This document shows, piece after piece, positions 1-39,557 of a stretch of DNA of 39,557 nucleotides. This stretch comes from Alphaproteobacteria bacterium (GTDB lineage: Bacteria; Pseudomonadota; Alphaproteobacteria; Thalassobaculales; Thalassobaculaceae): contig JABMNR010000041.1 in assembly GCA_013203465.1 (NCBI GenBank), forward strand, positions 1 to 39,557. Reading direction: 5' to 3'. A program made the translations under genes and the position numbers. How positions within the stretch are numbered: position 1 is the first letter of the stretch; every line of letters begins with the position of its first letter. The notes below the pieces were generated by a model. That model did no database searches. It saw nothing but the letters and a program-made list of their open reading frames with translations, and was not told the DNA's origin.

Positions 1-70
1 CATGACGCTGGAAACCATCGGCCGGATCAGCGACGATCCCCTCATCAGCCTGCCCGCCGTGGCGCGCTGA
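1..70 (+). CDS. C-terminal fragment of an unidentified protein
   Basis: An open frame enters from the left edge in frame 2 and ends at a TGA at 68-70, giving the tail ...ISDDPLISLPAVAR. The codons are GC-rich and typical of the rest of the window, and the frame ends 30 bases before the convergent PAS-protein gene. That makes it likely to be the end of a real gene. About 22 residues are visible, too few to assign a family. An ATG at 2-4 is in frame, but nothing shows whether it is a start. Confidence 0.4.
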   Translation, partial: MTLETIGRISDDPLISLPAVAR

Positions 71-100
71 TCATCCCGGCCTTGCCGGAGAGCGCGGCCA

Positions 101-709
101 TCAGCCGTCAGCTACACCACGCCAAGGGACACGACCGCCGTATGTTTTCCAGATCATGTCGACGGGCGTTTCGGCCATTACATCAATCCGCAGGGACGGG
201 TCATGTTGGCTGTCCGTGGCCGTTTTCTGCTCGGCACCGTAGATGGTCACGCCGACCACCGTCTCGACGCCGTTGTCGTCCGGTGCCAAGGGCAGCACGA
301 TCCGCTCGCCCACCCGATAACGGCCGAGCGCGGTATAAATCTGTCCACGGGTGTGCAGTATGACTTGCTCGTTCAGCACGCGGTTCCAATTGCCGAGCAC
401 GAAAGATAGGGCGGGTTGCTCGATCAATTCCACGAGCGATTTGCCGACCAGGCGATCGTTTTTCCAGGCGTCGGCGATCTCGGCCCCTGCCAGCCGATAT
501 ACGAACCCGCCATCCGATCGGTCGGCCATCCAGATACAGGGAAGAATGCCCCGCGGTCCCATCGCGCAGGCATCGAGCTTGTGACGGGCCGGCATTCGTT
601 GGTGCTCGCCAAAGCTGGACCAGCACTCAAGAAACGCGGTGTGAATGGGATGTGCGATGTGGTCGAGGGTGTTTTCAGTTTTGGTCGCAAGCCGGGCAAG
701 ATCAACCAT
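101..709 (-). CDS. PAS_5-family (PF07310-type) PAS domain protein
   Basis: A 202-residue protein with no signal peptide or membrane segment. It resembles the alphaproteobacterial PAS_5 family: a single PAS fold of about 150-200 residues, usually of unknown signal and output. The core runs from about residue 50 (LPCIWMADRSDG) through FVYRLAGAEI and ends in a beta strand around VVGVTIYG. The same landmarks (LPWLFLID, FRLAGTEI, IIGVTVS) occur in the shorter protein at 22409-22858, so the two are paralogues. No kinase, GGDEF or HTH output domain is fused to it. The start at 709 lacks a strong ribosome site, but no better start precedes the first conserved block. The gene stands alone, convergent with the fragment at 1-70. 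Family membership is recognised from pattern; function is unknown. Confidence 0.75.
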   Translation of the reverse strand: MVDLARLATKTENTLDHIAHPIHTAFLECWSSFGEHQRMPARHKLDACAMGPRGILPCIWMADRSDGGFVYRLAGAEIADAWKNDRLVGKSLVELIEQPALSFVLGNWNRVLNEQVILHTRGQIYTALGRYRVGERIVLPLAPDDNGVETVVGVTIYGAEQKTATDSQHDPSLRIDVMAETPVDMIWKTYGGRVPWRGVADG

Positions 710-767
710 TGGAAACTTTCGACCAGAGAGAAATCGGACGGGACTCGACGGCGCGAACGTCCTTTGG

Positions 768-806
768 CCTATAATTAATATAAAATGCTTAAGAATTAAT
801 GAATGC
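768..806 (-). promoter_or_regulatory. A+T-rich promoter-like island upstream of the PAS gene
   Basis: A roughly 40-base A+T-rich stretch in otherwise GC-rich DNA, about 60-95 bases upstream of the PAS-protein start. It holds TATATT/TATTAA-type -10 candidates on the minus strand and two ATTAAT palindromes about 15 bases apart. No unambiguous -35/-10 pair can be fixed. The 710-896 gap between the PAS gene and tRNA-Asn shows no other gene. Confidence 0.3.
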
Positions 807-896
807 CGAATGGATTCATCTGGGCCAAGGGGCCGCGAACCCGGACCTCAGTAAGCTGTTGACTTGTCAGGGACTGAGGCCCGAATACGGGCGAAT

Positions 897-971
897 TGGC
901 TCCCGGGGAGGGATTCGAACCCCCGGCCAAGCGGTTAACAGCCGCTTGCTCTACCGCTGAGCTACCCGGGA
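897..971 (-). tRNA. tRNA-Asn (anticodon GTT)
   Basis: The reverse complement folds as a complete cloverleaf. The acceptor stem TCCCGGG (971-965) pairs with CCCGGGA (907-901). It has a GTAGCTCAGCGGTAGAGC-type D arm, anticodon loop CTGTTAA with GTT, and a T arm with GGTTCGAATCC. The discriminator base is G, as expected for Asn, and CCA is encoded at 899-897. It is followed on the minus strand by a small hairpin (GCCCG/CGGGC, 879-892) without a T run. tRNA-Cys lies 95 bases upstream on the same strand, so the two may be co-transcribed. Confidence 0.97.
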
Positions 972-1066
972 TCAGGAGCGGTGGCCTCTATACCGCCGAG
1001 GCCCGGCGTCGCGCAACCGCAATGTGCCAGCACGGCGCCGTCGTGTCACCTAGCATGGCGCGCTGT

Positions 1067-1140
1067 TGGAGGCCCCGACCGGAATCGAACCGATGTACAA
1101 GGATTTGCAGTCCTCTGCATAACCACTCTGCCACGGGGCC
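1067..1140 (-). tRNA. tRNA-Cys (anticodon GCA)
   Basis: The reverse complement gives a 74-base cloverleaf. The acceptor stem GGCCCCG (1140-1134) pairs with CGGGGCC (1077-1071). The anticodon loop CTGCAAA contains GCA, and the T loop GGTTCGATTCC is intact. The discriminator base is U (T), the identity base for tRNA-Cys, and CCA is encoded at 1069-1067. Confidence 0.97.
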
Positions 1141-1230
1141 GCGCCACAGCGAGCGCACGTCTTAGCCGAACCCCCGGCCACCGGGCAAGGGCGGTGACAG
1201 GTGCGGACGCAAGGCGCTTGCCTTCTTCAA

Positions 1231-1255
1231 AACATATATCATTATATCATTCATG
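1231..1255. promoter_or_regulatory. A+T-rich direct repeat before the GntR gene
   Basis: ATATCAT occurs at 1236-1242 and again at 1244-1250 (8-base period), in a short A+T-rich stretch of the gap between the divergent tRNA-Cys and GntR genes. A TTGCCT at 1218-1223 could be a -35 element with the A+T-rich stretch as -10. It may be the promoter, or an operator for the adjacent regulator. This is inference from position and composition only. Confidence 0.3.
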
Positions 1256-1309
1256 GTGGGGAGAGCGAGAACGGTCGAGGCCCTCGGGGGTGCGTGGCGC
1301 GCGGAGCGT

Positions 1310-2155
1310 ATGGCCGACCCCGAGATATCGGTCGGTGGCGCGCGGAGCCGGTTTCGCACACCGCTCTATCACCAAATCTATCTTATTCTTCGACAGCGCA
1401 TCGCCGACGGCGACTTTGGCGCCGATGGCTTGGTGCCGGGCGAGCAGGATGTGGCCGAGTGTTATCGTGTCTCGCGCATCACCGCCAAGCGCGCGTTGGA
1501 TGAGTTGGCGGCCGACGGCGTCGTGGTGCGCGAGCGTGGCCGTGGTACCCGCGTGGCCCCCGACGCTGCCCGTATCCGGGTCTCGACCGCCGCCTCGGGC
1601 GGCATGGACCCGTTGATCGCCATGGGCGGTGAGACCGATGTCTCCGTCCTCGGCTTCGACTATGTGCCGGCGCCGGCGGATGTCGCCACGGCATTGGCGC
1701 TTCCGGCGGGATCGCCTGTACAACGCGCGGTACGCGTGCGCTCGGTCGAGGGAGCGGCCTTCTCGCATCTGACCACCCATGTGCCGGAGGCCATCGGCCG
1801 ATGCTTCGATCGGGACGACTTGGCCGCGACACCGCTGCTGGCGTTGTTCGCACGCGTCGGGGTAACGCCGACCTCGGCCGAGCAGTCGGTGTCGGCCACC
1901 TTGGCCGACGCGGTGGTTGCCGAACGCTTGGGTATGGATGTCGGCGCGCCGCTGCTGCGGGTGCGGCGGGTGGTGAAGGACGAGGCGGGGTGCGCGATCG
2001 AACACCTGGTCGCGTTGTACAGGTCCGACCGGTATCGGATGGCCATGACCCTTAGCCGAGAGCCGGCGCGGGAGGGGCGGTCGCCCGACGCGGTCGAGAG
2101 CGTGTCGTCGAGGGCACGTGGCGGCTGGACCGCCACCGGCACGATGGCGGAATGA
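1310..2155 (+). CDS. GntR-family (HutC/UTRA type) transcriptional regulator
   Basis: A 281-residue regulator. Near the N-terminus is a winged helix-turn-helix beginning TPLYHQIYLILRQRI and including RVSRITAKRALDELAADG. The C-terminal half from about residue 90 matches a UTRA ligand-binding domain, ending RVRRVVKDEAGCAIEHLVALYRSD-like. I place the start at 1310 because GGAG lies just upstream; the in-frame ATG at 1253 has no ribosome site. It is the first gene before an importer and a set of degradative enzymes in the same orientation, with 58 bases to the next gene. It is therefore probably the local substrate-responsive repressor. HutC-type UTRA domains bind small organic acids, amino sugars or their derivatives. 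The effector here is unknown. Confidence 0.9.
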   Translation: MADPEISVGGARSRFRTPLYHQIYLILRQRIADGDFGADGLVPGEQDVAECYRVSRITAKRALDELAADGVVVRERGRGTRVAPDAARIRVSTAASGGMDPLIAMGGETDVSVLGFDYVPAPADVATALALPAGSPVQRAVRVRSVEGAAFSHLTTHVPEAIGRCFDRDDLAATPLLALFARVGVTPTSAEQSVSATLADAVVAERLGMDVGAPLLRVRRVVKDEAGCAIEHLVALYRSDRYRMAMTLSREPAREGRSPDAVESVSSRARGGWTATGTMAE

Positions 2156-2165
2156 AGGGGAGGAA

Positions 2166-2182
2166 CCCGGGATACACCGGGG
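2166..2182. promoter_or_regulatory. Short inverted repeat before the solute-binding protein gene
   Basis: CCCGGG-ATACA-CCGGGG forms a near-perfect inverted repeat with a 5-base spacer, in the 58 bases between the GntR and solute-binding genes. It could be an operator half-site pair or an mRNA hairpin separating expression of the regulator from that of the transporter. Evidence is position only. Confidence 0.2.
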
Positions 2183-2213
2183 TGTTGATGCAACTGAACA
2201 GACGGAGGTTCAC

Positions 2214-3050
2214 ATGACGATAAAAGCAGTAATTCTGGGTGTGGCGGGTGCCCTGGCGGTTGCGGTCGCTCCGGCGAGCGCCGAGACCATGAAGGTCGCC
2301 GCCGATGTCGGCTATGCGCCGCATGTGATGGCATCGCCGAGCGGCGGGGCCGAGGGGTACAATGTCGATCTGATGGCCGAGATCGCCAAGCGCATGGGGG
2401 TCGACTACGAGGTCATCGACCAGGAGTGGTCGGGCATCTTCGCCGGTCTGGCCGCCGGCAAGTACGTGGCGATCATCGCGCCGACCACGGTGACCGAGGA
2501 GCGGGCCAGCAAGATGTTGTTCGGCGAACCGTATTTCGAGGTCAACTATCAGTTCCTGATCAAGAAGGGCGCGCCGCAGGTCGAGAAACTGGAGGATTTA
2601 GCGGGCAAGACCATCGCCGTGAACAAAGGCAATTTCTACGACAAGTGGCTGACCGAGCGGCAGGAGAAGTACGGCTGGAAGATCGAGCGCTTCGGCAAGA
2701 ACGCCGACGCGATCCAGGCGGTCATCACCGGCCGGGCCGACGCCAACTTCGCCGGTGACACGGTGGCCGGTTGGACCGCCAAGAAGAACCCGCTGGTCGA
2801 GCCTTCCAAGCTGGTGATCTCCTCGGGCCGGGTCGGTGCCTTTGTCTTCGATCTGGCTAACGTCGAGATGCGCAAGAAGTTCGAGACGGTGGTCGAATGC
2901 ATGAAGGCCGATGGCACGGTCGCCAAGATTCACGAGAAATGGACCGGCCAGAAACCGGTTGCTGGCGGTGCCGCCTACAAGATCGAGGCCGGCATCGGCG
3001 TTCCGGGTTTGGCCGGCTACGACCCGACGCCGTCCGGCAGCGGCTGCTGA
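2214..3050 (+). CDS. Polar-amino-acid-type ABC transporter substrate-binding protein
   Basis: A 278-residue periplasmic solute-binding protein of the SBP_bac_3 family (family 3, polar amino acids and related molecules). A signal peptide ends in APASA at about residue 23. Mature-protein landmarks include [22 protein letters not shown], the [19 protein letters not shown] hinge-type segment and the C-terminal KIHEKWTG block. The start at 2214 has GGAGG 6 bases upstream. The C-terminus runs about 25 residues past the usual end and finishes in SGC. With the Cys in VVECMKADG this makes two cysteines that could pair. It heads the importer genes at 3148, 3899 and 4587. The ligand is unknown; the enzyme context suggests a nitrogen-containing organic acid. 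Confidence 0.92.
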
Positions 3051-3147
3051 ACGACGGATCGCGGACCCACCGCTGGCCACTGCAAGTGGCTGGCGGTGGC
3101 GCCGTGCGTGCCGTGATTCCAGATCCATACCGACCGGGAACCCGTCC

Positions 3148-3894
<747 letters not shown>

Positions 3895-3898
3895 GGCG

Positions 3899-4576
3899 AT
3901 GGCAATGGACCGGTTCCTGGATCAGTTCTTCAACGTCGAGGTGATGGTGAAATACCTGCCGGACATCATCGACGGGTTTTGGGTCACCCTCTTGCTGGCG
4001 GCGCTGGTGATCGTCAGCGGCCTCGCGCTCGGCCTGGTGCTGGCGGTGATTCGCGCGTTCCAGATCCGCGCGGTGAACATCGCGATCATCGTGTTCATCG
4101 ATCTGTTCCGGGCACTGCCGCCGCTGGTGATCATCATCGTCGGCTTCTTCGGGTTGCCCTTCGCCGGTATTCAGCTCTCGGGCTTTTTCATTTCCTGGCT
4201 GTCGCTGAGCTTCGTGCTGGCGGCGTTCGCCGAGGAGATTTTCTGGGCCGGCATCACCTCGGTGAACAAGGGCCAGTGGGAGGCGTCGCGCTCCACCGGG
4301 CTCGGCTTCGCCGAAACCCTGTTCGAGGTGGTGCTGCCGCAGGCGGTGCGGATGACCATTCCGCCGTTGACCAACCGGACCATCGCGATCACCAAGAACA
4401 CCGCGCTCGCCTCGGTCGTCGCGGTACCGGAAATGCTGACCGTCGCCCAGACCTCGCTCGCCTACGCCGCCAACACCTCGCCGCTGACACTGGCGGCGAT
4501 CGGCTACCTGATCATCTTCTTCCCGCTCACGATCCTGTCCCGACGGATCGAGACGCGGTTCGCCTGGAAGCGGTGA
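3899..4576 (+). CDS. Amino-acid ABC transporter permease (HisM/GlnP type), first subunit
   Basis: A membrane protein of about 225 residues with roughly five hydrophobic segments. It carries the cytoplasmic EAA loop that docks the ATPase (GQWEASRSTGLGF ... VVLPQAVRMTIPPL). Residues 20-60 (FWVTLLLAALVIVSGLALGL) form the first transmembrane segment of the BPD_transp_1 domain. Two starts are possible. The ATG at 3899 has GAGG only 2 bases upstream, while the ATG at 3905 has it at 8 bases and is probably used. It should form a heterodimer with the permease at 4587. Confidence 0.93.
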   Translation: MAMDRFLDQFFNVEVMVKYLPDIIDGFWVTLLLAALVIVSGLALGLVLAVIRAFQIRAVNIAIIVFIDLFRALPPLVIIIVGFFGLPFAGIQLSGFFISWLSLSFVLAAFAEEIFWAGITSVNKGQWEASRSTGLGFAETLFEVVLPQAVRMTIPPLTNRTIAITKNTALASVVAVPEMLTVAQTSLAYAANTSPLTLAAIGYLIIFFPLTILSRRIETRFAWKR

Positions 4577-4586
4577 GAGGGCTGCC

Positions 4587-5267
4587 GTGATGGATTGGGA
4601 GATTATCCGCTTCAGTTTTTTCAACGAGGACAGCTTGCGCGAGATCTACCCCCTGCTGTTGCGGGGCTGGTGGATGACCGTGAAGCTGTGCCTGGCGGTG
4701 GTCCCGCTCGGTTTCCTGACCGGGATCGTTATCGCCACCCTGCACAGCTTCCACGTTCGCGGCCTGAACCCGGTCCTGATCCTGTTCGTCGATTTTTTCC
4801 GGTCGATCCCGCCGCTGGTGCTGTTGATTTACGTCACCTACGGGCTGCCGCTCTTGGGGCTCGATGTGCCGGCCTTCCTGGCGGTGCTGATTGCCTTCAC
4901 CTTTAACAGCGCGAGCTATTACGGTGAGATCGTGCGCGCCGGGATCGAGAGCATCGCCCATGGTCAGCTGGAGGCGGCACGGTCGACCGGGCTGAACCGG
5001 GTGCAGGCGATGATCTATGTCGTTCTGCCCCAGGCGTTGCGCAACGTGGCGCCGGACCTGACGTCCAACACCATCGAGCTGATCAAGGCGACCTCGATCG
5101 CCAGCGTCGTCGCCCTGCCGGAGCTGCTGCGCATGGGCCGGGTCGCCCAGGGGCTGGTCTACAACGCCACACCGCTGATCGCGGCGGCGGCGATCTATCT
5201 CATCATGCTGTGGCCGATGGTGCGGCTGTTGTCGCGCTTGGAACGCCGCATGATGTCGGCTCGCTGA
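4587..5267 (+). CDS. Amino-acid ABC transporter permease (HisQ/GlnP type), second subunit
   Basis: A second permease of 226 residues with the same architecture as its neighbour. Its EAA loop is GQLEAARSTGLNRVQAM followed by VVLPQALRNVAPDL. The start is GTG at 4587 or ATG at 4590, with GAGAGG at 4575-4580 suiting either. The paired permeases of similar length, plus one ATPase and one family-3 binding protein, form a complete type I importer. The next gene starts 27 bases downstream behind a strong GGGAGGAG site, so transport and catabolism are probably one transcript. Confidence 0.93.
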   Translation: MMDWEIIRFSFFNEDSLREIYPLLLRGWWMTVKLCLAVVPLGFLTGIVIATLHSFHVRGLNPVLILFVDFFRSIPPLVLLIYVTYGLPLLGLDVPAFLAVLIAFTFNSASYYGEIVRAGIESIAHGQLEAARSTGLNRVQAMIYVVLPQALRNVAPDLTSNTIELIKATSIASVVALPELLRMGRVAQGLVYNATPLIAAAAIYLIMLWPMVRLLSRLERRMMSAR

Positions 5268-5294
5268 AGCGGGCGGAATCCAAGGGAGGAGTGC

Positions 5295-6665
5295 ATGTCC
5301 AACTATCTCGATACGGTGGCGTCCTTCGTTGCCGATACGACGTTCGGCGCTCTGCCGCCGCCGGCGGTTGAGCGCACCCGCCGGGTCATCGCCGACAGCG
5401 TGGCGGCCATGGTCGCCGGCGCGGCGGAGCCGGAGGTGATCGCGCTGACCAAGCGTCTGGTGCCCGTGCCGGGAGGGGCCGCCAGCGTGATCGGCGCCGG
5501 CATCCGGACCGAGCCCGGCAAGGCGGCGCTGCTCAACGGCACGGCCGGTACCTTCTTGGAGCAGGACGAGGGCAACCAGTTCAGCCGTGGTCATCCGGGT
5601 ATTCACTGCGTGCCGGCGGCCCTGGCTTGGGGCGAGGCGCATGGAAGCTCCGGTGCCGACGTGTTGACCGCGATCGCCCTTGGCTACGAGATCGGCGCGC
5701 GTATCGGCATTTCGGCGTCCATCCTGCCGACCATGCATCCGCATGGCACCTGGGGCACGGTGGGGGCGGCCGTCACCGTCGCCAAGTTGGCCGGCGCCGA
5801 CGCGGCGGCCGTGCGGGAGACGATCAACGTCGCCTCGACCCTGGGCCTGGCGACCAGCCGTCAGACCATGCTGCAGGGCGGGACGGTGCGGAATTCCTTC
5901 GCCGGTATCTCCGGACAGATGGGCCTGCTCGCCTGGGACATGGTGGAGAGCGGCTTCACCGGCGAGGCCGATGGGCTCGGCACCATCTGGGGCACGGTGG
6001 TCTCGACCGCCTGGCGGCCCCAGGAGATGACCCGCGAGTTGGGTTCCCGCTGGGAGATCGCGCGCAACTACTTCAAACGTCACGCCTGCTGCCGCTACAA
6101 CCACGGAGCGTTGGACGCCCTGGCGATGATCGTCGGGCAGCGGCCGCAGGGCCTTGCCCCCGAGGATGTGGCCAAGGTGCGGGTGGAAACCTATTCACTG
6201 GCGGCGCAGCTTTCCGACCGGTCGCCGAAGAACACGCTGGCCGGCAAGTTCTCGCTGCCGTTCTCGGTGGCGACGACCCTGATCAATGCGTCCAGCGGGG
6301 TGATGAGTTTCACCTGGGACAAGATCCGCGACGCGCGGATTCAGGCCTTCGCCGACAAGGTTGAGGTGGTGGAGGACCCGGCACTAACCGCGTTGATGCC
6401 GGATTACCGGCCGGCTCGGGTGATCGTCGAGCTGGTTGACGGCACGGTGTTGACGGCGGAGACCAAGACCAACCGGGGCGATACCGAAGACCCCTATGAC
6501 GACGCCGAGCTCGACCGTAAATTCTTCGAGCTGACCGGGCGGGTGTGGCCGGAAGCGACGGCACGGCCGGTCTATGAAGGGTGTTTCGCGATCGACACCC
6601 TGGCCGATGTGAACGCGCTGACCGCGCGCTTCGCCGTTGAGCCCTTGATGCAGGCCGGGGAGTGA
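5295..6665 (+). CDS. MmgE/PrpD-family dehydratase
   Basis: A 456-residue protein of the MmgE/PrpD family, whose characterised members include 2-methylcitrate dehydratase and cis-aconitate decarboxylase. Recognisable blocks are FLEQDEGNQFSRGHPGIHCV near residue 90, MHPHGTWGTVGAAVTVAKL near 150 and YFKRHACCRYNHGALDAL near 260. These hold the His and acidic residues clustered around the active site in the family. The start at 5295 has GGGAGGAG 5 bases before it. The stop overlaps the start of the isocitrate-lyase-family gene, suggesting sequential steps: dehydration (or hydration) of a hydroxy di- or tricarboxylate, then carbon-carbon cleavage. No citrate-synthase-like prpC is nearby, so this is not an ordinary propionate operon. 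The real substrate is unknown. Confidence 0.88.
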   Translation: MSNYLDTVASFVADTTFGALPPPAVERTRRVIADSVAAMVAGAAEPEVIALTKRLVPVPGGAASVIGAGIRTEPGKAALLNGTAGTFLEQDEGNQFSRGHPGIHCVPAALAWGEAHGSSGADVLTAIALGYEIGARIGISASILPTMHPHGTWGTVGAAVTVAKLAGADAAAVRETINVASTLGLATSRQTMLQGGTVRNSFAGISGQMGLLAWDMVESGFTGEADGLGTIWGTVVSTAWRPQEMTRELGSRWEIARNYFKRHACCRYNHGALDALAMIVGQRPQGLAPEDVAKVRVETYSLAAQLSDRSPKNTLAGKFSLPFSVATTLINASSGVMSFTWDKIRDARIQAFADKVEVVEDPALTALMPDYRPARVIVELVDGTVLTAETKTNRGDTEDPYDDAELDRKFFELTGRVWPEATARPVYEGCFAIDTLADVNALTARFAVEPLMQAGE

Positions 6666-7594
6666 TGGACATGACCGCCATTCCATCGCTGTCGCAGCAA
6701 CTCGCCGGTCCCGGTATCGTGCTGGCGCCTGGCGTGTATGACGCGCTGACCGGCTTGCTGGTCGAGCAGGCGGGTTTCAGTTGCGCCTACGTCACCGGGG
6801 CGGGGATCGCCTATTCCCGTATGGGGCGGCCGGATATCGGCCTCATGGGACTGCGCGAGATCGCCGACACCATCACCATGATCCGCGAGCGTGTCGCCAT
6901 TCCCCTTGTCGTCGACGGTGACAACGGCCATGGCAACGCCCTCAGCGTGCAGCGCACGGTGCGGGAATACGAGCGGGCCGGGGCCGACGCCATCCAGCTT
7001 GAGGATCAGGTGATGCCCAAGCGCTGCGGTCACCTGAAAGGCAAGGCGCTGGTCCCGGTCGACGAGATGGTCGGCAAGCTTAAGGCCGCCCTCGATGCCC
7101 GGCGGAAAGACACCTTGATCGTGGCGCGTACCGACGCGATCGCCGTCGAGGGGTTCGAGCCGGCGTTGGAGCGGGCCGAGCGTTACCTTGAGGCCGGGGC
7201 CGACGTGCTGTTCGTCGAGGCGCCGGAGAGCGACGCGCAGTTGGCCGGGATCGCCCGGCGCTTCGCCGACCGCGTACCGTTGCTGGCGAACATGGTCGAA
7301 GGTGGGGCGACACCGATCCGTTCGACCGAACAATTGGCGGAACTTGGCTTCAAGTTGGTGATCTTTCCCGGTGGGACGGCGCGGGCGGTGGTGCCGGCGT
7401 TGCAGGCCTATTTCGCCTCGCTGAAACAGCACGGAACCACCGATCCATGGCGTGACCGGATGCTGGATCTGACCGGGTTGAACGCGGTGATTGGCACACC
7501 GGAGATGCTGGCGACCGGTGCGCGCTACGACGCCGAGACGATAAGATCGACGCGAAAAGACCGTAAAGGAACGGGAACCGATGGGGACGATTGA
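6665..7594 (+). CDS. Isocitrate lyase/PEP mutase family protein, PrpB-like
   Basis: About 309 residues, a TIM-barrel of the isocitrate lyase/PEP mutase superfamily. The metal-binding segment VDGDNGHGNA is near residue 80. The loop MPKRCGHLKGK near residue 118 has the KRCGH catalytic cysteine of lyases such as 2-methylisocitrate lyase, and VARTDAIAVEGFE follows the PrpB pattern closely. The cysteine argues for carbon-carbon cleavage rather than a phosphonomutase role. Candidate products of such enzymes are pyruvate or glyoxylate plus a second acid. Starts at 6662 (GTG), 6665 (ATG) and 6671 (ATG) are all possible. GGGGAG at 6657-6662 would place 6671 at the best spacing. The gene overlaps the dehydratase upstream and hyuB downstream by 14 bases. 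Confidence 0.88.
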   Translation: MDMTAIPSLSQQLAGPGIVLAPGVYDALTGLLVEQAGFSCAYVTGAGIAYSRMGRPDIGLMGLREIADTITMIRERVAIPLVVDGDNGHGNALSVQRTVREYERAGADAIQLEDQVMPKRCGHLKGKALVPVDEMVGKLKAALDARRKDTLIVARTDAIAVEGFEPALERAERYLEAGADVLFVEAPESDAQLAGIARRFADRVPLLANMVEGGATPIRSTEQLAELGFKLVIFPGGTARAVVPALQAYFASLKQHGTTDPWRDRMLDLTGLNAVIGTPEMLATGARYDAETIRSTRKDRKGTGTDGDD

Positions 7595-9317
7595 TCCGGT
7601 CACGCTGGCGGTGCTGAACGGCCGCCTGGAGCAGATCGCCGACGAGATGGACGCGACGCTGTTCCGCAGCGCCTTCAACCCGATCATCGCCGAGGCGCAC
7701 GACGCCTCGCACGGGTTGTATGACGCCATCACCGGCGAGACCCTGGTGCAGGGCAAGTCGGGTCTGCCGATCTTCGTCGGCGCCATGGCGTTCGCGGTCA
7801 AGGCGGTGATCGACAAGGTGGCCAAGGACGGTGGCTTGGCCGATGGCGACGTTTACATCTTCAACGACCCTTATGCCGGCGGCACCCATCTGTCGGATTT
7901 CCGGTTGGTGCGGCCGGTGTTCCGCGACGGCGAGGTGTTCTGCTATCTGGCGTCGGTCGGCCACTATCACGACGTCGGCGGCAACGTGCCGGGGAACTAC
8001 AACCCGGTCGCCACCGAATGCTTTCAGGAAGGCTTTCTGATGCCGCTGGTGAAGCTGTTCGAGGCCGGCCGCTTCCGCCAGGACATCGTTGACATCCTGC
8101 AGGCCAACTCGCGCCTGCCGGGCAGTCTCTACGGCGACCTCAACGGCCAGATCAACGCGCTGGATCTAGGGGTGAAACGGTTGGTCGATCTGCTGGAACA
8201 GTATGGCGAGGCGACTGTGAAGACCGCCTTCATCGAGCTCAAGGCGCGGGCGGCGGCGCTGATGCGGGCGCAGATCACCGATCTGCCGGACGGCACCTAC
8301 CGCGCCCAGGATTTCCTGGACAATGACGGCATCGTTGATGAGCCGCTGCCCCTGGCGTTGGCGATCACCGTGGCGGGCGACCGGTTGACCCTCGATTTCA
8401 CCGGCTCGGCGCCGGGATGCTTGGGGCCGGTGAATATCGCGCGGTCGACCACGGTGGCGGCCTGTTATGTCGCCATGAAGCATGTGTTCAAGGAGGTGCC
8501 GGCCAACGCCGGGGTGCTGGAGCCGATCGATTTCGTGATCCCCGAGGGCTCGATCCTGGCGGCCGAGGCACCGCGCCCGGTCGGCGGCTATACCGAGACC
8601 ATCCTGCGGCTGATCGACATGGTGTTCCAGTCGTTGGCCCAGGCGGCGCCGGAACGGGTTAACGGCTGCGCCTACGGCACCATCAACGCCTTGTCGCTGA
8701 CCGGTCACCGGGCCGACGGGCGGCGCTGGGTGATGTTCAGCTTTTTCGGCGGCGGCCACGGCGGTCACCCCGAGGGCGATGGCCTGAACCACGGCAACGC
8801 GCCGATCTCGACGGCGACGATCCCGCCGCTGGAGATCCTTGAGGCGGCCTATCCGGTGGTGTTCCGGCAATGGGCGCTGCGGGACGATTCCGGCGGGCCG
8901 GGGCGTCATCGTGGCGGGTTGGGCGCGGTCTACGAGATCGAGCTGCTGGAGGAGAAGGCCGACGTGTTCCTGTTCGGTGAACGCGGCCGGTTTCCGCCGC
9001 CCGGCGTGGTCGGCGGCTGGCCGGCGGCGCTCAACCGCTTCAGCTACCCAACTCCGGACGGGGAGGCACAGCCGCCCATGGCGTCGAAAATGGTCGACAT
9101 CAAGATCAAGCGTGGCCAAGCGGTGCGCCTGGAAACCCCGGGTGGCGGCGGTTACGGCCCGCCGGAGGAGCGTGATCCGCACGCCGTCGCCCGTGATGTG
9201 CGGCTGGGCTTCGTATCGTCGTCTTCGGCGCGTGACGCCTACCGGGTGGTGGTCGGCGACGACGGCACGCTCGACGGTCCGGCCACGGCTGGCCTGCGCG
9301 CGGGGAAGGCGGCATGA
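7581..9317 (+). CDS. hyuB: Hydantoinase B / oxoprolinase family protein
   Basis: A 578-residue subunit matching the Hydantoinase_B family. Landmarks are MDATLFRSAFNPIIAEAHDASHG near residue 25, the FNDPYAGGTHLSDFRLV block near 95, YHDVGGNVPGNYNP near 130 and a C-terminal ETPGGGGYGPPEERDP. Family members act with HyuA in ATP-dependent opening of cyclic amides (N-methylhydantoin, 5-oxoproline, caprolactam) or in carboxylation of acetophenone or acetone. It starts inside the end of the previous gene and shares ATGA with hyuA (9314-9317), so the two subunits are translationally coupled. The separate A and B genes differ from the fused eukaryotic oxoprolinase. Sequence alone does not fix the substrate. 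Confidence 0.93.
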   Translation: MGTIDPVTLAVLNGRLEQIADEMDATLFRSAFNPIIAEAHDASHGLYDAITGETLVQGKSGLPIFVGAMAFAVKAVIDKVAKDGGLADGDVYIFNDPYAGGTHLSDFRLVRPVFRDGEVFCYLASVGHYHDVGGNVPGNYNPVATECFQEGFLMPLVKLFEAGRFRQDIVDILQANSRLPGSLYGDLNGQINALDLGVKRLVDLLEQYGEATVKTAFIELKARAAALMRAQITDLPDGTYRAQDFLDNDGIVDEPLPLALAITVAGDRLTLDFTGSAPGCLGPVNIARSTTVAACYVAMKHVFKEVPANAGVLEPIDFVIPEGSILAAEAPRPVGGYTETILRLIDMVFQSLAQAAPERVNGCAYGTINALSLTGHRADGRRWVMFSFFGGGHGGHPEGDGLNHGNAPISTATIPPLEILEAAYPVVFRQWALRDDSGGPGRHRGGLGAVYEIELLEEKADVFLFGERGRFPPPGVVGGWPAALNRFSYPTPDGEAQPPMASKMVDIKIKRGQAVRLETPGGGGYGPPEERDPHAVARDVRLGFVSSSSARDAYRVVVGDDGTLDGPATAGLRAGKAA

Positions 9318-11383
9318 ACGACATGATGATCCCGTCGGCATTGGCCGGTGTCGATGTCGGCGGCACCTTCACCGATGTGTTCGTACTGGACGAGGTGGCG
9401 GGAACGGCCACCGTCGCCAAGGTGCCGTCGACCCCGCACAACCAGGCCGAGGGCTTTCTCGCCGGGTTGGAGGCGGGGGCCGGGTCGCTCGACCGGCTGG
9501 CGACCGTGGTGCACGGCACCACGGTGGGCACCAACGCCTTGCTGGAGCGCAAGGGTGGAGTGACCGGCATCATCACCACGGCCGGCTTCCGCGACGTGCT
9601 GGAGATGCGGCGGCGTGATCGGCCGCGCACCTGGGGTCTGTGGGGCACTTTCGAGCCGGTGGTGCCGCGCGACCGCCGACTGGAAGTGGTGGAACGCACC
9701 CTGGCCGATGGCACGATCCGTGCCGCGATCGACCCGGAGGACGTAAAGGCGGCGGCACGGACGTTGATCGACCGTGGCTGTGAGGCGGTGGCGATCGTTT
9801 TCATCAACGCCTACGCCAACGACGCCAACGAGCGCGCCGCCCTCGACGCCGTGCGCTCGGTCTGGCCGAACGAGCATGTCACCGCCTCCCACGCCATCGT
9901 GCCGGAAATTCGCGAGTTCGAGCGCACGTCGACCGCCACGTTGAACGCCTATCTGCAACCGACGGTCGGCCGCTACATCGGCCGATTGGAGGCGGCGTTG
10001 CAGGACCGGGGCAGTGCCGCTCAAGTGCTGATCGTGCAGTCGAACGGCGGGGTGATGACGGTCGGTACCGCGCGGCAGTTCCCGGTGCGGACGACCTTGT
10101 CCGGGCCCGCCGCCGGGGTGATCGCCGCCGCCCATATCGGCGACGCGGCCGGTTATCCCAATCTGGTGACCTGCGACATGGGCGGCACGTCATTCGACGT
10201 CTCGCTGGTGGCGGGCGGGCAGAGTGCCCTGGCGGCGCAGACCTCGATCGCCTTTGGCATGGTGATCCGTTCGCCGATGATCGAGATCATCACCATCGGC
10301 GCCGGCGGCGGCTCGATCGCCCGGGTCGACGCCGGTGGCTTGTTGCAGGTCGGCCCGGAAAGCGCCGGGTCCGATCCGGGCCCGGTCTGCTACGGTCAAG
10401 GGAATGACCGGCCGACGGTGACCGACGCCAGTCTGGTGTTGGGTCGGATCAACGCCGACCGGCCGATCGGCGGCAAGCTCGACCGCCTGGATCTGGAGGC
10501 GGCGCGGCGGGCGGTGAGCGCCCATGTTTCAGAACCCCTGGGTTTGAGTAGCCCCGAGGCGGGAGCGGAGGCGATCATTCACGTCGCCAACGCCAAGATG
10601 GCCGGCGCGATCCGCCTGGTGTCGATCGAGCGAGGCCACGACCCCAAGGATTTCGTCGCCGTGCCGTTCGGCGGTGGCGGCGCGCTGCACGCCGGCGCCT
10701 TGATCCGCGACGTCGGGCTCAAGAAGGCACTGGTGCCGCGCTACCCCGGGGTGACCAGCGCGCTTGGTTGCACCATCGCCGATTTGCGCCAGGATTTCGT
10801 CGAGACCTGGAACACCCTGTTGGACAGTTTGGACACCGATGCGCTGTCCAAGGCGATCCAGGCCCTGTCCGATCGCGGGACCGCGACCGTGACCGGCGCC
10901 GGGGTGGCGTTGGAGGGGGTCGCGACCCTGGTCGAGTTGGATATGCTGTATGTCGGTCAGACCCATACGGTGGCCGCGCCCCTAAGCGTTCCGGCCGGCG
11001 GCGTGGTCGACCGGGCGGGCGTCCAGGCGGCGTTCGAGGCGGCGTATGTGGCGACGTTTGGCCGTTTGCTGTCGGGCATTGCGATGCGGGTGATGAACTT
11101 GCGGGTGGCGGTGGTCGGCAAACGGCCGCGCTTCGATCTCGCCCTGCTGGCGCCGAGCGCCGATGCCACGATGGAAGATGCGCGACGCGGAATACGGCGG
11201 GTTTACGTCGATGGCGGGTGGCACGAAACCGCCATCTATGACCGGCTTGCCCTGCCGGTGGACGCGACGATCGACGGTCCCGCGATCCTGGAGCAGAGCG
11301 ACACCACCATCCTGATCGAGCCTGGGCTGGTCGGGACGGTCGACCGCTTCGGCAATGTGCTGATTGGGGAGAAGAACGGATGA
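9314..11383 (+). CDS. hyuA: Hydantoinase A / oxoprolinase family protein (ATP-binding subunit)
   Basis: A 689-residue subunit. The N-terminal Hydantoinase/oxoprolinase phosphate-binding motif is VDVGGTFTDVFVLDE near residue 12, followed by HGTTVGTNALLERKGG and GFRDVLEMRRRDRP. The second ASKHA-type phosphate loop is CDMGGTSFDVSLVAGG near residue 287, and IGAGGGSIARVDAGG and FGGGGALHAGAL follow. These are the ATP-handling elements of the family, which activates the amide carbonyl by phosphorylation. The C-terminal third is the Hydant_A_C region. ATGA overlaps link it to hyuB upstream and to the isochorismatase-like gene downstream. It probably forms an A/B complex with the product of 7581-9317. 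Confidence 0.94.
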   Translation: MNDMMIPSALAGVDVGGTFTDVFVLDEVAGTATVAKVPSTPHNQAEGFLAGLEAGAGSLDRLATVVHGTTVGTNALLERKGGVTGIITTAGFRDVLEMRRRDRPRTWGLWGTFEPVVPRDRRLEVVERTLADGTIRAAIDPEDVKAAARTLIDRGCEAVAIVFINAYANDANERAALDAVRSVWPNEHVTASHAIVPEIREFERTSTATLNAYLQPTVGRYIGRLEAALQDRGSAAQVLIVQSNGGVMTVGTARQFPVRTTLSGPAAGVIAAAHIGDAAGYPNLVTCDMGGTSFDVSLVAGGQSALAAQTSIAFGMVIRSPMIEIITIGAGGGSIARVDAGGLLQVGPESAGSDPGPVCYGQGNDRPTVTDASLVLGRINADRPIGGKLDRLDLEAARRAVSAHVSEPLGLSSPEAGAEAIIHVANAKMAGAIRLVSIERGHDPKDFVAVPFGGGGALHAGALIRDVGLKKALVPRYPGVTSALGCTIADLRQDFVETWNTLLDSLDTDALSKAIQALSDRGTATVTGAGVALEGVATLVELDMLYVGQTHTVAAPLSVPAGGVVDRAGVQAAFEAAYVATFGRLLSGIAMRVMNLRVAVVGKRPRFDLALLAPSADATMEDARRGIRRVYVDGGWHETAIYDRLALPVDATIDGPAILEQSDTTILIEPGLVGTVDRFGNVLIGEKNG

Positions 11384-12000
11384 GTGAGCCGTTGGCGTTT
11401 CGGGAACCGGCCAGGACCGCCCTGTTGCTGATGGACCTGCAAAACGACTTCATCCACCCGGATGGCGCCTATGCCCGCGGTGGTGCGACATCGGAGGCGA
11501 TCGCCGCTCTGCCGGCCAAACTGATTCCACTGGCCGAGGCGGTCCGGGCCAAGGGCGGGTGGGTGGTCTCGACCCATTTCACCCTGGTGCCGGGCAGGGA
11601 TGGCGAGCCGTTCATCTCGGCGCATCTAGCCCAGGTTCGACCGTTCCTGCGGCGCGGCGACTTCGTGCCGGGCTCTTGGGGACACGATGTAGTGGAGGAA
11701 CTACTACCCATCGACATAAGGATTGAAAAAATAGCATTTTCAGCGTTTTATATGAGTAGGCTTGAGTGGATTATTAGGAAAACCGGTATCGATACATTGA
11801 TTGCCGGCGGTATCGTCACCAACGGCGGCGTGGCGTCGACCGTGCGTGATGCCCATGTCCGCGATCTGCACACCGTGGTGCTGGAAGACGGCTGCGCCGC
11901 GTTTTCCGACGCCCTGCACACCACCGCGATCGAGGCCCTGCGGCCGGTCGCGACTGTCGCCACCATCGCCGAGGTCATGGCGGCTTGGGAGGCGGTGTGA
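11380..12000 (+). CDS. Isochorismatase-fold hydrolase with Gly at the nucleophile position
   Basis: A 206-residue Rossmann-like isochorismatase/cysteine-hydrolase family protein. The acid of the usual Asp-Lys-Cys triad is D19 (LLLMDLQNDF) and the Lys is probably K117 (IEKIAFSAF). The usual Cys in TNxCV is Gly150: the motif reads IVTNGGVASTVRDAH. In true isochorismatases such as EntB and PhzD this position is also Gly, and chemistry is acid-assisted rather than via a thioester. Amidase activity of the N-carbamoylsarcosine or biuret type is therefore doubtful. It is coupled by ATGA to hyuA and by TGATG to the flavoprotein gene. Bases 11690-11800 (about residues 105-140) are strikingly A+T-rich with rare codons (CTA, ATA, AGG, AGT), although the protein reads through normally. 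Confidence 0.88.
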   Translation: MSEPLAFREPARTALLLMDLQNDFIHPDGAYARGGATSEAIAALPAKLIPLAEAVRAKGGWVVSTHFTLVPGRDGEPFISAHLAQVRPFLRRGDFVPGSWGHDVVEELLPIDIRIEKIAFSAFYMSRLEWIIRKTGIDTLIAGGIVTNGGVASTVRDAHVRDLHTVVLEDGCAAFSDALHTTAIEALRPVATVATIAEVMAAWEAV

Positions 12001-13403
12001 TGGCCGTGTTGCGCCGCGCGACCGGACCCGAGCCGCGTATCCCGGTGCTGATCATCGGCGCCGGAGCCTGCGGGATGACAGCCGCACTCGCCGCCCACGA
12101 TGCCGGGGCTGAGGTGCTGGTGCTGGAGCGCGACGCGGTGCCGTCCGGCTCCACCGCGCTGTCGTCGGGGTTCATCCCGGCCTGCGGCACGCGCTGGCAG
12201 CATGCCGCCGGGGTCGACGATGGGATCGACCGCATGCTGGCCGATGTCCAAGCGAAGAACCACGGACAGGGAGACGCGGCGCTGGGGCGCGCCGTCTGCG
12301 CCGCTTCCGGCCCGGCGCTGGAATGGCTGGCCGATGCCCATGGTCAGGCGTTCGTGCTGCTGACCGATTTTCTCTATCCCGGTCACGCCGTGCATCGCAT
12401 GCACGCCCACCCGGCTAAGACCGGTGAGGCGCTGATCGGCTCCCTGGGCGCCGCGGTGGAGCGCGCGGCGATCGATCTGGTGTGCGAGGCGGCGGTGCGC
12501 GATCTGATCGCCGATGACGCGGGCCGGGTGCTCGGCGTTGTCATTGAGCGTCCGGACGGATCGACCGACGAGATCGGCTGTGAGGCCCTGGTGCTGGCCT
12601 GCAATGGCTACGGCGGCAACCCCGAAATGGTGCGCCAGCACATCCCCGAGATGGCCGACGCCCTGTATTTCGGCCACACCGGCAACCGGGGCGACGCGGT
12701 TGCCTGGGGCGTCGAGCTGGGCGGGGTGGCACGGCACATGGGCGCCTATCAGGGCCATGGCTCGGTCGCCCACCCCCACGGTGTGCTGGTCACCTGGGCG
12801 CTGATGATGGAAGGCGGGGTGCAGGTGAACGCCGAGGGCCGGCGGTTCTCCAACGAGCACGAAGGCTATTCCGAGCAATCGGTCAAGGTGCTGGCGCAAC
12901 CCGGCGGGATCGCCTGGAACCTGTACGACGCGCGCCTGCATGCCATGGGGCTGGGGTTCGAGGATTACCGCCGCGCCAACGACGCCGGTGCGATCCGGCA
13001 GGTCGGCAGCGTGGACGCGTTGGCGACGATGATCGGCTGCGACGCCACCGTTCTCAGCGCGACGATCGACCATGCCAGGAACTGCGCCGATGGCCGGGCT
13101 CGGGATTCGTTCGGACGCGATTTTACCGGCGCGCCGGCGCTGGCGGGCCCGCCCTTTGTCGCGGTCCGGGTCACCGGCGCTCTGTTTCATACTCAAGGCG
13201 GGCTGGCGATCGACGGGAATGCTCGGGTTTTGCGCGCCGACGGAACCGCGTTGCCCAATCTTTACGCCGGTGGCGGGGCGGCGGTCGGCCTTTCGGGAAC
13301 GGGGGTCGAGGGGTATCTCTCCGGTAACGGGTTGCTGACGGCGGTTAGCTTGGGGCGTCTAGCTGGACGCGCGGCGGCCGAACAGGTGGGAGGAAGGTCA
13401 TGA
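12000..13403 (+). CDS. FAD-dependent oxidoreductase (fumarate reductase/ketosteroid dehydrogenase-like flavoprotein)
   Basis: A 467-residue flavoprotein of the FAD_binding_2 type. The dinucleotide fold VLIIGAGACGMTAALAAHD begins near residue 16 and is followed by VLERDAVPSGSTALSSGFIP. The C-terminal FAD contact is YAGGGAAVGLSGTG near residue 427, with YLSGNGLLTAV after it. Relatives include fumarate reductases, 3-ketosteroid dehydrogenases and tricarballylate dehydrogenase, which form or reduce C=C bonds next to a carbonyl or carboxylate. The start at 12000 overlaps the preceding stop and has GGGAGG 7 bases upstream. The upstream in-frame TTG at 11985 is not needed. Its place in the operon fits a dehydrogenation step on an organic acid intermediate. 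Confidence 0.85.
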   Translation: MAVLRRATGPEPRIPVLIIGAGACGMTAALAAHDAGAEVLVLERDAVPSGSTALSSGFIPACGTRWQHAAGVDDGIDRMLADVQAKNHGQGDAALGRAVCAASGPALEWLADAHGQAFVLLTDFLYPGHAVHRMHAHPAKTGEALIGSLGAAVERAAIDLVCEAAVRDLIADDAGRVLGVVIERPDGSTDEIGCEALVLACNGYGGNPEMVRQHIPEMADALYFGHTGNRGDAVAWGVELGGVARHMGAYQGHGSVAHPHGVLVTWALMMEGGVQVNAEGRRFSNEHEGYSEQSVKVLAQPGGIAWNLYDARLHAMGLGFEDYRRANDAGAIRQVGSVDALATMIGCDATVLSATIDHARNCADGRARDSFGRDFTGAPALAGPPFVAVRVTGALFHTQGGLAIDGNARVLRADGTALPNLYAGGGAAVGLSGTGVEGYLSGNGLLTAVSLGRLAGRAAAEQVGGRS

Positions 13404-14314
13404 CCGAAGGGTATCCCCGCGATCTGGTCGGCTACGGGCCGACGCCGCCGCACGCGGCGTGGCCCGATGGCGCGCGGGTCGCTCTGAGTTTCGTGCTGAA
13501 CGTCGAGGAGGGCTCCGAAAGCAACGTCCTGCACGGCGACGTCAAGAACGAACACGCCTTGTCGGAGGCGGTTGGCGGCCGCCATCCGGCGGGTGCGCGC
13601 GACCTGGGTCTGGAATCGATCTACGAATACGGCCCGCGTGCTGGATTCTGGCGGATTCACCGGCTGTTCACCGAGCGGCAGTTGCCGTTGACGGTATACG
13701 CCTGCGCCATGGCGCTTGAACGCAACCCCCTCGCGACCGAGGCGATGGCCGAGGCTGGCTGGGAGTTCGCAAGTCACGGTTGGCGCTGGATTAATCATTT
13801 CGAGCTATCGGAGGACGAGGAGCGCGAGCACATCGCCAAGGCGATCGAGATCACGCAACGCCTGACCGGTCAGCGGCCGCGCGGCTGGTACTGCCGCTAC
13901 GCGCCAAGCTCGAACACCCGGCGCCTGTTGGTCGAGGAGGGCGGGTTTCTCTATGACAGTGACAGCTACGCCGACGATCTGCCGTACTGGGTCAAGGTCA
14001 ATGGAACCGACCACTTGGTCGTACCCTACGCGCTCGATACCAACGATATGAAGTTCAGCGCGCCTGCGTCCTACGGGTCGGGGGATGATTTTTTCCGTAA
14101 TCTGACGGACGCCTTCGACCAACTCTGGGACGAAGGCGCCGAGACGCCGCGCATGCTGTCAATCGGCTTGCATCAGCGCCTGGTCGGCCGACCGGGACGA
14201 ACCAGGGCGCTGGCCCGCTTCCTGGATCATGTTCAAGCCAAGGGAAAAACCTGGATTTGCCGGCGCATCGAGATCGCCGAACATTGGCGGCGGGAGCATC
14301 CGCCGCGGACGTGA
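13400..14314 (+). CDS. Polysaccharide deacetylase-family protein, PuuE/allantoinase type
   Basis: A 304-residue NodB-fold (carbohydrate esterase 4) protein. The opening YPRDLVGYGPTPPHAAWPDG and VALSFVLNVEEGSESNVLHGD are characteristic of the PuuE branch, the cofactor-independent allantoinases of some Pseudomonas and relatives. Further landmarks are GWEFASHGWRWINHFELSEDE near residue 120, GWYCRYAPSSNTRRLLVEEG and SIGLHQRLVGRPGR near 253. This branch acts on small ureides or cyclic amides rather than polysaccharide. The association with hydantoinase subunits supports an amidohydrolase role on a cyclic or N-substituted compound. The start is ATGA-coupled to the flavoprotein gene. This is the last gene of the run; 172 bases follow before the next. 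Confidence 0.88.
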   Translation: MTEGYPRDLVGYGPTPPHAAWPDGARVALSFVLNVEEGSESNVLHGDVKNEHALSEAVGGRHPAGARDLGLESIYEYGPRAGFWRIHRLFTERQLPLTVYACAMALERNPLATEAMAEAGWEFASHGWRWINHFELSEDEEREHIAKAIEITQRLTGQRPRGWYCRYAPSSNTRRLLVEEGGFLYDSDSYADDLPYWVKVNGTDHLVVPYALDTNDMKFSAPASYGSGDDFFRNLTDAFDQLWDEGAETPRMLSIGLHQRLVGRPGRTRALARFLDHVQAKGKTWICRRIEIAEHWRREHPPRT

Positions 14315-14373
14315 TGCGCCTTGCCTAGCTCCTGAAGGAATCGACCGGGGCGAAACCATGCGGCGTCGATCCG

Positions 14374-14402
14374 TTGTGTCCGGCGGCGGCGTTGCCTATA
14401 AG
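14374..14402 (+). promoter_or_regulatory. Predicted sigma-70-type promoter for the methyltransferase gene
   Basis: TTGTGT at 14374-14379 and TATAAG at 14397-14402 are separated by 17 bases. They lie 85 bases upstream of the ATG at 14487, in the only non-coding gap after the catabolic operon. The 14315-14486 gap shows no other gene. Confidence 0.5.
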
Positions 14403-14486
14403 AGCGGGGACGGTTGCGCCTCGGTGGCGATGTGTGCCGAGTAGACCGGACGCCACATGGGCTGACCTGGAACGGTGAGGGACACC

Positions 14487-15146
14487 ATGGTCGACTACGC
14501 TCGAGCTCGCCTTAACATGGTCGAGAGCCAGATTCGCACCAACAAGGTGACGGACAGCGCCATCATTCAGGCCTTTGAGACCATACCGCGCGAGTTGTTC
14601 GTGCCGAAAGCCAAGCGCGGTATCGCCTATGTCGACGAGGCCCTGGAGATTGGCCACGGGCGTTACCTGCTGGAGCCGATGGTCTTAGCCCGCTTGTTGC
14701 AGACGGCGTTGCCGGGGGCGGGTGATACCGTGTTGGATGTCGGTTGCGGCACGGGATACGCCACCGCCTTGTTATCGACGATGGTCGCGATGGTGGTCGG
14801 TTTAGACGAGGCGGGTGAGTTGGTGGAAACCGGCAATCAGGTGTTGGCCGAGTTGCAGATCGACAACGCGGCGCTGGTGACCGGCTCGCTTGCCGAGGGT
14901 TACGCGAAACACGCACCCTATGATGTGATCCTGATGGACGGCGCGGTGGATGTGGTGCCCGACACCCTGTTGGATCAGCTGGCCGAAGGGGGGCGTTTGG
15001 TGACCATCGAGGGCGGCGATTCGCGTGGTCCCGGCAATGCGGTTCTGTACGAACGGCGGTCGGGACGCATAGGGCACAGGATCTTGTTCGACGCCGGCAC
15101 GCCGAAGCTGGCGGGTTTCACCAAGCAACCGGGTTTCGTTTTCTAG
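14487..15146 (+). CDS. Protein-L-isoaspartate O-methyltransferase-like protein
   Basis: A 219-residue SAM-dependent methyltransferase of the PCMT family. The SAM-binding motif I is VLDVGCGTGYATALLS near residue 87, preceded by the family opening ARLNMVESQIRTNKVTD and the FETIPRELFVP block. Canonical repair enzymes have a TISQP-like loop with a catalytic Ser/Thr before the SAM motif. Here that region reads EIGHGRYLLEPMVLARLLQ, so the classical repair reaction is uncertain. This branch is widespread in alphaproteobacteria next to tolC. The start at 14487 has a GAGGG site; the in-frame start at 14475 lies before that site. TolC follows after 38 bases, with likely co-transcription. Confidence 0.85.
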   Translation: MVDYARARLNMVESQIRTNKVTDSAIIQAFETIPRELFVPKAKRGIAYVDEALEIGHGRYLLEPMVLARLLQTALPGAGDTVLDVGCGTGYATALLSTMVAMVVGLDEAGELVETGNQVLAELQIDNAALVTGSLAEGYAKHAPYDVILMDGAVDVVPDTLLDQLAEGGRLVTIEGGDSRGPGNAVLYERRSGRIGHRILFDAGTPKLAGFTKQPGFVF

Positions 15147-15184
15147 GCGCGCCGCCCATCGGCCGCCCCACCCAAGGATCGACC

Positions 15185-16576
15185 ATGGCATTCGGACTTC
15201 GACGTATCGCCGGCTTGACGCTGGCCCCAACGATAGTCGCGACGCTAATGATTGCGCCGGTGCACGCTCAGACGTTGGAAGAGGCGCTGTCGCTGGCCTA
15301 CCAGACCAACCCCGCTCTGTTGGCGGCGCGGGCGCAGCTGCGGCAGACCGATGAGAACGCGCCGCTAGCCCGCGCGGGTTGGCGGCCAACCGTGTCGGCG
15401 TCACTGAGTGCCGGTCTCACCGACGTGAATAGCGAGACGAACGGTGTCACAGGCACGGACAGCAGCTCGTTTCCCCGGACGGGAACATTGAGCGTGACCC
15501 AGCCGCTGTACACTGGGGGGCGTACCGGGGCCGCGGTGACGCGGGCCGATTCGGATATCCAGGCACAACGCGCCGCACTGTTCAGCACTGAACAAGACAC
15601 GCTGCTTCAGGGGGTGACGGCCTATGTGAACGTGATTCGTGACGAATCCTTACATGATCTGCAGATCAACAACGTGCGGCGCTTGGAAAAGCAGCTCGAG
15701 GCGACCCGGGATCGGTTTCGCGTCGGCGAAGTGACCCGGACCGACGTGGCGCAGGCCGAGTCGCGGCTTGCTCGCTCCAGGGCGGACCGCACCCAGGCCG
15801 AAGGCAATCTGACGACGTCCCGCGTGGTGTTTGAGCGGGTGATTGGCATCGTACCGGGGCAGGTCGTGAAGCCGGACCTAGCATCCAATCTGCCGGTTAA
15901 TCGGGACGAGGCGGTGGATATTGCGCTAGGCGGAAATTTTACCCTCGCGCAAGCGAAGTTCCAGGAGGAATCGTCCCAGAACGTGGTCGACCTGGTCTTC
16001 GGCGAGCTGTTGCCGTCGCTTGATCTGGTGGCGCAGGCGGCGCGGTCTTACGACACCGGCGGTGGCGATAATGTAGCGACCGACTTGACGGCTGAGTTGC
16101 AGTTGACGATCCCGCTCTATCAAGCTGGCGCGGTCTCTTCGCGCGTGCGAGCCGCCAAGGAAGCCGCCAATCGGGCGCGTCTGGTCGTGGATGATCAGCG
16201 TCGCGTCGCGGTGCAATCGGCGGCGAGTACCTTTGAAGCGTATCAAACCACCTTGGCGCAGATCGTCTCGTTGCGTGCTGAGGTCGATGCGTCGAACATC
16301 GCGCTGGAGGGTGTCGAACAGGAGGCCACGGTTGGCGCGCGCACCGTGCTGGATGTTCTCGACGCCGAGCAGGAATTGCTCGACGCCCAGGTTAGCTTGG
16401 TGTTGGCCGAGCGTGACGCGGTGATTGCCAGCTATCAGTTGCTATCGGCGATGGGTCGGTTGACCGCTCAGGATCTGGGCCTGTCGGTCGAGCTCTACGA
16501 TTACGACCGGCACTACCTCGAGGTGTACAAAAAGTACTACGGAACCGAGTCGCCAGGGCCGCTGCCGGGTAATTGA
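15185..16576 (+). CDS. tolC: TolC-family outer membrane channel protein
   Basis: A 463-residue outer membrane efflux protein. A signal peptide ends at PVHA near residue 28. The mature protein opens with the repeat-type segment TLEEALSLAYQTNPALLAARAQ. It has two halves of the OEP fold, with long Gln/Glu/Arg-rich helices (LEKQLEATRDRFRVGEVTRTDVAQAESRLA near 170; ANRARLVVDD and TVLDVLDAEQELLDAQVSL near 385). The VGEVTRTDVAQAE and VLDVLDAEQELLDA pair marks the internal duplication. It should form the trimeric exit duct for type I secretion or RND efflux. The inner-membrane partners are not in this window. Confidence 0.93.
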   Translation: MAFGLRRIAGLTLAPTIVATLMIAPVHAQTLEEALSLAYQTNPALLAARAQLRQTDENAPLARAGWRPTVSASLSAGLTDVNSETNGVTGTDSSSFPRTGTLSVTQPLYTGGRTGAAVTRADSDIQAQRAALFSTEQDTLLQGVTAYVNVIRDESLHDLQINNVRRLEKQLEATRDRFRVGEVTRTDVAQAESRLARSRADRTQAEGNLTTSRVVFERVIGIVPGQVVKPDLASNLPVNRDEAVDIALGGNFTLAQAKFQEESSQNVVDLVFGELLPSLDLVAQAARSYDTGGGDNVATDLTAELQLTIPLYQAGAVSSRVRAAKEAANRARLVVDDQRRVAVQSAASTFEAYQTTLAQIVSLRAEVDASNIALEGVEQEATVGARTVLDVLDAEQELLDAQVSLVLAERDAVIASYQLLSAMGRLTAQDLGLSVELYDYDRHYLEVYKKYYGTESPGPLPGN

Positions 16577-16677
16577 GTGGGAGTGCTGATAGCCGGCGTC
16601 ATTTCTTGCTGGCTCGCCAGAGGCTTATCAAGTAATCTTCAGATGCGTTATCGGCCGTTCCGGTGCGTCGGCGGGGC

Positions 16678-16689
16678 ATGGCAGCATGA
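16678..16689 (+). other. Three-residue overlapping mini-ORF before popZ
   Basis: ATG GCA GCA TGA overlaps the popZ start codon by ATGA (16686-16689). The GCGGGG at 16671-16676 suits this ATG as well as or better than the popZ ATG. It could couple translation by termination-reinitiation. It could equally be chance. Confidence 0.25.
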
Positions 16690-17348
16690 GTGACACACAA
16701 GAACCGTCCATGGAAGAGATCCTGGCGTCGATTCGCCGGATCATCTCTGAAGATGGCGACGACGCCGAAGACGGCGAGCCGGAAGTCGAGGCCGCGGCCG
16801 AAGAGCCGGAACCCGAGCCGGAGCCCGAGCCTGAGCCGGAGCCGGAACCCGAAGAAGAACCGGAGCCTGAGGAGGAAGACGTTCTCGACCTTTCCGATAT
16901 GGAAGAGGACGAAGACGATGACGACGAGGAACCGGCCGATCCGTTGTTCGATGAGCAGCGTTACGGACTCGACGAGCCGGAACTAGAGCCGGAACCAGAG
17001 CCCGAACCAGAACCGGAGTTCGAGCCTGAGCCCGAGCCTTTGCCGGAACCACCGCCTCCGCCACCACCGGCACCGCGTCCCGCGCCGCCGCCCGAGGGGT
17101 TGATCTCCCCGCCCCAGGCGCAGGAAACGGTTCACTCCTTCTCCGAGCTGCAAACCAAGCTTAACGAAGACTATCAGGAGCTGCCGCTCGGCAACGGCGC
17201 CGTTACCCTTGAGCGCCTAACCCGCGAGCTGATGCGCCCGATGCTCAAGGAATGGCTGGATCAGCACCTGCCGTCGATGGTCGAGCGCTTGGTGCGCGAG
17301 GAGATCGAACGGCTGGTGATGCTCTCGCAGCGCCGCGATCGCTGGTAG
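16686..17348 (+). CDS. popZ: PopZ-like polar organizing protein (DUF2497)
   Basis: A 220-residue PopZ homologue. The N-terminal client-binding helix is EPSMEEILASIRRIISED (residues 6-23). A long, highly acidic and proline-rich middle follows, then the C-terminal oligomerisation helices from about residue 173 (LERLTRELMRPMLKEWLDQH, then LPSMVERLVREEIERLV). In Caulobacter, PopZ forms a condensate at the pole and anchors ParB and signalling proteins. The disordered linker tunes its fluidity. The linker here holds two nearly pure Pro-Glu tracts (about residues 39-62 and 97-120) and a proline run. It lies between tolC and valS, as is usual in Rhodospirillales. The recognised ends make the assignment firm; the linker behaviour is inferred. 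Confidence 0.9.
   Translation: MSDTQEPSMEEILASIRRIISEDGDDAEDGEPEVEAAAEEPEPEPEPEPEPEPEPEEEPEPEEEDVLDLSDMEEDEDDDDEEPADPLFDEQRYGLDEPELEPEPEPEPEPEFEPEPEPLPEPPPPPPPAPRPAPPPEGLISPPQAQETVHSFSELQTKLNEDYQELPLGNGAVTLERLTRELMRPMLKEWLDQHLPSMVERLVREEIERLVMLSQRRDRW
16804..16875 (+). repeat. Hexanucleotide-type Glu-Pro coding repeat in popZ, tract 1
   Basis: Successive GAGCCG, GAACCC, GAGCCT units encode about eight Pro-Glu dipeptides followed by an EEEPEPEEED stretch. Synonymous third positions vary, so the repeat is older than a simple slippage expansion. Confidence 0.8.
16974..17093 (+). repeat. Glu-Pro and polyproline coding repeat in popZ, tract 2
   Basis: A second set of GAGCCG/GAACCA-type units encodes Glu-Pro dipeptides interrupted by Leu or Phe, then runs into consecutive CCx codons for a proline run and an APRPAPPP segment. 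Confidence 0.8.
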
Positions 17349-17497
17349 CGGGCCGCGCAAGGCTTCTGACGGCATTCGATGCTGGTTTCGATTCTGGCGT
17401 TTCCCGGCCCTATGTCCTAAGAACGGCGTCTTGTGAACGGCCAGCGGGTTCGGTTGGCTGTTCGTAACCATCCCGCGCCTGTGCCGAGGACCGAGCA

Positions 17498-20161
17498 ATG
17501 CTCGAAAAGACCTATACTCCTGCCGAGGTGGAAGACCGCCTGTACGATCGCTGGGAAGACTCCGGTGGGTTTTCCGCCGATCCGGCCAGCAACGCGGCGC
17601 CTTACACCATCATGATGCCGCCGCCGAACGTCACCGGCAGCCTGCACATGGGCCACGCGTTGACGTTCACGATCCAGGACATTCTGATTCGCTACAACCG
17701 CATGGCCGGACGCGATGCGTTGTGGCAGCCGGGCACCGACCACGCCGGGATTGCGACGCAGATGGTGGTGGAACGCAACCTGGCCGCCGAGGGGATCGAT
17801 CGTCGTGACCTCGGCCGTGAGGGGTTTGTCGATAAGGTGTGGGAATGGAAGGCGGAATCCGGCGGCACCATCGTCAACCAGCTCCGCCGTCTCGGCGCCA
17901 GCCCGGACTGGCCGCGTGAGCGCTTCACCATGGACGAAGGCCTGTCGGACGCCGTGCGCAAGGTGTTCGTCCAGCTCTACAAAGAGAACCTGATCTATCG
18001 CGACAAGCGGCTGGTGAATTGGGATCCGAAGTTCCAGACCGCGATTTCCGATCTTGAGGTCGAGTCGAAGGAGATCGACGGCCATCTCTGGCATTTCCGC
18101 TATCCGATCGAGGGCGAGGCCGGCCGCTTCATCGTGGTCGCCACCACCCGCCCGGAAACGATGCTGGGGGACAGCGGGGTCGCGGTGCATCCCGAGGACG
18201 AGCGCTACAAGGATTTGGTGGGCGAGCATGCCATTTTGCCGCTGGTCGGGCGGCGTATTCCCATCGTCGCCGACGACTACGCCGACCCGGAGCAGGGTTC
18301 GGGCGCGGTGAAGATGACTCCGGCCCACGATTTCAACGATTTCGAGGTCGGCAAACGCCATGACCTCGCGATGATCAACATCTTCGACGCCCATGCCCGA
18401 GTAAACGACAACGCGCCCGAGGCTTATCGCGGTCTGGATCGGTTCGAGGCGCGCAAGGCCGTGATCGCGGCGATGGAGGTCGAGGGGCTGCTGGAGAAGG
18501 TTGAACCGCACCGCCACACCGTGCCCCATGGTGACCGTTCCGGCGTGCCGGTGGAGCCTTGGCTCACCGACCAGTGGTATTGCGACGCCGCTACGCTGGC
18601 GAAACCGGCGATCGAGGCGGTGGAGACCGGCAAGACCGTCTTCGTGCCGAAAAACTGGGAGAAGACCTATTTCGAGTGGATGCGCAACATCCAGCCCTGG
18701 TGCATCTCACGCCAGCTGTGGTGGGGGCATCAGATCCCGGCGTGGTACGGCCCGGATGGAACCGTGTTTGTCGCCGAAACCGAGGCGGAGGTGCTGGCCG
18801 AGGCGGAAAGGCACTACGGCAAGCCAGTCGATCTGACCCGCGACGAGGATGTGCTCGACACCTGGTTTTCGTCGGCCCTGTGGCCGTTTTCCACCCTGGG
18901 CTGGCCCGAGCAGACCGAGCATCTGGAACGCTATTACCCCGGTGACGTGCTGGTCACCGGCTTCGACATCATCTTTTTCTGGGTTGCCCGGATGATGATG
19001 ATGGGGCTGCACTTCATGAAGGAGGTGCCGTTCCACACGGTCTACATCCACGCCCTGGTGCGCGACGCCAAGGGCCAGAAGATGTCGAAGTCGAAGAACA
19101 ACGTGATCGACCCGCTTGAGCTGATCGGCAAATACGGCACTGATGCGCTGCGCTTCACCCTGACGGCGATGGCGGCTCAAGGCCGCGACATCAAGCTCGA
19201 CGAGAACCGGGTCGAGGGCTACCGCAACTTCGCGACCAAGATCTGGAACGCCGCCCGGTTCTGCGAGATGAACGGCTGTGTGGTCGATCCCGCGTTCGAT
19301 CCGGCGGCGTGTTCCGAGACGGTGAATAAATGGGTGGTCGGCGAGGTGGTCAAGACCGCCGACGCCGTTGCCAAGGCGATCGAGGCCTACCGCTTCAACG
19401 AAGCGGCAAGCGCGTTGTACCAGTTCTTCTGGGGCACGTTCTGCGACTGGTATCTGGAGTTCACCAAGCCGATCCTGCAAACCCCGGACGGCGAGGCCGA
19501 GCATCCGGCGGCGGCGGAGACCCGGGCGGCGACGGCTTGGGCGCTGAACCGGGCGCTGCATCTGCTGCATCCGATCATGCCCTACATCACCGAGGAACTG
19601 TGGGCGTCGTTCGGCGAAGAGGCCGAGCAGCTGTTGCTGGCGCGGCCATGGCCCGACCTTCCGGCCGATCTGGCCGACGCCGACGCAGCCGCCGAAATGG
19701 GTTGGGTGGTGCGGCTGATCTCGGAGGTGCGGTCGATCCGCTCGGAAATGAATGTGCCGCCGGGCGCGCGCATTCCGTTGCTCTTGACCGGTGCCTCCGC
19801 CGAAACCGAAGCCCGATTGGCGCGGCATCAAGGGTTGATCACCCGGTTGGCGCGGCTGTCCGAGTTGACCACCGGGGGAGCGGTGCCGGCCGGCGCGGTC
19901 CAGGGTGTGCTGGACGAGGCGACGCTGGCGCTGCCGATCGCCGACGTGATCGACATCGACCAGGAGCGCGCCCGCCTGAATAAGGAAATCGGCAAGGTCG
20001 AGAGCGAGATCGCCAAGATCGACAAGAAGCTGGCGAATGAGAATTTCGTCGCCAAGGCGCCCGAGGCGGTGATCGAGGAAAACAAGGACCGGCGGGCGGA
20101 GGAGCAGGACCGCCGCGACCGACTGGCGGCGGCGCTCAGCCGCTTGGAGGCGGTGGGGTAG
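17498..20161 (+). CDS. valS: Valyl-tRNA synthetase
   Basis: An 887-residue class I synthetase that charges tRNA-Val, of typical length for the short bacterial form. The HIGH-type motif is in [17 protein letters not shown] near residue 45. The editing (CP1) domain is centred on [20 protein letters not shown] near 215. The KMSKS loop is [14 protein letters not shown] near 528. An anticodon-binding domain follows, and a C-terminal coiled-coil arm starts at [19 protein letters not shown]. The start at 17498 gives [20 protein letters not shown], the usual beginning. The 149 bases before it hold no gene. Confidence 0.98.
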
Positions 20162-20173
20162 CGCGCCGCCTCG

Positions 20174-20596
20174 TTAGCGCATCTTCTCCCACAAGCCACG
20201 CCGTTCCCGCCGTGCTTCGGCTTCCAGGGTACGATACGCCTTGCCGTGGCTGTCCGGGACCGCCCAGCCGTCGCGCACCATGGCGGCGGACAGGTCGCCG
20301 TCCGGGGTACGGCACAGGGCCAGGCCGGGGCGGCGCTCGATACAGCTGACCGGACGGTCGTCGATCAGCTCGACCAGATGCGCCCGCGCGGCGGCGCCGC
20401 ACAGCCAGGGCAACTGACCGTCGAGGCATTTCTGCCGCGGGCCGGGGGCGGCGATGCCGGCGAGGTGCAGGGTCTTCTCACCGATCGCCAGGGTGTTGCC
20501 GTCGATCACCCGGGCCGGGCCCTCAACGACCTTGGGGTCGGCGGCCCACGCCGCCGTGGCGGTGACGAACGACACCGCCAGAACCACACGGATCAT
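20174..20596 (-). CDS. Secreted SNase-fold (thermonuclease-like) protein lacking catalytic residues
   Basis: A 140-residue protein with a signal peptide ending AAWA near residue 18, then a staphylococcal-nuclease-like fold: RVIDGNTLAIG, LHLAGIAAPG, WLCGAAARAHLVELI and MVRDGWAVPD. Against the canonical enzyme, the metal/catalytic positions are replaced. DGDT is DGNT (N34), the first Arg is H44, the Asp and Glu of the D-x-PE motif are A50 and G52, and the second Arg is P90. Four cysteines (57, 66, 85, 95) remain, as in related secreted alphaproteobacterial proteins. I choose the ATG at 20596 because a TATACT -10 sits right before the upstream ATG at 20626. It converges with valS 13 bases away. 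Nuclease activity is unlikely; it may bind something else. Confidence 0.8.
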   Translation of the reverse strand: MIRVVLAVSFVTATAAWAADPKVVEGPARVIDGNTLAIGEKTLHLAGIAAPGPRQKCLDGQLPWLCGAAARAHLVELIDDRPVSCIERRPGLALCRTPDGDLSAAMVRDGWAVPDSHGKAYRTLEAEARRERRGLWEKMR

Positions 20597-20632
20597 CAAA
20601 CCTGCGTGCGCTCGGTCATTCAACATACGCTC

Positions 20633-20662
20633 AGTATAGCGCGTCGGAGCGTGACGCGTCAT
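20633..20662 (-). promoter_or_regulatory. Predicted promoter for the SNase-fold gene
   Basis: On the minus strand, TATACT (20638-20633) is preceded 18 bases upstream by ATGACG (20662-20657), close to TTGACA in four central positions. The expected transcript start is near 20626, leaving a leader of about 30 bases to the ATG at 20596. Confidence 0.45.
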
Positions 20663-20739
20663 CGTTGGCCATGACGGTGGGTGTAACCGGGCGGAACCCG
20701 ATGGCATTCTGCCGCTAAGCAAACCACGAGGAGTGTCGG

Positions 20740-21213
20740 ATGCGTCGACAATGGATCGCCACCGCCGCGATACTGACGGCAGGGCTCATCGCCGGTTTCG
20801 GGGTGACCGGACCGGCACACGCCACCGAGGGCAAGCGGGTCCGGATCACCGGGGAGGTCATGGATACCTGGTGCTACCTCTCCGGTGTGATGGGGGGACC
20901 CGAGGCCGTGGTCGGCAGCGCGCATCACACCTGTGCCTTGTGGTGCGCCGCCGGGGGCATTCCGGTCGGAGTACTGACCGAGGACGGCACGGTGTATTTC
21001 GTTCTGGTGATGGAAGGCAGCACCGACATTGTCGGCACGGACACGGTGCTGGAGCTGCAAAGCGACCGCATTACCGCCGATGGCATGGCCTACGAGCGTG
21101 ACGGCAACAACTTCCTGGTGGTCGAGAAGATCGTCACCAACGAGGGGTTGACCAACCACAATCACGAGGATTTCGGACCGATTCCCGGCTTCGCGATCCC
21201 CGGCTTGAAATGA
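20740..21213 (+). CDS. Secreted protein with Cys...HH-x-Cys-x3-Cys motif (unknown family, paralogue of next gene)
   Basis: A 157-residue exported protein. A signal peptide ends at PAHA near residue 28. The mature part has C45 (VMDTWC), H62-H63, C65 and C69 (AHHTCALWC), then GGIPVGVLTEDG, and a His-containing tail (NHNHED). The blocks V-x-D-x-x-C and C-x-A-G-x-x-P-x-G-x-L-x-x-DG align without gaps to the next protein, so the two are paralogues. The start at 20740 has AGGAG at the right distance. With SCO1 two genes downstream, a periplasmic role in copper, heme or thiol handling is plausible. I do not recognise a named family, and the metal-site idea is inference from residues and neighbours. 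Confidence 0.8.
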   Translation: MRRQWIATAAILTAGLIAGFGVTGPAHATEGKRVRITGEVMDTWCYLSGVMGGPEAVVGSAHHTCALWCAAGGIPVGVLTEDGTVYFVLVMEGSTDIVGTDTVLELQSDRITADGMAYERDGNNFLVVEKIVTNEGLTNHNHEDFGPIPGFAIPGLK

Positions 21214-21223
21214 GGAGGCGACG

Positions 21224-21784
21224 ATGCGGTTGATCCGGAACGTCATAGCCGCCGCCCTCGCGATGGCGGCGCTGAGTGCAGCCGCCCAGGCCCAGGAGAG
21301 CATGGCCCGCAGTTGGGGGTTGGTTGGCGAGGAAAAGGCCCGGTTCGAGGCCAAGGTGGTGGATCTGCCCTGCGCCATCACCGGGAATTGCCCGGCCGAT
21401 TGCGGTGCCGGCACGCGCCCGCTTGGCCTGCTGCGCGATGATGGCAGCCTGGTGGTCGCCGCCAAGAACACCCAGGCGATCTTCTCCGGTGCGGTCGAGG
21501 ATTTGATCGCGTTCTGCGGCAAGCGGGTCGAGGTCGACGGCTTGATGGTGGGTGAGGGCACGCCGCGAATCTATCAGGTGCAGCTGGTGCGCGACGTGGA
21601 AGCCGGCGGTGACTTTCAGAAGACCACGCTCTGGTCGAGAGTCTGGAACGAGCGCTATCCCGAGCTGAAGGCCAAGAAGGGCCCGTGGTTTCGCAAGGAT
21701 CCGAGGGTCAACGCCTTGATCGCGCGGGACGGCTATCTCGGCCTCGGCCTTGAGGTCGATAAGAAGTTCATCGCGGAATGGTGA
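21224..21784 (+). CDS. Secreted cysteine-containing protein (unknown family, paralogue of preceding gene)
   Basis: A 186-residue exported protein with a signal peptide ending AQAQ near residue 24. C50 (VVDLPC), C56, C60 (CPADC) and C98 are present. The CGAGTRPLGLLRDDG segment matches CAAGGIPVGVLTEDG of the upstream protein position by position. It lacks the paralogue's HH pair and has a longer C-terminal region rich in Trp, Arg and Lys (LWSRVWNERYPELKAKKG). The start at 21224 follows GAGGCGACG, 10 bases after the previous stop. It overlaps the SCO gene by 7 bases. One transcript of three genes is the simplest reading. Function is unknown. Confidence 0.78.
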   Translation: MRLIRNVIAAALAMAALSAAAQAQESMARSWGLVGEEKARFEAKVVDLPCAITGNCPADCGAGTRPLGLLRDDGSLVVAAKNTQAIFSGAVEDLIAFCGKRVEVDGLMVGEGTPRIYQVQLVRDVEAGGDFQKTTLWSRVWNERYPELKAKKGPWFRKDPRVNALIARDGYLGLGLEVDKKFIAEW

Positions 21785-22404
21785 CGCGCGCGATCCTAGG
21801 CGGTTTCGTCGGCCTGTTGCTGGCATGGCCGGCCGCTGGCCATGAGAACCACGCGCACAGCCCGCCAAAGCCAGCGGCGGAGGCGATGCAAGTGCCGGCC
21901 AATGTACCGTTTCCGGTGGCGATCGATGGCCGCTACGCCCTGATCGATCAGGATGGTGTGCCGCGCACGCAGGCCGATTTTCACGGCGGCTATGCACTGA
22001 TTTTCTTCGGGTATGCCAATTGCCGGGGCATTTGCTCGGTGGCGTTGCCGCGCATCGCCGCGGCACTCGACAGTTTGGGCACGGACGGGACGGCGGTGCA
22101 GCCGATCCTGATTACCGTCGACCCGATCAACGACACCCCGGCGGCGATGAAGGCGGCATTGCCGAAGATACATCCACGTCTCATGGGATTGACCGGCGAC
22201 GAGCCGGCCCTGTCGGCGGCGCGCACGGCGTTTCAGGTCAAGAGCAAGCAGCTCTTCGTTGATCGAAACGGACAGCCGGTGTTCGCCCATGGCGGGTTCA
22301 TTTATTTGATGGGGCGGAACGGTGAGCTGTTGACCGTGATGCCGCCGGTTCTGAGCCCGGAGCGCATGGCCGAGTTGGTTCGCCGTTATATGGCGGCGGG
22401 TTAG
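21778..22404 (+). CDS. SCO1/SenC family copper/thiol protein
   Basis: A 208-residue thioredoxin-fold protein of the SCO1/SenC family. A hydrophobic N-terminus (residues 5-20) is followed by a His-rich stretch, GHENHAHS, that could bind metal. The CX3C copper/redox motif is C82-x3-C86 (GYANCRGICSV) and the conserved distal His is H171 (FAHGGFIYLM). The ITVDPINDTP block is also typical. SCO proteins deliver copper to the CuA site of cytochrome oxidase or act as disulphide reductases in the periplasm. No oxidase genes are in the window; the partners here appear to be the two secreted paralogues upstream. The ATG at 21778 overlaps the preceding stop. Confidence 0.92.
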   Translation: MVTRAILGGFVGLLLAWPAAGHENHAHSPPKPAAEAMQVPANVPFPVAIDGRYALIDQDGVPRTQADFHGGYALIFFGYANCRGICSVALPRIAAALDSLGTDGTAVQPILITVDPINDTPAAMKAALPKIHPRLMGLTGDEPALSAARTAFQVKSKQLFVDRNGQPVFAHGGFIYLMGRNGELLTVMPPVLSPERMAELVRRYMAAG

Positions 22405-22408
22405 GCGC

Positions 22409-22858
22409 TCACGTCGCTGGCTTCGTGGAGACCGTGACGCCGATAATGGTTCTGAACTCCGGGTTGAGCGGCTTGAGCGGGATCAGCAGCCGGTGGAACG
22501 AAAGAGTACGGCCGTTCGTGCTCTCGACCCGGCGATCGGCGTAAACCGCGCGGTTATCGTCGATGGTTTGCCGGATCTGGACCCAGGCGTCATCGAACGC
22601 GGTGCCGGACACCAAGCCGTCCAACGGCACACCTTTGAGTTCACGGCCGGTCGAGGCGACGATCTCGGTCCCGGCCAGGCGAAACACCGCGCGATCCGGC
22701 CAGACGTCGATCAGGAACAGCCACGGCAGCGCCTCGAGCGGTAGTTCGACCGGATCGACACCCCGGCGATCGGGCATCATCCCGCCGCCAAGTTGCAACA
22801 ACGCGTCCCAGACCGCGACCATGCGTGGGTGCGCGGCGGCTGCATCAGGCAATTCCAT
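22409..22858 (-). CDS. Short PAS_5-family PAS domain protein
   Basis: A 149-residue protein comprising little beyond one PAS_5-type domain: LPWLFLIDVWPDRAVFRLAGTEI near residue 45, IDDNRAVYADRRVE, and IIGVTVSTKP at the end. It is a paralogue of the protein at 101-709. I use the ATG at 22858 because residues upstream in the longer frame are not family-like and cross an A+T-rich, promoter-like stretch at 22865-22930. No output domain is present. It converges with the SCO gene with a 4-base gap. Confidence 0.75.
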   Translation of the reverse strand: MELPDAAAAHPRMVAVWDALLQLGGGMMPDRRGVDPVELPLEALPWLFLIDVWPDRAVFRLAGTEIVASTGRELKGVPLDGLVSGTAFDDAWVQIRQTIDDNRAVYADRRVESTNGRTLSFHRLLIPLKPLNPEFRTIIGVTVSTKPAT

Positions 22859-23034
22859 TCGGCTATTCCGTGCATGAAAAATGTTTGTACGCAAATAGAT
22901 AACTGATTCGCGGTAGATTAAAACCGCTCTAATGAGCGAACGCGTTGCGCCCTGGAACAGCCCGCGTCTACACTCATCCAGCCCTGCCGGGCCAATCCAA
23001 CCGCCACAAAGCGAACGCCGTTCCGGGGAGTGAA
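22859..23034. promoter_or_regulatory. Divergent intergenic region between PAS gene and ilvD
   Basis: The 22865-22930 part is A+T-rich and should hold the promoter for the minus-strand PAS gene and possibly for ilvD. Candidates such as TTGTAC (22885-22890) and TAGATT (22914-22919) do not form a convincingly spaced pair. No leader peptide or attenuator-like hairpin with a U run is visible before ilvD. Confidence 0.35.
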
Positions 23035-24753
23035 ATGTCCGCCTTCGACAAATCAAAAATGCCAAGCCGTCATGTGACCTTGGGACCGGAGCGCGCGCCG
23101 CACCGATCTTACTACTACGCCATGGGGCTGACGGAGGAGGAGATCAACCAACCGCTGATCGGCGTCGCCACCGCCTGGAACGAGGCCGCGCCCTGCAACA
23201 TCGCGCTATCGCGTCAGGCTCAAGCGGTGAAAAAGGGCGTGAAGGCCGAGAAGGGAACACCGCGCGAGTTCACCACCATCACCGTGACCGACGGCATCGC
23301 CATGGGCCATGCCGGCATGAAGGCGTCGTTGGTCAGCCGCGACGTCATCGCCGACTCGGTCGAATTGACCATGCGCGGCCATTGCTATGACGGATTGGTT
23401 GCCCTGGCCGGCTGCGACAAGTCGCTGCCCGGCATGATGATGGCCATGGCCCGGCTGAACGTGCCGTCGGTGTTCATGTATGGCGGCTCGATCCTGCCCG
23501 GCCGGTTCCGGGGCCAGGACGTGACGGTGCAGAGCGTGTTCGAGGCGGTCGGCGCCCATTCCGCCGGCAACATGTCGGACGAGGATCTGCACGAACTGGA
23601 ATGCGTTGCCTGCCCGAGCGCCGGTGCCTGCGGCGGCCAGTTCACCGCCAACACCATGGCGTGCGTGTCCGAGGCGATCGGCATCGCACTCCCCGGCTCG
23701 GCCGGCGCGCCGGCTCCGTATGAGACACGGGATGAGTATGCCGTGGCCTCGGGCGAGGCGGTAATGAACTTGCTCAAGCTCAACCTGCGACCGCGCGACA
23801 TCATGACCCGCAAGGCGTTCGAGAACGCGGCGACCGTGGTGGCGGCATCCGGCGGTTCGACCAACGCCGGGCTGCACCTGCCGGCGATGGCGCATGAGTG
23901 CGGCATTGAGTTCGACCTGCACGACGTGGCCGAGATCTTCAAGCGCACCCCCTACATCGCCGATCTGAAGCCGGGCGGTAAGTACGTCGCCAAGGATATG
24001 TTCGAGATCGGCGGCGTGCCGGTGCTGATGAAGACACTGCTCGATGGTGGTTTCCTGCATGGCGACTGCATCACCGTCACCGGCAAGACCATCGCCGAAA
24101 ATCTCGCCGGCGTGACCTTCCCGACCGACCAGGACGTGATCTACCCAACCAGCAATCCGATCACCAAGACCGGCGGCGTGGTTGGGTTGCGGGGCAATCT
24201 GGCGCCCGAGGGGGCGATCGTGAAGGTCGCCGGGATGCAGACCCTGAAGTTCCGCGGCACGGCGATCTGTTTCGACTGCGAGGAGGATGCCTTCGCCGCC
24301 GTCGAGAAGCGCCAATACAAGGCGGGCGACGTGTTCGTCATCCGCTACGAAGGCCCCAAGGGCGGCCCTGGGATGCGCGAGATGCTGTCGACCACGGCCG
24401 CCCTCTACGGTCAGGGGCTCAGCGATCAGGTGGCGTTGATCACCGACGGCCGGTTCTCCGGCGCCACCCGTGGGTTCTGCGTCGGCCATGTCGGCCCCGA
24501 GGCGGCGGTCGGGGGGCCGATCGCGTTGTTGAAGGATGGCGACGTCATCGAGATCGACGCGGTCAACGGCACGATCAACCATGAGCTCGGCGACGCCGAG
24601 GTTGAGGTACGCCGCAAGGCGTGGAAGCCACGTGGGCATGATTTCAACTCGGGGGCGATCTGGAAATACGCCCAGACCGTGGGATCGGCGGAGAAGGGTG
24701 CCGTCACCCATCCCGGCGCGAAGGCCGAGACCCACGTCTACGCGGACCTCTGA
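23035..24753 (+). CDS. ilvD: Dihydroxy-acid dehydratase
   Basis: A 572-residue IlvD/Edd-family enzyme that dehydrates 2,3-dihydroxy-isovalerate and its homologue in valine, leucine and isoleucine synthesis. Key blocks are [20 protein letters not shown] near residue 85, the cluster-binding Cys in [15 protein letters not shown] and in [16 protein letters not shown], and [19 protein letters not shown] near 470. The start at 23035 has GGGGAG 6 bases upstream. An open frame extends back to 22945, but that part is not enzyme-like. The protein is of normal length with all expected motifs. Confidence 0.97.
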
Positions 24754-24755
24754 AC

Positions 24756-24971
24756 ATGCGGCTCGGCCAGCGGCGGATTCTGCATCAGCGGCGCGCGGAC
24801 AATCGGTCCACGCACCGCCGCTCGGAACCGCTGGTCGGGTCCAAGACAAGCATGGTCGCCATTGCCCTGATCCTGCTGCTCGCCATAGCGTCGTATCCGT
24901 TGCTGAGCGATGATCGTTTGGCGGAGAATCTCACCGCCAGCCTGCGTTATTGGGCCGGTACCGACCGGTAG
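24756..24971 (+). CDS. Possible small membrane protein
   Basis: An open frame of 71 codons in the 226 bases between ilvD and the M81 gene. From an internal ATG at 24852 it reads MVAIALILLLAIASYPLL, a single hydrophobic segment, followed by about 20 polar residues. The shorter 39-residue version is the likelier product. Neither start has a clear ribosome site, and the Arg-rich upstream part looks non-coding. It could be a genuine small single-span protein or chance; no family is recognised. Confidence 0.35.
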   Translation: MRLGQRRILHQRRADNRSTHRRSEPLVGSKTSMVAIALILLLAIASYPLLSDDRLAENLTASLRYWAGTDR

Positions 24972-24979
24972 GAGGGAAT

Positions 24980-26479
24980 ATGGCTCGCATTGCAGTCGGT
25001 GGTTTTCAACATGAAACCAACACCTTCGCCCCGTCCAAGGCGGATTACGAGGCGTTCGTGAAGTCGGGCGGCTGGCCCTCGGTGACCACCGGTAACATGC
25101 TGTTCGAGGAGATGGAGGGGCGCAACATCTCGGCCGCCGGCTTCATTGAAGAGGCGCGGGCCGCTGGTCATGAGCTGGTACCGACCACCTGGGCCGCCGC
25201 GTCGCCCTCGGCCCATGTCACCGATACCGCCTTTGAGCGTATTGCCGCCAAAATCCTCGCCGGCATTCGCGACGCCGGGGCAATCGACGCGGTGTATCTC
25301 TGCCTGCACGGTGCGATGGTCACCGAGAGCCATGAGGACGGCGAGGGTGAGATGTTGCGGCGGGTGCGCGATCTGGTTGGTCCGGGTCTGCCGATTGTCG
25401 CCTCGCTCGACCTGCACGGCAACATCACCGAGGACATGGTGGCCAACGCCACGGCCATGGTCGCCTATGTGACCTATCCGCATGTCGACATGGCGGATAC
25501 CGGACGGCGGACGGCGGTAGTGCTGGATCGGATTCTGGTCGACGGCACTCCGGCCAAGGCGTTTCGGCAGCTCGATTTTCTCATCCCGCTGTCCTGGCAA
25601 TGCACGATGATGGCGCCGTCGGGGCCGATCTACGACCGCATGCTGGATCATGTCCGCGGCGCGGTGCTGACGGCCTCCTACCTACCCGGCTTTCCGGCGG
25701 CCGACATCCAGGATTGCGGGCCGACGGTGCTGGCCTATGCCGAGACCCAAGACGAGGCCGATCGGGTGGCCGACGCGGTGACGGCCGATGTGGCGGCGCA
25801 CGAGGCGGCATTCGCCGGCAAGATCTACGATCCGGACGAGGCGGTGGCCGAGGCGCTGCGGCTGTCCGCCGGCGCCTCCAAACCGGTGATCATCGCCGAT
25901 ACCCAGGACAATCCCGGCGCCGGGGGCAACAGCGACACCACGGGGATGCTGCGGGCGCTGGTGTCGTCGGGGGCGGAGCGGCTGGCGCTGGGCCTGATGA
26001 TCGACGAGGCGGCGGCCGTGGCGGCGCGTAAGGCCGGTGTGGGGGCCGAGATCACCGTGGCCCTTGGCGGCAGGTCCGGCATTCCCGGCGACGGGCCATT
26101 CGAGGCGACCTATACCGTCGAGGCGATCTCCGACGGCAACACCACCGGCACCGGGCCATTCTACAAAAACGCCAAGATGACCCTGGGGCCGTCGGCGTGC
26201 CTGCGGCTCGGTGGTGTGCGGACCGCCGTCGCCAGCCGCAAGGTGCAGATGGCCGACCAGCAACTTTACCGCTTCGTCGGCATCGAGCCGACCGAGCAGG
26301 CGGTTCTGGTCAACAAATCCTCGGTGCATTTTCGCGCCGACTTCACCCCGATCGCCGAGGCGATCCTGGTCGCCGCCGCCCCCGGCCCGATGATCGCCGA
26401 TCCGGCCAAGCTGCCCTGGACAAAACTGCGTTCGGGTATCCGGTTGTCGCCGATGGGGCCGGTCTGGCCAGGCAGTTAA
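24980..26479 (+). CDS. M81-family metallopeptidase (MlrC-like)
   Basis: A 499-residue protein of the M81/MlrC family, named after microcystinase C, which cleaves the linearised toxin peptide. Most members have unknown small peptide or amide substrates. The N-terminal domain opens ARIAVGGFQHETNTFAPSKAD. Likely zinc ligands lie in QHETN and in the SLDLHGN block near residue 145, with CLHGAMV near 110. The C-terminal MlrC domain contains DTQDNPGAGGNSDTTGMLRAL near 310. GGAGGG directly precedes the ATG at 24980; an upstream in-frame start at 24950 lies before that site. It has no signal peptide, so it is probably cytoplasmic. No transporter is adjacent. Confidence 0.9.
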   Translation: MARIAVGGFQHETNTFAPSKADYEAFVKSGGWPSVTTGNMLFEEMEGRNISAAGFIEEARAAGHELVPTTWAAASPSAHVTDTAFERIAAKILAGIRDAGAIDAVYLCLHGAMVTESHEDGEGEMLRRVRDLVGPGLPIVASLDLHGNITEDMVANATAMVAYVTYPHVDMADTGRRTAVVLDRILVDGTPAKAFRQLDFLIPLSWQCTMMAPSGPIYDRMLDHVRGAVLTASYLPGFPAADIQDCGPTVLAYAETQDEADRVADAVTADVAAHEAAFAGKIYDPDEAVAEALRLSAGASKPVIIADTQDNPGAGGNSDTTGMLRALVSSGAERLALGLMIDEAAAVAARKAGVGAEITVALGGRSGIPGDGPFEATYTVEAISDGNTTGTGPFYKNAKMTLGPSACLRLGGVRTAVASRKVQMADQQLYRFVGIEPTEQAVLVNKSSVHFRADFTPIAEAILVAAAPGPMIADPAKLPWTKLRSGIRLSPMGPVWPGS

Positions 26480-26528
26480 CGAAAACGCATCCCCGGCCGC
26501 AGCGTGGAACCTTCACCCCGTTGTCGGT

Positions 26529-27395
26529 TTAGAACGCGAGACGGAGTAGGGTGTTGTCTGGGTTGCCGACGTTCAGGTCGTTGGGCCATCGAGGCCAATC
26601 GTCCATCAGGACCAACCCATTGAGCGCGCTGGCGGCGAAAGCATGGGCGCCGGGCACAACCCGGTTCGGGTTATCAAGCCCGGCGAGCATGATTTCGGCG
26701 ATGTTCGGGTTGCGCCGGCTTTCGAAGTAGACCGTGGCGCCGCAGGTCGGGCAAAACCGCCGGATACCGGCCTCGGAGGTTGAGTAGGCGGTGGTGGCGG
26801 CTCCGTTGTCCTCGAACCGCTCCCGGAGCCAGACACCCCAGGCGACGAACGGCCCGCCGGTCTCGCGTCGGCAGATGCCGCAATGGCAGAGGCCGGATTT
26901 CGCCGGCGGTCCTGTCACCGTGTAGCGCACCGCGCCGCACAGGCACCCGCCCTCCAGACGCTCGTCATCGGTGACCGGGTCGCTCGGCGGGTCGTCCGGT
27001 TGGTGCTTATCGCGGAACGGCACCTGCGGGTCGAGGTGCAGCCAGGAAACTTTGGACGGGCCGAAGATTTGCGATTCCGGCGACACGGCGTTTGGATCGT
27101 CGAGCGAGCCGACGGTGATGTCCACATCGTCCGGCCGCTTGGTGTCGGTGAAGGTCAGCTTGGTGCCGCACGCCGCGCAAAACGTCCGCGCGCAGCCTTC
27201 CGACGAGGCGTAGGCGGCGGGTTTCTCGCCGGTCCACTCAAAATGCTCCGGCCGGCACACGGTCCAGGTCACGACCGGCGCGCCGCTCCCTTTGCGGCAC
27301 ATGATGCAATGACAATGGGCGGTGACCCGCAGCGGACCACTGATCCGATAGCGACTACGCCCGCACAGGCAACCGCCTTCGATCGACCCGGTCAT
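26529..27395 (-). CDS. Tandem GFA (CENP-V/GFA) domain zinc protein
   Basis: A 288-residue protein made of two complete GFA domains. The first has GGCLCGRSRYRISG, HCHCIMCRKGSG and FCAACGTKLTF. The second, from about residue 146, has GGCLCGAVRYTVTG, LCHCGICRRETGG and FCPTCGATVYF. Each keeps the Cys pattern that binds two zinc ions. Family members were first described as glutathione-dependent formaldehyde-activating enzymes, but most are uncharacterised. Tandem copies in one chain are less common than single-domain proteins. The ATG at 27395 overlaps the xth stop by ATGA, so the two are translationally coupled. Confidence 0.9.
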   Translation of the reverse strand: MTGSIEGGCLCGRSRYRISGPLRVTAHCHCIMCRKGSGAPVVTWTVCRPEHFEWTGEKPAAYASSEGCARTFCAACGTKLTFTDTKRPDDVDITVGSLDDPNAVSPESQIFGPSKVSWLHLDPQVPFRDKHQPDDPPSDPVTDDERLEGGCLCGAVRYTVTGPPAKSGLCHCGICRRETGGPFVAWGVWLRERFEDNGAATTAYSTSEAGIRRFCPTCGATVYFESRRNPNIAEIMLAGLDNPNRVVPGAHAFAASALNGLVLMDDWPRWPNDLNVGNPDNTLLRLAF

Positions 27396-28189
27396 GCCGT
27401 TTCCTCCTCGGTCGGTGGATCGTCCAGCGTGCACCAGACCGGCGTGTGATCGCTTGCCTTCTCCTTGCCGCGCGGGGTGGTGTCGATGCCGGAGCCGGTC
27501 AATAGGTCGGCGGCTTGCGGTGACAGCAGCAGATGGTCGATGCGCACGCCCTCGTCACGTGACCAGGCACCACGCTGGTAATCCCAGAAGCTGTATTTGT
27601 GCGGCGTGGCGTTGAGCGCTCGGTAAGCGTCGGTGTAGCCGAGCCACAGGATTTGACGGAACGCCGCGCGGGTTTGCGGCTTGATCAGGGCATCGCCAGC
27701 CCAGGCCACGGGGTCGTGCACGTCGTCGTCGGTCGGAATGACGTTGTAATCACCGCCCAGCACCACCGGTTGCTCGGTCGCGAGCAACGCCGCCGCCCGC
27801 GTCTTGAGCCGGGCCATCCAGGCGAGCTTGTAGCTGTATTTTTCGCTGTCGGCCGGGTTGCCGTTCGGCAGATAGATGGTCGCCACCCGCACGCCGCCAC
27901 CGACGGTGGCTTCCAGGTAGCGCGCTTGCTCGTCGGTAGCGTCACCGGGAAGGCGGGCTTGAACATCCTCCAGGCCGATCTTGGAGAGAATCGCCACGCC
28001 GTTGTAGCTTTTCTGGCCATGCACCGCGCAGGCGTAGCCCAAGGCTTCGAACTCAAAGGCCGGAAAATTCTCGTCGACCGTCTTGGTTTCCTGCAGCAAC
28101 GCCACGTCCGGCTCGGCCGCCTTCAGCCAATCGAGGACGTTGGGCAGGCGCGCCTTGATGGAATTGACGTTCCAAGTGACGATCTTCAT
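27392..28189 (-). CDS. xth: Exodeoxyribonuclease III (AP endonuclease)
   Basis: A 265-residue Xth-family protein of the exonuclease III/EEP fold, which cleaves DNA at abasic sites and degrades 3' ends. Catalytic landmarks are N7 (TWNVNSI), E34 (LLQETKT), the YLPNGNP block near residue 107, GGDYNVIP near 147 and the terminal SDHTPVW with the catalytic Asp-His. The start at 28189 gives MKIVTWNVNSIKARL, the standard beginning. It lies 71 bases downstream of erpA on the same strand, a common alphaproteobacterial arrangement, and is probably in one operon with it and the GFA gene. Confidence 0.96.
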   Translation of the reverse strand: MKIVTWNVNSIKARLPNVLDWLKAAEPDVALLQETKTVDENFPAFEFEALGYACAVHGQKSYNGVAILSKIGLEDVQARLPGDATDEQARYLEATVGGGVRVATIYLPNGNPADSEKYSYKLAWMARLKTRAAALLATEQPVVLGGDYNVIPTDDDVHDPVAWAGDALIKPQTRAAFRQILWLGYTDAYRALNATPHKYSFWDYQRGAWSRDEGVRIDHLLLSPQAADLLTGSGIDTTPRGKEKASDHTPVWCTLDDPPTEEETA

Positions 28190-28260
28190 GGGGCACGGCT
28201 CCGTTTGGGGAGCCGCAGCATGCCACGGAGGCAGCGGCGGTCAACCGACAGCACCCGGCA

Positions 28261-28614
28261 TCAGATGGCAAAGGAGGTGCCGCAGCCGCAGGATGAGCTG
28301 GCGTTTGGGTTCTCGACCGCGAAATAGGAGCCGATCAGCTCTTCCTTGTAGTCGAGCTGCGCGCCGGCCAACAGGTCGAGGGAGACATCGTCGACCACCA
28401 CTTGCACGCCATCGCGCTCGAACACATGGTCGTCGTCGTTGATCGCGCGGTCGAAATCGAAGGTGTATTGGAACCCCGAACAGCCGCCACCGAGAATCGC
28501 GACGCGCATCACAAGGCTGTCGCTGTCATCCTCCATCTTGCGGAGAGCGGCAATACGGCGGGCGGCGTTGGCCGTGACCGCGAAGCTGCGTTCCTGCACC
28601 GCTGCGTCGGCCAT
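28261..28614 (-). CDS. erpA: Iron-sulfur cluster insertion protein ErpA
   Basis: A 117-residue A-type Fe-S carrier (HesB/IscA/ErpA family). The three cluster-binding cysteines are C45 (GGGCSGFQY), C109 and C111 (SSCGCGTSF). The length and the SYFAVENPNASSSCGCG ending are typical. The ATG at 28614 has GGAGA 8 bases upstream and a good promoter about 40 bases further. The in-frame start at 28656 lies within that promoter and is rejected. It hands clusters to apo-enzymes such as the IlvD-type dehydratase encoded nearby, though that link is only general knowledge. Confidence 0.95.
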   Translation of the reverse strand: MADAAVQERSFAVTANAARRIAALRKMEDDSDSLVMRVAILGGGCSGFQYTFDFDRAINDDDHVFERDGVQVVVDDVSLDLLAGAQLDYKEELIGSYFAVENPNASSSCGCGTSFAI

Positions 28615-28653
28615 CAATCGGTCTCCCTGATCACGATCCAAATCTGATCTTGC

Positions 28654-28682
28654 CATATAAGCATCCGGCCCGCACGGATCAA
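28654..28682 (-). promoter_or_regulatory. Predicted promoter for erpA-xth-GFA
   Basis: On the minus strand, TTGATC (28682-28677) and TATATG (28659-28654) are 17 bases apart. They place transcription start about 33 bases before the erpA ATG at 28614. Several GATC-containing words lie between, but no clear IscR-type palindrome can be claimed. Confidence 0.55.
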
Positions 28683-28825
28683 CCGAAGGCGATGGCGCGC
28701 TTTCGCGTTGCCGCGTTCGGGGCCGGGCGCTAGGGTCCGCCCGCCACGGCGGGTGGCAGTGCCGGGGTACATGACCTAATCATCCCTTGACCGTACGCTA
28801 TTTCAATACGATGTGACAGGTATAA

Positions 28826-30583
28826 ATGAGTATTTTCAGTGCAATAAAGTCCGATATTGAAGTCATACTGAAAGACATGGCCAGGCGCGAGAACTGGCCC
28901 GAAGGCTTGCCGATCGACCGGGTGACGGTCGAGCCGCCGCGCGACGCGTCCCATGGCGACGTGGCGACCAACGCCGCCATGGTGCTGGCCAAACCGATCG
29001 GCGCCAAGCCTCGGGCCATCGCCGAGGCGTTGGCTCAAGCGCTGGAAGCCCTTGAGGTGGTCGAGTCGGCGGACGTCGCGGGTCCGGGTTTCATCAATCT
29101 CCGGCTCGACCCCGATGTCTGGCGGCGTGAGGTGGTGGAAATCCTGCGGCTGGGGGTGGACTATGGTGCCTCCGCCATCGGCGGCGGCAAGCCGGTGAAC
29201 GTCGAATATGTATCGGCCAATCCGACCGGCCCACTGCACGCTGCCCACGCCCGCGGCGCGGTGTTCGGTGACGCGCTGGCGGCGTTGCTGGAGAAGGCGG
29301 GATTCGCGGTGACCCGCGAATACTACATCAACGACGCCGGCGCCCAGGTGGCGACGTTGGCCCGGTCGGCGCATCTGCGCTACCGCGAGGCGCTGGGCGA
29401 GGACATCGGCGCCATCCCCGAGGGACATTATCCCGGCGCGTACCTCAAGGATGTGGGCCAAGCCTTGGCCGCCGAGTTCGGCGACCGCTACGCCAAGGCG
29501 CCGGAAGAAGAGTGGTTGGAGCTGTTTCGCTCGCGGACGGTGGCGTTGATGATGGACGGCGTAAATGCGGATCTGATCGCGCTGGGCGTCGACATCGCGG
29601 TCTTCACCTCCGAACGGGCGTTGGTGGACGCCGGAGCGGTCGACCGGGTGCTGGAGGCCTTGGAGGCGCGAGAACTGGTCTACACCGGCACATTGGAGCC
29701 GCCGAAGGGCAAGATCCTTGAGGACTGGGAGCCCCGGCCGCAATTGCTGTTCAAGGCGACGCAATTCGGCGATGACGTGGACCGGCCGCTGAAGAAATCC
29801 GATGGCTCCTGGACCTATTTTTCCAATGACATCGCCTATCATCTGGACAAATACCGGCGCGGCTTCGCCGAGATGATCGACGTCTGGGGCGCCGATCACG
29901 GCGGCTATGTCAAGCGCATGAAGGCGGCGGTCTCGGCGGTTACCGACGGCGCCGGGGCGCTCGACGTCAAGCTATGCCAACTGGTCCACCTGTACGACGG
30001 CGGCACACCAGTGCGGATGTCGAAACGGGCGGGAACCTTCGTAACCCTGCGTGACGTGATCGAACGCGTGGGCCCCGACGTGGTGCGGTTCATCATGCTG
30101 ACCCGGCGCAATGACCAGACCCTGGAGTTCGATTTCCAGAAGGTTGTCGAGCAAAGCCGCGACAATCCGGTGTTCTATGTCCAGTACGCGCACGCCCGCG
30201 CCGCGTCGGTGATTCGCAACGCCGCCGAGGATCCGACCGGTTTCGACCTCTCGGACGCCGCACTTTCCAAGGCGTCGCTGGCTTGCTTGACCGACCCGGA
30301 CGAGCTTGGTCTGATCAAGGTGCTGGCGGGGTGGCCCCGGCTGGTCGAGGCCGCCGCCGAAGCGCATGAGCCCCATCGGGTGGCGTTTTATCTGGGCGAT
30401 GTCGCCGCCGCGTTCCACGGGCTGTGGAACAAAGGCAAGGAAGATGCTCGGCTCCGGTTCATCGCCGAGGGTGATCCGGAGACAACGCGGGCCCGTCTGG
30501 CGCTGGTGCGGGCAACCGCAACAGTGATCGCTTCGGGGCTGGCAGTCATCGGTGTGTCGCCGGTGGAGGAACTCAGGGAATGA
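28826..30583 (+). CDS. argS: Arginyl-tRNA synthetase
   Basis: A 585-residue class I synthetase. The Arg_tRNA_synt_N domain includes [21 protein letters not shown] near residue 35. The signature is [20 protein letters not shown] near 130, where the HIGH motif reads HAAH. The KMSKS equivalent is [14 protein letters not shown] near 395. The C-terminal DALR anticodon-binding domain ends the protein. The first 17 codons and the preceding 40 bases are A+T-rich (ATT, ATA, AGT codons), unlike the rest. AGG at 28818-28820 is a modest ribosome site. It overlaps the SPOR gene by ATGA. Confidence 0.96.
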
Positions 30584-31509
30584 CCGATCAGCGTGGTCAA
30601 CTGCATGCGGGGACCGTGGATCGACCCGGCCCGCCGCCGGAGTTGAGGGCGCCATCGCCGCGTCGATCGCGTGTCCTTGGGATGTTTATCGCCACGTTCG
30701 CGCTGGCGGCGTTCGCCGGTGTGGTTTGGTACGCCTACGATCGTGGGCTGCAGCGCGGGGCCGAGGTGACCGCGCCCCTGATCAAGGCCGATCCGCGGCC
30801 GATCAAGGTTCGTCCCGAGAACGAGGGCGGGTTGCAGGTTCCCAATCAGGACAAATTGGTGTTCGAGGCGATGCGCCCCGGCGAAAACACCGGCCAACGG
30901 GTCGAACGTCTGCTGCCGCCGCCGGAGACGCCGGTTAACCCGCCGCTGCCGCTGCCGCTGCCCATCGTGATCCCGACACCCGTGGCGCCGCCGGCCGGAA
31001 CAGCGCCGCCATCGGCTGACGCCGCGACGGCAACAGTGGCGATCCCCGACACAACGCTGCCGCCGGCACCGACTTCGGGAAAGGCGGCGCCTGCCGATAT
31101 TCCGCCAGCACGTGTCGTGGCACCGGCGCCAACACCGCTCGCCGCGCCGCAGCCGCAGCAGCCCGCGCAACCGGCACCGCCACCACCACCGCCGCCCGTG
31201 GTCGAGGCGACGCCGGCGCCTCAGCCCGCACCGCCGACCCAAACCGCCGCCCGTCCGGCGGGCGACCATCGGATTCAACTCGGCGCCTTTCGTGACGAGG
31301 CGGCGGCGCAACGGGAGTGGACCCGGCTCACCGGGCGCTATCCCGAGTTGTTGAAGGAGTTGACCCTGCGGGTTCAAAGCGTCGATCTCGGAGCCGGTAA
31401 AGGGGTGTTCCACCGCGTTCAGGCCGGCTTGGTGACCGCCGCCGACGCGGCACGGATTTGCGCCGAACTCAAGGCCAAGGGACAAGCCTGTCTCGTGGTT
31501 CGTCCTTGA
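30580..31509 (+). CDS. SPOR-domain membrane protein
   Basis: A 309-residue bitopic protein. It has a cytoplasmic N-terminus of about 30 residues, a transmembrane segment near residues 31-50 ([18 protein letters not shown]), and a long Pro/Ala-rich periplasmic linker (about residues 105-225). A C-terminal SPOR domain runs from [18 protein letters not shown] to [16 protein letters not shown] domains bind glycan strands stripped of stem peptides, usually at the division septum. The position between argS and nagZ is conserved in Rhodospirillales and fits a role in cell-wall turnover at division. The start overlaps argS by ATGA. Confidence 0.9.
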
Positions 31510-31510
31510 G

Positions 31511-32542
31511 ATGGCGCGCGCCGTCATTTTCGGCTGCGCCGGGACGGCGTTGAGCACCGGTGAGGCCGCCTTTCTGCGCGGGGCCGACCCTTATGGCTTC
31601 ATCCTATTCAAACGCAATGTGGACACCCCGGATCAGGTGCGGCGCTTGGTTGGCGCGCTGCGCGACTGTGTGGGGCGTGATGCGGCCGTGCTGATCGACC
31701 AGGAAGGGGGACGGGTGCAACGGCTCTGCCCGCCGCATTGGCGCGGCTATGCTCCCGCTTGGACCTTTGTCGAGATGCATCGGACCGCCCCCCAGGTCGC
31801 GGCGGAGGCGTTGACGCTGTCAGCGGGGCTGATGGCGGCGGATTTGGCCGCTTTGGGCATTGATGTCGACTGCGTGCCGCTGCTGGACGTGCGCCAGCCG
31901 GATACTCACGACGCGATCGGCAACCGTGCGTTGGGCGGTGATCCGGACACCGTGATCGCGCTAGCCCGGGTTCAGCTCGACGCGGTGGAAGCGGCCGGTG
32001 TGAACGGGGTGATCAAGCACATGCCGGGGCACGGCCGGGCGCGGGTCGACAGTCACGACACGCTGCCACGTGTGGATGCCGGTCGCGCGGAACTGGATGC
32101 CGTCGACTTCGCCCCGTTCACCGCCCTCGCCAAGCGAGCCGTGTATGGCATGACCGGGCACCTGCTGTTCCCGGCGATCGATGCCGAGCGGCCGTCGACC
32201 CTGTCACCGATGGTGATCGGCGAGGTGATTCGTGAGCATATGGGGTTCGACGGGTTGCTGATGACCGACGATCTGTCGATGGGTGCGCTGGGCGGTACGC
32301 TGACGACGCGGGCCGAGCGGGCGATAACCGCCGGGTGCGATGTGATCCTGCATTGCAACGGCGTGATGGAGCAGATGGCGGCGGTCGCCGAGGTCACACC
32401 CGTGCTGGCCGGATCAGCGCTCGCCCGGGCCGAGCGTGCCGACGCCGCGAGGCTGCATACCCGCCGGGCGGGACAGGCGCCGTCGGACGATGCGGGTGAA
32501 CGCCTCGATGCGCTGTTGGCGGCGCATCGCGTAGCTGGATGA
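31511..32542 (+). CDS. nagZ: Beta-N-acetylhexosaminidase
   Basis: A 343-residue glycoside hydrolase family 3 enzyme that releases N-acetylglucosamine from muropeptides in the cytoplasm during wall recycling. Diagnostic segments are VLIDQEGGRVQRL near residue 58, the His/Asp loop KHMPGHGRARVDSHDTLPRVD near 165, and the nucleophile Asp in LLMTDDLSMGAL near 250. The length is normal for single-domain NagZ and there is no signal peptide. It starts one base after the SPOR-gene stop. Confidence 0.95.
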   Translation: MARAVIFGCAGTALSTGEAAFLRGADPYGFILFKRNVDTPDQVRRLVGALRDCVGRDAAVLIDQEGGRVQRLCPPHWRGYAPAWTFVEMHRTAPQVAAEALTLSAGLMAADLAALGIDVDCVPLLDVRQPDTHDAIGNRALGGDPDTVIALARVQLDAVEAAGVNGVIKHMPGHGRARVDSHDTLPRVDAGRAELDAVDFAPFTALAKRAVYGMTGHLLFPAIDAERPSTLSPMVIGEVIREHMGFDGLLMTDDLSMGALGGTLTTRAERAITAGCDVILHCNGVMEQMAAVAEVTPVLAGSALARAERADAARLHTRRAGQAPSDDAGERLDALLAAHRVAG

Positions 32543-32548
32543 GGTTGG

Positions 32549-33241
32549 ATGATCGACGGTGATTTCAGCGGCCTGATCCGAGGCGTGACGGTGTGGGCGT
32601 TGCCGGTGCTGCTGGCCATCACCCTGCACGAGGCGGCGCATGGCTGGGCGGCATCGCGGCTGGGTGATCCGACGGCGCGGCTGATGGGGCGGGTGACGTT
32701 GAACCCGTTCCGTCACATCGACCTGTTCGGCACCATTATCCTCCCGCTGCTGCTGCTGTTGATCAAGGCACCGTTCTTGTTCGGTTACGCCAAGCCGGTG
32801 CCGGTGAACTTCTCGCGCCTGAACAACCCGCGCCGCGACATGGCGTTGGTGGCGCTGGCGGGACCGGCGTCGAACGTGCTTCTGGCGATTCTGGCTGGTT
32901 TGACGTTCCACCTGGTGGATCTGGTCCCGGAGTCGATGACCGCTTGGCTGGCCGAGAATCTGCGGAATCTGTTCATGCTGAACCTCGTTCTGGCGGTGTT
33001 CAACATGCTGCCGATCCCGCCGCTCGACGGGGGACGCATCCTGGTGGCGGTCTTGCCGGACCAACTCGCGTGGAAGGTGGCGCGGCTGGAGCGGGTGGGG
33101 TTGTTCCTGGTCATCGGGGTGCTGTTCTTGCTGCCCTTCATGGCGAAGCAACTCGACATTACACTGGATGTCGCCGGTACCCTGATCTGGGGGCCGGTGG
33201 AAATTCTGGCCCAGGCGATCAGCACGATCACCGGGCATTAA
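32549..33241 (+). CDS. Site-2 protease family (M50) membrane protein
   Basis: A 230-residue intramembrane zinc metalloprotease of the short M50 type. The zinc motif HEAAHGW is in the first transmembrane region near residue 26. The third ligand is in NMLPIPPLDGGRIL near 155. About five to six hydrophobic segments are present, with no PDZ or CBS domain. It lies between nagZ and scpA, its usual site in alphaproteobacteria. Substrate unknown. Confidence 0.92.
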   Translation: MIDGDFSGLIRGVTVWALPVLLAITLHEAAHGWAASRLGDPTARLMGRVTLNPFRHIDLFGTIILPLLLLLIKAPFLFGYAKPVPVNFSRLNNPRRDMALVALAGPASNVLLAILAGLTFHLVDLVPESMTAWLAENLRNLFMLNLVLAVFNMLPIPPLDGGRILVAVLPDQLAWKVARLERVGLFLVIGVLFLLPFMAKQLDITLDVAGTLIWGPVEILAQAISTITGH

Positions 33242-33264
33242 GCCGCTTACGGGAGCGATAGCCT

Positions 33265-34092
33265 TTGGCGACCGTTGATCCGTTCGAGAGTCCCGAACCC
33301 GACTATCGCCGGCGCGAACCGGTGCAGCTGTCGCTGTTTCTGAATCTCGACGGCTTCGAGGGGCCGATCGATGTGTTGTTGACGCTGGCCCGCGATCAGA
33401 AGGTCGATCTGACGCAGATTTCGATTTTGCAGCTGGCCGACCAATATCTGCACTTCATTCAGGACGCGCAGACCCTGAACCTGGAGCTGGCGGCCGATTA
33501 TCTGGTGATGGCGGCGTGGCTCGCCTATCTGAAGTCGCGGTTGCTGTTGCCGCCCGACGGCACCGATGACGAGGAGGCTGATCCGGCCGAATTGGCCGAC
33601 GCCTTGCGGTTCCAGCTGGCGCGGTTGGAGGCGATGCAAGAGGCCGGCAACCGGCTGATGCAACAGCCGCAACTTGGCGTCGATGTGTTTCCGCGCGGCG
33701 CGCCGGAGAAACTGGCCCAGCGGTTCCACTCGGTGTACGACGTCACGCTGTACGATCTGTTGCGGGCCTATGGCGACAATCGCGCCCGTGGCGAGTCCCA
33801 GACCCTTCGCATCGCGCCCACCGACCTCTACGCGGTGGAGGACGCGGTGGAGCGTCTGCGCGCCTTCGTCGGCCGGTTGCCGACGTGGCGGATGTTGTTC
33901 AGTTTCCTGCCACAGCGCCTGAAGGGATCGCTGTTGATCCGCTCGGCGATCGCGTCGACCTTCGTGGCGGGCCTGCAACTGGTCAAGGATGGCGAGGCGT
34001 TGATCCGGCAAGAGGACGCGTTTGGCCCGATCTGGTTGAAATCCGGCCAGGATCAGGCCGCCAAGGCTCGGGATAACGAGGAGAGCGAATGA
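33265..34092 (+). CDS. scpA: Segregation and condensation protein A
   Basis: A 275-residue kleisin that joins the SMC heads in the chromosome-condensing complex with ScpB. The N-terminal block LFLNLDGFEGPIDVLLTLARDQKVDLTQI matches the family opening. The C-terminal winged helix is around LLFSFLPQRLKGSLLIRSAIASTFVAGLQLVKDG. The start appears to be TTG at 33265, since GGGAG lies 9 bases upstream and no ATG or GTG occurs before the conserved region. The stop overlaps scpB by ATGA. Confidence 0.94.
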   Translation: MATVDPFESPEPDYRRREPVQLSLFLNLDGFEGPIDVLLTLARDQKVDLTQISILQLADQYLHFIQDAQTLNLELAADYLVMAAWLAYLKSRLLLPPDGTDDEEADPAELADALRFQLARLEAMQEAGNRLMQQPQLGVDVFPRGAPEKLAQRFHSVYDVTLYDLLRAYGDNRARGESQTLRIAPTDLYAVEDAVERLRAFVGRLPTWRMLFSFLPQRLKGSLLIRSAIASTFVAGLQLVKDGEALIRQEDAFGPIWLKSGQDQAAKARDNEESE

Positions 34093-34838
34093 CCGACGCG
34101 GTCCCCAACGATGACCGGGACGGTCTGCAAGACGGTCTTGGTGACGCCGAATGCCGGGATGCCGAACCGGGGCTTCCCGACCTCCTGGTGTCGGACGAGG
34201 AGCGCACACGGTGGCGCCGGTTCGTGGAAGCGTTGTTGTTCGCCAGTGCCGAGCCCCTGGACGAGGCGGAGTTGCGCCGCCGTGTCCCCGAGGAGATCGA
34301 CCTCGCGGCGCTGTTGGCCGATTTGGGTGCAAGTTACGAAGGTCGAGGCGTCACGCTGTCGCGGTCGGGGACTCGCTGGGCGTTTCGGACGGCGGCCGAT
34401 CTTGGTGCCATGCTTCGGATCGAACAGACGGTACAGCGCAAGCTGTCACGGGCGGCGATCGAGACCTTGGCGATCATCGCCTATCACCAGCCGATTACCC
34501 GCACCGAGGTTGAGGAAATCCGTGGTGTGGCACTGTCGCGCGGGACGCTCGACATCTTGCTTGAGGCCGGCTGGATCAAGCCGCGCGGTCGGCGGGATAC
34601 CCCGGGCCGGCCGTTGCAGTGGGGCTCGACACCTGGGTTTCTCGACCATTTCGGTCTCACCGATATCAAGGATCTTCCCGGGCTTGACGAGCTCAAGGCC
34701 GCCGGTTTGTTGGAGCGTCGCGGCGGGCTGTCGAGCATCGCCATGCGTGAGGAGGACTTGGCCGAGGATGAGGAAGACGATGAGCAGCTCGACTTCCTGC
34801 CCGATGACAGCCTTGATGACGACGACCAAATGGCCTGA
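34089..34838 (+). CDS. scpB: Segregation and condensation protein B
   Basis: A 249-residue ScpB with two winged-helix domains: FVEALLFASAEPLDEAELRRR near residue 40, then the very conserved ETLAIIAYHQPITRTEVEEIRGV near 125 and TPGFLDHFGLTDIKDLPGL near 178. The N-terminal 30 and C-terminal 35 residues are Asp/Glu-rich extensions beyond the core; the tail ends in a run of acidic residues. Translation is coupled to scpA by ATGA. Confidence 0.94.
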   Translation: MTDAVPNDDRDGLQDGLGDAECRDAEPGLPDLLVSDEERTRWRRFVEALLFASAEPLDEAELRRRVPEEIDLAALLADLGASYEGRGVTLSRSGTRWAFRTAADLGAMLRIEQTVQRKLSRAAIETLAIIAYHQPITRTEVEEIRGVALSRGTLDILLEAGWIKPRGRRDTPGRPLQWGSTPGFLDHFGLTDIKDLPGLDELKAAGLLERRGGLSSIAMREEDLAEDEEDDEQLDFLPDDSLDDDDQMA

Positions 34839-34891
34839 CCCCGCCGGCGGCGCTTGCCGCTCGGGTCGTTTGCCATGTATCTGATCCACTC

Positions 34892-36001
34892 ATGATCGCC
34901 CCCGCCCTTCGCCCGGACATCGTACCGGCGCTTGAACTGGAGAACGTCTGCCACCGGTATGGCCGGGCGCTGGCGGTCGACGGCCTGTCGGTCTCGGTCG
35001 CCCCCGGCGAGGTCGTGTGCCTGCTGGGACCGAGTGGTTGCGGCAAGACCACCGCCTTGCGTCTGGCCGCTGGGTTGGAGCCGATCCAAGACGGCGTGGT
35101 GCGTCTGGCCGGCGTGCAGGTCGCGGGTGGCGGCGTCGACCTGCCACCCGAGCGCCGGGGCGTGGGATTGGTGTTCCAGGACTACGCGCTGTTCCCGCAT
35201 CTCGATGTGCACGACAACGTGACCTTCGGGCTGACCGGCTGGACGGCGGCGGACCGGCGATCTCGCGCCGAGGAAGTGCTGGAGCTGGTCGGTATGACCG
35301 ACTACGCGCATGCCTTCCCGCACGAGCTGTCCGGCGGGCAACAGCAGCGGGTGGCCCTGGCGCGGGCCCTGGCGCCGAAACCGCGCGTGGTGCTGCTCGA
35401 CGAGCCGTATTCCGGCTTGGACGCGCGCCTGCGCGACCGGGTGCGCGACGAGGTGCTGCATATTCTCAAATCGAGCGGTTCAGCCTGCTTGATGGTCACC
35501 CACGACAGTGAGGAGGCCATGTTCATGGCCGATCGCATCGCGGTGATGCGCGACGGCAAGATTGTCCAGCAAGGCTCGCCGATCGAGCTGTATTGCGAGC
35601 CGCGCGATGCGTTCGTCGCGTCGTTCTTCGGTGAGGTCAACCATATCGACGGCGTGGTCCATCGCGGCTCGGTGGATACGTTGATCGGCTCGATCCCGGT
35701 GCGCGGTCTGATCGACGGCGCGACGGTGAGCGTGGTGATCCGGCCCGAGGGCATTCATCTGCGCGCCTGGGCCGAGGTATTCGAGGACGACCCCACCGGC
35801 GAGGTTGAACAGGCGCGGTTGCTTGGGCGCACCAGTTTGGTTCACATGACGGTGCGGCGGCGCGAGGGCGCGACGGACGGCAACGGCGACGATGAACCGC
35901 TCCACCTGCACGCACGGGTGCCCGGCGTATTCCTGCCGCGCCCGGGCAGCAAGGTGCGCATCGGCTACGACCCCCGTCTGACCTTTGTTTTTCCGGCGTG
36001 A
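34892..36001 (+). CDS. ABC transporter ATP-binding protein, FbpC/PotA-like, without partner genes
   Basis: A 369-residue ATPase. It has Walker A GPSGCGKTT near residue 46, Q-loop VFQDYALFPHLDVHDNV, signature LSGGQQQR near 146, Walker B VVLLDEPYSGLDARL and H-loop MVTHDSEEAM. A C-terminal TOBE-like region of about 130 residues follows. This layout is typical of iron(III), spermidine/putrescine or sulfate importers. No permease or solute-binding gene lies on either side; neighbours are scpB (53 bases before) and tatA. Its membrane partner must be elsewhere. Substrate not assignable. Confidence 0.9.
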   Translation: MIAPALRPDIVPALELENVCHRYGRALAVDGLSVSVAPGEVVCLLGPSGCGKTTALRLAAGLEPIQDGVVRLAGVQVAGGGVDLPPERRGVGLVFQDYALFPHLDVHDNVTFGLTGWTAADRRSRAEEVLELVGMTDYAHAFPHELSGGQQQRVALARALAPKPRVVLLDEPYSGLDARLRDRVRDEVLHILKSSGSACLMVTHDSEEAMFMADRIAVMRDGKIVQQGSPIELYCEPRDAFVASFFGEVNHIDGVVHRGSVDTLIGSIPVRGLIDGATVSVVIRPEGIHLRAWAEVFEDDPTGEVEQARLLGRTSLVHMTVRRREGATDGNGDDEPLHLHARVPGVFLPRPGSKVRIGYDPRLTFVFPA

Positions 36002-36032
36002 GCGGTTATGTGCTGCGGATGAGGGGTTTACG

Positions 36033-36062
36033 TTGCGATTCGCGACTCCGGTCGCGTATAGT
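36033..36062 (+). promoter_or_regulatory. Predicted promoter for tatABC
   Basis: TTGCGA (36033-36038) and TATAGT (36057-36062) are 18 bases apart, in the 105-base gap before tatA. They lie about 45 bases upstream of its ATG. Confidence 0.5.
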
Positions 36063-36106
36063 CCGGCCGGGTTTCGGGGCGCACGCACGCGATTTAGGAG
36101 CATTCG

Positions 36107-36343
36107 ATGGGTAGCTTCAGCATATGGCACTGGCTTGTGGTTCTGGCCGTTGTGCTTCTGTTGTTTGGCGGCGGCGGAAAGATTTCCCGGTTGATGGGCG
36201 ACTTCGGCAAGGGGCTGAAGAGCTTCAAGCAGGGCATCAAGGACGGCGAGGGGTCGGAGGCGGAGACGAGCAAATCCGTGGCCGATGATTCCGAGAAGCC
36301 CGAGGACGGGGCGCCTAAGCCCGACCATACCGTCAAGAGCTGA
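36107..36343 (+). CDS. tatA: Sec-independent protein translocase subunit TatA
   Basis: A 78-residue single-span protein that forms the pore-like oligomer of the twin-arginine export system. The transmembrane helix is [15 protein letters not shown], followed by the hinge [22 protein letters not shown] and an amphipathic helix, then a short acidic tail. AGGAG is 6 bases before the ATG. It is first in tatA-tatB-tatC. Confidence 0.96.
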
Positions 36344-36403
36344 AGCGCCTCGGCGCGTCGGCTGACGTAACCTTCGGGCGCGCCCAAGGGCGCGGGGACC
36401 GTC

Positions 36404-37144
36404 ATGTTCGATCTTGGCTGGCAGGAATTCATGCTGATCGCGCTGGTCGCGGTCGTCGTCGTAGGACCCAAGGATTTGCCGCGGGTGGTGCGGGCGGTTG
36501 GGCATTGGATTCGCAAGGCGCGATCCTTGGCCGGCGAGTTTCAAAGCAGCTTTGAGGAAATGGCCCGCGAGAGCGAGCTGGATGACGTGCGCAAGCAAAT
36601 CCAGCAGGTGAGCCGTGACGGTCTGTCGAAGACACTGGAATCCAACATCGATCCCGAAGGCGATCTGCGCCGGTCGGTCGAGCAGGCGAAATCAGCGTCC
36701 GGTGTCGACGAGATCGAGAACGAGATGCAGGGCATCCACCGCGAGACGAAGGCCGTGGCAAGTGCCGAGAGTAAGACGCAGGCTCCGGGCAGCGCGCCGG
36801 CGGGTCCATCGGCTGAACCGCGCGACCCGGTGATCGAGACCGCGGAGGATTATGCCGCCAAATACGCCGCCGTGAAGATTCCGGACAACTCGATCCGCCC
36901 GCCGGCCGAGGATACACCGCCGCCTTCGGCAAAAAAACCAGCGGCCAAGACGACGACAGCCAAGACGCCGGCAACTAAGACGGCGGCAACCAAGGCGACG
37001 GCGGCCAAGCAGGCAACAGCCAAGAAACCGGCGACGACGAAGCCGTCCGCCGCAAAGCGTAAGCCGGCCAAGACCGCCGCCGCCAAGACCGCCGCCGCCA
37101 AGGCGAAGCCGGCGGCCGATGGCACCCCGGCCGCCAAGGGCTGA
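36404..37144 (+). CDS. tatB: Sec-independent protein translocase subunit TatB with Lys/Ala-rich tail
   Basis: A 246-residue TatB, which with TatC forms the receptor for twin-arginine signal peptides. The first 60 residues are classical: FDLGWQEFMLIALVAVVVVG, then GPKDLPRVVRAVGHWIRKAR. A helical acidic stretch and a Pro/Ser linker follow. From about residue 176 there are some 70 residues almost entirely of Ala, Lys, Thr and Pro (AKTPATKTAATKATAAK and similar). This resembles histone H1-like bacterial tails. Such a basic tail is long for TatB and would face the cytoplasm. An A7 run at 36931-36937 marks its start. Confidence 0.94.
   Translation: MFDLGWQEFMLIALVAVVVVGPKDLPRVVRAVGHWIRKARSLAGEFQSSFEEMARESELDDVRKQIQQVSRDGLSKTLESNIDPEGDLRRSVEQAKSASGVDEIENEMQGIHRETKAVASAESKTQAPGSAPAGPSAEPRDPVIETAEDYAAKYAAVKIPDNSIRPPAEDTPPPSAKKPAAKTTTAKTPATKTAATKATAAKQATAKKPATTKPSAAKRKPAKTAAAKTAAAKAKPAADGTPAAKG
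36931..37139 (+). repeat. Degenerate Ala-Lys-Thr coding repeat in tatB
   Basis: Imperfect repeats of GCC AAG ACx and GCG GCx AAG codons encode an alternating Ala/Lys/Thr/Pro tail. The unit length varies from 9 to 15 bases. It lies wholly inside the reading frame. Confidence 0.75.
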
Positions 37145-37156
37145 GGCGCACGCGAC

Positions 37157-37966
37157 ATGACCGACAGCACCCGCGATCCCGAGGACGACATCGAAGGCGG
37201 CAAGATGCCGCTGCTCGACCATCTGGTCGAGTTGCGCACGCGGCTGATCTACTCGGCAGTGGCCTTCATCGTCTGTTTTTTCATCGGCTACGCGCTGGCC
37301 GAGCCGATCTTTCAGTTCCTGGTCGACCCGCTGGCCCACATCACCGAGGGCCAGGAAGGCCGGCGGATGATCTTCACGGCTCTGCACGAGGCGTTCTTCA
37401 CCTACATCAAGGTCGGCTTCTTCTTCGCCGCCTGCCTGTCGTTCCCGATTATCTCGATGCAGCTCTGGCTGTTCATCGCCCCCGGCCTGTACGCCAACGA
37501 GAAGAAGGCTTTCCTGCCGTTCCTGTTGGCGACGCCGGTGTTGTTCACGTTGGGCGCGGCGATGGTGTATTTCATCGTCATTCCGCTGGCGTGGCAGTTC
37601 TTTATCAGCTTCGAGACGCCGGGGGGGGACGGCAACCTGCCATTGGTGCTGGAACCCAAGGTGGACCAGTATCTGTCGTTGGTGATGCGGCTGATTTTCG
37701 CGTTCGGCGTGGCGTTCGAGCTGCCGGTTCTGCTGGTTCTGCTGGCCAAGGTCGGTATCGTCTCGGTCGAAGGGCTGCGCGCGAAGCGCAAATACGCCAT
37801 CGTTATCGCCTTTGTCGCGGCGGCGATCCTGACCCCGCCGGACGTGATCAGCCAGGTGCTGTTGGCGGTGCCGATCATCGTGCTCTACGAGATTTCGATC
37901 CTCTGCGCGGTCTTCATCGAGAAGAAGCGCGATGAAGATGCCGAGGCGGTCGAGGACGACGGCTAG
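37157..37966 (+). CDS. tatC: Sec-independent protein translocase subunit TatC
   Basis: A 269-residue polytopic protein with six predicted transmembrane helices, the core receptor of the Tat pathway. Conserved features are the N-terminal [17 protein letters not shown], the Glu in the first periplasmic/second helix region ([17 protein letters not shown]), and the [19 protein letters not shown] block near residue 185. It lies 12 bases after tatB in the usual alphaproteobacterial tatABC-serS order. Confidence 0.96.
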
Positions 37967-37999
37967 AGATCCTATTCTCGACCGTAGTCGTCCCGTCCC

Positions 38000-38028
38000 T
38001 GGACCGCCCGAGCCGGCGCCGATATAAC
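38000..38028 (+). promoter_or_regulatory. Predicted promoter for serS
   Basis: TGGACC (38000-38005) and TATAAC (38023-38028) are separated by 17 bases in the 95-base gap between tatC and serS. They lie about 35 bases before the ATG at 38062. Confidence 0.5.
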
Positions 38029-38061
38029 CGCCAGCATCGAAACTCGCTCATAGCCCCGGTC

Positions 38062-39333
38062 ATGCACGACATTCGCTACATTCGCGACAACGGCGACGCC
38101 TTTGACGCCGGACTCGCGCGGCGCGGTTTGCCGCCGATGGCCGAGACCATCCTGACTCGCGACGCCGAGTGGCGACGGGTCACCACCGAGTTGCAGCATG
38201 CCCAACAGCGCCGCAACGAAGCGTCCAAGCAGATTGGCATGGCCAAGAAAGCGGGAGAGCCCGCCGACGCGCTGATGCGCGAGGTCGGCGCGCTGAAGGA
38301 CCGGATGGCGACGCTTGAGGAGCAGGACCGCCTGTTGGCCGGCGAGGTCGAGGAACTGTTGGCCGGTTTGCCGAACCTGCCGGCGGCCGATGTGCCGGTG
38401 GGGGCGGATGAGAGCGCCAATGCCCTGGCCCGCACGGTTGGCGCGCCCAAGGACCGCAATTTTCCGGCGAAGGATCATGTGGCGATCGGCGAGGGCTTGG
38501 GATTGATGGATTTCGCCGCCGGTGCCAAGCTGTCCGGCGCGCGGTTTGTCGTGCTGCGGCGTGAGTTGGCGCGGCTGGAACGGGCGATCGCGTCCTTCAT
38601 GCTGGACACCCACACCAGTGAGTTCGGCTATACCGAGATATCGCCGCCGTTGCTGGTGCGCGATGAGGCATTGTACGGCACCGGCCAGCTGCCGAAATTC
38701 GCCGAGGACCAGTTCCGCACCACCGACGGCCTTTGGCTGATCCCCACCGCCGAGGTGCCGTTGACCAATCTGGCGGCGGGCGAGATCATCGACGAAGCCG
38801 ATCTGCCGCTGCGGTTCACCGCCTACACGCCGTGTTTCCGGTCCGAGGCGGGGGCGGCCGGCCGAGACACCCGCGGGATGATTCGGCAGCACCAGTTCGG
38901 CAAGGTCGAGCTGGTCTCGATCGCCCATCCCGACCGTTCCGACGAGGAGCTGGAGCGGATGACGAATTGCGCCGAGGCGATCCTCAAGCGCCTCGACCTG
39001 CCGTACCGGGTGATGGTGTTGTCGACCGGCGACATGGGTTTCTCGGCCCGCAAGACCCACGATATCGAAGTCTGGCTGCCGGGGCAGGGTGCCTACAGGG
39101 AGATATCATCCTGCAGCAATTGCAGCGATTTCCAGGCGCGGCGTATGAAGGCAAGGGTACGTAACCCGGAAAGCGGCAAAACTGAGTTGGTTCACACCCT
39201 GAACGGTTCCGGGCTTGCTGTTGGCCGCACTTTGATAGCGGTATTGGAAAACTACCAGCAACGTGATGGTTCTATCAGAATCCCGGAGGCCTTACAGCCT
39301 TACATGGGCGGCCTGGAGGTCATTACCCCGTAG
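38062..39333 (+). CDS. serS: Seryl-tRNA synthetase (possibly chimeric at the 3' end)
   Basis: A 423-residue class II synthetase. The N-terminal antiparallel coiled coil covers about residues 30-105 ([17 protein letters not shown] opens the protein). Motif 2 is [20 protein letters not shown] near residue 262 and motif 3 is [19 protein letters not shown] near 385. The frame is intact. From about 39060-39105 (residue ~335-348) codon use shifts abruptly. Upstream is strongly GC-ending; downstream uses AGA, ATA, TTA, TCA, AAA and TTG freely. The tail, with [18 protein letters not shown], resembles gammaproteobacterial SerS. The following DNA stays in the new composition, so the 3' end may derive from another organism by assembly error or recombination. 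Confidence 0.93.
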
Positions 39334-39365
39334 GGAGGGCAAACGTTACCCAAGCTGCGAATAAA

Positions 39366-39392
39366 AAAAGACCCGCATTGAGCGGGTCTTTT
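39366..39392 (+). terminator. Rho-independent, probably bidirectional terminator
   Basis: AAAAGACCCGC (39366-39376), loop ATTGA, GCGGGTCTTTT (39382-39392): a perfect 11-base-pair stem flanked by A and T runs. It sits 33 bases after serS and 22 bases after the stop of the convergent gene, so it can serve both strands. It is the only classical terminator of this quality in the window, in keeping with the compositional change here. Confidence 0.9.
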
Positions 39393-39413
39393 CGTTTATA
39401 TAGTCAAATCAGT

Positions 39414-39557
39414 TCAATCTTCACCAAATCCCATCCCAAGTAGATGCAGCAGGCTTGTAAACAGGTTGAACAGGCTGACAAACAAGGTGACCGTGGCCAT
39501 GATGTAATTGGTTTCACCACCCCGGATAATTTGCTGTGTCTGGTACAGGATCAGACC
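39414..39557 (-). CDS. Bax inhibitor-1/YccA family protein, C-terminal fragment
   Basis: The last 47 residues of a membrane protein truncated by the window edge. The segment [19 protein letters not shown], then [19 protein letters not shown], is the last transmembrane part of the Bax-inhibitor-1/YccA (UPF0005) family. In gammaproteobacteria YccA modulates the FtsH protease. Codons such as TTT, ATT, CAA and ACA make it unlike the GC-rich genes before 39060. From memory, serS and a YccA-type gene lie near each other in several gammaproteobacteria, whereas alphaproteobacteria usually have surE after serS. Confidence 0.85.

Follow-up and report, generated by a model that had tools for sequence, protein, structure and literature searches.

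A dedicated SCO-type protein co-inherited with two unnamed secreted protein families in Alphaproteobacteria: a possible periplasmic copper/thiol module

Oxidase assembly is the usual explanation for SCO proteins, and the reason for which many bacteria maintain several of them is an open question. What, then, might a SCO protein serve whose gene lies in an operon with two small secreted-looking proteins that carry no family name? This question is raised by the window, i.e., the whole stretch of 39,557 nucleotides analyzed here, which stems from the 4.48-Mb assembly of a member of the Thalassobaculaceae. A first-pass annotation, made from the letters of this DNA alone, had read three of its genes as two paralogous secreted Cys-x3-Cys proteins, referred to below as P1 and P2, that form an operon with SCO1. 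The coordinates and reading frames of all three genes were recovered as it had given them:

20740..21213, + strand: P1 gene, encoding a 157-residue secreted-looking, OB-like protein (predicted).
21224..21784, + strand: P2 gene, encoding a 186-residue secreted-looking, OB-like protein (predicted) with the core order of P1 and a C-terminal helical extension.
21778..22404, + strand: SCO1/SenC gene of the cassette, encoding 208 residues, perhaps unanchored, with C82-x3-C86 and H171.

Gene order, neighbors and inheritance of the cassette

The start of P2 lies 10 bases behind the stop codon of P1, and the P2 and SCO genes overlap by 7 bases. The description of all three genes as starting within 10 bases of the preceding one therefore holds for P2 and SCO but not for P1, since the gene called ahead of P1 by our own gene caller is divergent and 143 bases away. 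A short secreted-looking protein divergent from P1 is encoded at 20174-20596 on the minus strand; it has no Pfam match at 1e-5 and is thermonuclease-like by eye. Ten neighbors scanned with Pfam bear unrelated names: a TolC-type protein, DUF2497, ValRS, a PAS_5 protein, IlvD, MlrC, GFA, an exonuclease/phosphatase, an Fe-S biogenesis protein and one protein without a match. Consistent with the first reading of the locus, no oxidase, cytochrome or copper ATPase gene was found among these ten, nor by eye in the rest of the window. Upstream of the cassette, neither a copper-regulator-like site nor another shared motif was found in 91 regions. Our own simple patterns, applied with approximate start codons, detected FNR-type sites in 6 of the 91 regions against 5.9 expected, strict FNR-, CueR-like, Irr/RirA-, Fur/Zur- and LexA-type sites in none of them, and no clearly enriched dyad.

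P1 was detected (E <1e-29) in 10 of 289 genomes of the class and P2 in the same 10, with none found that had one of them alone; among 21 relatives, both proteins occurred in the same 4. A 398-genome sample of the phylum yielded 9 strong P1 matches, three of them already counted, all of which came from the window's genome, family or class (labels were shown for 30 of the 398). A scan of GTDB gave 337 relatives of P1, and we kept the best 80 of them. As these 80 loci were picked by similarity to the query and by two sequence patterns, counts derived from them are biased toward close relatives and partly toward the motif. Alphaproteobacterial titles were carried by 79 of these best 80 of 337. The single query used against plasmid records, from L062, found no P1 match there.

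The operon is real and kept across many species, and the P1, P2 and SCO genes are co-inherited. In all 80 kept GTDB loci (best 80 of 337), P2 stands beside P1 on the same strand. Homologues without SCO neighbors had been named beforehand as an outcome that would refute the proposed copper/thiol system; when we looked for them, a SCO gene followed P1-P2 in 74 of the same best 80 of 337 loci and lay within about 1.5 kb of the pair in 15 of the 18 cassette-bearing sampled genomes, and the proposal withstood this search. Of the kept loci without SCO, L067, L086, L088, L089 and L136 reach a contig end within 1.2 kb, while L083 has room for the gene but lacks it; the sampled genomes without an adjoining SCO gene are G207, G093 and G298. 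The P1 and P2 cysteines are intact in the latter three and in L083, so that a SCO neighbor is not strictly required. One kept locus, L074, is titled Oceanobacillus sp. HTM 045, has 70% G+C and a SCO protein that groups with Paracoccaceae rows; this record is probably mislabeled or contaminated.

An analysis of shared neighbors at 92 loci did not bring out a client gene conserved among them. An esterase gene follows the cassette at 20 loci, mostly from Rhodobacterales, and opgC-, opgH- and opgG-like genes (by eye) lie on the other strand at 21, 20 and 16 of the 92, which is probably synteny. A rhodanese gene follows at 17 loci, all of which we take to be Rhodobacterales from their record titles, and in 15 of these 17 it starts 0-7 bases from the last sense codon of SCO (e.g., L121:10501-10956; loci among L060-L139), so that a fourth gene appears to belong to the operon in these loci. 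Several of these rhodanese genes encode an RR-containing N-terminus.

Conserved residues and predicted fold of P1 and P2

P1 contains the residue pattern C45-x5-M51-x10-H62-x2-C65-x3-C69, to which H142 is added near its C-terminus, and P2 contains four conserved cysteines. Their positions in the window and their conservation among 92 sequences are as follows:

20872..20874, + strand: P1 Cys45 codon, conserved in 92/92.
20890..20892, + strand: P1 Met51 codon, conserved in 92/92.
20923..20946, + strand: P1 His62-His63-x-Cys65-x3-Cys69; His62, Cys65 and Cys69 in 92/92, His63 in 89/92.
21163..21165, + strand: P1 His142 codon, conserved in 90/92.
21371..21403, + strand: P2 Cys50-x5-Cys56-x3-Cys60, each cysteine in 92/92.
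21515..21517, + strand: P2 Cys98 codon, conserved in 91/92, with Phe in L043.

The spacing C-x5-M-x(6 or 10)-H-x2-C-x3-C matches every one of the 92 P1 sequences. Since 80 of these come from the GTDB scan, whose selection patterns include Cys45, His62 and Cys65 of P1, the invariance of these three residues in the 80 is partly built in by construction; the patterns contain neither Met51, Cys69 and His142 nor any position of P2. In the 12 sequences from a whole-protein search that used no motif patterns, all listed P1 residues are present in 12/12, and Cys50, Cys56, Cys60 and Cys98 of P2 in 12, 12, 12 and 11. Homologues lacking the cysteines, the other outcome named beforehand as adverse, did not turn up: P1 and P2 keep Cys-x3-Cys in 92/92 sequences and in 12/12 of the pattern-free set. 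The His pair ahead of the P1 Cys-x3-Cys was likewise seen correctly by the first-pass annotation, as were the V-x-D-x-x-C motif of P1 (VMDTWC) and its 15-residue block CAAGGIPVGVLTEDG (P1 69-83). The counterparts in P2, VVDLPC and CGAGTRPLGLLRDDG (P2 60-74), are present as well, except that the proline of the block is not conserved. Less remains of the His-rich tail ascribed to P1: His142 is kept, but position 140 is His in just 6 of 92 sequences, and the tail thus amounts to a single conserved His. In one locus, L043:8280-8750 (G198:C75), the P1 copy has an in-frame TGA at the conserved Trp44, and the adjoining P2 is the one with Phe in place of Cys98; a decaying cassette or a sequencing/assembly error would fit.

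Signal-peptide-like N-termini, as had been reported for both proteins, were found by our own heuristic (not SignalP) as a hydrophobic stretch in all 91 scorable P1 and all 87 scorable P2 sequences of the 92 each, with AxA behind it in 74 and 60; homologue start codons were set by simple rules, and the scoring script passed over 1 P1 and 5 P2. The same heuristic saw a twin-Arg-like leader in 2/91 P1 and 0/87 P2 proteins.

Both families are undescribed, in that neither P1 nor P2 reached any Pfam or NCBIfam cut-off; the best Pfam E was 0.0057 among 75 P1 homologues and 0.013 among 83 P2 homologues. Searches of PDB sequences brought up no convincing match (lowest E values 0.012, 1, 0.18 and 1.1), and no paper on the P1-P2-SCO cassette was found in open-licence full texts, an absence that is weak evidence. 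P1 residues 25-42 give a weak, below-cut-off match to DUF5818 (PF19135; E 0.016), which spans just the first strand and leaves the Cys region unmatched. With 15.2 bits against a cut-off of 27, and matches at E up to 1 in 3 of 75 members, P1 falls short of this family, for which no paper was found in the open-licence literature.

P1 and P2 are indeed paralogous. Their similarity exceeds chance in BLASTP (E 2e-4, 24% over 88 columns) and in a profile-profile comparison (probability 95.8, E 8e-9), and the core elements follow the same order in AlphaFold models with a mean pLDDT of 82.9 (P1) and 92.7 (P2): a leader helix, a strand, two short Cys-bearing helices, two strands, a helix and two strands, with an additional helical tail in P2. 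Structure comparisons gave weak matches for both, with best E values of 0.036 (P1) and 0.030 (P2) in Foldseek and best VIA Z scores of 6.3 (P1; rmsd 3.4, 79 aligned) and 6.2 (P2; rmsd 2.1, 67 aligned). The top matches are mostly proteins known for OB folds, a few others stand further down the lists, and no cupredoxin fold was recognized among the matches listed for P1. The order of strands and helices is compatible with a five-stranded b-b-b-a-b-b OB barrel carrying a helical insert after strand 1, a reading to be taken with the weakness of the matches (E >=0.03, Z <=6.3). The prediction for both P1 and P2 is an OB-like barrel in which a helical insert holds Cys-x3-Cys. In the predicted secondary structure of P1, C45, M51, H62, C65 and C69 all lie in the single insert that separates strand 1 from strand 2; H62, C65 and C69 occupy positions i, i+3 and i+7 of one predicted helix and hence one face of it, with C45 in the adjacent helix. 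This predicted arrangement would favor a shared site.

A second family carries a similar site in another setting. Ten genomes of the class had weaker P1 matches only, one of which (L034) did not confirm as the membrane-anchored P1-like type. The proteins of this type are 240-269 residues long; they begin with a hydrophobic stretch (by eye), and their C-terminal domain is P1-like. C/M/H/C/C are all present in 19 of 19 distinct domains (18 by pattern, one by eye) in the spacing C-x4-M-x7-H-x2-C-x3-C, slightly unlike that of P1. The order of these residues after a GE-x2-D-type strand is shared with P1, whereas the N-terminal anchor and the ferric-reductase/Rieske neighbors are not, and neither P2 nor SCO was seen adjoining. 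In the eight loci with both genes called, the gene stands behind one for a ferric-reductase-like protein, and one or two ORFs for small membrane-type proteins lie nearby; the ferric-reductase-like protein is a PF01794 + PF00355 fusion in both cases tested (L017, L046). The pair is located at L017:2838-5340 (G000:C15), L013, L014, L015, L016, L045, L046 and L047, and the one copy in the window's own genome is that of G000:C15. The P1-like part had no Pfam match in the two proteins tested, and no published description of the membrane-anchored domain was found in the open-licence literature. The ferric-reductase/Rieske and P1-like pair has the look of a membrane redox complex not yet described, and a P1-type site beside such a protein points to redox or metal work.

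The SCO protein of the cassette

The assignment of the third gene to SCO1/SenC, with a Cys-x3-Cys of its own, is firm: PF02630 matches at E 2.4e-37 and 128.3 bits against a curated cut-off of 22.8, and among 83 cassette SCOs, that of the window included, C82 and C86 are conserved in 83/83 and H171 in 82/83, the remaining row being a gap. CPDxCP occurs in just 7 of the 83, and the other 76 have C-x2-[I/V]-C (CxxIC in 73, CxxVC in 3), most often followed by Ser (64/76); their chemistry may therefore differ. According to PMC9145763, SCO proteins are anchored by a transmembrane segment or a lipid. In the cassette type, our own heuristic found a hydrophobic N-terminal stretch in 73/83, AxA behind it in 56/83 and a lipobox-like sequence in 0/83, and the protein may be unanchored. 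Directly behind the signal-peptide-like stretch lies a conspicuous histidine motif:

21841..21858, + strand: HENHAH of the cassette SCO, a possible mature N-terminal His (predicted).

Where the signal-like stretch ends, 33/83 cassette SCOs (HENHAH of the window among them) vs 0/38 other SCOs have [A/G]-His and, 2-7 residues further, another His. If cleavage took place there, the mature protein would begin with His; that it does is a guess from the sequence. In PMC12537917 and PMC10952591, an N-terminal His of other secreted proteins chelates Cu(II) or other metals.

All 18 cassette genomes have one or more further SCO matches away from the cassette, and the cassette SCO is distinct from these. 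A quick tree was built from 85 SCOs of the cassette and a subset of 38 from the 50 other matches, with the cassette SCOs of G461, G486, G538 and G571 left out. In it, 37 of the 38 other SCOs form one starred group without any cassette SCO, a second starred group consists of 77 cassette SCOs, and the remaining 8 stand at unresolved places between the two. The cassette label requires 2 changes on this tree against a mean of 32.7 after shuffling, and none of 500 shuffles came as low. The 38th other SCO, L172 (G298:C26:10162-10569), is joined in the tree to a cassette SCO (with a support of 81 and no star); it belongs to G298, whose P1-P2 pair lacks an adjoining SCO gene, and may be a displaced cassette partner.

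Possible functions and comparison with known systems

We put the probability at roughly one half that the three proteins of the cassette make up a self-contained periplasmic copper/thiol module in which the dedicated SCO loads or reduces P1 and P2. Such a module could act as the relay or maturation factor set suggested by the first-pass annotation. SCO would take up periplasmic copper, perhaps aided by an N-terminal His in 33 of the 83 loci; it would keep the cysteines of P1 and P2 reduced and/or pass copper to them; and with Cu(I) bound, P1 (Cys3-Met-His) and P2 (Cys4) would serve as a pair of carriers or of electron-transfer proteins. What is new here is not SCO1/SenC, already a known family, but one dedicated SCO type tied to two unnamed families, one of which, P1, has 337 relatives in the GTDB scan. 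Should P1 and P2 be its clients, what an extra SCO serves could be tested directly on three small secreted proteins, and the known periplasmic copper sites would gain a Cys/Met/His site of a new kind, if it is real.

Some SCO/PrrC proteins are reported as thiol-disulfide reductases, and a tentative alternative that deserves to be kept in mind is a thiol-redox module without copper in P1 and P2, in which SCO would be such a reductase and P1 and P2 its redox substrates or a sulfane-sulfur/persulfide relay. The rhodanese gene placed directly behind SCO at 17 of the 92 loci keeps this sulfur-handling explanation alive; the 76 of 83 cassette SCOs that lack CPDxCP are in line with it, and the four conserved cysteines of P2 would be enough for two disulfides. 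However, the copper histidine of SCO is kept in 82 of 83 sequences, the odd number of conserved cysteines in P1, together with its conserved Met and His, is more like a metal site, and no such rhodanese was found at any of the remaining loci, among them the window. Zinc would be another occupant of such a site, as Cys4 (P2) and Cys3His (P1) are zinc-type ligand sets too. That P1 and P2 bind zinc, or have structural disulfides only, with SCO as a housekeeping folding helper and no job in metal transfer, would fit the many binding jobs done by OB-like folds, but is unlikely in view of the separate SCO type co-inherited with P1-P2 and of an N-terminal His signature that occurs in none of the 38 other sampled SCOs, both of which point to copper. 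An Fe-S cluster in P1 or P2 is thought unlikely as well, since Sec-like rather than Tat-like leaders argue against a cluster made in the cytosol.

PMC9145763 describes the known part of SCO proteins in CuA assembly, for which they cooperate with PCuAC or a different small copper protein. P1 and P2 might by analogy be copper carriers that work with the cassette SCO on COX2, which is found in 18/18 cassette genomes. Such an accessory set for cytochrome c oxidase strikes us as very unlikely: COX2 is present in all 56 genomes searched, cassette or not; each of the 18 cassette genomes also has PCuAC and at least one other SCO, so that the cassette would have no gap to fill; and no oxidase gene stands among the scanned neighbors. 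The same counts speak against an oxidase-only role. A replacement of PCuAC by P1/P2 found no support either, with PCuAC in 18/18 cassette genomes and 34/38 others. In a single locus, L040, P1-P2 and a pair of COX genes are some 5 kb apart (by eye), with COX2 at G093:C2:89156.

Several known systems resemble parts of the cassette. With small secreted OB-type proteins, namely the C-terminal part of NlpE, YgiW and NigD-like proteins, P1 and P2 share the predicted OB-like barrel, with VIA Z scores of 4.6 to 6.2, a range that VIA terms a common arrangement. CuA is ligated by the two cysteines of CxxxC, two His and one Met, and the corresponding set in P1 (C65, C69, H62, H142 and M51) is present and conserved, although in a different spacing. 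It is a doubtful extension of our preferred reading that P1 and the related membrane-anchored domain share a copper site of a new class, in which an OB-like barrel would bear C-x4-5-M-xn-H-x2-C-x3-C; His142 would complete a CuA-like residue set in P1, though on another fold than that of CuA, P2 would have a Cys4 version, and SCO would be the dedicated metallochaperone; if this were true, the cassette would encode a copper electron-transfer or delivery pathway new to description.

With the SCO1/SenC copper chaperones (PF02630), the cassette SCO has in common the family match, the CxxxC motif and the distal His; it differs from the sampled ordinary members in standing outside their group, in possibly being unanchored, in the lack of CPDxCP in 76/83 and in the possible N-terminal His of 33/83. 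A link to methanethiol oxidase gained no support, with SBP56 in 4/18 cassette genomes vs 7/38 without the cassette and none in the window's genome. The mtoX-SCO1/senC-mauG operon, described as a methanethiol oxidase operon of Ruegeria and Hyphomicrobium in PMC5739008, differs from the cassette by SBP56 and MauG genes, which were not seen in the window. In its layout it resembles the cassette, being a small operon that pairs a dedicated SCO gene with a presumed client.
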